A stretch of 64,000 nucleotides of DNA, taken from positions 1,488,001 through 1,552,000 of the forward strand of contig NZ_CP081497.1 of assembly GCF_019774615.1 (NCBI RefSeq). Direction: 5' to 3'. Source of the DNA: Streptomyces sp. BHT-5-2. Lineage in GTDB: Bacteria > Actinomycetota > Actinomycetes > Streptomycetales > Streptomycetaceae. Position 1 is the first letter of the stretch. Every line of letters starts with the position of its first letter. Shown piece by piece: positions 1 to 64,000 of the stretch. Below the pieces are notes generated by a model. The model worked only from the letters and a program-made list of their open reading frames with translations, was not told the DNA's origin and did no database searches. A program made the translations under genes and the position numbers.

Positions 1-114
1 AGACCATGCGACGTCACTCCGGGTGCTTCGATCGAAGACCGGCCCGCACCGGCGCTCCGCCGAAGACGGTCCCCTGCCACACGGGCAGCGGACGCAGACG
101 AGGAGATATTCCTG
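1..114 (+). promoter_or_regulatory. Leader region upstream of pnp
   Basis: This is the non-coding stretch in front of pnp. It contains a 12-bp perfect palindrome, CTTCGATCGAAG, at 26-37, and a ribosome binding site GAGGAGA near 99-105. In Streptomyces the rpsO-pnp spacer is known to form a hairpin cut by RNase III. Whether this window shows that hairpin cannot be settled because the upstream gene is outside it. An ORF track reading at 6-377 overlaps pnp and is a shadow. Confidence 0.4.
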
Positions 115-2358
115 GTGGAGAACGAGACCCACTACGCCGAAGCCGTGATCGACAACGGCTCCTTCGGCACCCGCACCATCCGCTTCGAGACGGGCCGCCT
201 GGCCAAGCAGGCCGCCGGCTCCGCCGTGGCGTACCTGGACGACGACACCATGGTGCTGTCGGCCACCACCGCTTCCAAGCAGCCGAAGGACCAGCTGGAC
301 TTCTTCCCGCTGACCGTCGACGTCGAGGAGCGGATGTACTCGGCCGGGAAGATCCCCGGCTCCTTCTTCCGTCGTGAGGGCCGCCCCTCCGAGGACGCGA
401 TCCTCACCTGCCGCCTCATCGACCGTCCGCTGCGCCCGTCCTTCAAGAAGGGCCTGCGCAACGAGATCCAGATCGTCGAGACGGTCATGGCGCTCAACCC
501 CGACCACCTCTACGACGTGGTCGCCATCAACGCCGCCTCCTGCTCCACGCAGCTGGCCGGCCTGCCCTTCTCCGGCCCGATCGGCGCCACCCGCGTCGCC
601 CTGATCAACGGCCAGTGGGTCGCGTTCCCGACCCACTCCGAGCTGGAGGACGCGGTCTTCGACATGGTCGTGGCCGGCCGGGTGCTGCCCGACGGCGACA
701 TCGCGATCATGATGGTCGAGGCCGAGGCCACCGAGAAGACCGTCGAGCTGGTCAAGGGCGGCGCCGAGGCCCCGACCGAGGAGATCGTCGCCGCCGGTCT
801 GGAAGCCGCCAAGCCCTTCATCAAGGTCCTGTGCAAGGCCCAGTCGGACCTCGCCGCCAAGGCCGCCAAGCCGACCGGTGAGTTCCCGGTCTTCCTCGAC
901 TACCAGGACGACGTCCTGGAGGCGCTGACCAAGGCCGTCAAGGCCGAGCTCGCGCAGGCGCTCACCATCGCCGGCAAGCAGGAGCGCGAGACCGAGCTGG
1001 ACCGCGTCAAGGCGCTCGCCGCCGAGAAGCTCCTGCCGGAGTTCGAGGGCCGCGAGAAGGAGATCTCCGCCGCGTACCGCTCGCTGACCAAGACCCTGGT
1101 CCGTGAGCGCGTCATCAAGGAGAAGAAGCGCATCGACGGCCGCGGCGTCACGGACATCCGTACGCTCGCCGCCGAGGTCGAGGCGATCCCGCGGGTGCAC
1201 GGCTCCGCGCTGTTCGAGCGTGGCGAGACCCAGATCCTGGGCGTCACCACCCTCAACATGCTCCGCATGGAGCAGCAGCTGGACACCCTCTCCCCGGTGA
1301 CCCGCAAGCGCTACATGCACAACTACAACTTCCCGCCGTACTCCACCGGTGAGACCGGCCGCGTCGGCTCCCCCAAGCGCCGCGAGATCGGCCACGGCGC
1401 GCTGGCCGAGCGGGCGCTCGTCCCGGTGCTGCCCACCCGCGAGGAGTTCCCCTACGCGATCCGCCAGGTCTCCGAGGCGCTGGGCTCCAACGGCTCGACG
1501 TCCATGGGCTCGGTCTGCGCCTCCACGATGTCGCTGATGAACGCCGGTGTGCCGCTCAAGGCCCCGGTCGCCGGCATCGCGATGGGCCTGATCTCCCAGG
1601 AGATCGACGGCGAGACGCACTACGTCACCCTCACCGACATCCTCGGTGCGGAGGACGCCTTCGGCGACATGGACTTCAAGGTCGCCGGCACCAAGCAGTT
1701 CGTGACCGCGCTCCAGCTCGACACCAAGCTCGACGGCATCCCCGCCTCGGTCCTGGCCGCCGCGCTGAAGCAGGCCCGCGATGCCCGTCTGCACATCCTC
1801 GACGTGATGAACGAGGCCATCGACGTCCCGGACGAGATGTCCCCGAACGCGCCGCGGATCATCACCGTCAAGATCCCGGTGGACAAGATCGGTGAGGTCA
1901 TCGGCCCCAAGGGCAAGATGATCAACCAGATCCAGGAGGACACCGGCGCCGACATCACGATCGAGGACGACGGCACCATCTACATCGGTGCCGCCGACGG
2001 CCCGGCCGCCGAGGCCGCCCGCGCCACGATCAACGGCATCGCCAACCCGACCATGCCGGAGGTTGGCGAGCGCTACCTGGGCACGGTCGTCAAGACCACC
2101 ACCTTCGGTGCGTTCGTCTCCCTGCTCCCGGGCAAGGACGGCCTGCTGCACATCTCGCAGATCCGCAAGCTGGCCGGCGGCAAGCGCGTGGAGAACGTCG
2201 AGGACGTGCTCGCCGTGGGCGCCAAGGTCCAGGTCGAGATCGCCGAGATCGACCAGCGCGGCAAGCTCTCCCTGATCCCCGTGGTCGAGGGCGAGGACGG
2301 CGCTGGATCCGACAGCGGCTCCGCCGCGGGCGACAAGAAGGACGACGCCGACAAGTGA
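115..2358 (+). CDS. pnp: Polynucleotide phosphorylase (guanosine pentaphosphate synthetase I)
   Basis: Degrades RNA 3' to 5' by phosphorolysis and can add 3' tails. The Streptomyces enzyme was also purified as guanosine pentaphosphate synthetase (GpsI). The protein is 747 aa, the usual length. Two RNase PH-like domains (about 10-240 and 330-555) are separated by an alpha-helical linker. A KH domain follows around residues 580-640, with the GxxG loop in IGPKGKMI, and then an S1 RNA-binding domain around 650-725 (GERYLGTVV...DGLLHISQI). The C-terminus is a short acidic/lysine tail. The start is GTG with GAGGAGA upstream. The stop overlaps the next start by 4 nt, so the M16 protease is probably translationally coupled. 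Confidence 0.97.
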
Positions 2359-3734
2359 CGTCCCGTACGCACCGGTCGACGGCCCGCACCTCCTCGGAGG
2401 GGCGGGCCGTCGCCCGTACCCAAACGCTCCTGAAGGGCGCCGCGGGCGCCGGCACGGTCCGCCGCACCACCCTCCCCGGCGGGCTGCGGGTGGTCACCGA
2501 GACGCTGCCCACCGTCCGCTCCGTCACCTTCGGCATCTGGGCCCACGTCGGCTCCCGCGACGAGACCCCCGCCCTGAACGGCGCCACCCACTACCTGGAG
2601 CACCTGCTCTTCAAGGGCACCCGGCGGCGCTCCGCCCTGGACATCTCCGCCGCGATCGACGCGGTCGGCGGCGAGATGAACGCCTTCACGGCGAAGGAGT
2701 ACACCTGCTACTACGCGCGGGTGCTCGACACCGACCTGCCGCTCGCCATCGACGTGGTGTGCGACATGCTCACCGGCTCGGTCATCGGTACCGAGGACGT
2801 CGACGCCGAGCGCGGGGTGATCCTCGAAGAGATCGCGATGACCGAGGACGACCCGGGCGACTGCGTGCACGACCTGTTCGCGCACACCATGCTCGGCGAC
2901 ACCCCGCTGGGCCGCCCCGTCCTGGGCACCGTCGACACCGTCAACGCGCTCTCCGCCGACCGCATCCGCCGCTTCTACAAGAAGCACTACGACCCCACCC
3001 ACCTGGTCGTCACCGCCGCCGGCAACGTCGACCACGCCAAGGTCGTCCGCCTGGTGCGCCGCGCCTTCGAGCAGGCCGGCGCGCTGCGCCGCCAGGACGC
3101 CACCCCGGTCGCCCCCCGGTCCGGCAACCGCACCCTGCGCACCGCCGGCAAGGTCGACCTGCTCGGCCGCAGGACCGAGCAGGCCCACGTCGTGCTCGGC
3201 ATGCCCGGCATGTCCCGTACCGACGACCGGCGTTGGGCGATGGGCGTGCTGAACACCGCCCTGGGCGGCGGGATGAGCTCCCGTCTCTTCCAGGAGGTGC
3301 GGGAGAAGCGCGGGCTGGCGTACAGCGTGTACTCCTTCACCTCGGGCTTCGCCGACTGCGGCCTGTTCGGCGTCTACGCCGGCTGCCGTCCCAACCAGGT
3401 GCACGACGTCCTGAAGATCTGCCGCGACGAACTCGACACGGTGGCGGCCGAGGGCCTCACCGACGACGAGATCCACCGCGCGATCGGCCAGTTGCGGGGC
3501 TCCACGGTCCTCGGCCTGGAGGACACCGGTGCCCTGATGCACCGGCTCGGCAAGAGCGAGCTGTGCTGGGGCGAGCACATGTCGGTGGACGAGATGCTCG
3601 CCCGGATATCGGCGGTGACCCCGGACGAGGTCCGTGAGGTGGCCCGTGATGTCCTGGGCGCACGCCCCTCGCTGTCCGTCATCGGCCCCCTGAAGGACCG
3701 GCAGGCGGCCCGCCTGGACGACGCCGTCGCCTAG
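2355..3734 (+). CDS. M16 family zinc metallopeptidase
   Basis: A pitrilysin/mitochondrial-processing-peptidase-like protease of 459 aa. The inverted zinc motif HxxEH is visible as [11 protein letters not shown] near residue 75, with the downstream zinc-ligand glutamate expected in the [13 protein letters not shown] segment. The N-terminal catalytic half is followed by the M16 C-terminal domain ([13 protein letters not shown]...). The GTG start overlaps the pnp stop (GTGA). This pairing with pnp is common in actinobacteria. The natural substrate is not known. It is cytoplasmic by sequence: no signal peptide is seen. Confidence 0.93.
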
Positions 3735-4532
<798 letters not shown>

Positions 4533-4547
4533 TCGGGGATCACGACC

Positions 4548-5024
4548 ATGGGCGGAAAGATCACCTACGTCTTCCTGTCCACCGTGCTGGTGCTGGTCTT
4601 CGGCGTGGTGGCGATGGAGGGCGTACTGCTCCTGATGACCGGCGAGCCGGCCGCGATGGGCATGGGCGCCGTGGCGTTCGTGCTGCCGTGCCTGGGCGGC
4701 TGGTTCCTGTGGGCCAACACCCGCTTCGCGCGCGACGCGAACCGGCTGGCCCGGGAGCTGGAGGCGGAGGGCGGGCTGCCGCTCGACGACCTCTCGCGCA
4801 CCCCCGGCGGCCGGATCGACCGGGACGCGGCCGACGAGGTCTTCGCCCGGCGGCAGGCCGAGACGGAGGAGGCGCCCGGCGACTGGCGCACGTGGTTCCG
4901 GCTCGCCGTCGCCTACCGCGACGCCCGGGACACCCCGCGGGCCCGCAAGGCCATGCAGCGCGCCATCGCCCTGCACGCCGGCAGGCCGGTGCGCGGCGAC
5001 CACGAGCCCGTCCGGACCGGCTGA
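4548..5024 (+). CDS. Small membrane protein with C-terminal TPR-like helix pair
   Basis: 158 aa and conserved next to dapB in Streptomyces. Two hydrophobic segments lie near residues 3-28 and 35-55. A charged stretch follows, and then a helix pair (TWFRLAVAYRDARDTPRARKAMQRAI) that looks like one tetratricopeptide unit. Function is unknown. It starts 15 nt after dapB, so co-transcription is likely. A strong hairpin follows its stop. Confidence 0.8.
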   Translation: MGGKITYVFLSTVLVLVFGVVAMEGVLLLMTGEPAAMGMGAVAFVLPCLGGWFLWANTRFARDANRLARELEAEGGLPLDDLSRTPGGRIDRDAADEVFARRQAETEEAPGDWRTWFRLAVAYRDARDTPRARKAMQRAIALHAGRPVRGDHEPVRTG

Positions 5025-5039
5025 GCCCGCGAAACAACC

Positions 5040-5081
5040 GACCGCCCGGGTCGTACGGTCTTCCGTACTTCCCGGGCGGTC
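5040..5081. terminator. Bidirectional terminator between convergent genes
   Basis: Inverted repeat with arms GACCGCCCGGG and CCCGGGCGGTC, continued inward by TCGTACGG / CCGTACTT around a TCTT loop. It sits between a + strand and a - strand gene that converge, so it can serve both. Confidence 0.8.
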
Positions 5082-5118
5082 GTCGTTCACCAAGGCACCG
5101 CGGCGCCGCTGCCCCGCC

Positions 5119-5676
5119 TCAGCGCCGGCGGTGCTCCGCCGCCCACGCCTCCAGCACGTCGGCGGCCCGCTCGAACATCTCCGGGCGGCCCAGGAAGTCC
5201 GCGCTGCGGTCCGTCAGCAGGGTCCGCAGCGGCTCGCCCTGCGCCCGCTCGACGCGCAGCGCCTGGCCCTGCACCGTCCGCGGCAGCCCCAGCCAGCGCA
5301 CCGGCTGCTGCACCGTGCGGACCGCGCCGACCGCGGACCACGGCAGCGTCGTGGTGCGCAGCAGGTTCACCTGCCGCAGCCCCAGGGCGCTCACCCGGAT
5401 CCCCACCCGCACCAGCCGCAGCGCCAGCGCGATCACCAGCACGCCCACCGCCACGCAGACCGCCGCCCCGGCCGGCGATCCGGCCAGCGCGACGATCAGC
5501 GCGGAGAGCAGGACGAACGAGGCGAGCAGCAGAAACACCGCCGCCGCCCCCACCCGCCACGGTCCGGGGCGGTAGGGACGGCGCCAGTCTTCGGGGCTGT
5601 CGTACGAGGGGGAGACGGGGTCCGCGCGGCCGTCGGCATCGAGGGCGCGGTCGGCCGTCAGGAAGGGCAGGGGCAC
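5119..5676 (-). CDS. PH-domain-like membrane protein
   Basis: 185 aa. Two adjacent membrane helices (about residues 43-90) are followed by a region typical of bacterial PH-like (YdbT/PrsW-neighbour) proteins: VSALGLRQVNLLRTTTLPWS, then a beta-rich stretch ending in RADVLEAW-type helix. The start is GTG with AGGA 7 nt upstream. The role is unknown. It faces convergently into the TPR-like gene. Confidence 0.75.
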   Translation of the reverse strand: MPLPFLTADRALDADGRADPVSPSYDSPEDWRRPYRPGPWRVGAAAVFLLLASFVLLSALIVALAGSPAGAAVCVAVGVLVIALALRLVRVGIRVSALGLRQVNLLRTTTLPWSAVGAVRTVQQPVRWLGLPRTVQGQALRVERAQGEPLRTLLTDRSADFLGRPEMFERAADVLEAWAAEHRRR

Positions 5677-5700
5677 GGCTGGGTCCTCACTCGCGGCTGG

Positions 5701-5727
5701 CCGGCACGGCGCGCAACGCCGTGCCGG
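5701..5727 (-). terminator. Hairpin downstream of the small membrane gene
   Basis: Perfect 11-bp stem, CCGGCACGGCG / CGCCGTGCCGG, with a 5-nt loop. It lies between the stop of the gene at 5812-6051 and the start of the PH-like gene, both on the - strand. No T-run. Confidence 0.6.
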
Positions 5728-5811
5728 CGGAAGCTGTGAGCGGTGAGGCTATCGGGACCGGCGGAGCGGAACCACCCGGGCGGGAGACCCGCGGCCCGCT
5801 CCGCCGCCGGC

Positions 5812-6051
5812 TCAGCGGTGCGCGGCCTCGGACTGGTGCACCCCGGCCGACGCCGAGGTGTCCTGCTGGAGGGCCGGCATGCCGAAGAGCAGGGCGCCCG
5901 TCAGGCCGCCCACCACGGTGAGCGTGATCAGGGACTGGCCGAAGAGCTGCGCACGCGAGGCACGCTGGCGCGGCGGGGGAGTGACATTGCTGCGGAACCG
6001 GTCTGCCTCGGCAACGAAGGCGAACGGGACGGGCTCTCGCCGGCGGAACAT
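5812..6051 (-). CDS. Small single-pass membrane protein, unknown function
   Basis: 79 aa if started at the ATG preceded by AGGAGAG. A longer reading from 6096 has no better ribosome site. The N-terminus is basic and arginine-rich (MFRRREPVPF). One membrane helix (LITLTVVGGLTGALLFGMPAL) is followed by a short hydrophilic tail. It is divergent from thyX across 250 bp of comparatively AT-rich DNA (6052-6302) that must hold both promoters. No homologue function is recognised. Confidence 0.65.
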   Translation of the reverse strand: MFRRREPVPFAFVAEADRFRSNVTPPPRQRASRAQLFGQSLITLTVVGGLTGALLFGMPALQQDTSASAGVHQSEAAHR

Positions 6052-6302
6052 GAGGGGCTCTCCTAGGAACCTCGAAGTGGGCACTGTCACAGACAAAGAC
6101 GACTGGAGCGTCCGTTTGGTGCCCGTTTTCCGTTACTTCTGTGAAAAATATCAACCGCGGTTCGCCGACCCGCGAGCGGGGCCGACTTTCGTCCGCTTTG
6201 TCGCAGTTCTGTTGCTAACGCCGTATCAGTCGCCCTTCCCGGGGCTGTCAGTGGCGGGCCGTAGGCTTGACGCGCACGAGGATCGAACGGAAGGAACCGC
6301 CG

Positions 6303-7049
6303 GTGTCCCACACCCCCGACAGCGCCGAGAGCGCACCCGTCAGCTTCCGCAGCGAGGTGACGGTCGAGCTGGTCAAGCACAGCGCAGCGGACAGCGACGT
6401 GCTGTGGGCGGCCCGGGTCTCGACGGCCGGCGAGCAGTCCCTGGAGGAGCTGCAGAAGGACCCGGAGCGCTCCAAGGGCCTGATCAACTACCTGATGCGG
6501 GACCGCCACGGCAGCCCCTTCGAGCACAACTCCATGACGTTCTTCATCAGCGCCCCGATCTTCGTCTTCCGCGAGTTCATGCGGCACCGCGTCGGCTGGT
6601 CGTACAACGAGGAGTCCGGCCGCTACCGCCAGCTCGAATCGGTCTTCTACGTCCCCGGCGAGTCCCGCAAGCTCGTCCAGCAGGGCCGCCCCGGCAAGTA
6701 CGAGTTCGTCGAGGGCACCCCCGCGCAGCACGAACTCACCGGCCGCGTCATGGAGGACACCTACCGCCGGGCGTACGCCGCCTATCAGGAGATGCTCGCC
6801 GCCGGCGTGGCCCGCGAGGTCGCCCGCGCGGTGCTCCCCGTCGGCCTCTACTCCTCGATGTACGCCACCTGCAACGCCCGCTCCCTGATGCACTTCCTCG
6901 GCCTGCGCACGCAGCACGAGCAGGCGAAGGTCCCCTCCTTCCCGCAGCGCGAGATCGAGATGGTCGGCGAGCAGATGGAGGCGCACTGGGCCAAGCTCAT
7001 GCCCCTCACCTACGCCGCATTCAATGCGAACGGTCGTATCGCTCCGTAG
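6303..7049 (+). CDS. thyX: Flavin-dependent thymidylate synthase
   Basis: Makes dTMP from dUMP using methylene-tetrahydrofolate and FAD/NADPH. 248 aa. The ThyX signature is present as RHRVGWSYNEESGRY near residue 96. The flavin/nucleotide-binding FEHNSMTFF segment precedes it. I chose GTG at 6303, with GGAAGG 8 nt upstream, rather than the upstream reading from 6267. A promoter-like TAGGCT lies at 6262-6267 about 35 nt before the start. It is followed by a hairpin at 7071-7092. Confidence 0.96.
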   Translation: MSHTPDSAESAPVSFRSEVTVELVKHSAADSDVLWAARVSTAGEQSLEELQKDPERSKGLINYLMRDRHGSPFEHNSMTFFISAPIFVFREFMRHRVGWSYNEESGRYRQLESVFYVPGESRKLVQQGRPGKYEFVEGTPAQHELTGRVMEDTYRRAYAAYQEMLAAGVAREVARAVLPVGLYSSMYATCNARSLMHFLGLRTQHEQAKVPSFPQREIEMVGEQMEAHWAKLMPLTYAAFNANGRIAP

Positions 7050-7070
7050 CGCCCCGGCTGCGCACGGCAC

Positions 7071-7092
7071 GGCGCACTCCGCGGGGTGCGCC
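7071..7092 (+). terminator. Hairpin after thyX
   Basis: GGCGCACTCC / GGGGTGCGCC with a 2-3-nt loop and one mismatch, 22 nt after the thyX stop. No T-run, as is common in Streptomyces. Confidence 0.55.
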
Positions 7093-7129
7093 GGCCCGGC
7101 CGTCGCGATACCCGTCCGAAGTGTCCGGA

Positions 7130-7159
7130 TTGCGGCACTTTGAGTAGTTCATCTACGCT
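7130..7159 (+). promoter_or_regulatory. Possible dapA promoter
   Basis: TTGCGG at 7130-7135 and TACGCT at 7154-7159 are separated by 18 nt. They fit the usual Streptomyces vegetative promoter pattern and lie about 110 nt upstream of dapA. Assigned by eye only. Confidence 0.4.
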
Positions 7160-7268
7160 GAACAAACGGACCCGGCACTGCTTGAACCCCCGAGCAGGCA
7201 GTGCCGGAGTCCACATCCCTGCTCCCCAGAGGCACACCCTGTTGCGCCCTACGAGTAGCGTGGGACCC

Positions 7269-8168
7269 ATGGCTCCGACTTCCACACCGCAGACCCCCTT
7301 CGGGCGGGTGCTGACCGCCATGGTCACGCCGTTCACGGCGGATGGCGCTCTCGACCTCGACGGCGCGCAGCGGCTCGCCGCACACCTGGTGGACGCCGGC
7401 AACGACGGCCTCGTCGTCAACGGCACCACCGGAGAGTCCCCGACCACCAGTGATGCCGAGAAAGCCCAGCTGGTCCGCGCCGTGGTCGAAGCCGTCGGCG
7501 ACCGTGCCTTCGTCGTCGCCGGAGCCGGCACCAACGACACCCGACACAGCCTTGAGCTGGCCCGTGCCGCGCAGGACGCCGGCGCCCACGGCCTGCTCGC
7601 GGTGACGCCGTACTACAGCAAGCCCCCGCAAGAGGGCCTGCTGCGGCACTTCACCGCCATCGCGGACGCCACCGAGCTGCCCGTGATGCTCTACGACATC
7701 CCCGGCCGCAGCGGCGTCCCGATCAACACCGAGACCATGGTCCGGCTCGCCGAGCACCCTCGGATCGTCGCCAACAAGGACGCCAAGGGCGACCTCGGCC
7801 GCGCGAGCTGGGCCATCGCCCGCTCCGGCCTCGCCTGGTACAGCGGCGACGACATGCTGAACCTCCCGCTGCTCTCGGTCGGCGCGGTCGGCTTCGTCTC
7901 CGTCGTGGGCCACGTCGTCACCCCGGAGCTGCGCGCGCTCCTCGACGCCCACCTCACCGGCGACGTCACCAAGGCCGCGGAGATCCACCAGAAGCTGCTG
8001 CCCGTCTTCACCGGCATGTTCCGCACCCAGGGCGTGATCACCACCAAGGCCGCCCTCGGCCTCCAGGGCCTGCCGGCCGGCCCGCTGCGGCTGCCCCTGG
8101 TGGAGCTCTCGCCCGACGAGACCGAGCAGCTCAAGCGCGATCTCGCCGCCGGCGGGGTACAGCTCTAG
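7269..8168 (+). CDS. dapA: 4-Hydroxy-tetrahydrodipicolinate synthase
   Basis: Condenses pyruvate with aspartate semialdehyde, the first DAP/lysine step. 299 aa. The TIM-barrel class I aldolase signature is clear: GTTGESPT near residue 54, the catalytic tyrosine region VTPYYSKPPQ, and the Schiff-base lysine in ANKDAKGD (Lys170). ATG at 7269 is chosen. An upstream in-frame reading from 7086 lacks family similarity. S. coelicolor carries more than one dapA-like gene, so this may be one of two copies. Confidence 0.95.
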   Translation: MAPTSTPQTPFGRVLTAMVTPFTADGALDLDGAQRLAAHLVDAGNDGLVVNGTTGESPTTSDAEKAQLVRAVVEAVGDRAFVVAGAGTNDTRHSLELARAAQDAGAHGLLAVTPYYSKPPQEGLLRHFTAIADATELPVMLYDIPGRSGVPINTETMVRLAEHPRIVANKDAKGDLGRASWAIARSGLAWYSGDDMLNLPLLSVGAVGFVSVVGHVVTPELRALLDAHLTGDVTKAAEIHQKLLPVFTGMFRTQGVITTKAALGLQGLPAGPLRLPLVELSPDETEQLKRDLAAGGVQL

Positions 8169-8228
8169 AACACAGACTTCATAACTGCATACGGAACAAC
8201 AACCGCCCCATAGCAAGTGCACGAATGT

Positions 8229-8268
8229 CATGCGCGCCACGTGCCTCGAAGGCAGCGTGGCGCGCATG
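8229..8268 (+). promoter_or_regulatory. Long hairpin in the rnj 5' leader, next to the ribosome binding site
   Basis: Arms CATGCGCGCCACG (8229-8241) and CGTGGCGCGCATG (8256-8268) pair perfectly over 13 bp. The loop itself folds (TGCC / GGCA). The stem ends 3 nt before GAGGAGAG, the ribosome site of a TTG-started gene. This placement suggests control of translation or of mRNA processing. It could instead be a terminator for dapA. Confidence 0.55.
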
Positions 8269-8282
8269 GTGAGGAGAGTCTT

Positions 8283-9968
8283 TTGAGTCATCCGCACCCC
8301 GAGCTCGGCGCCCCGCCGAAGCTTCCCGAGGGTGGCCTGCGCGTCACCCCGCTCGGCGGCCTGGGCGAGATCGGCCGCAACATGACGGTCTTCGAATACG
8401 GCGGCCGGCTGCTGATCGTCGATTGCGGAGTGCTCTTCCCCGAGGAGGAGCAGCCCGGAATCGACCTGATCCTGCCGGACTTCACGTCCATCAGGGACCG
8501 CCTCGACGACATCGACGGCATCGTGCTCACGCACGGTCACGAGGACCACATCGGTGGCGTCCCCTACCTCCTCCGGGAGAAGCCGGACATCCCGCTGATC
8601 GGCTCCAAGCTGACCCTGGCCCTCATCGAGGCCAAGCTCCAGGAGCACCGGATCCGCCCGTACACGCTGGAGGTCGCCGAGGGTGACCGCGAGCGCCTGG
8701 GCCCCTTCGAGTGCCAGTTCATCGCCGTCAACCACTCCATCCCCGACGCCCTCGCGGTCGCCATCCGCACCCCCGCGGGCATGGCCGTCCACACCGGCGA
8801 CTTCAAGATGGACCAGCTCCCGCTGGACCGCCGGCTGACCGACCTCCCGGCCTTCGCCAAGCTCGGCGAGGAGGGCATCGACCTCCTCCTCACCGACTCC
8901 ACGAACGCCGAGGTCCCGGGCTTCGTCCCGCCGGAGCGCGACATCTCCAACGTGCTGCGCCAGGTCTTCGCGAGCGCCGACAAGCGGATCATCGTGGCCA
9001 GCTTCGCCAGCCACGTCCACCGCATCCAGCAGATCCTGGACGCGGCCCACGAGTACGGCCGCCGGGTCGCCTTCGTCGGCCGCTCGATGGTCCGCAACAT
9101 GGGCATCGCCCGTGAACTGGGCTATCTGAACGTCCCCGCGGGCCTGGTCGTCGACGTCAAGACCCTCGACGACCTCCCGGACGACGAGGTCGTGCTGGTC
9201 TGCACGGGCTCCCAGGGCGAGCCGATGGCCGCGCTCTCCCGGATGGCCAACCGCGACCACCAGATCCGCATCGTCCAGGGCGACACGGTGATCCTGGCCT
9301 CGTCGCTCATCCCCGGCAACGAGAACGCGGTCTACCGCGTGATCAACGGCCTCAGCCGCTGGGGCGCCAACGTGGTTCACAAGGGCAACGCCAAGGTCCA
9401 CGTCTCGGGCCACGCCTCGGCCGGCGAGCTGCTGTACTTCTACAACATCTGCAAGCCGAGGAACCTCATGCCGGTCCACGGCGAATGGCGCCACCTGCGC
9501 GCCAACGCCGAGCTCGGCGCGCTGACGGGCGTCCCCAAGGACCGCATCGTCATCGCCGAGGACGGCGTGGTCGTCGACCTCGTCGACGGCATCGCCAAGA
9601 TCAGCGGCAAGGTCCAGGCCGGCTACGTCTACGTCGACGGCCTCTCGGTCGGCGACGTCACCGAGACCCACCTCAAGGACCGCCGCATCCTCGGCGACGA
9701 GGGCATCATCTCGGTCTTCGTGGTCGTGGACAGCAGCACCGGCAAGACCGTCGGCGGCCCCAACCTCCACGCCCGTGGCTCGGGCATCGACGACAAGGAC
9801 TTCGACGCCGTCGTCCCCAAGATCGACGAAGCCCTGGCCAAGGCGGCCCAGGACGGCGTCGCCGAGCCCCACCAGCTCCAGCAGCTGATCCGCCGCGCGG
9901 TCGGCAAGTGGGTCTCCGACAACTACCGCCGTCGTCCGATGATCCTCCCCGTGGTCGTCGAGGTCTGA
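8283..9968 (+). CDS. rnj: Ribonuclease J
   Basis: Metallo-beta-lactamase/beta-CASP ribonuclease with 5'-3' exo- and endonuclease activity. 561 aa from the TTG at 8283, which follows GAGGAGAG and gives the length known for Streptomyces RNase J. The zinc motif HxHxDH is THGHEDHIGG near residue 85. Other metal ligands fall in NHSIPDA and HTGDFK. The beta-CASP section has SFASHVHR and VSGHAS, followed by PVHGEWRHL and the C-terminal RNase J domain. An upstream in-frame ATG at 8217 would translate through the leader hairpin and is unlikely. Confidence 0.96.
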   Translation: MSHPHPELGAPPKLPEGGLRVTPLGGLGEIGRNMTVFEYGGRLLIVDCGVLFPEEEQPGIDLILPDFTSIRDRLDDIDGIVLTHGHEDHIGGVPYLLREKPDIPLIGSKLTLALIEAKLQEHRIRPYTLEVAEGDRERLGPFECQFIAVNHSIPDALAVAIRTPAGMAVHTGDFKMDQLPLDRRLTDLPAFAKLGEEGIDLLLTDSTNAEVPGFVPPERDISNVLRQVFASADKRIIVASFASHVHRIQQILDAAHEYGRRVAFVGRSMVRNMGIARELGYLNVPAGLVVDVKTLDDLPDDEVVLVCTGSQGEPMAALSRMANRDHQIRIVQGDTVILASSLIPGNENAVYRVINGLSRWGANVVHKGNAKVHVSGHASAGELLYFYNICKPRNLMPVHGEWRHLRANAELGALTGVPKDRIVIAEDGVVVDLVDGIAKISGKVQAGYVYVDGLSVGDVTETHLKDRRILGDEGIISVFVVVDSSTGKTVGGPNLHARGSGIDDKDFDAVVPKIDEALAKAAQDGVAEPHQLQQLIRRAVGKWVSDNYRRRPMILPVVVEV

Positions 9969-9997
9969 CGGACCCTCGGTAGGAAGGTCCTCAAGTA

Positions 9998-10037
9998 GGA
10001 GCGGGGCACCCGGATTTGCATCGGGGCGCCCCGCTCC
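9998..10037 (+). terminator. Terminator of rnj
   Basis: Perfect 10-bp stem, GGAGCGGGGC / GCCCCGCTCC, with a 20-nt loop, 30 nt after the rnj stop and ahead of the rRNA leader. Confidence 0.65.
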
Positions 10038-10386
10038 AGTACGTTTACGGCTCCGCCGGAACGGGAAGCACCGCACGCTGCGCGTACGGACCACTCCCCG
10101 CAGACCGCGGAATTCCGACCCAGAGCAATCTGATAAAGTCGGAACAGCCGAAAGGCGAACCCCTCCGACCGAAAATCGGAACCGAATTCGAAGCCGGTAG
10201 CTGCTCATCGAGAAGCGGCCGGAAACGAAAAAGGATCTGGTAAGGTCGGAACCGCGAGAAAGCCGAAAGGCCGGATCGCACCGGCGGAAATCAGGGCCGA
10301 AAGGGTCTGATAGAGTCGGAGACGCAAGACCGAAGGGAAGCGCCCGGAGGAAGCCCGCGAGGGCAGGCCGAAGGAAGCGTCCGTTC
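10038..10386 (+). promoter_or_regulatory. rRNA operon promoter region with three repeated blocks
   Basis: This 350-bp gene-free stretch holds three related blocks. Each starts with a -10-like element: TGATAAAGT (10131-10139), TGGTAAGGT (10238-10246) and TGATAGAGT (10308-10316). Each is followed by CGGAA/CGGAG and then an (A)CCGAAAGG-type tail. Streptomyces rRNA operons usually have several tandem promoters, and these are the best candidates for their -10 regions. No convincing -35 TTGACA-type hexamer is visible at the expected distance, so exact start points are uncertain. Confidence 0.65.
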
Positions 10387-10400
10387 CTTGAGAACTCAAC
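10387..10400 (+). promoter_or_regulatory. boxA-like antitermination element in the rRNA leader
   Basis: CTTGAGAACTCAAC resembles the actinobacterial leader boxA/NusB site. A near copy, CTTGAGAACTGCACAG, occurs in the 16S-23S spacer at 12381-12396, as expected if the antitermination complex or processing stem is reloaded there. Confidence 0.55.
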
Positions 10401-10585
10401 AGCGTGCCAAAAGTCAACGCCAGATATGTTGATACCCCGTCTCCAACGTCATGTTGGGGCGAGGTTCCTTTGAAAGTCCTTCCAAAGCTTTGGGAGGCGC
10501 ACAGCGAGGACGCTGTGAACCGCGGGGATTATTCCTCCTTGTGGTTCCGCTCTCGTGGTGTTCGCCCCGATTACGGGGAAGCATT

Positions 10586-15533
<4,948 letters not shown>

Positions 15534-15605
15534 TCAGTTGCTCGCGTCCACTGTGTTGGTTCTGAAGCCACGAACAGACCAACGGTTGTTTTTGAGTTTC
15601 ATAGT

Positions 15606-15725
15606 GTTTCGGTGGTTTTAGCGTTAGGGAAACGCCCGGTTACATTCCGAACCCGGAAGCTAAGCCTTTCAGCGCCGATGGTACTGCAGGGGGGACCCTG
15701 TGGGAGAGTAGGACGCCGCCGAACA
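15606..15725 (+). rRNA. rrf: 5S ribosomal RNA
   Basis: About 120 nt, from GTTTCGGTGGTTTTAGCG to GACGCCGCCGAAC. The actinobacterial core CCCGGTTACATTCCGAACCC is present, and the two ends pair (GTTTCGGTGG with CCGCCGAAC). It lies 72 nt after 23S. Confidence 0.97.
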
Positions 15726-15732
15726 ATTATTC

Positions 15733-15777
15733 AGCTCCGGTCCCTGAACCTTCTGGTTCAGGGACCGGAGCTTTTTT
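15733..15777 (+). terminator. Terminator of the rRNA operon
   Basis: A perfect 18-bp stem with arms starting AGCTCCGGTCCC and ending GGGACCGGAGCT, a TTCT loop and a run of six to seven T. This is a textbook factor-independent terminator, unusually good for a GC-rich genome. Confidence 0.95.
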
Positions 15778-15791
15778 GTTTGAAGGATGAG

Positions 15792-16517
15792 GTGTCGGGC
15801 GTAACGTGTCGTTCAACTGACCTGGACATGCTCCGCGGCATGGGGACAGTGGGAACGCTCAGGTCGGCCGGTGTTCGTGCTGGTGACGAGGTGGTGGTGC
15901 CGGCCTACGGCAACGCCGAAGTCGCCTGTGCCGTGGTGGAGTTGGGTGCGGTGCCGGTGTTCGCCGATGTGGATGCCGACAGTTACTGCCTGGACCCGGC
16001 GGCGGTGGCGGACGCGGTGACCGGCCGGACCACCGCGGTGGTGGCCGTGCACCGGTTCGGACGGCCGGCGGAGGTGGCGTGGATCCGCGAAGTGGGCCAG
16101 CGGTACGGGTTGTTGGTGCTGGTCGAGGACGAGCCGGGGGTGCGGCCGGCGGAGGCGGAGCTGCGGGGGGAGCATGCCCGGTATCTGGACGGGCGGTTGC
16201 GTGGCGTGCGGACGCCGGTGCCCGTGGCCGGGCACGCCTACGAGCGGTACGTGGTGCGGGTGCCGGGAAACGGGCGGCCGGACCGGGACGCCTTCGCACG
16301 GGCGTTGCGGGCCAAGGGAGTTGGGTGCCGGGTGCCGGTGCAGACGCCGGTGTACCGGATGCCGGGGCTGCGGCGGGACGTCTTTCTGCCGGAGACCGAG
16401 CGGGCGGTCGACGAGACGTTGGCGCTGCCGATCGAGGCCGGGATGACACGGCGCGAGGTGCAGCGGATGGCGGGGGCCTGCAATGCGCTGGGGGGATTGC
16501 TCCAGCCGGCTTTCTAG
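15792..16517 (+). CDS. Shortened DegT/DnrJ/EryC1/StrS-type aminotransferase, probably inactive
   Basis: 241 aa from GTG, preceded by AAGGATGA just after the rRNA terminator. The reading VRAGDEVVVPAYGNAEVACAV and VFADVDADSYCLDPAAV is typical of the N-terminal half of the PLP-dependent DegT fold, and VVAVHRFGRPAEV matches the AVHLYG segment. Full enzymes are about 370-400 aa. Here the first 50 or so residues are reduced, and the middle, with the SxxxxK PLP-lysine segment, is missing: VLVEDEPG runs almost directly into the C-terminal RYVVRVPGNGRPDRDAFARAL. A catalytic role is therefore unlikely. It may be a relic or have a non-enzymatic role. The frame is open with good codon bias. Confidence 0.7.
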   Translation: MSGVTCRSTDLDMLRGMGTVGTLRSAGVRAGDEVVVPAYGNAEVACAVVELGAVPVFADVDADSYCLDPAAVADAVTGRTTAVVAVHRFGRPAEVAWIREVGQRYGLLVLVEDEPGVRPAEAELRGEHARYLDGRLRGVRTPVPVAGHAYERYVVRVPGNGRPDRDAFARALRAKGVGCRVPVQTPVYRMPGLRRDVFLPETERAVDETLALPIEAGMTRREVQRMAGACNALGGLLQPAF

Positions 16518-16576
16518 ACGGGTGCGGTCCGGTTCGGAATCGGTGCGGGAGTGGGGTAGTATTTATCTCGTTGCCG

Positions 16577-16649
16577 GCCCCAATAGCTCAGTCGGCAGAG
16601 CGTCTCCATGGTAAGGAGAAGGTCTACGGTTCGATTCCGTATTGGGGCT
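16577..16649 (+). tRNA. tRNA-Thr(GGT)
   Basis: 73 nt. The acceptor stem is GCCCCAA / TTGGGGC with discriminator T. The D arm has AGCTCAGTCGGCAGAGC, and the anticodon stem TCTCC / GGAGA closes loop ATGGTAA, so the anticodon is GGT (16610-16612). The T arm contains GGTTCGATTCC. CCA is not encoded. It is followed by its own terminator. Confidence 0.96.
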
Positions 16650-16661
16650 CAGATAAGGGAA

Positions 16662-16691
16662 AGTCCCCCACCGGTTGGTGGGGGACTTTTT
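16662..16691 (+). terminator. Terminator after tRNA-Thr
   Basis: Perfect 11-bp stem, AGTCCCCCACC / GGTGGGGGACT, with a GGTT loop, followed by TTTT. Confidence 0.9.
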
Positions 16692-16744
16692 CGTTTGCGG
16701 GTTACGGGAGAAGGCGGGTGGCCCCGCCGCCCGGCCATGAGGTG

Positions 16745-19405
16745 CTAGGCGGCGGGGATTTCGGGGACACGGAGGGCCAGGATGGCCATGTCGTCGGAGG
16801 CTGGTTCGGCGGCGAAGCGTTCCACGGCGCGCAGGACGCGGGCGGCGACGGCGCCGGCGGTCAGGCCCGTACACGTCGTCAGGACGTCGGTGAGGCCGTC
16901 GTCGCCGAGCATGCGGGTGCCCTCGCGGCGTTCGGTGACGCCGTCGGTGACGCACAGCAGGACGTCGCCCGGGTCGAGGGTGACGGTCTGTTCGTAGAGT
17001 TCGAGGTCGTCCATGACGCCGAGCAGGGGCTGGGGTTCGGCGGCCGGCTCCACCGAGCCGTCCTGGCGGAGGCGGAGCGGGAGCGGGTGCCCGGCGCAGA
17101 CCACCTTCAGCAGGGCGCTGCCGTCGTCCTGCGGCCACAGCTCGCCGTAAAGGAGCGTCAGGAAGCGGCTGCGGGCGCCCTCGTCGAGGATGGCGGCGTT
17201 GAGCCGCTCCAGGACGGCGGGGCCGCCGAAGCCCTCGCGGGCGAGCAGGCGGAGGGCGTGGCGGGCCAGGCCCGTGACGGCGGCGGCCTCGGGGCCGGTG
17301 CCGCAGACGTCGCCGATGGCGAAGCCGTAGGCGCCGTCGCGGATCGGGAAGAGGTCGTAGAAGTCGCCGCCGACCTCGTTGCCCTCGCCGGCCGCGCGGT
17401 AGATGACCTCGGCCTCGACGCCGGGGATGTCGGGGAGTTCCGGGGGCAGCAGGCTGCGCTGGAGCGACTGGCTGATGGCGGTGCGCTCGCTGTAGAGGCG
17501 GGCGTTGTCCAGGGCCAGGGCGGCGCGTCGGGAGAGGTCCTCGGCGAGTTCGAGGATCTCCTGGCGGAAGTGCTCCTCGGTGGGCTTGCCGAGGGTGAGC
17601 ATGCCGATGACGCGGTTGCGGGCGACCAGGGGGAGGACGACGGTCTCGCCGCCCACCGCGGCGGCGGTGGCGAGGGTGGCGCCGGGCCCCTTGGACGGGC
17701 GGGCGGACTCCTCCAGGCCCAGGCTGCGCAGGGAGGTACGCAGCGCGGCGTCGTGGGCGGCGTCGGCGGGGGCGGTCCAGACGCGGGCGCCGGGGGTGGG
17801 GACCGGTTCGGGCGGATCGACCCTCTGCAGAAGGGTCTTGAGGCCGTCGATGCGGTCCTCGTCCTCGTGGAGGACGTAGGAGAGTTCGGGTTCGGACGCC
17901 TGGTCGGCGACGGTGTAGACGGCGCACCAGGTGGCGAGGGTGGGGACCGTCATCTGGGCCATCAGGGCCAGGGTCTGGTCGCGGTCGAGGGTGCCGGCCA
18001 GGAGGTCGGACGCCTCGACGAGGAAGGAGAGGGAGCCGCGGCGGAGCTTCTCCAGCTCGGTGAGGCGGGCCCGTTCGACGGCGAGGGCGATGCGGTCGGC
18101 GGCGAACTGGAGGCGCAGGGCCTCTTCGTTGGTGTAGCGGGCGGGGCCCTCGGCGGCGACGCCCAGCGAGCCGGTGAGCCGGCCCTCGACCTTGAGCGGG
18201 ACGGTGACGACCGAGCGCATGCCCGTGCCGGCCAGCAGCGGGACGGCGCCGGGGACGGCGGTGAGGTCCTCGTGGACGGCGGGCATCCGGGCGGAGCCGT
18301 AGCGTCCGGAGCCGGCCTCGACGGGGACGCGGGCGAACCGCTGGCGGGCGGAGGGCAGTCCGGTCGAGGCGCGGACCTCCAGCTCGGTCTCGTCGTCGGT
18401 GGCCAGGAGGAGGTAGGCGGCGTCGCCGTCGAGCATGTCGCGGGCGCGTTCGACGGTGCGCTGGAGGAGGCCGTCGAGGTCGTCGGGGGCGGGGGAGCCG
18501 ATGAAGACCTCGAAGGGGTCGGCGGGGCGTCCCTCGTGCGTGGGGGTGGACTCGGTGGCGGGCGGGCGCTGGGGGCTCTGGAGGACGGCGCGCTCGTGGT
18601 CGCGGACGAGCAGGCAGACGGTGGACGCCTCGCCGTCGGCGTCGCGGACCCGCAGGTGGGAGGCGTAGACGGGGACGACGCGGCCGTCGGCGTCCCTTAT
18701 GCCGTAGGAGCCCTCCCAGCGGGAGAGCTGGAGCGCCTCGGCGATGCCGGTGCCGGTGCCGGGGGTGTGCGGCCAGGCGGCGAAGTCGGTGAGGGGTTTG
18801 CCGATGACCTGTTCCGGGTCGTAGCCGAAGAGCTCCTGGGCGTCCTCGTTCCAGAACGTGACGCCGCCGCCGCGGTCGACCTGGATCACCGCCACCCGGA
18901 CCCGGGTGTCGGTGACGGGGAGGGCGTCCACGGGGAGGGCAGGGCCGGCGGAGCGGGTGCCGGCCGGGCGCTCGGGGAGGTCGAGGTGGAACCAGACGTG
19001 TTTCTGGGCCGCGGTGTACTCCACGCCCCAGCGGGCGGCCAGTGCGCCGCACAGCAGCAGGCCGCGGCCGCCCTCGCGGTCGGGGTGGACCATGGTCTGG
19101 CCGGCGCTCTGGAGGGGGATCTCGCGCTCGGGGTAGCGGTCGGCGACGGAGATCCGGACGCCGCCGTCGGAGCGCAGGCACAGGACGTCGGCGGCGGTGC
19201 CGGCGTGCACCACGGCATTGGTGACCAGTTCGCTGGTGAGGACCACGGCGTCGTCGACGATGTCGGCGCAGCCCCAGCCCTGGAGCGTGTCGCGGACGAA
19301 GGCGCGGGCTGTGGCGACGGAGCGCCCGACCGGCTCGAAGGTGGCGGCGGCCCGCGCGGTGATCACTGGTCTCCTCATGCGTGTGTCGGTGATCTGCTCC
19401 CCCAT
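16745..19405 (-). CDS. osaC: OsaC-like multidomain anti-sigma kinase / PP2C phosphatase
   Basis: 886 aa. Order of domains: an RsbW-type HATPase (about 20-140; N-box ELVTNAVVHA, G-box GGRGLLLC), a PAS domain (about 160-280; VTFWNEDAQELFGY), two GAF domains (about 305-445 and 455-625), and a SpoIIE/RsbU PP2C phosphatase (about 660-880; GGDFYD, GDVCGTG, TDGVTERR, DDMAILALR). In S. coelicolor OsaC binds the osmotic-stress sigma factor SigB and is needed to return to normal after osmotic shock. The position divergent to osaA and osaB supports this identity. The start is ATG with GGAGGGG about 12 nt upstream. Two later starts (19381, ATG; 19366, GTG) are possible. Confidence 0.88.
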   Translation of the reverse strand: MGEQITDTRMRRPVITARAAATFEPVGRSVATARAFVRDTLQGWGCADIVDDAVVLTSELVTNAVVHAGTAADVLCLRSDGGVRISVADRYPEREIPLQSAGQTMVHPDREGGRGLLLCGALAARWGVEYTAAQKHVWFHLDLPERPAGTRSAGPALPVDALPVTDTRVRVAVIQVDRGGGVTFWNEDAQELFGYDPEQVIGKPLTDFAAWPHTPGTGTGIAEALQLSRWEGSYGIRDADGRVVPVYASHLRVRDADGEASTVCLLVRDHERAVLQSPQRPPATESTPTHEGRPADPFEVFIGSPAPDDLDGLLQRTVERARDMLDGDAAYLLLATDDETELEVRASTGLPSARQRFARVPVEAGSGRYGSARMPAVHEDLTAVPGAVPLLAGTGMRSVVTVPLKVEGRLTGSLGVAAEGPARYTNEEALRLQFAADRIALAVERARLTELEKLRRGSLSFLVEASDLLAGTLDRDQTLALMAQMTVPTLATWCAVYTVADQASEPELSYVLHEDEDRIDGLKTLLQRVDPPEPVPTPGARVWTAPADAAHDAALRTSLRSLGLEESARPSKGPGATLATAAAVGGETVVLPLVARNRVIGMLTLGKPTEEHFRQEILELAEDLSRRAALALDNARLYSERTAISQSLQRSLLPPELPDIPGVEAEVIYRAAGEGNEVGGDFYDLFPIRDGAYGFAIGDVCGTGPEAAAVTGLARHALRLLAREGFGGPAVLERLNAAILDEGARSRFLTLLYGELWPQDDGSALLKVVCAGHPLPLRLRQDGSVEPAAEPQPLLGVMDDLELYEQTVTLDPGDVLLCVTDGVTERREGTRMLGDDGLTDVLTTCTGLTAGAVAARVLRAVERFAAEPASDDMAILALRVPEIPAA

Positions 19406-19666
19406 GGTCGCGGTGCCCCTCCGGTTACCTGTCGTGCTCGCACCACCGCCCGTAGGGAAACGCCGGGTCGGGTGGACAGCCGTATGCCAGGTTACTTACC
19501 TTCGCCGGGCCCGGGGATGCCGGTCACGTGTCTTTCGCCCCAATCGTGCGTCGGGACGGTGTGCGATGCTGCCGAACTGTTATGGCCTGGTTGAGCCGTG
19601 GTGAAACACTGGGCAAGCATGAAGAGAGAGCCCGGAGAGAACAGTCGACCCTGCGGGAGGGACACG

Positions 19667-22600
19667 GTGGAGTCTGGCGCAGTCGCGCGGGGCGCAAGCA
19701 CGCGCGCAAAAGGCGGACGATCCCGGAGCAATGGGACGACTGAGGTCGATACAGCTGCCCTGAATCGGCTGCTCGCCGCGCTCGTCGCCATGCGGGACGG
19801 GAACTTCCGCAAGCGGTTGACGGTTTCCGGCGAAGGCGTCATGTCGGAGATCGCGGCGGTCTTCAACGAGGTCGCCGACCGCAATCTGCATCTGACGGGC
19901 GAGCTGGCGCGGGTGCGCCGGGTCGTCGGACGTGAGGGAAAGCTCACGGAGCGGCTGGAGGTCGGCGCGGCCGAGGGCTCCTGGGCCGCGGCCATCGAGG
20001 CGTCCAACGCCCTGGTCGACGATCTGGTGCGGCCGGTCTCCGAGGTCGGGCGGGTGCTGTCCGCGGTCTCCGAGGGCGACCTGGAACAGCGGATGGACCT
20101 GCGGTCGCGGAGTTCGGACAGCTCTTCGGAGCATCCTCTGAGGGGTGAATTCCTGAAGGTCGGCCGGACCGTCAACGGTCTGGTGGACCAGCTCTCCGCC
20201 TTCACCGACGAGGTCACCCGGGTGGCCAGCGAGGTCGGTACGGAGGGCAAGCTCGGCGGCCAGGCGCGGGTGCGCGGAATGTCGGGTTCGTGGAAGGACC
20301 TCACGGATTCCGTCAATACGATGGCGTCCCGGCTGACCGCGCAGGTACGTGACATCGCTCTCGTCACCACGGCCGTGGCCAAGGGCGATCTGTCGCGCAA
20401 GGTGACCGTCCATGTCGCCGGCGAGATGCTGGAGCTGAAGAACACCGTCAACACGATGGTGGACCAGCTGTCCTCGTTCGCCTCCGAGGTGACCCGGGTC
20501 GCGCGCGAGGTCGGCACGGAGGGCGAGCTGGGCGGCCAGGCCCAGGTCCCCGGTGTGGCCGGGGTGTGGAAGGACCTGACCGACTCCGTCAACCTCATGG
20601 CGGGCAATCTCACCGCGCAGGTGCGCGGGATCGCCCAGGTCACCACCGCGGTCGCCAACGGCGACCTGTCGCAGAAGGTCACGGTCAGCGCCCGCGGCGA
20701 GGTGGCGCAGCTGGCCGAGACCATCAACACCATGACCGAGACCCTGCGCACCTTCGCCGACGAGGTGACCCGGGTGGCCAACGAGGTCGGGGCCGAGGGC
20801 CAGCTCGGCGGCCAGGCGCAGGTGCCGGGCGCCGCCGGCACGTGGAAGGACCTCACCGACTCGGTGAACAACGCCTTCCGCAACCTCACCGGGCAGGTCC
20901 GGGACATCGCCCAGGTGACGACGGCGGTGGCCAACGGCGACCTCTCGCAGAAGGTCACCGTCGATGTGGCCGGCGAGATGCTGGAGTTGAAGAACACCGT
21001 CAACACGATGGTGGACCAGCTCTCGTCGTTCGGTGCCGAAGTGACGCGGGTGGCGCGGGAGATCGGCGTCGAGGGCGAACTGGGCGGCCAGGCCGCCGTA
21101 CCGGGCGCGGCCGGCACCTGGAAGGACCTCACCGACTCCGTCAACACCGCCTTCCGCAACCTCACCGGGCAGGTGCGCAACATCGCCCAGGTGACGACGG
21201 CGGTGGCCAACGGCGACCTCTCGCAGAAGGTCACCGTGGACGTCTCCGGCGAGATGCTCCAGCTGAAGAACACCGTGAACACCATGGTGGACCAGCTGTC
21301 GTCGTTCGCGGACCAGGTCACGCGGATGGCCAGGGACGTGGGCACCGAGGGCCGGCTGGGCGGCCAGGCGCGGGTGGACGGCGTCAGCGGCACCTGGAAG
21401 GAACTCACCGACTCCGTCAACTTCATGGCGGGCAACCTCACCTCGCAGGTGCGGCAGATCGCCCAGGTGACGACGGCGGTGGCGCGGGGCGACCTGTCGC
21501 AGAAGATCGACGTGGACGCGCGCGGCGAGATCCTGGAGTTGAAGAACACCATCAACACGATGGTCGACCAGCTCTCCGCCTTCGCCGAGCAGGTGACCCG
21601 GGTCGCCAGGGAGGTCGGTACGGAGGGCCGGCTGGGCGGTCAGGCTCAGGTGCCGGGTGTCGCCGGTGTCTGGCGCGATCTGACCGACTCGGTGAACGGC
21701 ATGGCCGGCAACCTCACCGCCCAGGTCCGCAACATCGCGCAGGTCGCGACGGCGGTGGCGCGCGGTGACCTGTCGCAGAAGATCGACGTGGACGCGCGCG
21801 GCGAGATCCTGGAGCTGAAGAACACCCTCAACACCATGGTGGACCAGCTCTCCTCGTTCGCCGAGGAGGTCACCCGGGTCGCCAGGGAGGTCGGCACCGA
21901 GGGCATCCTGGGCGGCCAGGCCGAGGTCCAGGGCGTCAGCGGCACCTGGAAGGACCTCACCCAGTCCGTCAACTTCATGGCCAACAACCTGACGTCGCAG
22001 GTGCGCAACATCGGCGAGGTGACGACCGCGGTGGCCCGCGGCGACCTCTCCAAGAAGATCACCGTCGACGCCAAGGGCGAGATCCTCGAACTCGTCACGA
22101 CCGTGAACACCATGGTCGACCAGCTGTCGCTGTTCGCGGAGCAGGTGACGCGGGTGGCCCGCGAGGTCGGTACGGAGGGCCAACTCGGCGGCCAGGCACG
22201 GGTTCCGGGCGTCACCGGGATCTGGAAGGACCTCAGCGACAACGTCAACCTGATGGCCAACAACCTGACCATCCAGGTGCGGAACATCTCGCAGGTCTCG
22301 GCGGCGGTCGCCAACGGCGACCTGACGAAGAAGGTGACGGTCGAGGCGCGCGGCGAGGTCGCGCAGCTGGCCGACACCGTCAACACCATGGTGACCACGC
22401 TCTCGTCGTTCGCCGACGAGGTGACCCGGGTGGCCCGTGAGGTGGGCACCGACGGCATCCTGGGCGGCCAGGCCCGCGTGCCCGGTGTCGCCGGCACGTG
22501 GAAGGACCTCACCGAGTCGGTGAACTCCATGGCCAACAACCTCACCGGCCAGGTCCGCAACATCGCCATGGTCACCACCGCCATCGCCAAGGGCGATCTG

Positions 22601-25159
22601 ACCAAGAAGATCGACATCGATGCGCGGGGCGAGATCCTGGCGCTGAAGACCACCATCAACACGATGGTCGACCAGCTGTCGTCGTTCGCCGAGCAGGTCA
22701 CCAGGGTGGCCCGCGAGGTGGGTACGGAGGGTCAGCTGGGCGGTCAGGCGCAGGTGCGCGGCGTGGCCGGCACCTGGAAGGACCTGACGGAGTCGGTGAA
22801 CGAGATGGCCGGGAACCTCACCCGGCAGGTGCGGGCCATCGCCGCGGTCGCCGCCGCGGTGACCCTCGGCGACCACAACGTCCGCATCGACGTGGACGCG
22901 GCCGGCGAGATCCTGGAGCTCCAGGACAACATCAACACCATGATCTCCACGCTCCGGGAGACCACCCTCGCCAACGAGGAGCAGGACTGGCTGAAGGGCA
23001 ACCTCGCCCGGATCTCCGGTCTGATGCAGGGCCGGCGCGACCTCAAGGACGTCGCCACGCTCATCATGAGCGAGCTCTCGCCCGCGGTCTCCGCGCAGCA
23101 CGGGGCGTTCTTCCTCGCCGCGCGGCCCGACGTGCAGGAGATCGGCACCGACGGCGACGGCGGGTACGAGCTGCGGCTGATGGGTTCGTACGGCTACTCC
23201 ATGGGGGAGATGCCGACGACGTTCCGGCCCGGGGAGACGCTGATCGGGACGGCGGCCGAGGAGGGCCGCACGATCCTGGTGGAGAACGTGCCCTCCGGCT
23301 ACCTCAAGATCGCCTCGGGGCTGGGGGAGGCGCCGCCGGCCAACATCATCGTGCTGCCGGTGCTCTTCGAGGACAAGGTCCTCGGCGTCATCGAGCTGGC
23401 GTCCTTCCAGCCGTTCACCCAGATCCAGAAGGACTTCCTCAGCCAGATCGCCGAGATGATCGCGACGAGCGTCAACACCATCTCGGTCAACACCAAGACC
23501 GAGGTGCTGCTGGGGCAGTCGCAGGAACTGACCGAGCAACTGCGGGAGCGCTCCGCGGAGTTGGAGAGCCGGCAGAAGGCGCTGGAGCTGTCCAACTCCG
23601 AACTGGAGGAGAAGGCCGAGCAGCTGCGGGCGCAGAACCGCGACATCGAGGTGAAGAACACCGAGATCGAGGAGGCCCGGCAGGTCCTGGAGGAGCGCGC
23701 CGAGCAGCTCGCGGTCTCGATGCGCTACAAGTCGGAGTTCCTGGCGAACATGTCGCACGAGCTGCGCACGCCGCTGAACTCGCTGCTGATCCTCGCCAAG
23801 CTGCTGGCCGACAACGCCGAGGGGAACCTCTCTCCGAAGCAGGTGGAGTTCTCCGAGACCATCCACGGCGCCGGTTCCGACCTGCTCCAGCTGATCAACG
23901 ACATCCTCGACCTGTCCAAGGTGGAGGCCGGCAAGATGGACGTCAGCCCGACCCGGATCGCGCTGGTCCAGCTCGTCGACTACGTCGAGGCGACGTTCCG
24001 GCCACTGACGGCCGAGAAGGGGCTCGACTTCTCCGTACGGGTCTCCCCGGAGCTGCCCGCGACGCTCCACACCGACGAGCAGCGGCTCCTCCAGGTGCTG
24101 CGCAACCTCCTGTCCAACGCGGTGAAGTTCACCGACAGCGGTGCCGTCGAGCTGGTGATCCGGCCGGCCGGGGAGGACGTCCCGGTGGCCATCCGCGAGC
24201 AGTTGCTGGAGCACGGCTCGCTGCGCGACCCGGACGCCGACATGATCGCCTTCTCGGTGACCGACACCGGTATCGGCATCGCGCCGAGCAAGATGCGGGT
24301 CATCTTCGAGGCGTTCAAGCAGGCCGACGGGACCACCAGCCGCAAGTACGGCGGTACGGGCCTGGGTCTGTCCATCAGCCGGGAGATCGCCCGGCTGCTG
24401 GGTGGCGAGATCCACGTCCAGAGCGAGCCCAACCGCGGTTCGACGTTCACGCTGTACCTGCCGCACAACCCGGGCGGGCTGCCGCCGCAGGGCTATCCGC
24501 AGCTGGTCGCCGGCGGGTTGGCGATGGACGCGGAGGCGCGCGAGGTCGAGACCGGGCACGTCGAGGGCGAGGAGGCGGCGCGCGAGACGGGGGCCGGCGG
24601 CAGCCTCAACCGGCGCCGGCGGCGGGCGGTTTCGGGCGCGGCGCGGCGGCTCGCGCTGCCCGGCCAGTCGCCCTCCGTGGCGGCCGGTGCGCCGCAGCCG
24701 CCGGCCGCGGCCGGCCACCAGCCGGACGAGTCCTGGCTCGGCAACGGGCAGGATCTCGTCGACCCGGGCTTCGAGGGCGGCTTCCACGGCGAGAAGGTGC
24801 TGATCGTCGACGACGACATCCGCAACGTCTTCGCGCTCACCAGCGTCCTGGAGCAGCACGGCCTTTCGGTGCTGTACGCGGAGAACGGCCGGGAGGGCAT
24901 CGAGGTGCTGGAGCAGCACGACGATATCGTGCTGGTCCTGATGGACATCATGATGCCGGAGATGGACGGTTACGCGACCACGGCCGCGATCCGGCGGATG
25001 CCGCAGTTCGCCGGGCTGCCCATCATCGCGCTGACCGCGAAGGCGATGAAGGGCGACCGGGAGAAGAGCATCGACTCCGGGGCGTCGGACTACGTGACCA
25101 AGCCGGTGGACACCGATCATCTGCTGTCGGTCATGGAGCACTGGATGCGACAGAGGTGA
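19667..25159 (+). CDS. osaA: OsaA-like hybrid histidine kinase with ten HAMP-like repeats
   Basis: 1830 aa from GTG with GGGAGG upstream. An upstream in-frame GTG at 19598 is less likely. There is no membrane segment. After an N-terminal HAMP-like part (about 30-180) come ten near-identical 92-residue units (183-1102). A GAF domain (about 1120-1290) and a coiled coil (about 1290-1350) follow. HisKA has its phospho-accepting His1364 in [10 protein letters not shown], and HATPase_c has DTGIGI and GGTGLGLSI. After a Pro/Ala-rich linker comes a receiver domain with Asp1760 in [13 protein letters not shown]. OsaA works with OsaB in osmoadaptation in S. coelicolor. The cytoplasmic HAMP array is like that of fungal group III kinases (Nik1/Os-1), which also sense osmotic stress. 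Confidence 0.93.
20213..22972 (+). repeat. Ten tandem 276-bp coding repeats (HAMP units) in osaA
   Basis: Ten consecutive units of 92 codons, each beginning [12 protein letters not shown] or a close variant. Each then contains [27 protein letters not shown] and NTM elements at the same spacing. Units 3 and 4 are the most alike. Period and reading frame are constant, so the array is functional protein sequence and not a DNA-level satellite. It is still a place where recombination could change repeat number. Confidence 0.9.
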
Positions 25160-25427
25160 CGGGGCGTCCGGTGGGCGTCCAGTATGGGGATCCGGAAGAG
25201 GATCACCGCGTGCTGACTGAGTGTGGCCGTGGACGTGTGGAACCGCGGGATTCGGGGAACCTTCTCGTCTCTCGCTGCGTTTCCGCTACGTGCACAGTGA
25301 CATCGCGGTGACAGGGTGTGGCGACAGGCGGGGTGCAGCTACCATGACCGGCACAAGGACGGGCGGCGTGACGGAGCCGTCCCCTGGGGCGGCGTCCGGT
25401 TCGATGCCGGGGCGAGGAGGACGGGCC

Positions 25428-26087
25428 ATGGTGCAGAAGGCCAAGATCCTCCTGGTCGATGACCGGCCGGAGAATCTGCTGGCGCTGGAGGCGATCCTCT
25501 CCGCGCTCGATCAGACACTGGTGCGGGCATCGTCCGGGGAGGAAGCGCTCAAAGCACTGCTCACCGACGACTTCGCGGTGATCCTGCTCGATGTGCAGAT
25601 GCCGGGGATGGACGGTTTCGAGACCGCCGCGCACATCAAGCGGCGGGAGCGCACCCGCGACATCCCGATCATCTTCCTCACCGCGATCAACCACGGCCCG
25701 CACCACACCTTCCGCGGCTACGCGGCCGGCGCGGTCGACTACATCTCCAAGCCGTTCGACCCGTGGGTGCTGCGCGCCAAGGTCTCGGTCTTCGTCGACC
25801 TGTACATGAAGAACTGCCAACTGCGCGAGCAGGCGGCGCTGCTGCGACTTCAGCTGGACGGCGGCCGGCAGAGCGTCGGCGAGACCAAGGAGTCCGCCGG
25901 GCTGCTCGCCGAACTCTCCGCGCGGCTGGCCGCCGTCGAGGAGCAGGCCGAGGCGCTCTCCAAACAGCTCGACGAATCCGCGGACGCCGCGGCGGTGGCG
26001 ACCGCCGCGCATCTGGAGCGCAAACTCACCGGCCTGCGGCGGGCGCTGGACGCCCTGGAGCCGGGTGCCGGGGCACCCACCGGCTGA
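25428..26087 (+). CDS. osaB: OsaB-like response regulator
   Basis: 219 aa. The receiver domain (about 4-125) has acidic residues DD in [11 protein letters not shown], phospho-acceptor Asp in [13 protein letters not shown], and lysine in DYISKPFDP. There is no DNA-binding domain. The C-terminal part (about 130-205) is a predicted coiled coil ([23 protein letters not shown]). OsaB is needed for osmoadaptation and aerial growth under osmotic stress in S. coelicolor. The ATG after GGCGAGGAGG is preferred over upstream in-frame starts at 25221 and 25344. A 268-bp gap separates it from osaA, so it may also have its own promoter. Confidence 0.9.
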
Positions 26088-26197
26088 CGGGGCGTCCGGG
26101 GCCGTCTGACGGCCTCTCATGAGCACGGCGCGCGACACGAATGGGTGAAGCGCCGCGCGCTCGTGCCGTGTGCGCCCGCGCCTGTAATCTCGTCGGC

Positions 26198-28996
26198 ATG
26201 GCCTCACGTACGTCCGGCAAGGGAACCCAGCGCACGGCGGGCCCCTCGAAGCCGCGCGCCGGACAGTCCGGGGGCGCCGCGAAGAAGGCCGCCGCCAAGA
26301 AGGCGCCCGCGAAGCGGCCGCCGGCCAAGAAGAGCGCTGCCGCCAGGCAGGCACCGGCGCGGAAAGCGCCCGCCAAGAAGGCCGCGGCCAGGCCGGCGCC
26401 GTCGCCGACCGGTGGCGTCTACCGCGTGGCGCGGGCCTGCTGGCTCGGTGCCGCGCACGGCATCGGGGCGGTGTTCCGCGGCTTCGGGCGCGGGGCCAAG
26501 AACCTCGATCCGGCGCACCGCAAGGACGGGCTGGCGCTGCTGCTGCTCGGCCTGGCCCTGATCGTCGCGGCCGGCACCTGGTCCAATCTCTCGGGCCCGG
26601 TCGGCAATCTCGTCGAGCTGCTGGTCACCGGCGCGTTCGGCCGGCTCGACCTGGTCGTCCCGATCCTGCTCGGCGGCATCGCGATCCGGCTGATCCGCCA
26701 CCCGGAGCGGCCGGAGGCCAACGGCCGGATCGTCATCGGGCTCTCGGCGCTGGTGGTCGGCGTGCTCGGACAGGTGGCGATGGCCTGCGGGTCCCCGGGG
26801 CGGGACGACGGGCTCGGCGCCATACAGGACGCCGGTGGCTATGTCGGCTGGGCGGCGTCCAAACCGCTGATCTTCACCGTCGGGGAGACCCTGGCGGTGG
26901 CGCTGCTGGTGCTGCTGACCCTCTTCGGGCTGCTGGTGGTGACCGCGACGCCGGTGAACGCCATCCCGCAGCGGCTGCGGGCCCTCGGCGTGCGGCTCGG
27001 CCTGCTGGAGGGCGCGGAGGAGCCGGCAGAGGGGTACGACGGGTACGACGAGGCGGAGTACGCCGCGGAGTGGCGCGAGCAGCCGGCCCGCCGGACGCGT
27101 CGCGCCCCGGCGGCGGACGACGAGGCGGACGCGCTGGAGGAGGCCGCGCTCGCCAGGCGGCGGCCGCCGCGGCGGGGCTCGGAGCGGCCCGCCGACCGCC
27201 CGATGGACGCTGTGGACGTGGCCGCCGCGGCCGCCGCGGCGCTGGACGGCGCGGTGCTGCACGGCGTCCAGCCCTCGCCGCTGGTCGCCGAGCTCAGCGG
27301 CGGCATCGGGGAGCGCCGGGAGCGCGGCACGGACACCGGTGAGCAGAGCGGCGGGGTGCCGCCGGCCCGGGGCGCGGAGCCGCCCACGGCGGGCAGCGGC
27401 GCCGAGCGCCCCTCGAAGGTGCCCGACCTCACCAAGTCGTCGGTGCCGGACCTCACCAAGGCCGCGCCGGAGCCGTCCGGTGAGCTGCCGCCGCGCGCCG
27501 AGCAGCTCCAGCTCGCCGGCGACATCACCTATGGGCTGCCCTCGCTCGACCTGCTCACCCGGGGCGGGCCGGGCAAGGCGCGCAGCGCCGCCAACGACGC
27601 CATAGTGGACTCGCTGTCGAACGTCTTCACCGAGTTCAAGGTCGATGCCGCGGTCACCGGCTTCACCCGCGGCCCGACGGTCACCCGCTACGAGGTCGAG
27701 CTCGGCCCCGCGGTGAAGGTCGAGAAGATCACGGCACTGGCCAAGAACATCGCCTACGCGGTGGCCTCCCCGGACGTGCGGATCATCTCGCCGATCCCCG
27801 GCAAGTCCGCGGTCGGCATCGAGATCCCGAACACCGACCGCGAGATGGTCAACGTCGGGGACGTGCTGCGCCTCGCGGACGCCGCCGAGGACGACCATCC
27901 GATGCTGGTCGCGCTCGGCAAGGACGTCGAGGGCGGCTATGTGATGGCGAACATCGCGAAGATGCCGCACGTCCTGGTCGCCGGCGCGACCGGCTCGGGC
28001 AAGTCGTCGTGCATCAACTGCCTGATCACCTCGATCATGATGCGCGCCACCCCCGAGGACGTCCGGATGGTGCTGATCGACCCCAAGCGCGTCGAGCTGA
28101 CGGCCTACGAGGGCATTCCGCACCTGATCACGCCGATCATCACCAACCCCAAGCGGGCCGCCGAGGCGCTGCAGTGGGTGGTGCGCGAGATGGACCTGCG
28201 CTACGACGACCTCGCGGCGTTCGGCTACCGCCACATCGACGACTTCAACGAGGCGGTCCGCACCGGCAAGCTCAAGACGCCCGAGGGCAGCGAGCGGGAG
28301 CTGGCCCCGTACCCGTATCTGCTGGTGATCGTCGACGAGCTGGCGGACCTGATGATGGTGGCGCCGCGGGACGTCGAGGACGCCATCGTCCGCATCACGC
28401 AGCTGGCCCGTGCGGCCGGTATCCACCTGGTGCTGGCGACCCAGCGGCCGTCGGTCGACGTCGTCACCGGCCTGATCAAGGCCAATGTGCCGTCCCGGCT
28501 GGCGTTCGCGACCTCCTCGCTGGCCGACAGCCGGGTCATCCTCGACCAGCCGGGCGCCGAGAAGCTGATCGGCAAGGGCGACGGGCTGTTCCTGCCGATG
28601 GGCGCGAACAAGCCGGTCCGGATGCAGGGCGCGTTCGTCACCGAGGAGGAGGTGGCCGTCGTCGTCCAGCACTGCAAGGACCAGATGGCGCCCGTCTTCC
28701 GGGACGACGTCACCGTCGGCTCCAAGCAGAAGAAGGAGATCGACGAGGACATCGGCGACGACCTCGACCTGCTGTGCCAGGCCGCGGAGCTGGTGGTCTC
28801 CACCCAGTTCGGTTCGACGTCGATGCTGCAGCGCAAGCTGCGGGTGGGGTTCGCCAAGGCGGGCCGGCTGATGGACCTGATGGAGTCGCGGAACGTCGTC
28901 GGGCCGAGCGAGGGCTCCAAGGCGCGGGACGTGTTGGTCAAGCCCGATGAACTGGACGGAGTGCTGGCGCTGATCCGGGGGGAGGCTAACCAGTAG
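26198..28996 (+). CDS. ftsK: FtsK/SpoIIIE DNA translocase
   Basis: 932 aa. The N-terminus (about 1-75) is extremely rich in Lys/Ala/Pro (AAKKAPAKRPPAKKS-type repeats), like histone H1 tails. Four or so membrane helices follow (about 105-260). A long linker contains the doublet VPDLTKSSVPDLTKA. The motor domain (about 430-800) has Walker A AGATGSGKSSCIN and Walker B LLVIVDELADLMM. The C-terminal winged-helix gamma domain (about 860-932; LVVSTQFGSTSMLQRKLRVGF trimmed) reads DNA polarity sequences. It segregates chromosomes during sporulation septation. The ATG is chosen at 26198. Confidence 0.95.
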   Translation: MASRTSGKGTQRTAGPSKPRAGQSGGAAKKAAAKKAPAKRPPAKKSAAARQAPARKAPAKKAAARPAPSPTGGVYRVARACWLGAAHGIGAVFRGFGRGAKNLDPAHRKDGLALLLLGLALIVAAGTWSNLSGPVGNLVELLVTGAFGRLDLVVPILLGGIAIRLIRHPERPEANGRIVIGLSALVVGVLGQVAMACGSPGRDDGLGAIQDAGGYVGWAASKPLIFTVGETLAVALLVLLTLFGLLVVTATPVNAIPQRLRALGVRLGLLEGAEEPAEGYDGYDEAEYAAEWREQPARRTRRAPAADDEADALEEAALARRRPPRRGSERPADRPMDAVDVAAAAAAALDGAVLHGVQPSPLVAELSGGIGERRERGTDTGEQSGGVPPARGAEPPTAGSGAERPSKVPDLTKSSVPDLTKAAPEPSGELPPRAEQLQLAGDITYGLPSLDLLTRGGPGKARSAANDAIVDSLSNVFTEFKVDAAVTGFTRGPTVTRYEVELGPAVKVEKITALAKNIAYAVASPDVRIISPIPGKSAVGIEIPNTDREMVNVGDVLRLADAAEDDHPMLVALGKDVEGGYVMANIAKMPHVLVAGATGSGKSSCINCLITSIMMRATPEDVRMVLIDPKRVELTAYEGIPHLITPIITNPKRAAEALQWVVREMDLRYDDLAAFGYRHIDDFNEAVRTGKLKTPEGSERELAPYPYLLVIVDELADLMMVAPRDVEDAIVRITQLARAAGIHLVLATQRPSVDVVTGLIKANVPSRLAFATSSLADSRVILDQPGAEKLIGKGDGLFLPMGANKPVRMQGAFVTEEEVAVVVQHCKDQMAPVFRDDVTVGSKQKKEIDEDIGDDLDLLCQAAELVVSTQFGSTSMLQRKLRVGFAKAGRLMDLMESRNVVGPSEGSKARDVLVKPDELDGVLALIRGEANQ

Positions 28997-29025
28997 CACG
29001 CACGTACGGTCCAGCCCGTGCGTGC
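28996..29025 (+). terminator. Hairpin at the end of ftsK
   Basis: GCACGCACG / CGTGCGTGC with a 12-nt loop, beginning on the last base of the stop codon. Confidence 0.6.
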
Positions 29026-29220
29026 GCGGAGGCAACCGTTTCCCTTGGCGGTTCGTCAAGTTGAGGGAGGCGGGGGAGGACGCTCCGGCCTCCGGCCCCG
29101 AGGCGGTGCCGAGGGGCGTTCTGATGGCGTACAAACCCGGCTCTTCCGCTTGCCCGACCCTTTCGCAACACCCCTAGACTGAACTTCCAGCAGGTGGCTA
29201 CACGCTCGAAAGGCGCACCC

Positions 29221-30078
29221 GTGTCCATCGGCAACTCCCCCAACTCCCCCGAAGAGGACCGGCCTTCTCCCGGTCCGGACCAGCCTTCCCCCGGTCCGGA
29301 CCGGCCGTCGGTCGGTCGAGCCCTCCAGCAGGCCCGCATCGGCGCGGGACTGACCGTCGAAGAGGTCAGTACGGCGACGCGGGTGCGGATCCCGATCGTG
29401 CAGTCCATCGAGCAGGACGACTTCTCGCGGTGCGGCGGCGACGTCTATGCGCGCGGCCACATCAGAACGCTCGCCCGCGCCGTCTCCCTGGACCCCGGCC
29501 CCCTGGTCGAACGCTACGACGCCGACCACGGCGGCCGGCCCTCGCCGACCGTCGCCGCCCCGCTCTTCGAGGCGGAGCGGATCCGGCCGGAACCCCGCCG
29601 CCCCAACTGGACCGCCGCGATGGTCGCCGCCATCGTCGCGGTGATCGGCTTCGCCGGCTTCACGTTCTTCAGCGGCGGCAGCAAGCACGAGGGCGGCCCG
29701 ATCGCCTCGGACACCGCCAAGGCCGACAAACCGGGACCGGCCCGCACCATCCACCCCCGGGCCCCGCAGCCTCCCCAGCCGGCACCCTCCGACAGCGCCA
29801 TCGCCGGGCTGCCCAAGGACAAGGTCACGATCAAGGTGACCGCCAAGGACGGGCAGAGCTGGATCTCCGCCAAGGACGCCGACGGCACGCTCCTGCAGGA
29901 CGGGCTGCTCAAGCAGGGGGAGTCGAAGACGTTCACCGACAAGAAGCGGATCGACCTCGTCGTCGGCAACGCCGGCGCCGTACAGCTGTACGTCAACGGC
30001 AAGGAGGTCAAGAAGGTCGGCGACGAGGGCTCCGTGGAGCGGCTGAGCTACACGCCGGGAGACCCGCAGGCCGGCTGA
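29221..30078 (+). CDS. RodZ-like helix-turn-helix membrane protein (DUF4115 type)
   Basis: 285 aa from GTG with GAAAGG upstream. A Ser/Pro-rich N-terminus carries the doublet SPGPDQPSPGPD. An XRE-like HTH follows (about 30-95; LQQARIGAGLTVEEVSTATRVRIPIVQSIE), with the typical DVYARGHIRTLAR end. One membrane helix lies at about 140-160. A Pro-rich linker leads to an extracytoplasmic beta-domain (about 205-280; VTIKVTAKDGQSWISAKDADG). RodZ-type proteins link cytoskeleton and wall synthesis in rods. The job in Streptomyces is not established. It sits between ftsK and rimO as in other streptomycetes. Confidence 0.85.
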   Translation: MSIGNSPNSPEEDRPSPGPDQPSPGPDRPSVGRALQQARIGAGLTVEEVSTATRVRIPIVQSIEQDDFSRCGGDVYARGHIRTLARAVSLDPGPLVERYDADHGGRPSPTVAAPLFEAERIRPEPRRPNWTAAMVAAIVAVIGFAGFTFFSGGSKHEGGPIASDTAKADKPGPARTIHPRAPQPPQPAPSDSAIAGLPKDKVTIKVTAKDGQSWISAKDADGTLLQDGLLKQGESKTFTDKKRIDLVVGNAGAVQLYVNGKEVKKVGDEGSVERLSYTPGDPQAG

Positions 30079-30095
30079 CGGACCGGTGCCCGGAA

Positions 30096-30141
30096 GGTCT
30101 CCGCCGCCCGCCCCGGGGCTCCCGGACGGGCGGCGGAGACC
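30096..30141 (+). terminator. Hairpin between the RodZ-like gene and rimO
   Basis: Perfect 15-bp stem, GGTCTCCGCCGCCCG / CGGGCGGCGGAGACC, with a 16-nt loop, 18 nt after the stop. Confidence 0.7.
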
Positions 30142-30183
30142 TGCGCGCCATGGGGGTGTCCGGGACGAAGTAGGCTGAGCCCC

Positions 30184-31704
30184 ATGCCCGAACGCCGTAC
30201 CGTCGCCCTTGTCACCCTTGGCTGCGCCCGTAACGAGGTGGACTCGGAGGAGCTCGCAGGCCGCTTGGCAGCGGACGGCTGGGAGCTCGTCGAGGACGCC
30301 AACGACGCGGACGTGGCCGTCGTCAACACCTGCGGCTTCGTCGAGGCCGCCAAGAAGGACTCCGTCGACGCCCTGCTGGAGGCCAACGATCTGAAGGCCG
30401 CGGCCCGGGAGGGAGAGGGCCGCACCCAGGCCGTCGTCGCGGTCGGCTGCATGGCCGAGCGCTACGGCAAGGAGCTGGCCGAGGCGCTGCCCGAGGCGGA
30501 CGGGGTGCTCGGCTTCGACGACTACGCCGACATCTCCGACCGGCTCCAGACGATCCTGAGCGGCGGCATCCACGCCTCGCACACCCCGCGCGACCGCCGC
30601 AAGCTGCTGCCGATCAGCCCGGCAGAGCGCCAGGGCGCCGCCGGCGTCGCGCTGCCCGGCCACGCCCAGGACGCCGCCGCGGAGCCGGCGGCCCCGCCCC
30701 AGGACCTGCCCACGGGCCTCGCGCCGGCTTCCGGGCCGCGGGCGCCGCTCCGCCGCCGGCTGGGCGACGAGCCGGTCGCCTCGGTGAAGCTGGCCTCGGG
30801 CTGCGACCGGCGCTGCTCGTTCTGCGCGATCCCGTCCTTCCGCGGCTCGTTCATCTCCCGCCGGCCCTCCGACGTGCTCGGCGAGACCCGATGGCTGGCC
30901 GAGCAGGGCGTCAAGGAGATCATGCTGGTCTCCGAGAACAACACCTCCTACGGCAAGGACCTCGGCGACATCCGGCTGCTGGAGACGCTGCTGCCGGAGC
31001 TGGCCGCGGTCGACGGCATCGAGCGGATCCGGGTCAGCTACCTCCAGCCCGCCGAGATGCGGCCCGGTCTGATCGACGTGCTGACCGGCACCGACAAGGT
31101 CGCGCCCTACTTCGACCTGTCCTTCCAGCACTCGGCGCCGGGCGTGCTGCGCGCGATGCGGCGGTTCGGCGACACCGACCGCTTCCTGGAGCTGCTGGAG
31201 ACCATCCGCACCAAGGCGCCCCAGGCCGGGGCGCGCTCCAACTTCATCGTCGGCTTCCCCGGCGAGACGGAGAGCGACCTGGCGGAGCTGGAGCGCTTCC
31301 TCGGCGCGGCCCGGCTGGACGCCATCGGCGTCTTCGGCTACTCCGACGAGGACGGCACCGAGGCCGCCGGCTACGACGACAAGGTCGATCCCGAGGTGGT
31401 CGCCGAGCGGCTGGACCGGGTGTCCCGGCTGGCCGAGGAGCTGACCGCGCAGCGGGCGGCCGAGCGGGTCGGGGAGACGGTCCGGGTGCTGGTGGACCGG
31501 ATCGACGACGAGGACGACGGGATCGTCGGGCGGGCCGCGCACCAGGCGCCGGAGACCGACGGGGTCACGCTGCTCACGACCGGCCAGGAGCTGCGGCCCG
31601 GTCGTATGGTCGAAGCAAAGGTGGTCGCGAGCGAGGGCGTGGACCTCGTGGCGGAGGTGCTGTCGGTGGACGGTACGGGGTGTACCGAGGAGGCGGGCAG
31701 ATGA
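30184..31704 (+). CDS. rimO: Ribosomal protein S12 methylthiotransferase
   Basis: Radical-SAM enzyme that methylthiolates Asp in ribosomal protein S12. 506 aa. The N-terminal MTTase domain carries three cluster cysteines ([30 protein letters not shown]). The radical SAM cluster motif is CDRRCSFC near residue 203. A TRAM domain lies at the C-terminus ([20 protein letters not shown]). Between the two catalytic domains, about residues 140-195, is a low-complexity Ala/Pro insert not found in shorter homologues. Its stop overlaps the pgsA start (ATGA). Confidence 0.95.
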
Positions 31705-32342
31705 GCGGGGCCTCGGCTTCCGCCGCCGGGAGGCCGCGCCCCGCGCCGGCCGTCCGGCAGGCCGGGCTGTGGAACATCGCCAACGTCCTGACGATGCTGC
31801 GGCTGCTGCTGGTCCCGGCGTTCGTGCTGCTGCTGATGCACGACGGCGGGACGAGTCCGGCCTGGCGGTCGTTCGCCTGGGCGGCCTTCGCCGTCGCCAT
31901 GATCACCGACGTCTTCGACGGTCATCTGGCCCGCACGTACAACCTGGTCACCGACTTCGGCAAGATCGCCGACCCGATCGCCGACAAGGCGATCATGGGG
32001 GCCGCGCTGATCTGCCTGTCGGTGCTGGGGGATCTGCCCTGGTGGGTCACGGGCTTGATCCTCTTCAGGGAGCTGGGCATCACCCTGATGCGGTTCTGGG
32101 TGATCAAGCACGGAGTGATTCCGGCCAGCCGGGGCGGCAAGATCAAGACATTGGCGCAGGGCACCGCGGTGGGCATGTACGTCCTGATGCTGTCCGGGCC
32201 GCTGGCCACCTTCCGCTGGTGGGTGATGGCGGTGGCCGTGGTGCTGACGGTGGCGACCGGGCTCGACTACGTCCGACAGGCCGTGGTGCTGCGCCGGGCC
32301 GGACTGGCCCAGGAGCGCGCCGAGCGGGACGAGACCCGGTGA
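31701..32342 (+). CDS. pgsA: CDP-diacylglycerol--glycerol-3-phosphate 3-phosphatidyltransferase
   Basis: Makes phosphatidylglycerol phosphate in the membrane. 213 aa. The CDP-alcohol phosphotransferase motif DGx2ARx8Gx3Dx3D is present in [10 protein letters not shown]...[13 protein letters not shown] (near residues 74-100). Four or more membrane helices. The start is ATG overlapping the rimO stop, and the stop overlaps the next GTG, so rimO-pgsA-cinA are translated as a coupled set. Confidence 0.94.
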
Positions 32343-32860
32343 ACGCGCCGGGTTCTGCGGCGGCCGGGGCGCTGGAAGCGCTCGCCGGCCGGGGGCAGAG
32401 CCTGGCGGTGGCCGAGTCGCTCACCGGCGGGCTGGTCGCGGGCGAGCTGACCGCGGTCCCCGGGGCCTCACGGGTGGTGCGCGGGGCGGTCACCGCGTAC
32501 GCCACCGACGTCAAGCGGGAGCTGCTGGGGGTGGACGGCGCGCTACTGGCCGACCGCGGGGCGGTGGACGGCGAGGTGGCGCGGCAGATGGCCGGCGGGG
32601 TGCGCCGGGTGCTCGGCGCCGACTGGGGCATCGCCACCACGGGCGTGGCCGGGCCCGAGCCGCAGGACGGGCAGCCGGTGGGCACCGTCTACGTCGCCGT
32701 CCAGGGCCCGGACGGCGCGGGGCAGGTGCGGCGGCTGGCGCTGGCGGGGGACCGTGAGCGGATCCGCCGGGACAGCGTGCAGGCCGTGCTCGCGCTGCTG
32801 TTGAGCGAACTCACAGAAAATGTGCGGGCACAGGATACGGAACAACACGGGGGGAATTGA
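32339..32860 (+). CDS. CinA C-terminal domain protein (nicotinamide-nucleotide amidase type)
   Basis: 173 aa corresponding to the C-terminal domain of CinA / PncC. The signature is SLAVAESLTGGLVAGELTAVPGAS, with GIATTGVAGPEPQDGQPVGTVYVAV further on. PncC-type proteins deamidate NMN in pyridine-nucleotide salvage. The N-terminal CinA domain is absent. GTG overlaps the pgsA stop. Confidence 0.9.
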   Translation: MNAPGSAAAGALEALAGRGQSLAVAESLTGGLVAGELTAVPGASRVVRGAVTAYATDVKRELLGVDGALLADRGAVDGEVARQMAGGVRRVLGADWGIATTGVAGPEPQDGQPVGTVYVAVQGPDGAGQVRRLALAGDRERIRRDSVQAVLALLLSELTENVRAQDTEQHGGN

Positions 32861-32969
32861 TGTTTGCAGCCCTGAGTGAACACGTACTCGCTCCCGGCAC
32901 GGCTGCGGCCCGAGGCGGTACGGTGGGGCGAGAAGGATCCGCATCCGAGGTCCGAGGAGGGAGCCAGCG

Positions 32970-33353
32970 ATGATTCTGCTTCGTCGCCTGCTGGGTGACG
33001 TGCTGCGCCGACAGCGTCAGCGCCAAGGCCGCACCCTGCGCGAGGTCTCGTCCTCCGCCCGGGTGTCGCTCGGCTACTTGTCCGAGGTCGAGAGGGGCCA
33101 GAAGGAGGCGTCCTCCGAGCTGCTCTCGGCGATCTGCGACGCGCTGGATGTGCGCATGTCCGAGCTGATGCGGGAGGTCAGCGACGAGCTGGCGCTCGCC
33201 GAGCTGGCCGCGTCCGCGGCCGTGACCGACACGGTGCCGGCACCGGTCCGGCCGAAGCTCAATTCGGTGTCCGTCACGTCCCTGGCCGGTGTGCCGGAGG
33301 AGCGCGTGACCATCAAGTCCCCGGCCGACGTCGTGGATGTCGTCGCGGCCTGA
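32970..33353 (+). CDS. clgR: ClgR-like transcriptional regulator
   Basis: 127 aa. An XRE-type HTH spans about residues 15-70 ([22 protein letters not shown]). The C-terminal tail ends VVDVVAA. ClgR activates clp and lon protease genes in Streptomyces and Corynebacterium. In S. lividans it is itself degraded by ClpP in a way that depends on two C-terminal alanines, and the AA end seen here fits. ATG follows GAGGAGGGAG. The position after cinA is the usual actinobacterial one. Confidence 0.9.
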
Positions 33354-33366
33354 CACCGCAGACCAC

Positions 33367-33417
33367 GCATACGCGAAGCCCCGGCGGGCAGCAGCCCCGC
33401 CGGGGCTTCGCGTATGC
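33367..33417. terminator. Strong hairpin after clgR
   Basis: Perfect 22-bp stem (arms 33367-33388 and 33396-33417, outer bases GCATACGCGAAG / CTTCGCGTATGC) with a 7-nt loop and no T-run. Confidence 0.85.
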
Positions 33418-33499
33418 CCGTCGGTTCCCGGCCGGGGCCCGGCCGGCCGTCTCCGGGCTGCTCGGTGTGAAGCCCTGGCCCGTACCATGGGGCCAAATC

Positions 33500-33520
33500 G
33501 GAATATTCGCCCGAATATCC
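33500..33520. promoter_or_regulatory. Near-palindrome upstream of dps
   Basis: GGAATATTCG followed by CC and CGAATATCC. The arms match except for one extra A in the left arm. It is strikingly AT-rich against its surroundings and lies 28-48 nt upstream of the dps start, where an operator or -10/-35 region would be. The binding protein is unknown. Confidence 0.5.
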
Positions 33521-33547
33521 TTAATGCACCTGAAAGGGAGTATCTGG

Positions 33548-34018
33548 ATGTCTGTGGTCACAAGCACGCTGTCCGATGAAGCCCGTACCGTCGTCGGCAA
33601 CGCCCTCCAGGGCGCCCTGGTCGATCTGGTGGATCTCTCCCTGGTCGCCAAGCAGGTGCACTGGAACGTCGTCGGTCCGCGCTTCCGCTCCGTCCACCTC
33701 CAGCTCGACGACGTCGTCGCCTCCGCGCGGCAGCACGCCGACACGGTGGCCGAGCGGGCCTCGGCGATCGGGGTCACGCCGGACGGCCGGTGCGCGACGG
33801 TCGCCAAGACCAGCGGCATCAGCGAGGCGCCCGACGGCTGGGTCAAGGACGGCGACGTCGTCCGCACGATGGTGGACGCGCTCGGCGCGATCATCGGGCG
33901 GATGCGGGAGCGGATCGCCGCCACCGACGAGCCCGACCCGGTCTCCCAGGACATCCTCATCGGCCTCACCGCCGATCTGGAGAAGCACCACTGGATGTTC
34001 CAGGCCGAGGCCCACTGA
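33548..34018 (+). CDS. Dps-family ferritin-like DNA-protection protein
   Basis: 156 aa. Forms a dodecamer that oxidises and stores iron, and some members bind DNA. Ferroxidase-site residues are visible in the usual places: KQVHWNVVGPRF (His) and HLQLDDVVASARQHADTVAERA (Asp and downstream acidic residue). ATG at 33548 follows AAAGGGAG. The N- and C-terminal tails are short, so DNA binding by a tail is doubtful. S. coelicolor has several Dps paralogues and I cannot say which this is. Confidence 0.93.
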   Translation: MSVVTSTLSDEARTVVGNALQGALVDLVDLSLVAKQVHWNVVGPRFRSVHLQLDDVVASARQHADTVAERASAIGVTPDGRCATVAKTSGISEAPDGWVKDGDVVRTMVDALGAIIGRMRERIAATDEPDPVSQDILIGLTADLEKHHWMFQAEAH

Positions 34019-34049
34019 CCGTGACCGCGACGCGGTGACCGGTCGCCGA

Positions 34050-34133
34050 CCGGGCCCGCCGCCCGGGACCCGGAGCGCACCGCACGCGCCGGGCGTGCGC
34101 CGGTGCGCCCCTGCCGCCGGGCGGCGGGCCCGG
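34050..34133 (+). terminator. 84-nt nested dyad after dps
   Basis: Three nested inverted repeats. Outer 17-bp arms are 34050-34066 / 34117-34133 (CCGGGCCCGCCGCCCGG and its complement). The middle pair is GCGCACCG / CGGTGCGC (34075-34082 / 34101-34108), and the inner pair is GCACGC / GCGTGC. It sits about 30 nt after the dps stop and is most simply a terminator. Confidence 0.6.
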
Positions 34134-34159
34134 TCTAGCGTCGGCCCGAGGAGGCAGGC

Positions 34160-34510
34160 ATGGCGAGGCGTGCGAGGTCCGTGCCGGGACGGTGGATATC
34201 CGCGGCGCTCGTCGGGGGCCTGTGGTGGTGGGCGGTGTGCCGGCTGGTTCTGTGGCCGGGGTCGGCGGGGCCGGTGGAGGGCACGGTGGCCGTGGCCGGC
34301 TGGGGGCTCAGTCTGCTGCCGGTGCACTGCGTTCCGTGGAACGGGCGGCGCGAGGGCGCCCGGGGCCGCGGTGCGGGGCGCGGTGATGTGACGGCGGCCG
34401 TCGAGGCGCGGCTTGTCGAGGCGTGGCGGGGGAGTGCGCCGGGGCGGCTCGTCGAGGGGCGGCGGCGCCGGTCGGGAGAGCGGGCGGAGCGGGGCGGCGG
34501 GCCCGAGTGA
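34160..34510 (+). CDS. Small membrane protein, unknown function
   Basis: 116 aa, with an excellent ribosome site GAGGAGG 5 nt before ATG. Two hydrophobic segments (WISAALVGGLWWWAVCRLVL and VEGTVAVAGWGLSLLPVHC) are followed by a basic, Arg/Gly-rich cytoplasmic tail. No family recognised. It converges with the nei-type gene. The two stops are 38 nt apart. Confidence 0.65.
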   Translation: MARRARSVPGRWISAALVGGLWWWAVCRLVLWPGSAGPVEGTVAVAGWGLSLLPVHCVPWNGRREGARGRGAGRGDVTAAVEARLVEAWRGSAPGRLVEGRRRRSGERAERGGGPE

Positions 34511-34547
34511 TGCGGGTTTCTGGTGGGTGTGGGTGTGCCTGGTGGGG

Positions 34548-35366
34548 TCACGGTGAGGGGGAGGGCGGTGCCGCCGGTGGCCGTGGTTGGCAGGTGGGGC
34601 ACCAGTAGGTGACGCGTTCCTCGGCGGCGGGGTCCTGGTCGGCGGTGCGTACGGGCGTGCCGCAGCGCAGACAGGGGCGGCCGGCGCGGCCGTAGACCCA
34701 CAGCCGGCGGTCGGGGCGGTACCCCCACGGGGTCGTGATCCGGGCGGGGCGGTTCCTGTTGGCCTCCAGTAGCTTCCGGGCGAGCGCCGGGGCGCGCTCG
34801 GGTGCGGTGAGGCGGCCGACCGGGAGCCAGGGGGAGGCGCCGAGCAGGAAGCACAGCTCGGATTTGTAGACATTGCCGATGCCGGCGAGGTTGCGCTGGT
34901 CGAGCAGGGCCTCGCCGAGGGGCCGGTCGGGCGCGGTGAGCAGCCGTCGCAGGGCCTCGGCGGGGTCCCAGTCCGGGCCCAGCAGATCCGGGCCGAGATG
35001 GCCGGTGACCTGGGACTCGTCAGCGGTGCGCAGGAGTTCCAGGACCGGGAGGCGGTAGCCGACGGCGGTGTGCGCGGCGGTGCCGAGGATCGCCCGGATC
35101 TGGTGCGCGGGGCCGCCGCGCCAGCGCTCGGCCGGGGCGTAGATCTTCCAGGCGCCGTCCATCCGCAGATGGGAGTGGAGGGTGAGGCCGCCCTCGAAGC
35201 GGGTGAGCAGGTGCTTGCCGTGGGGGACCACCGCGAGCACCGTGCGGCCGGTGAGGTCCACCGTGGCCAGGCGGGGGACGCGCAGGTCGCAGCGGGTCAG
35301 CGGGCTGCCGGCCAGCGCCTGGTGGAGACGGTGGGCCAGCCGCCAGACGGTGTCGCCTTCGGGCAT
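34548..35366 (-). CDS. Endonuclease VIII / Fpg-type DNA glycosylase
   Basis: Base-excision glycosylase/AP lyase for oxidised bases, 272 aa. The N-terminal MPEGDTVWRLAHRL gives the catalytic Pro2 and Glu3 after Met removal, which fixes the start at 35366 and not at the upstream in-frame ATG. The H2TH region is DQRNLAGIGNVYKSELCFL. A C-terminal zinc finger has CLRCG and CPTCQ. The MPEGDTVW start is typical of actinobacterial Nei (not Fpg) proteins. It lies directly downstream of the Lhr-type helicase on the same strand, so the two may act in one repair pathway. Confidence 0.94.
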   Translation of the reverse strand: MPEGDTVWRLAHRLHQALAGSPLTRCDLRVPRLATVDLTGRTVLAVVPHGKHLLTRFEGGLTLHSHLRMDGAWKIYAPAERWRGGPAHQIRAILGTAAHTAVGYRLPVLELLRTADESQVTGHLGPDLLGPDWDPAEALRRLLTAPDRPLGEALLDQRNLAGIGNVYKSELCFLLGASPWLPVGRLTAPERAPALARKLLEANRNRPARITTPWGYRPDRRLWVYGRAGRPCLRCGTPVRTADQDPAAEERVTYWCPTCQPRPPAAPPSPSP

Positions 35367-35585
35367 GGGGCCATCATGCACCGGCGGGTGGGGGAGTTGT
35401 CGTGCACCGCGGGGTGGGGGCCGGCGGACGGGACGGGCGGGGCGGCCTGGTGCTGTGGTCCGGTGCCGGTACGGGGCCTGGGCCTGGGCCGGTGCGGGTC
35501 CTGCTTCCGGTCCGTTGCGCGTCCCGTCCCGTCCCGCCCTGTGTCCGTCCGGCCCGCCCGGCCCCGGGCCCGCGGGCGGCCCGGG

Positions 35586-38500
35586 TCAGCCGCGTAGGCG
35601 CAGGCCCCGGGGCGTCGGGTGGAAGCCCGCGGCTTCCAGGATCGGTGCGAAGGGGGAGGTGAGGGCGGCGGTGCCGTTGATGCGCTCGGTGGTGAGGGTG
35701 CCGACGGCGCCGGCCCGGGCGGCGTCGGTGAGGGCTTCGACGGCGGACCGGAGACGGGGGTCGGCGGCGGCCTCGGCGGGGTCCGGGCCCAACGGCCATA
35801 TCAGCAGGGTCTTGCCGCCGCGCTCCAGATAGAGCGCCAGCTCGCCGTCGACGAGGACGACCAGGGAGCCCGCCTTGCGGCCCGGCTTGTGGGTGGCCCC
35901 CTCGGGCGGCTCGGGCCAGGACAGGGCGGCGCCGTAGGCGTTGGCCGGATCGGCGGCGGCGAGGACCAGGGCGCGGCGGGGCTGCCCGGGGCCGGTGTCA
36001 GGGAACGGGGCGGCGGCGCCGCGCTCCCGCTGGGTGCTGATCGCGCGCAGCCGGTCCACCGCGCCGTCCATCGCGAACTGGGCGGCGCCCAGCCCCTCGA
36101 CGACATAGCCGCGGCGGGCCTGCCCGGACTCCTCGAAGGCGGACAGCACGCGATACGCGGCGGAGAAGCCGCCGGCGCCCCCCTCGGCGGCGACCGCGCC
36201 GCGGGTGACGATGCCGTGCCGGTCCAGGAGCGTACGGGCCAGGGCGTGGGCGCGGTGGGTCGGATCGGGCTCGGGGGCCGGCAGCAGCGACCAACGGCCG
36301 CCGACCGTCGGCGGGCCGGAGCGCGAGGCCGTGGGGCGGGCGGCCGCGGTCAGCGTGCCGTACCTGCCGCGGGGGACGGTGCGGCGGGCGCGGTGGGCCG
36401 TGGAGCCCGCGGTGCGGCCCGAGCCGAGCAGGGCGCGCAGCGGGGCCAGGGTGTCGTTGGTGAGCCGGCCCGACCAGGCCAGCTCCCACAGGGCGTCGGC
36501 GAGTTGCGGATCGGTGGCCTCCGGGTGCGTGGTGGCGCGGACCTGGTCGGCGATCTGCCGGAAGAACAGGCCGTAACCGGGGGCGAGGGCGGTCAGCACG
36601 GACTCGTGCAGCGCGGAGAGCTCCAGGGGCAGCGGGGGCGGGAGCAACAGGGGCGCGGCGTCGGCGAGATGGAGGGAGAGCCAGCCGTCCTTGCCGGGCA
36701 GGGCACCGGCGCCGGCCCAGAGCACCTCGCCGGTGGAGGTCAACTCGTCCAGCAGGGCCGGGGTGTAGCCGCCGACCCGGGACGGCAGGATCAGCTTCTC
36801 CAGGGCGGAGGCCGGCACCGGGGCGCCCTGGAGCTGCTCGACGGCGCGGACCAGGCCGTCGATGCCGCGCAGCCCGGACGAGCCGGCGACCGGTGGCGCG
36901 GGCGCCCCGGAGAGAGGTGCCGGGCGTGGCGCGCCGACGTGCTGCCACTGGGGGAGGAAGGCGGCCAGCGCGGCGGGCGGCACCGGCTCCAACTCCTCGC
37001 GCAGCGCGGCCAGCGAGCGGCGGCGCAGCCGGCGCAGCACCTGGGCGTCGCACCACTCCTGGCCGCCGGTCCCCTCCGGGTGGAACTCCCCTTGGACGAG
37101 GCGGCCGGCGGCGGCCAGGCGCTGGAGGGCGCCGTCGGTGACGGCGGTGCCGAGGCCGAAGCGGGCGGCGGCCTGCTCGGAGGTGAACGGGCCGTGGGTG
37201 CGGGCATAACGGGACAGCAGATCGCCCAGCGGGTCCTTGACCGGCTCGGTGAACGACTCGGGGACGCCGACCGGGAGCGCGGTGCCCAGGGCGTCCCTGA
37301 GCCGGCCGGCGTCCTCGACGGCGGCCCAGTGCTCGGCGCCGGCGATCCGCACCCGGATGGCGCGCCGGGCGGCGGCCAGCTCTCCGGCCCAGGCGGGCTC
37401 CGCGCCGCGCTCGGTCAACTCGGTGTCGGTCAGCGGCCCGAGCAGCCGCAGGACGTCGGCGACGCCCTCGACGTCCTTGACGCGGCGGGCCTCGGTGCGC
37501 CACTGCAGCTCGGCCTCCAGCTCCGCCAGCACCTGCGCGTCCAGCAGCTCGCGCAGCTCGGCCCGGCCCAGCAGCTCGGCCAGCAGCCGGGAGTCCAGGG
37601 ACAGCGCGGCGGCCCGGCGCTCGGCGAGCGGGGAGTCGCCCTCGTAGAGGAACTGGGCGACGTAGCCGAAGAGCAGGGAGCGGGCGAACGGGGACGGCTC
37701 CGGGGTCGTGACCTCCACCAGGCGGACCCGGCGGGCCTCGATGTCGGCCATCAGCTCCGTCAGCCCGGGAACGTCGAAGACGTCCTGGAGGCATTCGCGG
37801 ACCGCCTCCAGGACGATCGGGAACGAGCCGAACTCGCTGGCCACCTGGAGGAGTTGGGCGGCGCGCTGGCGCTGCTGCCACAGCGGGGTGCGCTTGCCGG
37901 GGCTGCGGCGGGGCAGCAGCAGGGCGCGGGCCGCGCACTCCCGGAAGCGGGAGGCGAACAGCGCGGAGCCGCCGACCTGGTCCGTGACGAGCTGGTCGAC
38001 CTCGCCGTGCTCGAAGACCACGTCGGCGGCGCCCACCGGGGACTGCTCGGGGTCGTACTCGGCGCGGTCCGCGGCGCCGAAGCCGCCGTCGCCGTCGAGG
38101 AGGTCCAGGCCCATCAGGTCGGCGTCCGGGAGCCGCAGCACGATGCCGTCGTCGGCGTGCATCACCTGGGCGTCCAGGCCGTAGCGCTCGGCGAGGCGGG
38201 CACCCAGCGCCAGCGCCCAGGGGGCGTGCACCTGCGCGCCGAAGGGGGAGTGGACGACGATGCGCCAGTCGCCCAGCTCGTCCCGGAAGCGCTCGACGAC
38301 GATGGTGCGGTCGTCCGGGACATGGCCGCAGGACTGGCGCTGCTCGGCGAGATAGGCCAGGACGTTGGAGACCGCCCGGTCGTCGAGCCCGGCGGCGGCG
38401 AGCCGGGTGCCGGCGTCCTCGGGGGAGAGCGAGCCGATCTCCCGGAGGAACGCGCCCAGCGCACGGCCCAGTTCGAGCGGGCGGCCGAGCTGGTCGCCCT

Positions 38501-40316
38501 TCCAGAACGGCAGTCGGCCGGGTACGCCGGGGGCGGGGGTGACCAGGACGCGGTCGCGGGTGATGTCCTCGATGCGCCAGGACGTCGTGCCGAGGGTGAA
38601 GACGTCGCCCACGCGGGACTCGTAGACCATCTCCTCGTCGAGCTCTCCCACCCGGCGCCCGCCGCCCTTGGCGGAGCTCTCGCCGGCGAGGAAGACGCCG
38701 AACAGGCCGCGGTCCGGGATCGTGCCGCCGGACGTGACGGCCAGCCGCTGGGCACCCGGGCGGCCGGTGACGGTCTGTGCGACGCGGTCCCAGACCAGGC
38801 GCGGGCGCAGCTCGGCGAAGGCGTCGGACGGATAGCGCCCGGCGAGCATGTCCAGCACGGCGGTGAAGGCGGACTCCGGGAGCGCGGCGAACGGGGCCGC
38901 CCGACGGACCACCGCGAGCAGCTCCGTGACGTCCCAGGTCTCCATCGCGGCCATCGCGACCAGCTGTTGGGCCAGCACGTCCAGGGGATTGGCGGGCACC
39001 CGCAGCGCCTCGATGGCGCCCGCGCGCATCCGCTCGGTGACCACCGCGGACTGCACCAGATCGCCGCGGTACTTGGGGAAGACGATGCCCTTGGACACCG
39101 CGCCGACCTGGTGGCCGGCCCGGCCCACCCGCTGGAGACCGGAGGCCACCGACGGCGGCGACTCCACCTGGACGACGAGGTCGACGGCGCCCATGTCGAT
39201 GCCCAGCTCCAGACTGGACGTGGCGACCACCGCCGGCAGCCGGCCGGCCTTGAGGTCCTCCTCCACCAGGGCGCGCTGCTCCTTGGAGACCGAGCCGTGG
39301 TGGGCGCGGGCCAGCAGCGGCGGGGCGCCCCTGGCGGCGCCGGCCTCGGCCATCAGCTCGGCGGGGGAGTGGTGCTCCGGGAGCGGCTCGCCCATGGCGC
39401 GCTCGTAGGCGATCTCGTTGAGGCGGTTGCACAAACGCTCGGCGAGGCGGCGGGAGTTGGCGAAGACGATCGTGGAGCGGTGGGCCTGGACGAGATCGGC
39501 GATCCGCTCCTCGACCTGCGGCCAGATGGACGGCTTCTCGCCCGTCTCGCCCTCCTGGACGGGGGCGCTGCCGAGCTCTCCCATGTCCTCCACCGGGACG
39601 ACCACCGAGAGGTCGAACCGCTTGCCGGAGGGCGGCTGGACGATCTCCACCCGGCGCCGCGGCGACAGATAGCGGGCCACCTCCTCCACCGGGCGGACCG
39701 TCGCGGACAGGCCGATCCGGCGCGCCGGGCGGTCCAGCAGCTCGTCGAGGCGCTCCAGGGACAGCGCCAGATGGGCGCCGCGCTTGGTGCCGGCGACCGC
39801 GTGCACCTCGTCCACGATGACCGTCTCGACGCCGGCCAGCGCCTCCCGGGCGGCGGACGTCAGCATCAGGAACAGCGACTCGGGCGTGGTGATGAGGATG
39901 TCCGGCGGGCGGGAGGCCAGCGCGCGGCGCTCGGCGGCCGGGGTGTCGCCGGAGCGGATGCCGACGCGGAGGTCCGGCTCCGGCAGCCCGAGGCGGACCG
40001 ACTCCTGGCGGATGCCCGTCAGCGGGCTGCGCAGATTCCGCTCCACGTCGACGGCGAGGGCCTTCAGGGGCGAGACGTACAGCACCCGGCAGCGCTTCTT
40101 CGGCTCGGCCGGCGGTGGGGTGCTCGCCAGCGCGTCCAGCGACGCCAGGAACGCGGCCAGCGTCTTGCCGGAGCCCGTCGGCGCCACCACCAGGACGTCG
40201 GACCCCGCGGCGATCGCCCGCCAGGCGCCCTCCTGTGCGGCGGTGGGCGCGCGGAACGCCCCGGCGAACCAGCCGCGGGTCGCGGGCGAGAACGAATCGA
40301 GCGCTGCCTCGGTCAT
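35586..40316 (-). CDS. lhr: Lhr-type large DEAD/DEAH-box DNA helicase
   Basis: ATP-dependent 3'-5' helicase, 1576 aa, full length for the actinobacterial 'large helicase-related' family. The Q-like motif is FRAPTAAQEGAW, Walker A is VVAPTGSGKTLAAF (near residue 46), and the Walker B variant is VDEVHAV. Motif III/Ia regions and motif VI (LQRVGRAGH) are present. A winged-helix and Lhr-core region (about 500-870) and a long C-terminal Lhr-CTD (about 900-1576) follow. The mycobacterial homologue is induced by DNA damage. I chose MTEAALDSF (40316). MGN 9 nt upstream (40325) is possible. A 219-bp gap separates it from the nei-type gene. Confidence 0.94.
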   Translation of the reverse strand: MTEAALDSFSPATRGWFAGAFRAPTAAQEGAWRAIAAGSDVLVVAPTGSGKTLAAFLASLDALASTPPPAEPKKRCRVLYVSPLKALAVDVERNLRSPLTGIRQESVRLGLPEPDLRVGIRSGDTPAAERRALASRPPDILITTPESLFLMLTSAAREALAGVETVIVDEVHAVAGTKRGAHLALSLERLDELLDRPARRIGLSATVRPVEEVARYLSPRRRVEIVQPPSGKRFDLSVVVPVEDMGELGSAPVQEGETGEKPSIWPQVEERIADLVQAHRSTIVFANSRRLAERLCNRLNEIAYERAMGEPLPEHHSPAELMAEAGAARGAPPLLARAHHGSVSKEQRALVEEDLKAGRLPAVVATSSLELGIDMGAVDLVVQVESPPSVASGLQRVGRAGHQVGAVSKGIVFPKYRGDLVQSAVVTERMRAGAIEALRVPANPLDVLAQQLVAMAAMETWDVTELLAVVRRAAPFAALPESAFTAVLDMLAGRYPSDAFAELRPRLVWDRVAQTVTGRPGAQRLAVTSGGTIPDRGLFGVFLAGESSAKGGGRRVGELDEEMVYESRVGDVFTLGTTSWRIEDITRDRVLVTPAPGVPGRLPFWKGDQLGRPLELGRALGAFLREIGSLSPEDAGTRLAAAGLDDRAVSNVLAYLAEQRQSCGHVPDDRTIVVERFRDELGDWRIVVHSPFGAQVHAPWALALGARLAERYGLDAQVMHADDGIVLRLPDADLMGLDLLDGDGGFGAADRAEYDPEQSPVGAADVVFEHGEVDQLVTDQVGGSALFASRFRECAARALLLPRRSPGKRTPLWQQRQRAAQLLQVASEFGSFPIVLEAVRECLQDVFDVPGLTELMADIEARRVRLVEVTTPEPSPFARSLLFGYVAQFLYEGDSPLAERRAAALSLDSRLLAELLGRAELRELLDAQVLAELEAELQWRTEARRVKDVEGVADVLRLLGPLTDTELTERGAEPAWAGELAAARRAIRVRIAGAEHWAAVEDAGRLRDALGTALPVGVPESFTEPVKDPLGDLLSRYARTHGPFTSEQAAARFGLGTAVTDGALQRLAAAGRLVQGEFHPEGTGGQEWCDAQVLRRLRRRSLAALREELEPVPPAALAAFLPQWQHVGAPRPAPLSGAPAPPVAGSSGLRGIDGLVRAVEQLQGAPVPASALEKLILPSRVGGYTPALLDELTSTGEVLWAGAGALPGKDGWLSLHLADAAPLLLPPPLPLELSALHESVLTALAPGYGLFFRQIADQVRATTHPEATDPQLADALWELAWSGRLTNDTLAPLRALLGSGRTAGSTAHRARRTVPRGRYGTLTAAARPTASRSGPPTVGGRWSLLPAPEPDPTHRAHALARTLLDRHGIVTRGAVAAEGGAGGFSAAYRVLSAFEESGQARRGYVVEGLGAAQFAMDGAVDRLRAISTQRERGAAAPFPDTGPGQPRRALVLAAADPANAYGAALSWPEPPEGATHKPGRKAGSLVVLVDGELALYLERGGKTLLIWPLGPDPAEAAADPRLRSAVEALTDAARAGAVGTLTTERINGTAALTSPFAPILEAAGFHPTPRGLRLRG

Positions 40317-40448
40317 GTTCCCCATCGTGCACCGGACCACTGACAATCGGTCCGGAGCCGGCCGCGGCCGCGCCGCGGACCGGCCCCGCGGCCGTCCAGG
40401 GTGCGGACGCCCCGCCGCCCGGCCGCCCGGCACCCGCACAATGAGGGC

Positions 40449-41348
40449 ATGGCCATGATCGACGCGGACGGTGCGCGGACCGCGCCGCGGGCCCGCGACG
40501 AGTGGGCGCGCCACTGGCACCACCCCGGGCTGCCCGGTCTCGACCTGCTGCGTGCCCGCTACGTCCGGCACTCCTTCCCCCGCCACGCCCACGACGGCTA
40601 CGTGCTGTGCGCGGTCACCTCCGGGATCGAGGCGATCGGCCTGCGGGACGGCGTCGTCCGGGCGGGTCCCGGGGCCATCGTGATGATCAATCCGGAGGTG
40701 CCGCACACCGCGCAGGCCGGCGCCCCCGAGGGCTGGGCCTACGCCACGCTCTACCCCTCGACGGAGCTCGTCGCCGGGATCGCCCGGGAGACCACCGGGC
40801 TGCGCGGTACGGCGGGCTTCGTCCGGACCGTCGCCGACGAGCCCGGCGTCGCCCGGCTGATCGCCGGTGTCCACCGGGCCGCCGAGGCCGGCAACGCACT
40901 GGCCGCCGACAGCCTGCTGCGCGGCGTCGTGGCCCGCCTGCTGCGCGGCCACGGGGGCGCGCAGCCCTCCCGGGCCGTCCCTTCGGCGGGCGCCCGTACC
41001 GCCGCCCGGGCCCGTGCCGTCCTGGAGGAGCGGATGGCCGAACCGCCCACCCTGGAGGAACTCGCTTCGGAGCTGGGTACCGGGCCGTTCGCGCTGCTGC
41101 GGGCCTTCCGGGCCGTGTACGGGATGCCGCCGCACACCTGGCTCACCGACGCCCGGGTGCGGCGGGCCAGGCTGCTCCTGGAAGCCGGCACGCCGCCCGC
41201 CGAGGCGGCCGTGGCGGTCGGCTTCACCGACCAGCCGCACCTGAACCGGCACTTCACCCGGATCGTCGGGGTGGCGCCGGGCGCCTACCGCAGGGAGCGC
41301 GCGGCGGGCGCAAGAACGTACAAGACCGCCGGGGAGGCCGCTTCCTAG
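40449..41348 (+). CDS. AraC-family regulator with cupin sensor domain
   Basis: 299 aa. An N-terminal AraC-type cupin (about 15-165; HSFPRHAHDGYVLCAVTSG and VMINPEVPHTAQ) is followed by two C-terminal HTH motifs (about 200-290; TLEELASELGTGPFALLRAFRAVYG and PPAEAAVAVGFTDQPHLNRHFTR). It lies 10 nt upstream of azlC-azlD on the same strand and probably controls them. Similar regulator-azlCD trios are widespread. It is divergent from lhr across 132 bp. Confidence 0.92.
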   Translation: MAMIDADGARTAPRARDEWARHWHHPGLPGLDLLRARYVRHSFPRHAHDGYVLCAVTSGIEAIGLRDGVVRAGPGAIVMINPEVPHTAQAGAPEGWAYATLYPSTELVAGIARETTGLRGTAGFVRTVADEPGVARLIAGVHRAAEAGNALAADSLLRGVVARLLRGHGGAQPSRAVPSAGARTAARARAVLEERMAEPPTLEELASELGTGPFALLRAFRAVYGMPPHTWLTDARVRRARLLLEAGTPPAEAAVAVGFTDQPHLNRHFTRIVGVAPGAYRRERAAGARTYKTAGEAAS

Positions 41349-41358
41349 TCTCCGGGGC

Positions 41359-42276
41359 ATGGCAGAACAGACCGACAGCGCAGCGACCCCGGAGGCCGGG
41401 CGGCCCGTACCCGTGACCGCGAGGACCGACCCCGCAGGGCGCGCGGAGATACGCACAGCCCAGGTCCGCGCCTTCGAACGACCGGCCCCTGGGGCCCATG
41501 GCGAACCACCGCCCGAATCGGAGCGGCCCGCCGCCGCGGTCATCCGGGACGCGCTGGGCGTCGGCGTCGCCGTGGGGCTCTCCGGCTTCGCCTTCGGCGT
41601 CACCTCCGCCGGCGCCGGGCTCTCCCTGTGGCAGAGCTGCGCCCTGAGCCTCCTGGTCTTCACCGGGGCCTCGCAGTTCGCCCTGGTGGGCGCGCTCGCC
41701 GCGGGCGGCAACCCGTACACCGCCGCGGCCGGCGCCTTCTTCCTGGGCGTCCGCAACGCCTTCTACGGGCTGCGGCTCTCCGCCGTCCTCGGCTACCGGG
41801 GCGCGGCCCGGCCGCTGGCCGCCCACTGGGTCATCGACGAGACCACCGCCGTCACACTGGCCCAGCCCGGCCGGCGCAGCGCGCGGCTGGGCTTCACCGT
41901 CACCGGGCTGTCGCTGTACGTCCTGTGGAACCTCACCACGCTCGCCGGCGCGCTGGGGGCCCGGGCGCTCGGCGACACCGCCGCCTGGGGCCTGGACGCG
42001 GCCGGCCCCGCGGTCTTCGTGGCGCTGCTCGCGCCGATGCTGCGGACCGCCGTGGAGCGGTGCACGGCCGGCCTCGCCGTACTGCTGCTCATGGTGACGC
42101 TGCCGGTTCTGCCGGCGGGCGTGCCGGTGCTGCTCTCGGCGCTCGCCGCGCCCGCGGTACTCGCCTTCCAGGGACGGCGGCGGACGTCCGCCGCACGGGA
42201 GACGGCCCCCGCCGGGCCGTCGTCACAGGAGCGGGCCGACGCGGACCGCGGCACTCCGGGGGAGGACCGGGCATGA
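41359..42276 (+). CDS. azlC: AzlC-family branched-chain amino acid exporter, large subunit
   Basis: 305 aa. A polar N-terminal extension of about 60 residues is followed by the AzlC fold: GVAVGLSGFAFGVTSAGAGLSLWQSCALSLLVFTGASQF (trimmed motif FTGASQFALVG), FFLGVRNAFYGLRL and HWVIDETTAVT. Seven or so membrane helices. It works with AzlD, whose start overlaps its stop (ATGA). The long N-terminus raises the possibility of a later start, but no better ribosome site is seen. Confidence 0.92.
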   Translation: MAEQTDSAATPEAGRPVPVTARTDPAGRAEIRTAQVRAFERPAPGAHGEPPPESERPAAAVIRDALGVGVAVGLSGFAFGVTSAGAGLSLWQSCALSLLVFTGASQFALVGALAAGGNPYTAAAGAFFLGVRNAFYGLRLSAVLGYRGAARPLAAHWVIDETTAVTLAQPGRRSARLGFTVTGLSLYVLWNLTTLAGALGARALGDTAAWGLDAAGPAVFVALLAPMLRTAVERCTAGLAVLLLMVTLPVLPAGVPVLLSALAAPAVLAFQGRRRTSAARETAPAGPSSQERADADRGTPGEDRA

Positions 42277-42581
42277 ACGTCTGGATCGCGATCGGCGTCA
42301 CCGCCGTCGGCTGCTACCTCGTCAAGTTCCTCGGCCTGTCGGCGCCCGCCGGCCTTCTGGAACGCCCTCTCGTCAAGCGGCTGGCCGCGCTGCTCCCGGT
42401 GGCCCTGCTGGCCGCGCTGACCGCCCAGCAGACCTTCGGCGACGGGCGGCACCTGATGCTGGACGCCAAGGCCGCCGGGGTCGCCGCCGCCGTTGTGGCG
42501 CTGCTGCTGCGCGCCCCGTTCCTGCTGATCGTCGCCGTCGCGGTGGCGGTCACCGCGGGGGTGCGCGCCCTGGGCGGGTGA
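42273..42581 (+). CDS. azlD: AzlD-family small exporter subunit
   Basis: 102 aa with three to four membrane helices. The family pattern is VGCYLVKFLGLSAP near residue 10 and VKRLAALLPVALLAALTAQQTF. ATG overlaps the azlC stop by 4 nt, and GGGGGAGG lies just upstream. Confidence 0.92.
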   Translation: MNVWIAIGVTAVGCYLVKFLGLSAPAGLLERPLVKRLAALLPVALLAALTAQQTFGDGRHLMLDAKAAGVAAAVVALLLRAPFLLIVAVAVAVTAGVRALGG

Positions 42582-42627
42582 CGCGGCCGTCGGGCCACCG
42601 TGGGGCCGGCGGCTCGGTCCCCGCCCG

Positions 42628-43551
42628 TCAGCCGAGGGGCCGCCCGTAGGCCCGGAGCGTCAGCAGCGCCTCCAGGGTGACCACCGGGCGGCCCTCCAGC
42701 TCCGTACCGGGCGCCCAGAGGCGCCAGTTGACGGGCCATCCGCCGTCCGCCCCCTGGAGCGCGACGAGGTGGTCCAGGGCCCGGTCCATCTCCTGGTCGG
42801 TGAACCAGCCGCGGGCCAGGGAATCGGGCGAGGCGGCGAAGTCGTAGGCGAAGTGGTGCTCCCCGGGGGCGTATCCCTCGGACACCGGGGCCTCGTCCGC
42901 CCGGGCCGGGTCCAGCACGACCAGCCCCTGCTCCCGTACCAGCCGGCCCAGCCGCCGCGCCGCCGCGGCCGCGCGCGGCCGGTCCGGGGCACCGTTCAGG
43001 AACGCCACCGCGGCCGCGGCCTCGTAGGGATGGGTGCGCTCCAGGGATTCCACGGTCGCCCAGCAGTAGTCCGTGGCCCGGAACAGCCAGGCGTGCCACA
43101 CCTGGTTGCGGTGCAGCAGTCCCACCACCGGGCCGGTCGCCAGCAGCGCGCTCGGCGGGGCGTCCACCACGGGGATCCAGGGCGCGGCCGGGTAGCCGCG
43201 CAGGGAGGGGTGCACGGCGGGCAGCGCCCCGTCGGGGGTCGAGATCCGCGTCAGATAGCGGCAGATCCCCTCCACCCGGCGGCCGTCGCACCGCCCGATG
43301 CGGTCCAGGACCTTCAGCGCGTGTGCGGTGTGCAGCGGTTGGCTGACCGGGCCGCGCAGGTCGGGTTCCAGGGCGTGGCCGTAGCCGTCGTCGTCGTTGC
43401 GGTACGCGGTGAGCGCGGTCTCGACCGGGTCCGCGCCGCCGCCGAGGAAGTGGTACGCGAAGAGGCGCTGCTCCAGCACCCGGGCGGTCAGCCAGACGAA
43501 GTGCTCGGCGCGCGCCAGAGGGGTCGCTGGGGGGCTTACGTTTTCGGCCAT
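42628..43551 (-). CDS. Helical-repeat (prenyltransferase/terpene-cyclase-like toroid) protein, function unknown
   Basis: 307 aa. Conserved pieces such as DDDGYGHALEPDLRGP, GALPAVHPSLRGYPAAPW and LVALQGADGGWPVNW resemble the alpha/alpha-toroid seen in squalene-cyclase-like and prenyltransferase-like proteins (QGxDGGW). No DxDD catalytic motif is seen, so it is not an obvious cyclase. There is no signal peptide. The ATG at 43551 is preferred over an upstream extension from 43788 that reads through a palindrome. It converges with azlD. Confidence 0.75.
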   Translation of the reverse strand: MAENVSPPATPLARAEHFVWLTARVLEQRLFAYHFLGGGADPVETALTAYRNDDDGYGHALEPDLRGPVSQPLHTAHALKVLDRIGRCDGRRVEGICRYLTRISTPDGALPAVHPSLRGYPAAPWIPVVDAPPSALLATGPVVGLLHRNQVWHAWLFRATDYCWATVESLERTHPYEAAAAVAFLNGAPDRPRAAAAARRLGRLVREQGLVVLDPARADEAPVSEGYAPGEHHFAYDFAASPDSLARGWFTDQEMDRALDHLVALQGADGGWPVNWRLWAPGTELEGRPVVTLEALLTLRAYGRPLG

Positions 43552-43586
43552 GGCCCGACCGTAGGGGCCAGATCCCGCTGCGGCAC

Positions 43587-43606
43587 GGGCACCGGGCCCG
43601 GTGCCC
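43587..43606. repeat. 20-bp perfect palindrome
   Basis: Self-complementary sequence with half-site GGGCACCGGG, 36 nt upstream of the 42628-43551 gene start and about 105 nt before the leader peptide on the other strand. It could be an operator for either, or an RNA hairpin. Confidence 0.5.
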
Positions 43607-43712
43607 TCCCAGGGCGGGACCCTGGAGGCATGCGGTTGACGATCTCCGCGGCGGCCGCGCGGGCGTCTCCGGAGGTGGACGGGGATTGCGGGTTCGCGGC
43701 GCGCATGCCGCG

Positions 43713-43808
43713 ATGCCGCGCCTGAAGGGTCAACTCCCGCTGCACCGGCGCCTGTTCCTGGACCTCGTGCGACTCGCCTCCGCGGCATGTCGTCCGGCGG
43801 GCCGCTGA
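43713..43808 (+). CDS. Orphan Cys-containing leader peptide
   Basis: 31 aa, too short for normal gene callers. The core RLFLDLVRLASAACR matches the Streptomyces 'putative leader peptide' pattern R-L/V-H/F-x-D-L-x-R-x-x-S/G-x-x-C, as does the one at 56292-56378. Such peptides are commonly found upstream of sulfate, sulfonate, cysteine or related sulfur genes. No strong ribosome site precedes the ATG. No intact + strand gene follows it before the convergent gene at 44400-45527, so it looks orphaned. Confidence 0.6.
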   Translation: MPRLKGQLPLHRRLFLDLVRLASAACRPAGR

Positions 43809-43839
43809 CCCTGCCCCGTTCGCCCCTTTCACTCGCCTT

Positions 43840-43903
43840 CGTCCCAGGCGTCAGTCGTCCCAGGTGTCAATCGTCCCGGGCGTCAGTCGTCCCGGACGAA
43901 GGC
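43840..43903. repeat. 16-bp tandem repeat
   Basis: Three full units of CGTCCCAGGCGTCAGT, differing by one to three bases, at 43840, 43856 and 43872, plus a partial fourth at 43888. Non-coding by any supported gene. It lies just after the leader peptide. Confidence 0.85.
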
Positions 43904-44399
43904 CGGACCCTCGTGCCCGGCCACCGCCTTCGGGCACCGGAGGCGACCAGGCCCCCTGGTCGCCTCGGCCGCCCTGGATGCCGCTGGTTCCCGCGTCGGC
44001 CAACCGGAACGGGCCCCAACCGACCGTCCCGACAGGGCGGTTGGCGGGCCGCCGTCCCCTACTGCCGACGTCGTTGCCCTGAGGCCCGCGTGGGCGCCGT
44101 CCCGCCCGCGTCGCCGACACCACCGGCCGACGGCGCGCAGCCTCCCCTTCGCGACCCCTGGAGCCGATCCATGCCCCTGCGCCGCACCCGCGCCCTCGCC
44201 GCCGCCCCGCCCGCCACCTCGTACCTCGCCGCGGGCAGGGCCGGGGCCATGCACGGCGACACCGCCTCCTCGGACACCACGCCCCGCCGCGTCACCGGGG
44301 TGGTGCGGATCGCGCCGCGGTAGCCCGCACGCGACGGCGCCCGGCCGTCCCCACGGGGCGCGGCCGGGCGCGACGGCGGTCATGCCGTGCGGCGGACCG
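43904..44399. other. Gene-free stretch with hairpins and possible gene remnant
   Basis: About 500 bp without a convincing gene. It contains a hairpin GGCGACCAGG / CCTGGTCGCC (43942-43964). A 50-codon reading at 44171-44323 (ATG; MPLRRTRALAAAPPATSYL start, GVVRIAPR end) has GGAG upstream. Its layout vaguely recalls the signal peptide and first residues of an ABC sulfonate-binding lipoprotein, but the lipobox cysteine is absent. I regard it as a possible decayed gene, not a supported one. Open readings through 43787-44323 have poor composition. Confidence 0.4.
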
Positions 44400-45527
44400 T
44401 CAGTACTCGTCGCCCTCGTAGTAGTTGTTGACGACCACCTCGGGCTCGTCGTCGTCGAACGCCTCGTTCAGCAGCGCGCCGCCCACGAGGCCGGCGGCAC
44501 CGGCGCCGATCAGCGCGCCGGCGCCGAAGCGCCGGCCGCCGCCCTGCTGGTGGTCCGGCTGCTGCGGGTAGCCCTGCTGGGGGTAGCCCGGCTGCGCCTG
44601 CTGCGGGTAGCCCGGCTGGGCCGCCTGCGGATAGCCGGCCTGGGCCGGGGTGTAGAACGGCGGCGCGGTGGTCTGCACCCGCTGTGCGCAACCGCCGCAG
44701 GTCTGGATCTGCCGCGGCACGCCCCACTGCGGGGACCACATCACGGGCGTCATCCCGGGGCCGTGGTTGGGGTCGAAGAAGCAGGTCATGTCGGAACTTC
44801 CTGTCGGTTGCGGTGATGTGCCAGAGGTGCGGCCCGATCCGGCCGGGACCGCTCCGGCGGCGGTCGCCACGGCCACGGACGTCGCCGTGGGCGTGGGCGG
44901 TGCCGGCGGGGCGGCGGGGCCGGTGGGCGTTGTGGGGGCCGCGGGGGCCGGGTCGGAGCGCAGTACGTCGACGCCGTAGTCCTGCGCGATGCCGGCGAGC
45001 CCGGAGGCGTAGCCCTGCCCGATGGCACGGAACTTCCAGTCTGTGCCGTGGCGGTACAGCTCGCCGAAGACCATGGCGGTCTCGGTGGCGGCCTGGCCGG
45101 AGAGGTCGAAGCGGGCCAGTTCGGCGCCGCCGGCCTGGTCGACCACGCGGATGTAGGCGCTGCCGAGCTGGCCGAAATTCTGCCGGCGCTGCTCGGCCTC
45201 GTAGATCGAGACCGGGAAGACGATCTTGGCGACCTCCGGGGGGACCGCGGCCAGGTCCACCTCGATCTGCTCCCGGTCCTCGCCGGTGGGGCGGCTGCCG
45301 GAGTGCCGCACCGAACCGTCCGGGCTGGTGAGGTTGTTGAAGAAGACGAAGTGCTGGTCGGAGAGGACCGCGCCGGACGCGCCGCACAGCAGGGCGCTGG
45401 CGTCCAGGTCGTGGCCGGTCCCCGCGACGGCCGCCACCTGCCAGCCCAGCCCCACCCTGACGGCGGTCAGACCCGGGGCCTGTTTGCTGAGCGACACATT
45501 GCCGCCCTTGGTCAGGGCCACGCCCAT
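44400..45527 (-). CDS. TerD-domain protein with glycine/proline/glutamine-rich C-terminal extension
   Basis: 375 aa from ATG with GGAGG 5 nt upstream. The N-terminal TerD domain (about 1-180) starts MGVALTKGGNVSLSKQAPGL and includes FFNNLTSPDGSV and IVFPVSIYEAE, the calcium-binding stress-protein fold of tellurite-resistance proteins. A Pro/Thr/Ala linker follows (about 185-240). Next come DMTCFFDPNHGPG and QIQTCGGCAQRV, with cysteines that might bind zinc, then YPQQ/GYPQ repeats, a glycine-rich hydrophobic stretch (ALIGAGAAGLVGGALL) and an acidic end (VVVNNYYEGDEY). Ordinary TerD proteins are about 190 aa, so this is a fusion. Confidence 0.85.
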   Translation of the reverse strand: MGVALTKGGNVSLSKQAPGLTAVRVGLGWQVAAVAGTGHDLDASALLCGASGAVLSDQHFVFFNNLTSPDGSVRHSGSRPTGEDREQIEVDLAAVPPEVAKIVFPVSIYEAEQRRQNFGQLGSAYIRVVDQAGGAELARFDLSGQAATETAMVFGELYRHGTDWKFRAIGQGYASGLAGIAQDYGVDVLRSDPAPAAPTTPTGPAAPPAPPTPTATSVAVATAAGAVPAGSGRTSGTSPQPTGSSDMTCFFDPNHGPGMTPVMWSPQWGVPRQIQTCGGCAQRVQTTAPPFYTPAQAGYPQAAQPGYPQQAQPGYPQQGYPQQPDHQQGGGRRFGAGALIGAGAAGLVGGALLNEAFDDDEPEVVVNNYYEGDEY

Positions 45528-45705
45528 GAGTTCCTCCATCACGTTCCCGGCATCAGGCGTCCGTGGGCTACAACGCCGAGGAAACCGGCAAGGTTCCCTG
45601 TCTTGCGCAATGCTTGAAGTATGCGGCTGAGGCGGCGTCAAGAGGGCATCGGCACCGCGTCCTGACGCCTTCCTGTCGCCGTTCTGTCACCGTTCGGTGG
45701 TTTCG

Positions 45706-46398
45706 TCACCGGGCGACGGCCCGCCCGGCTTGGTCCCAGTTGTCGTGCAGCCGCTCCAGGTAGGAGCCGGCCTGGGCGCCCGGCGCGACGCCGCGGGCGA
45801 AGGCGAGCATGTTGCCGGCGCCGGCGTTGTAGCCCAGGGCCAGCAGGTCGTCCCGGGTGAGCCCGGCGGGGCGGTGCGCGGGCAGCCGGCGGTCCAGGTC
45901 GTGCAGGTACCACGCGGCCGCCTGCACGGCGAGGTTGCGGTCGTCGGGCAACTCCTCCCACGACCGGCCGGCGAAGTCCCGGCCGCGCTTGACCTCGTCG
46001 AAGGCGGCCCGGTGCATGTTGGCGATCCCGAACGCCGCGTCGGGCTTGTAGCGCTGCCAGGCCCGCTCCAGCGCCGGATCGTGCGGCTTGTACGCCTCGT
46101 TGTAGAGGATCGCCATCAGCAAGTGGGGGTGGATGCCGGCCGCCGCCGCGTACTTGCGCACCGCGGCGGCGCAGTCGGCCGGGTCGTAGCTCCCGTCCAC
46201 CCGCGGAGCCGGGGCACCGCCACCGGGTGACGCGGACGGTTCCGTGCCCGGTCTGGCGGAGGCGGTGGCGGACGGCGTGGTGGACGGGCCCGGTGCGGCT
46301 GCCGGGTCGGAGTGCCGGTCCGTGTGTGTCAGCGCCCAGAGCGCCAGGGCGGCGCCGGGCAGCACCAACCACCGCCACCGCACCCGGGATCCCGCCAT
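45706..46398 (-). CDS. Secreted lysozyme-fold / transglycosylase-like protein
   Basis: 230 aa. An N-terminal membrane helix or signal (WLVLPGAALALWALTH) is followed by a Ser/Pro/Thr-rich linker (about 30-68). The catalytic-like domain runs to the end (about 75-225; HLLMAILYNEAYKPH and DAAFGIANMHRAAF, and YNAGAGNMLAFARG). The Glu in YNEAYK and the later GYNAGAGN motif are typical of soluble lytic transglycosylases. The likely target is peptidoglycan. ATG follows GGAAGGAGCGAGAG. Confidence 0.8.
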   Translation of the reverse strand: MAGSRVRWRWLVLPGAALALWALTHTDRHSDPAAAPGPSTTPSATASARPGTEPSASPGGGAPAPRVDGSYDPADCAAAVRKYAAAAGIHPHLLMAILYNEAYKPHDPALERAWQRYKPDAAFGIANMHRAAFDEVKRGRDFAGRSWEELPDDRNLAVQAAAWYLHDLDRRLPAHRPAGLTRDDLLALGYNAGAGNMLAFARGVAPGAQAGSYLERLHDNWDQAGRAVAR

Positions 46399-46443
46399 CT
46401 CTCGCTCCTTCCGACGTCCGCCGCTGCGGCGCGCGGCCGCCGC

Positions 46444-46821
46444 TCAGCCGCCCAGCCGGCGGAGCCCGGCCGGCGCGGTGTACGCCTCGCGGGCGGTGAG
46501 CTGGTCGACGAGGGTGCGCATCATCGCGACGGTGTCCGGGTCGTCGACGACGTAGACGACCCGGCGGCCCTCGCGGCGGGAGCGGACCAGGCCGGCGAGC
46601 TTGAGTTTGGACAGGTGCTGGCTGATGGCGGGCAGGGCGCCGCCGACGCGTTCGGCGAGTCCGCTGACGTCGCTCTCGCCCTGGGCCAGCGCCCAGACGA
46701 TGTGCAGCCGTGGGGGAGAGGCCAGCAGCCCGAACAGCGCGGCCGCCTCGCCCAGCACCTCGGGGGACGGGTCGGCCACCGCGCCCGTTCCCTGCCCCGC
46801 GCCCTTGATGCTCTCCACCAC
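46444..46821 (-). CDS. ArsR-family winged-helix repressor
   Basis: 125 aa, GTG start with GGGGAGAG upstream. The winged helix spans about residues 22-105: EAAALFGLLASPPRLHIVWAL, DVSGLAERVGGALPAISQHLSKLKLAGLV (HTH core ALPAISQHL) and the wing RREGRRVVYVVDD. No cysteine pair for metal binding is visible in the recognition helix (it reads DVSGLAERV rather than CVCDL), so it may not sense metals. It lies between the LCP gene and the lysozyme-fold gene. Confidence 0.9.
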   Translation of the reverse strand: MVESIKGAGQGTGAVADPSPEVLGEAAALFGLLASPPRLHIVWALAQGESDVSGLAERVGGALPAISQHLSKLKLAGLVRSRREGRRVVYVVDDPDTVAMMRTLVDQLTAREAYTAPAGLRRLGG

Positions 46822-46905
46822 TGCGGCTCTCCCCGTTCGTCGCCCCCGGTGGGGCCAGTCTAGGCGGCGGGTCCCCGGACCGTACGGCCGCCGGTGCCGC
46901 CGGTG

Positions 46906-46942
46906 CCCCGGTGACGGCCGGGGGGTTCGGCGGTCACCGGGG
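46906..46942 (-). terminator. Hairpin after the LCP gene
   Basis: CCCCGGTGAC / GTCACCGGGG with a 17-nt loop, 22 nt past the LCP stop on the - strand. Confidence 0.65.
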
Positions 46943-46963
46943 CCATCGGAGGCTCTCCGGGCG

Positions 46964-48628
46964 TCAGTTGACGCAGGGGATGCCGCCCTCCTTGACGGAG
47001 TCGCCGGCGAAGGCGTCCGACGGGACGGGCGCGGGGGAGGCGTCCTTCTTGGAGGTGTCCGCGGAGGTCTCCGGTGCCGCCGGCGGGGCCGTCGTCCCGG
47101 TGGAGGGCGGGCCGGTGAAGTCGCCGCCCAGGATGACCTGGACGTGTCCGGCGGGTACCGAGGCCGAGGAGACCGGCGCCCCGGTGCTCATCCGGTCGGC
47201 GATCTGCCGGGCGGCCTCCTGGGCGCCGGCGCCGTAGCGGACGGCGGTCTGCTGCCGGGCGGCGGCGTTGTCGGCGCGGCCCGCGGTGTAGCCCAGGGCG
47301 GCCAGCGCCTTGAGCGTGTCGCCCGCGGCCCCCGGCTTCGCCCGCCCGGCTCCGTTGAGGACGTCGACGGTCGCCGGGGCGGCCTTGGTGGACGGCGACG
47401 GGCTCGGCCCGCCCGTCTGCCCCGGACTCCCGCCTATCAGCGACTGCACGATGGACCGGATCTTGGGGACGTCCACAAGGTTGACGGACTCGCGGTTGCG
47501 GGTGGCGAAGCCGGCGATCGGCAGGGTGTGGAACACCACGTTCCCGCCGGTGAGGTTGGTGGCCTGCTGGGCGAAGTCCAGGACGTCGAACTTGCTGTCG
47601 ATGACCAGGTCCTTCTTCACCACGTCGAACAGCCCCTGGAGCTTGCCCAGGTCCGTGAAGACCCCCTGGCTCTTCAGCTTGTGGGTCACCGAGGAGATGA
47701 ACGCCTGCTGGCGGTGGGTGCGGTCCAGGTCGCCGCCGTCCAGGCCGTGCCGCTGCCGGACGAACGCCAGCGCCTGCTTGGGGTCGAGCTGCTGGTGCCC
47801 GGCGGGGAAGTCGGCGCCCGAATAGCGGTCCTTGACCGGGTGCTTCAGGCACACCTCGATCGGCTGGAGCACCTTGGCGATGTCGTAGAAGCCCAGCAGG
47901 TTGACCTCGGCGAAGTGGTCGATCGGCACCTGGAGGAAGTTCTGGACGGTCGCCAGCGTCGCCTCCCGGCCCGCCTCCCGGCTCCGGCTCTCCAGATCGG
48001 CACCCTTGACCCCTTGGGCGGAGAGCTTGTCGTGAGCGACCGTGTAGGCGTTGGCGTACGCCTCCTTGATCTTGAAGTGCCCCTGGGAGGAGCCGTCCCC
48101 GTTGAAGGTCTGCACATAGTCGTCGCGCGGCACGGAGAACGCGGTGACCTTCCCGCCGTCCGCCGGAATGTGCATCAGGATCAGGGTGTTGGTGTTGTAG
48201 TAACCGATGTCGCTGGAGCCGGCGTGCAGCTGGTCCTTGACGAACTCCCGCGGCAGGTCGTTGCCGTTCATGTCCTTGCGCGAGTCCAGGCCGATCAGCA
48301 GCAGGTTGACGGAGTTGTCCAGGTGCTTGGGCGCGTCCTTGCCGCCGATGGCGTTGAGCGCGTCGGAGGTGTTCAGCCCGCTGCTGACCCAGTTGTACGC
48401 CGCCCAGGACACCCCACTGGCCAGGAGGACCAGCGCCGAGGAGAGGGCGAGCGCGGTCCGTCCCACGACGACCAGGGGGGAGCGCCGCCGCCCGGCGCGC
48501 CCGTTGCCCGCCCGGCGGCGCGTGGCCCGTCCACCGGTCCCACCGGCCGCCCGTCCACCCGCTCCGTGGGCACTGCGCCCCTCGGGGCCGTGCTCGTCAT
48601 GCACCGCTGTTCCTCCTGCTCCGCTCAC
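46964..48628 (-). CDS. LytR-CpsA-Psr (LCP) family cell-wall glycopolymer ligase
   Basis: 554 aa. It attaches teichoic-acid-like polymers to peptidoglycan at the outer face. The N-terminus is cytoplasmic, with one membrane helix (about 52-76; ALALSSALVLLASGVSWAAY). The LCP domain (about 105-300) has NLLLIGLDSR, FSVPRDDYV and QALAFVRQRHGLDGGDLDRT-type motifs with the catalytic arginines. A C-terminal LytR_C domain (about 415-490; VDVLNGAGRAKPGAA) is followed by a Thr/Pro/Ser-rich tail. The GTG start lies inside the upstream gene (32-nt overlap). Confidence 0.93.
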   Translation of the reverse strand: MSGAGGTAVHDEHGPEGRSAHGAGGRAAGGTGGRATRRRAGNGRAGRRRSPLVVVGRTALALSSALVLLASGVSWAAYNWVSSGLNTSDALNAIGGKDAPKHLDNSVNLLLIGLDSRKDMNGNDLPREFVKDQLHAGSSDIGYYNTNTLILMHIPADGGKVTAFSVPRDDYVQTFNGDGSSQGHFKIKEAYANAYTVAHDKLSAQGVKGADLESRSREAGREATLATVQNFLQVPIDHFAEVNLLGFYDIAKVLQPIEVCLKHPVKDRYSGADFPAGHQQLDPKQALAFVRQRHGLDGGDLDRTHRQQAFISSVTHKLKSQGVFTDLGKLQGLFDVVKKDLVIDSKFDVLDFAQQATNLTGGNVVFHTLPIAGFATRNRESVNLVDVPKIRSIVQSLIGGSPGQTGGPSPSPSTKAAPATVDVLNGAGRAKPGAAGDTLKALAALGYTAGRADNAAARQQTAVRYGAGAQEAARQIADRMSTGAPVSSASVPAGHVQVILGGDFTGPPSTGTTAPPAAPETSADTSKKDASPAPVPSDAFAGDSVKEGGIPCVN

Positions 48629-49142
48629 GGCCGCCGCGCCGGCCGGCCCTCATGCCCCGGATCGCCAGCACCACGACCAGTGCCGCCTCGGCCGCCGCCA
48701 TGGCCGGGAACCCGTCCACGGCCCAGCGCACCGCCGTCGTCGTCAGGCCCTTGCCCTGGACGTTTGTGGTGCCCGCCAGCTGCTCGCACACCACGGTGAG
48801 CGCCGCCACCACCAGGGGCGGTGCGGATATCAGCCACCAGGCGCCCGCCCGGGTGCACGCCTTGCCGGCCAGCGCCGCGCCGAGCGCCGCGGCCACCGCG
48901 CAGATCCAGCCCGGCCGCCCGTCGAGCGCCGTACCGGCCGCGGCGCCCGCCGCCGCCAGCACCAGCGCCACCAGGGCGGCCCGGACCGCTCGCCGCCCGT
49001 GGCCGGCGGCCGGCTCGACGCCGTCCGGCCCCGGGTACCGGTCGTCGTGGCGACGGGGGCCCGGAACCCGGCGCCGGGCCGGTACCGGATCCCGCGCCAG
49101 GTCGTCGTGCCCGTTGAGGGCGTCGGTGCGCTGACCTGTCAT
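48597..49142 (-). CDS. Integral membrane protein upstream of LCP gene (DUF6542-like)
   Basis: 181 aa. An arginine/aspartate-rich N-terminus (about 1-50) is followed by four membrane helices (about 53-75, 80-98, 105-125 and 148-165). The layout matches Streptomyces DUF6542 membrane proteins. I am not certain of the family name. ATG after AAAGGA is chosen. It overlaps the LCP gene by 32 nt, so the two are probably coupled and may work together at the envelope. Confidence 0.7.
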   Translation of the reverse strand: MTGQRTDALNGHDDLARDPVPARRRVPGPRRHDDRYPGPDGVEPAAGHGRRAVRAALVALVLAAAGAAAGTALDGRPGWICAVAAALGAALAGKACTRAGAWWLISAPPLVVAALTVVCEQLAGTTNVQGKGLTTTAVRWAVDGFPAMAAAEAALVVVLAIRGMRAGRRGGRERSRRNSGA

Positions 49143-49456
49143 TCGCATCCTTTGGACGGCCGGACCGGTGGGGCGGTCACGGGCATGCCGCGCGGCGGCA
49201 GAAGAGGGTGGTTCCGGCCGGGAAGACGACGAATGCGCCGCACCGGTTGCACATTCGAATGCATCATTGCGCAATTTGGCAAGTGTTTCGGCGTCGATCG
49301 GATCCGGCCACCGGGCGCGCGGTGTGCGGCGGCGCCCGGTCCTCGCTGGCCTTTCGTCCGCCCGTGGCGGTATGAAGGGGAGCCGGGCCGGGCTGCCCCT
49401 CCGGGCACAGGGCCTGGGTAAAACGTGCAGGCCGGAGTGGGTGCGAGGCGGGAATC
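49143..49456. promoter_or_regulatory. Divergent intergenic region
   Basis: About 310 bp between the - strand envelope genes and the + strand DUF3046 gene. Around 49250-49280 there is a comparatively AT-rich patch with two palindromes, CATTCGAATG and TTGCGCAA. This is the most promoter-like part of the region. No gene is seen. Confidence 0.35.
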
Positions 49457-49651
49457 ATGCGGTTGACGGTGTTCTGGGAGCGGATGGCGGACCACTTCGG
49501 CGCGGGCTACGCCGACTCGTTCGCCCGCGACCATGTGATGTCGGAGCTCGGCGGCCGCACCGTCCACGAGGCACTGGCGGCGGGCTGGGACGCCAAAGAG
49601 GTGTGGCGGGTGGTCTGCACGGTGATGGATGTGCCGCAGGACAGGCGGTGA
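49457..49651 (+). CDS. DUF3046 protein
   Basis: 64 aa: MRLTVFWERMADHFGAGYA start, then FARDHVMSELGGRTVHEALAAG. It matches the small DUF3046 family that usually lies just upstream of recA in actinobacteria. Function is unknown. The conserved position suggests a link to recA expression or repair, but nothing in the sequence shows this. Confidence 0.88.
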   Translation: MRLTVFWERMADHFGAGYADSFARDHVMSELGGRTVHEALAAGWDAKEVWRVVCTVMDVPQDRR

Positions 49652-49696
49652 GCGGACCGGGGCCGGGTGTCGGCGCGGTGCGCGACACTTGGCAGC

Positions 49697-50926
49697 GTGT
49701 CCGTGACAGATGAGATCAGCAGCCACGACGGCCCCCGCCCCGACGCACCGCGGCGGGACCGGCCCGGCGACCTGCGCGCGGAGCGGATGCCGCGCTGGCT
49801 GCCGCGCGCCATGGTGCTCGCGCTCGCCCTGGTGGCCTGTTTCCAGCTCGCCACCTGGGGGTTCCACCAGCTGATCGGCCTGCTGCTGAACGTCCTCATC
49901 GCGTTCTTCCTGGCGCTTGCCGTCGAGCCGGCCGTCGACTGGATGGCCGCCCGCGGCATGCGGCGCGGGCTCGCCACCGGCCTGGTCTTCCTCGCGATCC
50001 TCGTCGGCACGGTCGGCTTCTTCGCGCTGCTGGGCTCCATGGTGGCCGGCCAGATCGCCACCATGGTCGAGGAGTTCCCGCAGTACCTCGACTCCGTCAT
50101 CAGTTGGATCAACAGCACCTTCCACACCCATCTCTCCCGGGTCCAGGTGCAGAACAACCTGCTGAACTCCGACTGGCTCCAGAAGTACGTCCAGGACAGC
50201 GCCAACAACGTCCTGGCGATCTCCGCGCAGGTGCTGGGCGGGCTGTTCAACCTCCTCACGGTCGCGCTGTTCTCGTTCTACTTCGCCGCCGACGGCCCCC
50301 GGCTGCGGCGGGCGCTGTGCTCGGTGCTGCCGCCCCGCCGCCAGGCCGAGGTGCTGCGCGCCTGGGAGATCGCCGTCGCCAAGACCGGCGGCTACCTCTA
50401 CTCCCGCGGCCTGATGGCGCTGATCTCCGGGGTGGCGCACTACGTCCTGCTGGAGATCCTGGGCGTGCCCTACGCCCCGGCGCTCGGCATATGGGTCGGC
50501 CTGATCTCGCAGTTCGTCCCGACGATCGGCACGTATCTGGCGGGCGCGCTGCCCATCCTGATCGCGTTCACCGTCGACCCCTGGTACGCACTGTGGGTCT
50601 TCGGCTTCGTCGTGGTCTACCAGCAGTTCGAGAACTACCTCCTCCAGCCGCGGATCACCGCCAGGACCGTCGACATCCACCCCGCCGTCGCCTTCGGCTC
50701 GGTGATCGCCGGTACGGCCCTGATGGGCGCGGTCGGCGCGCTGATCGCGATCCCGGCCACCGCGACGCTGCAGGCGTTCCTGGGCGCGTACGTCAAGCGG
50801 TACGAGGTCACCGCGGAGCCGCGGGGCCGCGTCCGGGTGCGGCGCCGGCGCGGGGGCCCGGAGGAGGCCGGGGCGCCCGAGGCGGGTCCGGTGGCGGACG
50901 ACGACCGGGAGAAGGCCGGGCGCTAG
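49697..50926 (+). CDS. AI-2E (PerM/TqsA) family membrane transporter
   Basis: 409 aa from GTG. A second in-frame GTG 6 nt later is equally plausible. Seven to eight membrane helices. Typical motifs are GLISQFVPTIGTYLAGALPILIA-type (core QFVPTIGTYLAG) and QQFENYLLQPRI near residue 315. The C-terminal tail is charged. Members move signalling molecules or ions. The substrate here is unknown. Four bases after its stop the inserted cassette begins. Confidence 0.9.
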   Translation: MSVTDEISSHDGPRPDAPRRDRPGDLRAERMPRWLPRAMVLALALVACFQLATWGFHQLIGLLLNVLIAFFLALAVEPAVDWMAARGMRRGLATGLVFLAILVGTVGFFALLGSMVAGQIATMVEEFPQYLDSVISWINSTFHTHLSRVQVQNNLLNSDWLQKYVQDSANNVLAISAQVLGGLFNLLTVALFSFYFAADGPRLRRALCSVLPPRRQAEVLRAWEIAVAKTGGYLYSRGLMALISGVAHYVLLEILGVPYAPALGIWVGLISQFVPTIGTYLAGALPILIAFTVDPWYALWVFGFVVVYQQFENYLLQPRITARTVDIHPAVAFGSVIAGTALMGAVGALIAIPATATLQAFLGAYVKRYEVTAEPRGRVRVRRRRGGPEEAGAPEAGPVADDDREKAGR

Positions 50927-50930
50927 GGCC

Positions 50931-51001
50931 TGCGCCAACGAACCTTGAGCGTGTGCCATCGAACTTTGACGGACGCGAGTTTGTGTCATCGAAGATTGAT
51001 C
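50931..51001 (+). repeat. Left end: three 20-bp direct repeats
   Basis: Copies begin at 50931, 50952 and 50982 and share TGYGYCAWCGAA. They are probable transposase-binding sites of the cassette. The first copy lies 4 bp beyond the stop of the AI-2E-type gene. Confidence 0.8.
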
Positions 51002-51389
51002 ACGCCTGGTCAGAGGTGGGGAACCCGTGGCCGGGCTCCTGGGCTGCGACGCAATCTGTGAGGCAAAAGGCTCGGAGGTGTCGTACCTTGATCAGGCTCC
51101 TGCTTCGGAGGTCTCCGCGGCGGTGGCAGGATCTTCTGCTCCTTCGGTGCCGTTTTGAGGTGACTTCCTATAGCCCAGGCCATGTAGCCGTCCGCGTTCC
51201 CCGCGTGCTGTTGTGTCGCACGTGTCCGGGGCGGACGTCGCGCTGGCCTGAGTTGCGTCACCCTCCCCCGCCGTTTTCTTCCTTCTCCCGGGTGCAGCTC
51301 TGCCGTCTGCCCCGGGTTTCGTGTTCTCTGGCCCCGGCGTGGCCGTCGGCATGGGCTTCCCGGTCCCTTGGATCAGGAGTTTTCCCGTC
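51002..51389. other. Gene-free leader inside the cassette
   Basis: About 390 bp between the left-end repeats and the MFS start. GC content and codon patterns look less regular than in the flanking core genes. A - strand open reading (51092-51430) ends in a low-complexity stretch and has no supported start. I see no transposase or regulator in any frame. It should contain the MFS promoter, but I cannot place it. Confidence 0.4.
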
Positions 51390-52868
51390 GTGTCATCCTC
51401 CGCGCTCAACCACGAGCCGCAGCACACCACCCCGTCCCCGGACGGCCCAGCACCTCACCACCCGAAAATGGCCTTGGCCGCCCGGATCGCCCTCTTGGTC
51501 CTGCTGACCGCCGAGCTCATGGACCTCCTCGACCAGTCGGTCGTTCTGACCGCGCTGCCCGCGATCCAGGAGTCGACCGGCGCGGGACCGTCCGCGTTGC
51601 AGTGGCTGACCACCGGCTATTCGCTGCCCATCGCCGTCGGTCTGACCACCGGCGGTCGCCTCGGCGACCTCTACGGCCGGCGCCGGATCCTTCTGTTGGG
51701 CACCGTCGTGTTCACCGCGGCCTCGCTCCTGTGCGGCCTGGCCGCCGGGCCGCACATGCTGATCGGCGCCCGCATGCTCCAAGGCGTGGGAGTGGCGCTG
51801 ATGATCCCGCAGGTCCTGGCCACCCTCCACGTCACCTTCGACGGCGAGAGCCGCAGCAAGGCGTTCGGCCTGTACGGAGCCGTCCTCTCCATCGCCAACG
51901 TCCTGGGCCCGGTCATGGGCGGCCTACTCACCGAGGCCGACCTCTTCGGGCTGTCCTGGCGGCCGATCTTCCTGGTCAACGTGCCCGTCGGCCTCGCCGT
52001 GCTCCTCCTCGGACGCAAGTTCATCCCCGAGTCGTCGGTCCAGAACGCCGACCGGCTCGACCTGACCGGCATGGCACTGTCCGCGCTGGCGATCGTCCTG
52101 ATCGTCTTCCCCCTCTCCGAGGGTCACCTGCATCACTGGCCGCTGTGGTGCTTCGCCCTGCTCGGTGCGGGTCTCCTCATGCTGGGCGTCTTCCTGCGCC
52201 ACCAGCAGCGCAAGCAGGACGACGCCCCGCTCGTGCCGCTGTCCCTCTTCCGGAACCGGCAGTTCTCCGGTGGCACGGCCGCGCAGCTCATGCACGGCCT
52301 GCTGTGCGGGCTGTTCTTCATGACCTGGACCCTCTACCTCCAGCAGGGCCTGGGCATGAGCCCCCTCCACGCGGCCCTAGCCTTCGTACTGCTCTCTCTC
52401 GGAGAACTGGCCGGTGCAGCCATCGCGGCGAAGAGCGCCGGACGCTTCGCCCGCCGCCTGCCCCAGACCGGAACCCTCATCACGATCACCGCGACGGCCG
52501 GCTACGGTCTCCAGGCCGCCGCAGGCGAAGGGGAGCTGACACTGCTCGGGATGACCGCTCCGGTGGTACTGATCGGCTTCGGCCTCGGCATGGTCAGCGG
52601 CCCGCTCGCCGACCTGTCACTGGCCCGGGTCCCGCACGAAGACGCCGGGGCCGCCTCCGGCCTGTTCAACACCGCGATTCACCTGGGCATCGCCCTCGGC
52701 ACCGCGCTGACCGCCCTGGTCTTCTTCGCCACCACCGGCGGGTCACCCAACGCCGGACTCAACCGCGAGGCGTTCATCACCGTGCTGTGGTGGGTCGCCA
52801 GCCTCCTCGCCCTGATGTGGGCACTGATGTTCTGCCTGCCCAAGCAGAGGAACAGCCCGGCCAACTGA
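51390..52868 (+). CDS. MFS multidrug efflux transporter (DHA2 / EmrB-QacA type, 14 helices)
   Basis: 492 aa from GTG with AGGAG 10 nt upstream. Fourteen membrane helices are expected. Motif A is GGRLGDLYGRRR after helix 2, motif D1-like is ELMDLLDQSVVLTALPAIQ in helix 1, and the helix-5 motif C-like stretch is YGAVLSIANVLGPVMGG. It probably exports drugs or hydrophobic compounds by proton antiport. It is the only gene in the inserted cassette. No TetR/MarR partner is adjacent, which is unusual for this class. A longer reading from 51321 is possible. Confidence 0.9.
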   Translation: MSSSALNHEPQHTTPSPDGPAPHHPKMALAARIALLVLLTAELMDLLDQSVVLTALPAIQESTGAGPSALQWLTTGYSLPIAVGLTTGGRLGDLYGRRRILLLGTVVFTAASLLCGLAAGPHMLIGARMLQGVGVALMIPQVLATLHVTFDGESRSKAFGLYGAVLSIANVLGPVMGGLLTEADLFGLSWRPIFLVNVPVGLAVLLLGRKFIPESSVQNADRLDLTGMALSALAIVLIVFPLSEGHLHHWPLWCFALLGAGLLMLGVFLRHQQRKQDDAPLVPLSLFRNRQFSGGTAAQLMHGLLCGLFFMTWTLYLQQGLGMSPLHAALAFVLLSLGELAGAAIAAKSAGRFARRLPQTGTLITITATAGYGLQAAAGEGELTLLGMTAPVVLIGFGLGMVSGPLADLSLARVPHEDAGAASGLFNTAIHLGIALGTALTALVFFATTGGSPNAGLNREAFITVLWWVASLLALMWALMFCLPKQRNSPAN

Positions 52869-52874
52869 TCCACC

Positions 52875-52934
52875 CCACGGACCACCACCTGCCGGATCCC
52901 CGACAGCGTCGAGGAGCCGGCAGGTCCTCCGTGG
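52875..52934 (+). terminator. Hairpin after the MFS gene
   Basis: Imperfect long stem: CCACGGACC...ACCTGCCGG (52875-52895) pairs with CCGGCAGGTCCTCCGTGG (52917-52934) around a 21-nt loop. It would limit read-through from the cassette towards recA. Confidence 0.6.
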
Positions 52935-52954
52935 CGGCCGCATTCATCGCCGGC

Positions 52955-52995
52955 ACTCAAAGTTCGATGGCACACGATCAAGGTTCGATGACACA
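52955..52995 (-). repeat. Right end: two 20-bp repeats in inverted orientation
   Basis: ACTCAAAGTTCGATGGCACA (52955-52974) and GATCAAGGTTCGATGACACA (52976-52995) are the complements of the left-end units, with the same 21-bp step. Confidence 0.8.
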
Positions 52996-53035
52996 GGACA
53001 GTCCGGGCGGCGCGACGGCGGGGCGTGCGCTGCGC

Positions 53036-53065
53036 TTGACACCAAAATCGAACATCCATTCTTAT
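53036..53065 (+). promoter_or_regulatory. recA promoter with SOS-box-like element
   Basis: TTGACA at 53036-53041 is a consensus -35. TCTTAT at 53060-53065 (18-nt spacing) is the candidate -10. Between them lies CGAACATCCATTCT (53049-53062), which fits an imperfect CGAAC-N4-GTTCG LexA box. Its placement over the promoter suits LexA repression. The right end of the cassette is only 41 bp upstream. Confidence 0.7.
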
Positions 53066-53222
53066 GGGGAAACCGGCCGCCTGACGCGGCTGCGGCCCAC
53101 GGAGCCCCGGGGTCGTGCGCGGAGTTATCCACAGGCCGGAGCCGGGTCCGGGCGCATTGTCAGTGGCAGGGGTTAGCGTCATGGACGTGAAGCGATCGAC
53201 TCAAGCAAACCGGGTGGAACCC

Positions 53223-54350
<1,128 letters not shown>

Positions 54351-54356
54351 TCCGCC

Positions 54357-55025
54357 ATGACACGGCGAACGGAATGGCCGGACGGCGCGGGCTTCCCCGG
54401 CGCTGCCGGCGACGCCGAGAACCGTAGCGGCCGCATGGGCGGCGCCGCCCCCGAGGACGGCGCCGCAGCCAGGGACGGCGGTGGTTCCCTCCCGTCGAGG
54501 GCCGGGTCGGAACCGCCGCGCACACCCGAGGAGCAGGCGCGGGCGATCTGTCTGCGCCTGCTCACCGGGAGACCGCGCACCCGCCGGCAGCTCGCGGACG
54601 CCCTGCGGGAGCGGGGCATCCCCGACGAGGCGGCGGACGAGGTGCTCGCCCGCTTCGAGGACGTCGGGCTGATCGACGACGCGGCGTTCGCCGACGCCTG
54701 GGTGGAGTCCCGGCACCACGGCCGGGGCCTGGCCCGCCGCGCCCTGGCCCGGGAGCTCCGCACCAAGGGGGTGGACTCCGCCCTGATCGACCAGGCCGTC
54801 GGCCGCCTCGATCCGGAACAGGAGGAGGCCACCGCCCGCGAGCTGGTCGACCGCAAACTGCGCACCACCCGCGGCCTGGACCGCGACAAGCGGCTCCGCC
54901 GGCTGGCCGGCATGCTGGCCCGCAAGGGCTACCCGGAGGGCCTCGCCCTCCGCGTCGTCCGCCGGGCACTGGAGGAGGAGGGCGAGGACCCGGAGATCCT
55001 GGACTCCCACCTGCCGGACGCCTGA
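54357..55025 (+). CDS. recX: RecX regulatory protein
   Basis: 222 aa. Inhibits RecA filament activity. The RecX domain (about 55-215) has repeated three-helix units: AICLRLLTGRPRTRRQLADALRERG-type (core RTRRQLADAL), DAWVESRHHGRGLARRAL and LARKGYPEGLALRVVR. The first 55 residues are a low-complexity Gly/Ala/Arg extension. It is separated from recA by 6 nt, so the two are one transcript. Confidence 0.95.
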   Translation: MTRRTEWPDGAGFPGAAGDAENRSGRMGGAAPEDGAAARDGGGSLPSRAGSEPPRTPEEQARAICLRLLTGRPRTRRQLADALRERGIPDEAADEVLARFEDVGLIDDAAFADAWVESRHHGRGLARRALARELRTKGVDSALIDQAVGRLDPEQEEATARELVDRKLRTTRGLDRDKRLRRLAGMLARKGYPEGLALRVVRRALEEEGEDPEILDSHLPDA

Positions 55026-55150
55026 CGGCCCCGGCGGGCGGCAGCCCGGTCCGCCGCGGCCTGCCCACTCTCCCGGCTCCACCCCTGCGCCCTCCCTCAG
55101 GACCGACCCCGGCGCCCCACCGGACGGTCGCGAGCACCCGCCGGACCGAT

Positions 55151-55193
55151 ACCGGTCCACCGCCGCAGAGGTACCGGCCACCACCGGACCGGT
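55151..55193. terminator. Hairpin between convergent recX and rhodanese genes
   Basis: ACCGGTCC (55151-55158) pairs with GGACCGGT (55186-55193), with further partial pairing inside. It begins 1 nt after the rhodanese stop on the - strand. Confidence 0.5.
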
Positions 55194-55194
55194 G

Positions 55195-55572
55195 CTAGCG
55201 CTCCACCGGCAGCCCCGCCGCGCGCCACGCCTGGAAGCCGCCGATCAGGTCGGTCGCGTGGTGCAGGCCCAGCTGGTGCAGGGAGACCGCCGCCAGACTG
55301 GAGGCATAGCCCTCGTTGCAGATCACCACGACCGGCAGGGCGTGGTGGGTCGCCTCGGGGGCGCGGTGCTCACCCGTCGGATCGAGCCGCCACTCCAGCT
55401 CGTTGCGCTCGACGACCAGCGCCCCGGGGATGGTGCCGTCGCGCTCGCGCAGCAGCGCATAGCGGATGTCCACCAGCAAGCCGCCGGCCTTCTGGAGCGC
55501 CGCGGCCTCCGCCGGACCCACCCGGCTCAGCCCGCGCCGGGCCCGTGCCAGCAGGTCGTCGATCGCGCTCAT
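55195..55572 (-). CDS. Rhodanese-domain sulfurtransferase
   Basis: 125 aa single-domain rhodanese. The active-site loop is VVICNEGYASSLAA, with the catalytic cysteine near residue 84. The N-terminal motif LLVDIRYALLRERDGTIPGA corresponds to the CH2-A region. It is downstream of cysteine dioxygenase on the same strand, 79 nt apart. Moving sulfane sulfur or thiosulfate released in cysteine breakdown is a plausible role. Confidence 0.9.
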   Translation of the reverse strand: MSAIDDLLARARRGLSRVGPAEAAALQKAGGLLVDIRYALLRERDGTIPGALVVERNELEWRLDPTGEHRAPEATHHALPVVVICNEGYASSLAAVSLHQLGLHHATDLIGGFQAWRAAGLPVER

Positions 55573-55651
55573 GTCGCGAACTCCCCTCGCCCGACCGCGT
55601 GTTCACGCGGCGCCCCGCTTCCTGTCCCGGGCCCGCTCCGCCCGGCCCCGC

Positions 55652-56191
55652 TCACCACTCCTCCGGCCGCTCGACCTCTTCCAGCCGCAGCACCGCCCCG
55701 TTGCGGCTGTACCGCCGCATCAGCGGCAGCGGCGGATAGTAGGCGTGCACCGACACCGCGTGGGTGTCGGGGGAGAGGTTGAGCACCTGATGGACGTGGT
55801 GCGGGCCGAACGCCCGCCCCCGTCCACCGCTCAGCCGGCGCTCCCGGTCGACGCCGTCGGCGAGCTCCAGCGTGCGCCACCCCTCGGTGGGGAGCGCGGC
55901 GGCCAGCGACTGCTCGGTCAGCTCCCCGGCGGCCGCCGCGAAGGCGCCGCGCGAACCGCCGTGGTCGTGCCAGCCGGTGCCGCTGCCGGGCGGCCAGCCG
56001 ATCAGCCACGCCTCGCTGCCGCCCGGCCCGTCGAGCCGGATCCAGGTCCGGCCCTCCGGATCGAGCGGCAGGGAGGCGACCAGCGTCCGGTCGGCGGCGG
56101 TACGGCGGACGAAGTCGAGGAGTTCGGCGGCGCCGGGGCCGCCGTCATGGGCGCGGGCACGCGGCCGCGCAGGGGTGTGTACATCGGGCAC
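55652..56191 (-). CDS. Cysteine dioxygenase
   Basis: Oxidises L-cysteine to cysteine sulfinate with iron and O2. 179 aa, cupin fold. Iron ligands are visible as HDH in GTGWHDHGGSRGAF (about residue 90) and the third His in FGPHHVHQVLN. The GTG start at 56191 follows AGGA 8 nt upstream. A longer frame to 56323 would overlap the leader peptide. It is preceded by a Cys-rich leader peptide and followed by a rhodanese, which makes a small cysteine-breakdown unit. Confidence 0.92.
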   Translation of the reverse strand: MPDVHTPARPRARAHDGGPGAAELLDFVRRTAADRTLVASLPLDPEGRTWIRLDGPGGSEAWLIGWPPGSGTGWHDHGGSRGAFAAAAGELTEQSLAAALPTEGWRTLELADGVDRERRLSGGRGRAFGPHHVHQVLNLSPDTHAVSVHAYYPPLPLMRRYSRNGAVLRLEEVERPEEW

Positions 56192-56291
56192 GGGAACCGT
56201 CCTGAGTGATCGTGCGGAGCGCGGCCGCCGGATACCGGGCAACTGCCGCGCAGGGAGGGCCACCGCGGCAGCACGGCCGGGGCGGTGGGGA

Positions 56292-56378
56292 TCAACAGGA
56301 CGGACGACACATGCAGCCCGCATAGCGGAGCAGGTCCAGATGGACCCTCCGCCAGAACCGCGAGCTGTGATCAGTCAC
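56292..56378 (-). CDS. Cys-rich leader peptide of the cysteine dioxygenase operon
   Basis: 28 aa from GTG. Its end, RRVHLDLLRYAGCMCRPSC, fits the Streptomyces leader-peptide pattern and holds three cysteines in the last seven residues. The stop is 100 nt upstream of the cysteine dioxygenase start. Its GTG overlaps the last 8 nt of the FAD monooxygenase gene. Position and content suggest that ribosome speed at Cys codons controls the downstream genes (attenuation). This is inference. Confidence 0.75.
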   Translation of the reverse strand: MTDHSSRFWRRVHLDLLRYAGCMCRPSC

Positions 56379-58206
56379 TCTCGGAGTCAAGCACGGAGTT
56401 TCCCGGAGGGTCAACCGGCCCCGACGCCGGCCCCGAGCCCGGTGCCGGGTCGGCCGCCGGGTCCGCCGCGGCACCGTCGGGCCGCTCCCCGGAGTCCTGG
56501 GCGGCCCCGCCGGGGGACGTCCGCCGGCCGCCCTCCGCGGGCGCCCCGCCGCGCACCGCGTCCGCGCAGGCGGCCAGTTCGTCCGGCCGCACCCCGGACA
56601 GCGCGGCGACCAGATGGCCGTCGGGCCGGACCACCAGCACGGTGTGCGCCGCGGCGCCCGGATACGCCTCGGTGACCAGGACCTCCGCGCGCATCGGCAG
56701 CGCGGCCACCGCCTCCGTCAGACGGGGCATCAGCCCCGCCGACTGCCAGTGCCGCTGGTCCCACACCCCCGTGCCGGGCGCCACCAGCACCACCAGCAGT
56801 CCCCGGTCGAGCCGGTCGCGCAGCCCCACCGACGCACCGTCGGAGGCGGTCACCGGCACGTCCACCACCGGTGCCCCCGGGAGGGTGCCGACCGCCGTCC
56901 CGCCGGGCAGGGCCGCGGGCGCCGCCAGCGGTGTCCGCGGATAGGACGGGGCCGCGCCGAGCGGGCCGCGGCCCAGGTGCCCGTCGGTCAGCAGGGTGCT
57001 GCGCCCGCGCACCGCGCCCGGCAGCACCGTCCGCCAGCGCACCGCGCCGCCGTCCCGGAGCAGCGGAAGCGCCGAGTCGGCGGCCCGCAGCCGGGCGGCG
57101 ACCGCGGCCCGGCGCTCGGCCTGGTAGCTGTCCAGCAGGGTCTCGGAGGCGCCCTGGTGCCAGGCCAGGCCCAGCTTCCAGGCGAGGTTCTCGGCGTCCC
57201 GCAGCCCCTCGTCCAGTCCCTGGGTGCCCAGCGCGCCCAGCAGGTGGGCGGCGTCGCCGGCGAGGAAGGCGCGGCCCCGCCGCCACGTCCGGGCCAGCCG
57301 GTGGTGGACGGTGTGGACGCCGGTGTCGAGGAGTTCGTAGGGGGGGACCAGACCGGTGCGGCCGCGGCCGGCCGGCGCGCCGTCCTCGTCGGCCGACCCG
57401 TCCGCCGCCTCCGTCGCCCAGCCGGCCAGCGAGTCGCGGATCCGGGCCACCAGCGCGTCCGGCGTCACCAGATCGCGCCCCGGGGGGAGCAGCCAGTCCA
57501 ACCGCCAGACCCCGCCGGGCAGCGGGCGGGCGGAGACCTCGCTGACCCGGCCGCCGCCGTGCCGGGCCGGCGAGCGGTGCAGCAGCGCCTCGCCGGGCCA
57601 GGGGAGTTCGGTGCGCAGCGTGGCCACCGCGTGCCGCTCGACGGCGGTGCGGCCGGGGAAGCGGACGTCCAGCAGCTTGCGCACGGTGGACCGCGGGCCG
57701 TCGCAACCGACGAGGTAACTCCCGCGCCACCAGGTGCCGTTGGGGCCGCGGGTCTGGGCACTCACGCCCTTCTCGTCCTGTTCGAGGGCGGCCAGCCGGC
57801 TGCCGGAGACGACCTGGGCGAGCGGTTCGCCGGCCAGCGCGGCGCGCAGCGCGCGGGTCAGCGCGTGCTGGGGCAGGTGCAGCGGGGACGCGTCGGCGGT
57901 CGCACCTTCGGCGCCCTCCGCGCCGTCCGGGGCAGGGGGGGCGAAGGCGACCCGTTCCAGCAGCCGGCGGCGGCGCATGGTGCGCCAGGCCGACCAGCGG
58001 GCGCCGGCGCCAGCCAGGGCGTCCGCGCAGCCGAGCCGGGCGGCGAACGCCGCGGTGTCCGGGCGGAGTACGACGGTGCGGGCGGGCCGGGCCGCCTCCT
58101 CGCCGCCGGTCTCGTCGAGGACGACGACGGGCACGCCGTTCCGGGTCAGGGCGAGGGCGAGGGCGAGACCGACCGGGCCGGCCCCGGCGACGATCACCGG
58201 CTCCAC
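56371..58206 (-). CDS. FAD-dependent aromatic-hydroxylase-type monooxygenase
   Basis: 611 aa from GTG with GGGAG upstream. FAD-binding motifs: VAGAGPVGLALALALTRNG (GxGxxG) at the N-terminus, GCDGPRSTVRKLL near residue 165, and the second FAD motif GRAFLAGDAAHLLGALGTQG near residue 305. The C-terminal thioredoxin-like domain (about 440-590) is typical of PheA/MHPCO-like hydroxylases. The last about 60 residues are Pro/Gly/Asp-rich. The substrate is unknown. The gene overlaps the start of the cysteine dioxygenase leader peptide, so read-through into that unit is possible. Confidence 0.87.
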   Translation of the reverse strand: MEPVIVAGAGPVGLALALALTRNGVPVVVLDETGGEEAARPARTVVLRPDTAAFAARLGCADALAGAGARWSAWRTMRRRRLLERVAFAPPAPDGAEGAEGATADASPLHLPQHALTRALRAALAGEPLAQVVSGSRLAALEQDEKGVSAQTRGPNGTWWRGSYLVGCDGPRSTVRKLLDVRFPGRTAVERHAVATLRTELPWPGEALLHRSPARHGGGRVSEVSARPLPGGVWRLDWLLPPGRDLVTPDALVARIRDSLAGWATEAADGSADEDGAPAGRGRTGLVPPYELLDTGVHTVHHRLARTWRRGRAFLAGDAAHLLGALGTQGLDEGLRDAENLAWKLGLAWHQGASETLLDSYQAERRAAVAARLRAADSALPLLRDGGAVRWRTVLPGAVRGRSTLLTDGHLGRGPLGAAPSYPRTPLAAPAALPGGTAVGTLPGAPVVDVPVTASDGASVGLRDRLDRGLLVVLVAPGTGVWDQRHWQSAGLMPRLTEAVAALPMRAEVLVTEAYPGAAAHTVLVVRPDGHLVAALSGVRPDELAACADAVRGGAPAEGGRRTSPGGAAQDSGERPDGAAADPAADPAPGSGPASGPVDPPGNSVLDSESD

Positions 58207-58320
58207 GGGGCGGCTCCCAGGATCCGGCGGTACGTACGGGACGTGCGGGAACGGGCAGTGGGAGGCCGGTGCGTGATCACACAGCGTATGCAACCCATTG
58301 CGGCCGTCGCCGTCAAGTGA

Positions 58321-58352
58321 CGGAGGCGGTGGCGCCGTTGCCACCGCCTCCG
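58321..58352 (-). terminator. Terminator of the glu operon
   Basis: Perfect 13-bp stem, CGGAGGCGGTGGC / GCCACCGCCTCCG, with a 6-nt loop, 38 nt past the gluD stop on the - strand. Confidence 0.8.
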
Positions 58353-58390
58353 GACGGTCCGGTACCGGCCGCGCGCGGCCGGACCTCCCG

Positions 58391-59314
58391 TCAGTCCTTG
58401 GTGCCGGCCGGTGCCGCGGCGCCCTCCGCGGCGTCCGCGGCGGCCACCGGTTCGGCGGCCGGGGCCACCTCGATGCCGGTCCGGGCCCGGCGCCCGCGCC
58501 GCTCGATCCAGTTGGCCAGGGCGGACAACGCCAGGCACATCGCCACATAGATGCTGCCGATGACGATGATCACCGGGATGTAGGTGTCGTTGCCGTTGAC
58601 GATGATGTTGGTGCTCATCAGGCGGGCGGTGTAGAGGAGTTCCTCGAAGGTGATGATGTAGCCGAGCGAGGTGTCCTTCAGGGTCACCACCAGCTGGCTG
58701 ATGATGGTGGGCAGCATCGCCCGGATCGCCTGCGGGAGCAGCACGGTCGTCATGACCTGCGTCTTGCTCATGCCGAGCGCGTACGCGGCCTCCCGCTGGC
58801 CCTTGGGCACGGCGTTGATGCCGGCACGCAACACCTCCGCCTGCACGGAGCCGTTGTAGACGGTCAGCCCCGCCACCAGCGCCCAGAACTGCGGCTGGCT
58901 GCCGGTCAGGCCCAGGGCGTCGCGGTTGCTGAGCAGGACGACCCACAGCGCGTAGATCGTGATCAGCAGCGGCACCGCGCGGAACAGCTCGATGAAGCCG
59001 GTGGCCAGCCAGCGGATCGGCTGGTGGTCGGAGAGCCGGGCGACCGTCAGCAGCAGACCCAGCGCCAGCGACAGCACCGCCGCCACCGCAAAGACCTGAA
59101 GGGTCGTCAGAACGCCGTCGCGGATGCCGGTGCGCACCCCGGCGTAGTTGAAGATCTCCCAGACCTTCGGGTCCAGTTGGCCCTTGGCGTCCAGCCGCAG
59201 GACGGCGAAGGCGATCAGCCCCAGCACCGCCAGTGCGCCGAGGACGCTGTAGACGCGGTTGCGGGCCCTCGCCTTCGGCCCCGGCACGTCGTAGAGAACG
59301 CTCGCGCCACTCAT
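58391..59314 (-). CDS. gluD: Glutamate ABC transporter permease GluD
   Basis: 307 aa. HisM/GlnP-type permease with a short cytoplasmic N-terminus, five membrane helices or so, and the EAA loop AAYALGMSKTQVMTTVLLPQA (core EAAYALGMSKTQ). The C-terminal tail is Ala/Glu/Pro-rich. The start MSGASVLYD at 59314 is preferred over 59356. Last gene of gluABCD, 91 nt after gluC. Confidence 0.93.
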   Translation of the reverse strand: MSGASVLYDVPGPKARARNRVYSVLGALAVLGLIAFAVLRLDAKGQLDPKVWEIFNYAGVRTGIRDGVLTTLQVFAVAAVLSLALGLLLTVARLSDHQPIRWLATGFIELFRAVPLLITIYALWVVLLSNRDALGLTGSQPQFWALVAGLTVYNGSVQAEVLRAGINAVPKGQREAAYALGMSKTQVMTTVLLPQAIRAMLPTIISQLVVTLKDTSLGYIITFEELLYTARLMSTNIIVNGNDTYIPVIIVIGSIYVAMCLALSALANWIERRGRRARTGIEVAPAAEPVAAADAAEGAAAPAGTKD

Positions 59315-59405
59315 GCCCCTACCTCGCTTCGTCCCGTCCCGCCGGTGCGCGGCCACGGCGCCCGTCCGTACGTGTCGTTCCTGGTGTCGCGGTTGCCGGA
59401 TCCGT

Positions 59406-60053
59406 TCATCGGGCGACCTCCAGTCGGCGCTCCAGCAGCCGGAACAGGCCGCTGACCGCGAAGGTGATGACGAGGTAGGCCAGCGCCGTCCACAGGAAGA
59501 TCCAGGCGATCGGGTAGCCCCGGTCGTTGAGCAGCTTGGAGACGTTGAACAGCTCGCCGTAGCCGAACGCGCCGGCGATCGCGGAGTTCTTGGTGAGCGC
59601 GATGATGATGCTGCTCAGCGGCGGGATCACGGTGCGGGCCGCCTGCGGCAGCACGATCAGCCGCAGCGTCTGGGAGAAGGTCATGCCCAGGCTGCGGGCC
59701 GCCTCCGCCTGGCCCAGCGGCACGGTGGTGATGCCGGACCGCACCGCCTCGCACACGAACGACGAGGTGTAGAAGCCGAGCGCCAGCGTGCCCAGGACGT
59801 ACGGGCTGGCGCCCTGGAAGAGGATCTGCGGCACGACGAAGAAGGCGACCAGGAACAGCAGCGTCAGCGGCGTGTTGCGCAGCACCGTCACCCAGGCCGT
59901 GCCGAAGGCGCGCAGCGGCGGGACCGGAGAGACCCGGAAACCGGCTATGAGCACGCCGAGCACCAGCGCGAGCAGCGCGGCGGACGCGGTGATCGCCAGG
60001 GTTCCGAGGAACCCGTCCCGGAACTCGGGCAGATAATCGAGGAGTACGTTCAT
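59406..60053 (-). CDS. gluC: Glutamate ABC transporter permease GluC
   Basis: 215 aa. HisM/GlnP-type permease with about five helices. The EAA loop is EAARSLGMTFSQTLRLIVLPQA (core EAARSLGMTFSQ), with RNTPLTLLFLVAFF before it. It starts MNVLLDYLPEF, with GGAGA upstream. It pairs with GluD to form the membrane channel. Confidence 0.94.
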   Translation of the reverse strand: MNVLLDYLPEFRDGFLGTLAITASAALLALVLGVLIAGFRVSPVPPLRAFGTAWVTVLRNTPLTLLFLVAFFVVPQILFQGASPYVLGTLALGFYTSSFVCEAVRSGITTVPLGQAEAARSLGMTFSQTLRLIVLPQAARTVIPPLSSIIIALTKNSAIAGAFGYGELFNVSKLLNDRGYPIAWIFLWTALAYLVITFAVSGLFRLLERRLEVAR

Positions 60054-60180
60054 GGGGTCTCCGCGGTAGCGGTCGGGTCGTCGGCGGGAAGCGGCAGGGA
60101 GCGGCGGCGTACCACGGGCAACCGCGCGGTGCCGTATACGGGCCGGTGGGCGCGGGCCCGTGGGCGCGCGGAAGGCAGCG

Positions 60181-60216
60181 CGCCCCGTACACCCGTCGCG
60201 GCGGGCGTACGGGGCG
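60181..60216 (-). promoter_or_regulatory. Hairpin in the gluB-gluC spacer
   Basis: Fifteen-base arms (60181-60195 and 60202-60216, outer CGCCCCGTAC / GTACGGGGCG) with one mismatch and a 6-nt loop. It lies just after gluB within the operon. Such hairpins often protect or end the mRNA so that the binding protein is made in excess over the permeases. Confidence 0.6.
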
Positions 60217-60242
60217 GCGCGGTCCGGTGCGTGCGCGGGCCG

Positions 60243-61154
60243 TCAGTAGCGCGGCAGCGGCGTCTCCGGGGCGACGTAGGCCGAGCCGGACTTGCCGAGC
60301 GTGCCCTCGTACGCCTTCTTGTAGTCGCCGTTCTTGATGTGGTTCTCCAGCGCGGTGGTGATCGCGTCGCGCAGCGCCTTGTCGTCCTTGTTCAGACCGA
60401 CGCCGTAGGGCTCCTTGGTGAACGGCTGCCCGACGACCCGGAGTTTGCCCGGGCGCTGGGCGGCGTAGCCCTTGAGGATCGCGTCGTCGGTGGTGACCGC
60501 GTCGACCGACCCGTCCAGCAGGGACTTCACACAGTCCGAGTACTTCGACAGCTCGGTGGTGTGCGCCCCGTACTTGGGCTTCTTGATCTCCTGGAGCGGG
60601 GTGGAGCCGACGATCGAGCAGACCTTCTTGCCGCTGAGGCTGTCCGGCCCGGTGATGGCCTTGTCGTCCTGGCGCACCAACAGGTCGGCGCCCGCGGTGT
60701 AGTACGGGCCCGCGAAGCTCACCTGCTTCTTGCGCTCGTCGTTGATGGTGTACGTACCGACGTAGTAGTCGACCTGGCCTCTGGAGATGGCCGTCTCACG
60801 GACGTTGGAGTCGATGGTGTCGAACTTGATCTGCTTCTCGGAGAAGCCCAGGTCGGCGGCGATCATCTTGGCGATCTCGATGTCGAAGCCGGAGTACTTG
60901 TTGGTCGCCGGGTCCTTGAAGCCCAGGAACGGCTGGTCGGCCTTGACGCCGATGGTGATCTGGCCGGCCTTCTGGGCCTTCTTCAGGGTCGGCGAGTCGA
61001 CCTTCACGTCCTTGGCGACCTTGTACTCGCCACTGTAGACATCGCTGCCGGGCTGCTTGTCGCCCGCCGAACCGGCCTGGCCCCCGCACGCGGTCGCCGT
61101 CGCCGCCAGCGCGAGCACCATCGCGCCCACCGCGGCCGTCTTACGCATCGTCAT
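60243..61154 (-). CDS. gluB: Glutamate-binding lipoprotein GluB
   Basis: 303 aa. The lipoprotein signal peptide is MTMRKTAAVGAMVLALAATA trimmed before the lipobox ATAC, with the lipidated Cys near residue 23. The periplasmic-binding-protein type 2 fold follows: FDIEIAKMIAADLGFSEKQI and SKYSDCVKSLLDGSVDAVTT motifs. ATG with AAAGGAAG upstream. It captures glutamate outside the membrane for GluC/GluD. Confidence 0.95.
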   Translation of the reverse strand: MTMRKTAAVGAMVLALAATATACGGQAGSAGDKQPGSDVYSGEYKVAKDVKVDSPTLKKAQKAGQITIGVKADQPFLGFKDPATNKYSGFDIEIAKMIAADLGFSEKQIKFDTIDSNVRETAISRGQVDYYVGTYTINDERKKQVSFAGPYYTAGADLLVRQDDKAITGPDSLSGKKVCSIVGSTPLQEIKKPKYGAHTTELSKYSDCVKSLLDGSVDAVTTDDAILKGYAAQRPGKLRVVGQPFTKEPYGVGLNKDDKALRDAITTALENHIKNGDYKKAYEGTLGKSGSAYVAPETPLPRY

Positions 61155-61211
61155 GGTGAACTTCCTTTGGCTCAACAGGTTTTGGCAGTCATCGTGGCCC
61201 AACTGCGGCCA

Positions 61212-61997
61212 TCAGTGATGGAGGATCTTCGACAGGAAGTCCTTCGCCCGGTCGCTGCGCGGATTGCTGAAGAACTGGTTCGGCTCGGCCTCTTCGATGA
61301 TCCTGCCGTCCGCCATGAAGACGACCCGGTTCGCCGCGGAGCGCGCGAACCCCATCTCGTGGGTGACCACGACCATCGTCATCCCGTCCCGGGCGAGCTG
61401 CTGCATGACTTCCAGCACCTCGTTGATCATCTCCGGGTCCAGTGCCGAGGTCGGCTCGTCGAAGAGCATCACCTTCGGGTCCATCGCCAGGGCGCGGGCG
61501 ATCGCCACCCGCTGCTGCTGGCCGCCGGAAAGCTGTGCGGGGTACTTCTCCGCCTGGGCGCCGACGCCGACCCGGTCGAGCAGCGTACGGGCCTTGTTCT
61601 CCGCGGTGGCCCTGTCCGTCCGGCGGACCTTGGTCTGGCCCAGCACGACGTTCTCCAGCACCGTCTTGTGCGCGAAGAGGTTGAAGGACTGGAACACCAT
61701 GCCCACGTCGGCGCGCAGCCGGGCCAGTTCGCGGCCCTCCTGCGGCAGCGGCCGGCCGTCGATGCCGATGCTGCCGGTGTCGATGGTCTCCAGGCGGTTG
61801 ATGGTGCGGCAGAGGGTGGACTTGCCGGACCCGGAGGGCCCGATCACCACGACCACCTCGCCGCGCCGGATCGTCAGGTTGATGTCCTGGAGCACGTGCA
61901 GCGCGCCGAAGTGCTTGTTCACGCTGTCCAGTACGACCAACGGGTCTCCCGTGGGCGCAGCGCCCACGGCGCTCTTGGTCACCGGTACTTCGCTCAT
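61212..61997 (-). CDS. gluA: Glutamate ABC transporter ATPase GluA
   Basis: 261 aa. Walker A is GPSGSGKS (53-60), the Q-loop is [10 protein letters not shown], the ABC signature is [15 protein letters not shown], Walker B is [14 protein letters not shown], and the switch His is VVTHEMGF. A polar amine/amino-acid transporter ATPase close to GlnQ. First gene of the operon. Confidence 0.96.
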
Positions 61998-62030
61998 CGG
62001 CGTACAGCTCCGTCCTCCTCGATTGGGGAG

Positions 62031-62062
62031 GACCCTAATGACGGCCTGCGACCAGCGTCATT
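62031..62062 (-). promoter_or_regulatory. gluA promoter with overlapping inverted repeat
   Basis: On the - strand, TGACGC (62060-62055) and TAGGGT (62036-62031) form a -35/-10 pair with 18-nt spacing, 34 nt before the gluA start. An inverted repeat, AATGACG / CGTCATT (62037-62043 / 62056-62062), spans the same bases. GluR is known to activate gluABCD in S. coelicolor. Whether this repeat is its site is inference. Confidence 0.5.
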
Positions 62063-62283
62063 ACATCTGAGCGAGAATTGAGCATAACGATCCGGCCGCG
62101 GACGGACACCCGGTGCGAAGGCGGGGGTGCCCCGCGAGGGGCGCGGTTACCGACGGTATGGCATCGGGGCGTACCGGGTGGGTAACGGATGGCGGCCCGG
62201 AGGCGGCCGCCTCTTGACGGGCGGGCCGTCCATCGCCGTATATGCCCTGTGGCCCGCACGCACACCGGAAGAAGGGGGGCCGG

Positions 62284-63027
62284 ATGAGGCTGCTGCTCGT
62301 CGAGGACGACGACCATGTCGCCGCGGCCCTGTCCGCGGTGCTGTCCCGGCACGGGCTGACCGTCGTGCACGCCCGCAGCGGCACGGAGGCGTTGCAGGCC
62401 CTGCTGCCCGACGACGCCGAGCCGTTCGCCGTGGTGCTGCTCGACCTCGGACTGCCCGACCAGGACGGCTTCGAGGTGTGCGGCCGGATCCGCAAGGTCT
62501 CCTCGACCCCGGTCATCATGGTCACCGCGCGCGCCGACATCCGCTCCCGGATACACGGCCTCAACCTCGGCGCCGACGACTACGTCGTCAAGCCCTACGA
62601 CACCGGCGAACTGCTGGCCCGCATCCACGCGGTGAGCCGGCGCACCGGCGCCCCAGGGGGCGGCGGCGAGCAGCCGGCCGAGGAGAGCGAGCCGCGGGAG
62701 CCGCTGCGGCTCGGGCCGCTCACCGTCGAACTCCCCACCCGCCAGGTGTCGGTGGGCGGCACGGTGGTCCCGCTCACCCGCAAGGAGTTCGACCTGCTGG
62801 CCCTGCTCGCGCAGCGCCCCGGGGTGGTCTTCCGCCGCGAGCAGATCATCAGCGAGGTCTGGCGGACGAGTTGGGAGGGCACCGGCCGCACCCTGGAGGT
62901 CCATGTCGCCTCGCTCCGCGCCAAACTGCGGATGCCGGCGCTGATCGAGACCGTCCGCGGCGTCGGCTACCGCCTGGTCGCCCCGGTCGGCGGCCCCGTC
63001 CCGGGCACCCGCCCGCCGGCCCCCTGA
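62284..63027 (+). CDS. gluR: OmpR-type response regulator GluR
   Basis: 247 aa from ATG after GAAGGGGGG. The receiver domain (about 1-120) has LLVEDDDHV, phospho-acceptor Asp in VVLLDLGLPDQDGF, and the Lys of DYVVKPYDTGE. A winged-helix output domain (about 140-235) has LTRKEFDLLALLAQRPG and TLEVHVASLRAKL. The position divergent from gluABCD matches the S. coelicolor GluR-GluK system that senses glutamate and switches on its uptake. Confidence 0.9.
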   Translation: MRLLLVEDDDHVAAALSAVLSRHGLTVVHARSGTEALQALLPDDAEPFAVVLLDLGLPDQDGFEVCGRIRKVSSTPVIMVTARADIRSRIHGLNLGADDYVVKPYDTGELLARIHAVSRRTGAPGGGGEQPAEESEPREPLRLGPLTVELPTRQVSVGGTVVPLTRKEFDLLALLAQRPGVVFRREQIISEVWRTSWEGTGRTLEVHVASLRAKLRMPALIETVRGVGYRLVAPVGGPVPGTRPPAP

Positions 63028-63042
63028 CGGGCTGCCCGGCCG

Positions 63043-64000
63043 GTGCGCACCCGACTCCTCCCGCTCCTCATCGTCCTGATGGCCGGTGTGCTGCTCGCGC
63101 TCGGCATCCCGCTCGGCGTGATCACCGCCGGGGTGGAGCAGCAGCGGGTGGTGGTCGACCGGATCGACGACGCCGCCCGGTTCGCCTCCCTCGCCCAGTT
63201 CGTCACCGCTCGCCCCGGGGCCGCCGACGGCGGCAAGACCCCCGAGGAGGACGAGCGGTTGGCCACCCTCCGGGCCGAACTCGCCCGCTACCAGGAGCTC
63301 TACGGCATCCGGGCCGGTGTCTTCTACCGCGACCGCACCCCGATGGCCGCCGCCCCACGGGATCTGGCGGTGCCCACCGGCGGCGAGGGCGCCCAGGCGT
63401 TCAGCGAGGCGCTGGCCGGCCGCCGCAGCCACGACCCGCACCAGATCTGGCCCTGGGACGACACCGGCCGGATACCGGTCGCCTCACCCGTCATCCGGGA
63501 CGGCGACGTGGTCGCCGTGGTCGTCACCGACTCGCCCACCGGGCGGATGCGTTCGCGCATCCTGCACGGCTGGGTGCTGATCGCGGCCGGCGAGTGCGCG
63601 GCCATGCTGGTCGCCGTCGCGGCGGCGTTCCGGCTCACCGGCTGGGTGCTGCGGCCGGTGCGGGTGCTCGACGCGGCCAGCCACGACATCGCCACCGGCC
63701 GGATGAACGCCCGGGTCGCCGCCACCGCCGGGCCGCCCGAACTCCGGCGGCTGGCCCGCTCGTTCAACGAGATGGCCGACCATGTCGAGGACGTCCTGGA
63801 GCAGCAGCGCGCCTTCGTCGCTGACGCCTCCCATCAGTTGCGCAACCCGCTCTCCGCGCTGCTGCTGCGGATCGAGCTGCTGGCCCTGGAACTCCCCGAC
63901 GGCAACGAGGAGATCGCCTCGGTCCGCACCGAGGGCAAACGGCTCGCCCGGGTCCTGGACGACCTCCTCGGCCTCGCGCTCGCCGAGCACACCGAGGCCG
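63043..64000 (+). CDS. gluK: Sensor histidine kinase GluK (3' end outside the window)
   Basis: Open from GTG at 63043 to the window end (319 codons, no stop). A first membrane helix (about 5-30) and an extracellular sensor (about 31-165; includes RIPVASPVIRDGDVVAVVV) are followed by a second helix (about 178-200), HAMP (about 200-255) and HisKA with the phospho-accepting His in FVADASHQLRNPLSALLLR. The ATPase domain lies beyond the window. It is 15 nt after gluR. In S. coelicolor GluK senses extracellular glutamate. Confidence 0.88.
   Translation, partial: MRTRLLPLLIVLMAGVLLALGIPLGVITAGVEQQRVVVDRIDDAARFASLAQFVTARPGAADGGKTPEEDERLATLRAELARYQELYGIRAGVFYRDRTPMAAAPRDLAVPTGGEGAQAFSEALAGRRSHDPHQIWPWDDTGRIPVASPVIRDGDVVAVVVTDSPTGRMRSRILHGWVLIAAGECAAMLVAVAAAFRLTGWVLRPVRVLDAASHDIATGRMNARVAATAGPPELRRLARSFNEMADHVEDVLEQQRAFVADASHQLRNPLSALLLRIELLALELPDGNEEIASVRTEGKRLARVLDDLLGLALAEHTEA

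Follow-up and report, generated by a model that had tools for sequence, protein, structure and literature searches.

A cysteine-codon leader peptide of Streptomyces predicted to gate translation of cysteine dioxygenase

The cysteine dioxygenase (CDO) gene in the window, the 64,000-nt stretch of Streptomyces sp. BHT-5-2 DNA that was analysed, is preceded by a short open reading frame (ORF) that belongs to a named leader peptide family, accompanies CDO across the genus and ends in codons predicted to pair with the CDO ribosome-binding site (RBS). We propose that this leader is part of a translational attenuator, in which the translated leader would gate CDO translation through pairing with the RBS and would switch it on when cysteine is low. 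The chance that we give to this complete reading, polarity included, is close to even; the RBS gate taken by itself is probable, and the polarity in which a low level of charged Cys-tRNA turns CDO on is, should the gate exist, moderately likely on the basis of modelling. The family carries only the annotation "putative leader peptide", and one of its members can now be assigned a concrete, testable candidate RNA mechanism with named bases. The proposed mechanism would be common to more than a hundred Streptomyces genomes, and for CDO the usual logic of attenuation looks backwards.

A leader ORF of the NF042934 family upstream of CDO genes

The leader ORF of the window comprises 28 codons and has the tail GCMCRPSC*, so three Cys are found among the last seven residues, and its stop is separated from the CDO GTG by 100 nt (Table 1). 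The sequence-only reading had described this Cys-rich ORF with the same length, spacing and coordinates, and all of these are borne out by the window sequence. The closest relatives of the window CDO, among the best 80 of 240 named relatives (all 80 from Streptomyces), are those of Streptomyces sp. MspMP-M5 (97%) and S. noursei (94%). The enzyme is presumably of the Arg type, with cysteine rather than 3-mercaptopropionate as its substrate.

Table 1. Features of the leader-CDO locus in the order of reading (positions in the window)
Feature	Position	Strand	Evidence or remark
FAD monooxygenase ORF (FAD_binding_3), 5' of leader	56371..58548	-	5' end of the ORF as listed probably over-long
TTGACC, promoter -35-like element, within monooxygenase 3' end	56409..56414	-	block kept in 108 aligned upstream regions
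TTGACT, -10-like element	56385..56390	-	18 nt after the -35-like element, 6 nt before GTG
Leader peptide ORF, VTDHSSRFWRRVHLDLLRYAGCMCRPSC*, stop included	56292..56378	-	translation, NF042934 match, genus-wide occurrence
In-frame hairpin region, GGCGGAGGGUCC-AUCU-GGACCUGCUCCGC (codons W-R-R-V-H-L-D-L-L-R-Y)	56321..56354	-	RNAalifold, synonymous comparison, window fold
Cys1 codon TGC, extra Cys of CDO-type leaders	56313..56315	-	Cys in 110/110 (required by the search pattern)
Cys2 codon TGT, conserved Cys of the family	56307..56309	-	TGT in 110/110 and in 78/78 of the named set
Anti-SD CCGTCCTG in the Pro-Ser-Cys codons	56296..56303	-	predicted pairing, locus comparison
Cys3 codon TGT, final sense codon, shares bases with the anti-SD	56295..56297	-	Cys in 94/110
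UGAUC (stop + 2 bases), 5' arm of second helix	56290..56294	-	predicted fold, clade comparison
GAUCA, 3' arm of second helix	56207..56211	-	predicted fold, clade comparison
CAGGACGG, CDO Shine-Dalgarno (SD) element, pairs with the anti-SD	56197..56204	-	exact in 104/109 loci and in 77/78 of the named set
CDO gene (PF05995), GTG start at 56191	55652..56191	-	CDO_I, E 3.6e-43
Rhodanese-domain protein gene (PF00581), 3' of CDO	55195..55572	-	probably in the same operon (predicted)

In a profile search, the leader peptide matched NCBIfam NF042934 (cis_reg_atten, "putative leader peptide") with 33.3 bits, above the cut-off of 27, and it scored 17.9 bits against the NF042933 (Ms5788A) profile, under the cut-off of 45. 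The same search of the genome to which the window belongs gave seven NF042934 matches above the cut-off, with the window leader among them, and 12 weaker matches, several of which are clearly spurious. The genes that follow the seven matches, as judged by eye from their translations, encode CDO, a flavin reductase-like protein, sulfite reductase, a MoaD-like protein together with CysM, a thiosulfate sulfurtransferase, a sulfonate-type ABC permease and a glutathione transferase-like protein; two of the weaker matches have an arylsulfotransferase-like gene and a symporter gene downstream, assigned in the same way, and the Pfam check of downstream genes applies to the genes of the window. The position of the window leader directly 5' of a sulfur-metabolism gene therefore matches that of the members seen. 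Members of the family thus share with the CDO leader both the profile match and downstream genes that are mostly sulfur-related by eye, in agreement with the earlier statement that short peptides of this consensus stand before sulfur genes in Streptomyces. Rfam 15 models gave no match to positions 55900-56700 up to an E value of 1. Elsewhere in the window, a sub-threshold NF042934 match of 20.9 bits is located at 43700-43811 on the plus strand; it ends in ...RRLFLDLVRLASAACRPAGR* and has TGT at the conserved Cys, and no convincing gene follows it on that strand among ORFs of at least 170 aa.

In a draw from the genus, the leader was found in 131 of 150 genomes, exactly the 131 that contain a close CDO orthologue (E < 1e-60). 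The 19 genomes without it comprise ten with no CDO match, eight with weak matches only (1e-16 to 1e-21) and one with a diverged match (1e-44); the sole CDO match of the eight, at E about 1e-16 to 1e-21, appears to represent another CDO type that has diverged within the genus, and genomes limited to this type are without the leader. When coordinates were compared by eye, the leader and CDO were adjacent and on the same strand in 128 of 131 genomes. In two of the non-adjacent cases (G082, G127) they are split by contig ends, and the third, G011 (L133, L224), is the only genome of the draw in which the two lie far apart on one contig. In G011, CDO and a LacI-like regulator are joined, and the adjacent frame contains CLLYTS, which we take to be a reading of a sequencing adapter; the joint together with this adapter-like stretch makes an assembly chimera likely. 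In a class-wide draw, the leader was detected at E 0.001 in 24 of 296 genomes, all within a single genus (Streptomyces) of the 105 represented.

Loci were compared in two sets. The main set started from 113 loci (L020-L049, L051-L133), only one of which failed the leader pattern (L029, a contig without the leader); with two duplicates (L059, L062) also set aside, 110 remained, and 109 were used for counts of leader versus SD, as L133 lacks a CDO start. The named set consists of the best 80 of 240 CDO relatives and may share species with the genus draw and its loci. Among the 110 distinct loci, Trp, Arg1, Val3, His4, Asp6, Arg9, Cys1 and Cys2 are invariant, where the search pattern itself demands Trp, Val/Ala, His/Tyr, Asp/Glu, Arg9 and Cys1, but not Cys2, so the counts for the demanded residues are bounded by the pattern. 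The leader was matched in 78 of 80 loci of the named set; L260 is cut by a contig end, and L259 (Streptomyces sp. SKN60) is the exception, with a CDO orthologue and 1000 nt of upstream sequence that contain neither the leader nor CAGGACGG, both of which may have been lost or replaced together. This one CDO locus without a leader is the only observation that would suit a chance ORF with no regulatory role, a reading that is barely credible in view of the NF042934 match, the occurrence in 131 of 150 genomes, the invariant residues and the codon constraint described below.

The start codon of the leader is RTG, with GTG in 69 and ATG in 39 of 108 loci, and its T and G are invariant. Immediately 5' of it lies a conserved block with the consensus layout TTGACC, 17 nt (18 in the window), TnnACT with TGn before it, and 6-7 nt to the start. 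T is present at -36 in all 108 upstream regions, and, compared column by column, TGnTnnACT is found in 99 of 108, placed one base further upstream than the element of the window. The -10-like element is without the usual A at position 2, and a strict sigma-70 promoter scan of the window found none. Conservation of the TTGACC...TGnTnnACT block directly before the start suggests that the leader probably has its own promoter, and the promoter-like spacing would suit an mRNA that is leaderless or nearly so.

In the window, the leader GTG (from 56378) lies inside the last codons of the monooxygenase gene, whose TGA occupies 56373-56371, and 8 nt are shared. The sequence-only reading was right about this overlap, had taken it to tie the switch to read-through from the monooxygenase and had proposed that its conservation be checked. 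Among 49 loci with enough upstream sequence, an upstream ORF enters the leader in only five (L020, L021, L024, L026, L051). The remaining 44 have a gap of 13-313 nt between the end of their longest upstream ORF and the leader, and in 18 of these the TGA of that ORF is located inside the TTGAC element. Control by read-through was rejected on this count, and the overlap is regarded as incidental.

Codon-level constraint, the in-frame hairpin and the cysteine codons

The leader is constrained at the level of codons. In 50 species with full-length CDO genes, codon identity was 0.83 over 15 leader codons vs 0.64 over 98 conserved CDO columns (p 5e-4). The most variable leader codons are 7, 10 and 16 (Leu7, Tyr10 and Arg16, counted from Trp = 0), which are positioned beyond the stems of a hairpin formed in frame, or at their margins. 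From 101 leaders (93 distinct), RNAalifold derived the hairpin consensus GGCGG-AGGGUCC-AUNU-GGACCU..-UCCGC, in which the variable bases are mostly confined to the loop and bulge. The native hairpins have a mean stability of -19.8 kcal/mol, vs -11.5 kcal/mol for synonymous versions, and rank in the best 5% in 84 of 109 species. For the Arg-Arg-Val-His residues, the codons CGG, AGG, GTC and CAT are used in 106, 101, 110 and 94 of 110 loci, respectively, and both AGG and CAT are uncommon in reference genes (56 of 1694 Arg and 95 of 837 His codons). Synonymous variation is present elsewhere in the leader, for example at Tyr (TAT/TAC, 60/49) and Leu (CTC/CTG, 73/35). Variation of the RTG start, together with the many synonymous changes, points to translation of the leader.

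Other readings of this region were considered. The segment GGTCCATATGGACC could be viewed as a DNA palindrome, i.e. a protein operator; the mostly loop-located variation also fits an RNA hairpin. The Ala11-Gly12 codons (GCG GGC) are equally constrained and are without a partner in the proposed model. A five-segment model, in which GCGGGC (Ala-Gly) pairs with GYCCGU and thereby frees the SD at high cysteine, was dropped, with a mean helix probability of 0.06 at equilibrium. An outer stem, CGACA/UGUCG, was observed in the RNAalifold of the leader and was absent from the fold of the leader and SD block joined by an N linker; it was not relied on. The HxDLxR core, which is common to leaders with quite different downstream genes, would also be expected of an arrest peptide that stalls the ribosome, with the signal, cysteine or some other small molecule, detected in the exit tunnel and not via Cys-tRNA. 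We consider this very unlikely, because in the CDO leader the same codons form an RNA hairpin under strong codon constraint, which places part of the conservation at the RNA level, and because a near-invariant UGU codon points to decoding of Cys.

This codon encodes the conserved Cys after HxDLxR, i.e. Cys2 of the CDO leaders. The conserved Cys is TGT in 30 of 30 sulfite reductase leaders and 29 of 29 cysM leaders, and also in 24 of 24 non-CDO leaders sampled from six genomes, a sample that overlaps the sulfite reductase and cysM types; the exception is L007, a family member from the same genome as the window, which has no Cys at this position. The other regular Cys of cysM leaders is TGC (29 of 29), and in the genes that follow the sulfite reductase and cysM leaders, TGC was counted 85 times and TGT three times. 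Cys1 of the CDO leaders is encoded by TGC in 103 and by TGT in seven of 110 loci (59 vs 19 in the named set), and the 24 non-CDO leaders sampled all lack a Cys at this position, two codons ahead of the conserved Cys. Further TGT codons are found in a few other family leaders. A single tRNA presumably serves both Cys codons, with a wobble pair at UGU, which may be the more sensitive of the two. The position-specific UGU provides a simple rule that may separate real family members from chance ORFs, and it suggests that the signal lies in the decoding of UGU.

Predicted pairing between the end of the leader and the CDO ribosome-binding site

The Pro-Ser-Cys codons at the end of the leader (CCG TCC TGY) hold CCGUCCUG, the exact complement of CAGGACGG, which in the window is separated from the CDO start by 5 nt. 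The tail has the sequence CCGTCCTG in 75 of 110 loci. All eight anti-SD:SD pairs are predicted in 74 of 107 loci and at least seven in 99 of 107; in the named set, the corresponding numbers are 64 and 74 of 77. The sequence-only reading had suggested folding the leader-CDO region, and the predicted structure takes in the CDO RBS: the 199-nt leader fold of the window contains the anti-SD:SD helix and has an energy of -98.5 kcal/mol (z -3.16), with 0 of 200 shuffled sequences as stable. When the tail was recoded synonymously, the SD unpaired probability rose from 0.067 to 0.190, and the native value was lower in 38 of 43 species (50 sampled, seven set aside for other residues). By both prediction and comparison, the leader would pair with the downstream SD, as in a translation attenuator.

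Other results speak against the 8-bp helix. No double compensatory change was found in it, and where the tail has drifted, the SD usually remains CAGGACGG. The duplex of tail and SD alone showed a modest gain over synonymous tails (mean z -1.06, best 5% in six of 109 species), and the anti-SD helix was missing from the RNAalifold structure of the concatenated leader and SD block. A one-sided compensation, AGGTCCTG/CAGGACCT in L073, was not counted because CAGGACCT is also found beside normal tails. In L075, L073, L041, L043 and L125, a second CAGGACC directly precedes CAGGACGG, as if the SD element had been duplicated.

A second helix is predicted to form between the bases around the leader stop and those just upstream of the SD, and it differs between clades on both sides together, with two types that largely correspond to two clades. 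In 109 loci, UUCG/GCGAA is present in 57 and UGAUC/GAUC in 14, six are mixed, and 32 have neither type on one or both sides; in the 77 loci of the named set, UGAUC/GAUC(A) accounts for 52, UUCG/GCGAA for 11, mixed pairs for three and neither type for 11. Native arms pair better than arms swapped between species, by a small gain in the main set (-7.41 vs -7.01 kcal/mol; one of 2000 permutations as good, 109 loci) and likewise in the named set (-6.46 vs -5.97 kcal/mol; 0 of 2000 as good), in permutations that leave shared ancestry in. The helix is also longer than in shuffled sequence (4.64 vs 3.44 bp, 107 loci).

The mean leader:SD pairing probability is 0.76 for the CDO leaders (107 loci), vs 0.12 for both the sulfite reductase leaders (28 loci folded of 30) and the cysM leaders (29 of 30), which, unlike the CDO leader, are without this pairing. 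Anti-SD pairing as a family-wide rule was therefore rejected, and among the three leader types compared, the RBS gate would be a feature of the CDO branch. The sulfite reductase leaders (L164-L193) are near-invariant in their nucleotides as well, and at many of these loci a possible local GUCC-CGAA-GGAC hairpin includes the SD. The cysM/MoaD leaders (L194-L223) often end in AUCUGU..., and the SD region downstream of them, CGACAGGAG, could pair with CUGU, for which folding gives little support.

The sulfite reductase and cysM relatives must use another mode, and the CDO leader might likewise act mainly on transcription, through Rho-dependent polarity or premature termination in the C-rich gap before CDO, with RBS pairing only secondary. 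The gap is indeed rich in C and poor in G (C 0.47, G 0.26), the reported changes of CDO expression are at the mRNA level (PMC7181669, accessible text), and Rho has been proposed for mycobacterial cys leaders (PMC1262725, accessible text). Nevertheless, neither the conserved anti-SD nor the stop-codon helix would be expected from control of this kind, and no intrinsic-terminator-like site is present within the window, which makes control mainly at transcription quite unlikely.

Ribosome position, polarity and relation to known leaders

In the RBS-gate model, the last codons of the leader, its stop and the next bases would pair with the CDO RBS when no ribosome is near the leader end, through 8 bp and a second helix of about 5 bp, and CDO would by default be poorly translated. 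A ribosome with its A site at Cys2 (UGU), Cys3 or the stop would cover the anti-SD and free the CDO site, whereas one waiting at Cys1 (UGC) would leave the site closed. If charged Cys-tRNA were short, waiting at UGU would hold the site open, and expression of CDO, and probably of the rhodanese, would rise. The same polarity is assumed for the related leaders of sulfur-assimilation genes.

When the RNA ahead of the ribosome was folded for 102 species, the mean SD unpaired probability was 0.06 with no ribosome, 0.11 with a ribosome at Cys1 and 0.26-0.27 with one at Cys2, Cys3 or the stop; it was lower at Cys1 than at Cys2 in 89 of 102 species, and with the footprint edge set from +12 to +18, 36-48 of 50 species retained this order. 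These values imply that a ribosome must reach the last codons to open the site, and even with a ribosome at the stop the SD is unpaired with a probability of only about one quarter. When ribosome traffic was modelled stochastically under assumed rates, cover of the anti-SD grew as Cys-tRNA fell and then levelled off in all six parameter sets; with initiation at 0.1 per s, for example, it went from 0.09 to 0.65 and from 0.11 to 0.81. Taken together, the ribosome-position folds and the traffic model favour the low-cysteine-on polarity, but only moderately. The earlier proposal that reading of the leader controls CDO is thus supported in part, by the conserved, sulfur-linked family ORF and the predicted pairing with the CDO RBS, but not in the role that it gave to the overlap, nor in its direction: it had required expression to be favoured when Cys is plentiful, and both the geometry, in which waits at Cys2, Cys3 or the stop free the site, and the traffic model favour the reverse.

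CDO destroys cysteine, so its expression under shortage would be odd, and the opposite polarity of the same RBS gate would suit a catabolic enzyme. In this arrangement, ribosomes would wait mainly at Cys1 during shortage and the site would be closed, and in times of plenty a stream of ribosomes would keep it open and CDO would rise. The conservation of Cys1, at which a stall keeps the SD paired (0.11 vs 0.26 unpaired), speaks against the low-cysteine-on polarity: Cys1 is found in 110 of 110 CDO leaders, as the pattern requires, with a contig without the leader as the sole failing locus, and an extra Cys of this type is absent from the 24 non-CDO leaders from six genomes. In Streptomyces sp. 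SCUT-3, two CDO genes were up 50.2- and 8.3-fold in feather medium compared with LB, media that differ in much besides cysteine (PMC7181669, accessible text), a rise that the opposite polarity would accommodate. However, anti-SD cover in the traffic model goes up as Cys-tRNA falls, since waits at Cys2 and Cys3 open the site, and in S. shaoguanensis the CDO genes were up at 96 h, when sulfate-assimilation genes were also up, variably (PMC12763843, accessible text), which fits a polarity common to both groups of genes. The CDO genes of these two strains may be counterparts of the leader-bearing CDO. On balance, we regard the opposite polarity as possible but unlikely. Similarly doubtful is a mixed design in which Cys1 and Cys2 straddle the edge of the anti-SD cover, so that a wait at the first would close the CDO site and a wait at the second would open it. 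A sulfur-assimilation leader would then have been converted into a cysteine attenuator of an inverted or band-pass type, with a polarity specific to an enzyme that destroys cysteine.

Leaders with Cys codons have been described in Actinobacteria. The CDO leader belongs to a named family and would carry an RNA gate in addition. It is distinguished from its NF042934 relatives by the Cys two codons earlier, the in-frame hairpin, the anti-SD located at its end and a target that degrades cysteine. Canestrari et al. reportedly described in 2020 mycobacterial polycysteine leaderless short ORFs with runs of adjacent Cys codons. The CDO leader resembles these mycobacterial ORFs (Ms5788A, NF042933) as a short, Cys-holding and possibly leaderless ORF before a sulfur gene, and it differs from the Ms5788A type in its score below the NF042933 cut-off, the absence of a run of adjacent Cys (C-M-C-R-P-S-C) and its catabolic target. 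Work of Canestrari et al. on mycobacterial Cys-codon leaders is cited in the accessible text of PMC13236596 and PMC9094748, and in the former, cysteine genes of M. smegmatis are said to be under translation attenuation, and SD occlusion is named as the general mode. Leader ORFs with Cys codons were also described before cys operons of Mycobacterium and P. acnes and before cbs of Bifidobacterium (PMC1262725, accessible text). Like the CDO leader, they have Cys codons near the stop and no terminator hairpin; they differ in their runs of Cys codons, and in the accessible portion of that source no RBS pairing is reported for them and Rho is suggested. With the trp-type transcription attenuator, the CDO leader shares regulatory codons in a leader ORF, but its structure involves the SD, and the window contains no site that resembles an intrinsic terminator.

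A literature search, with subscription journals mostly outside its range, found no paper on NF042934 or cis_reg_atten and, by title or abstract start, none on the CDO leader. The re-annotated S. lividans genome has eight listed leader peptides (PMC8079986, accessible text), and among these none is labelled cysteine-dependent or precedes CDO. One of them, the metL leader before metNIQ, is labelled methionine-dependent and reads ...RCMCRRMCAF (Table 4 of that paper); with its three Cys, it might be a cysteine leader.
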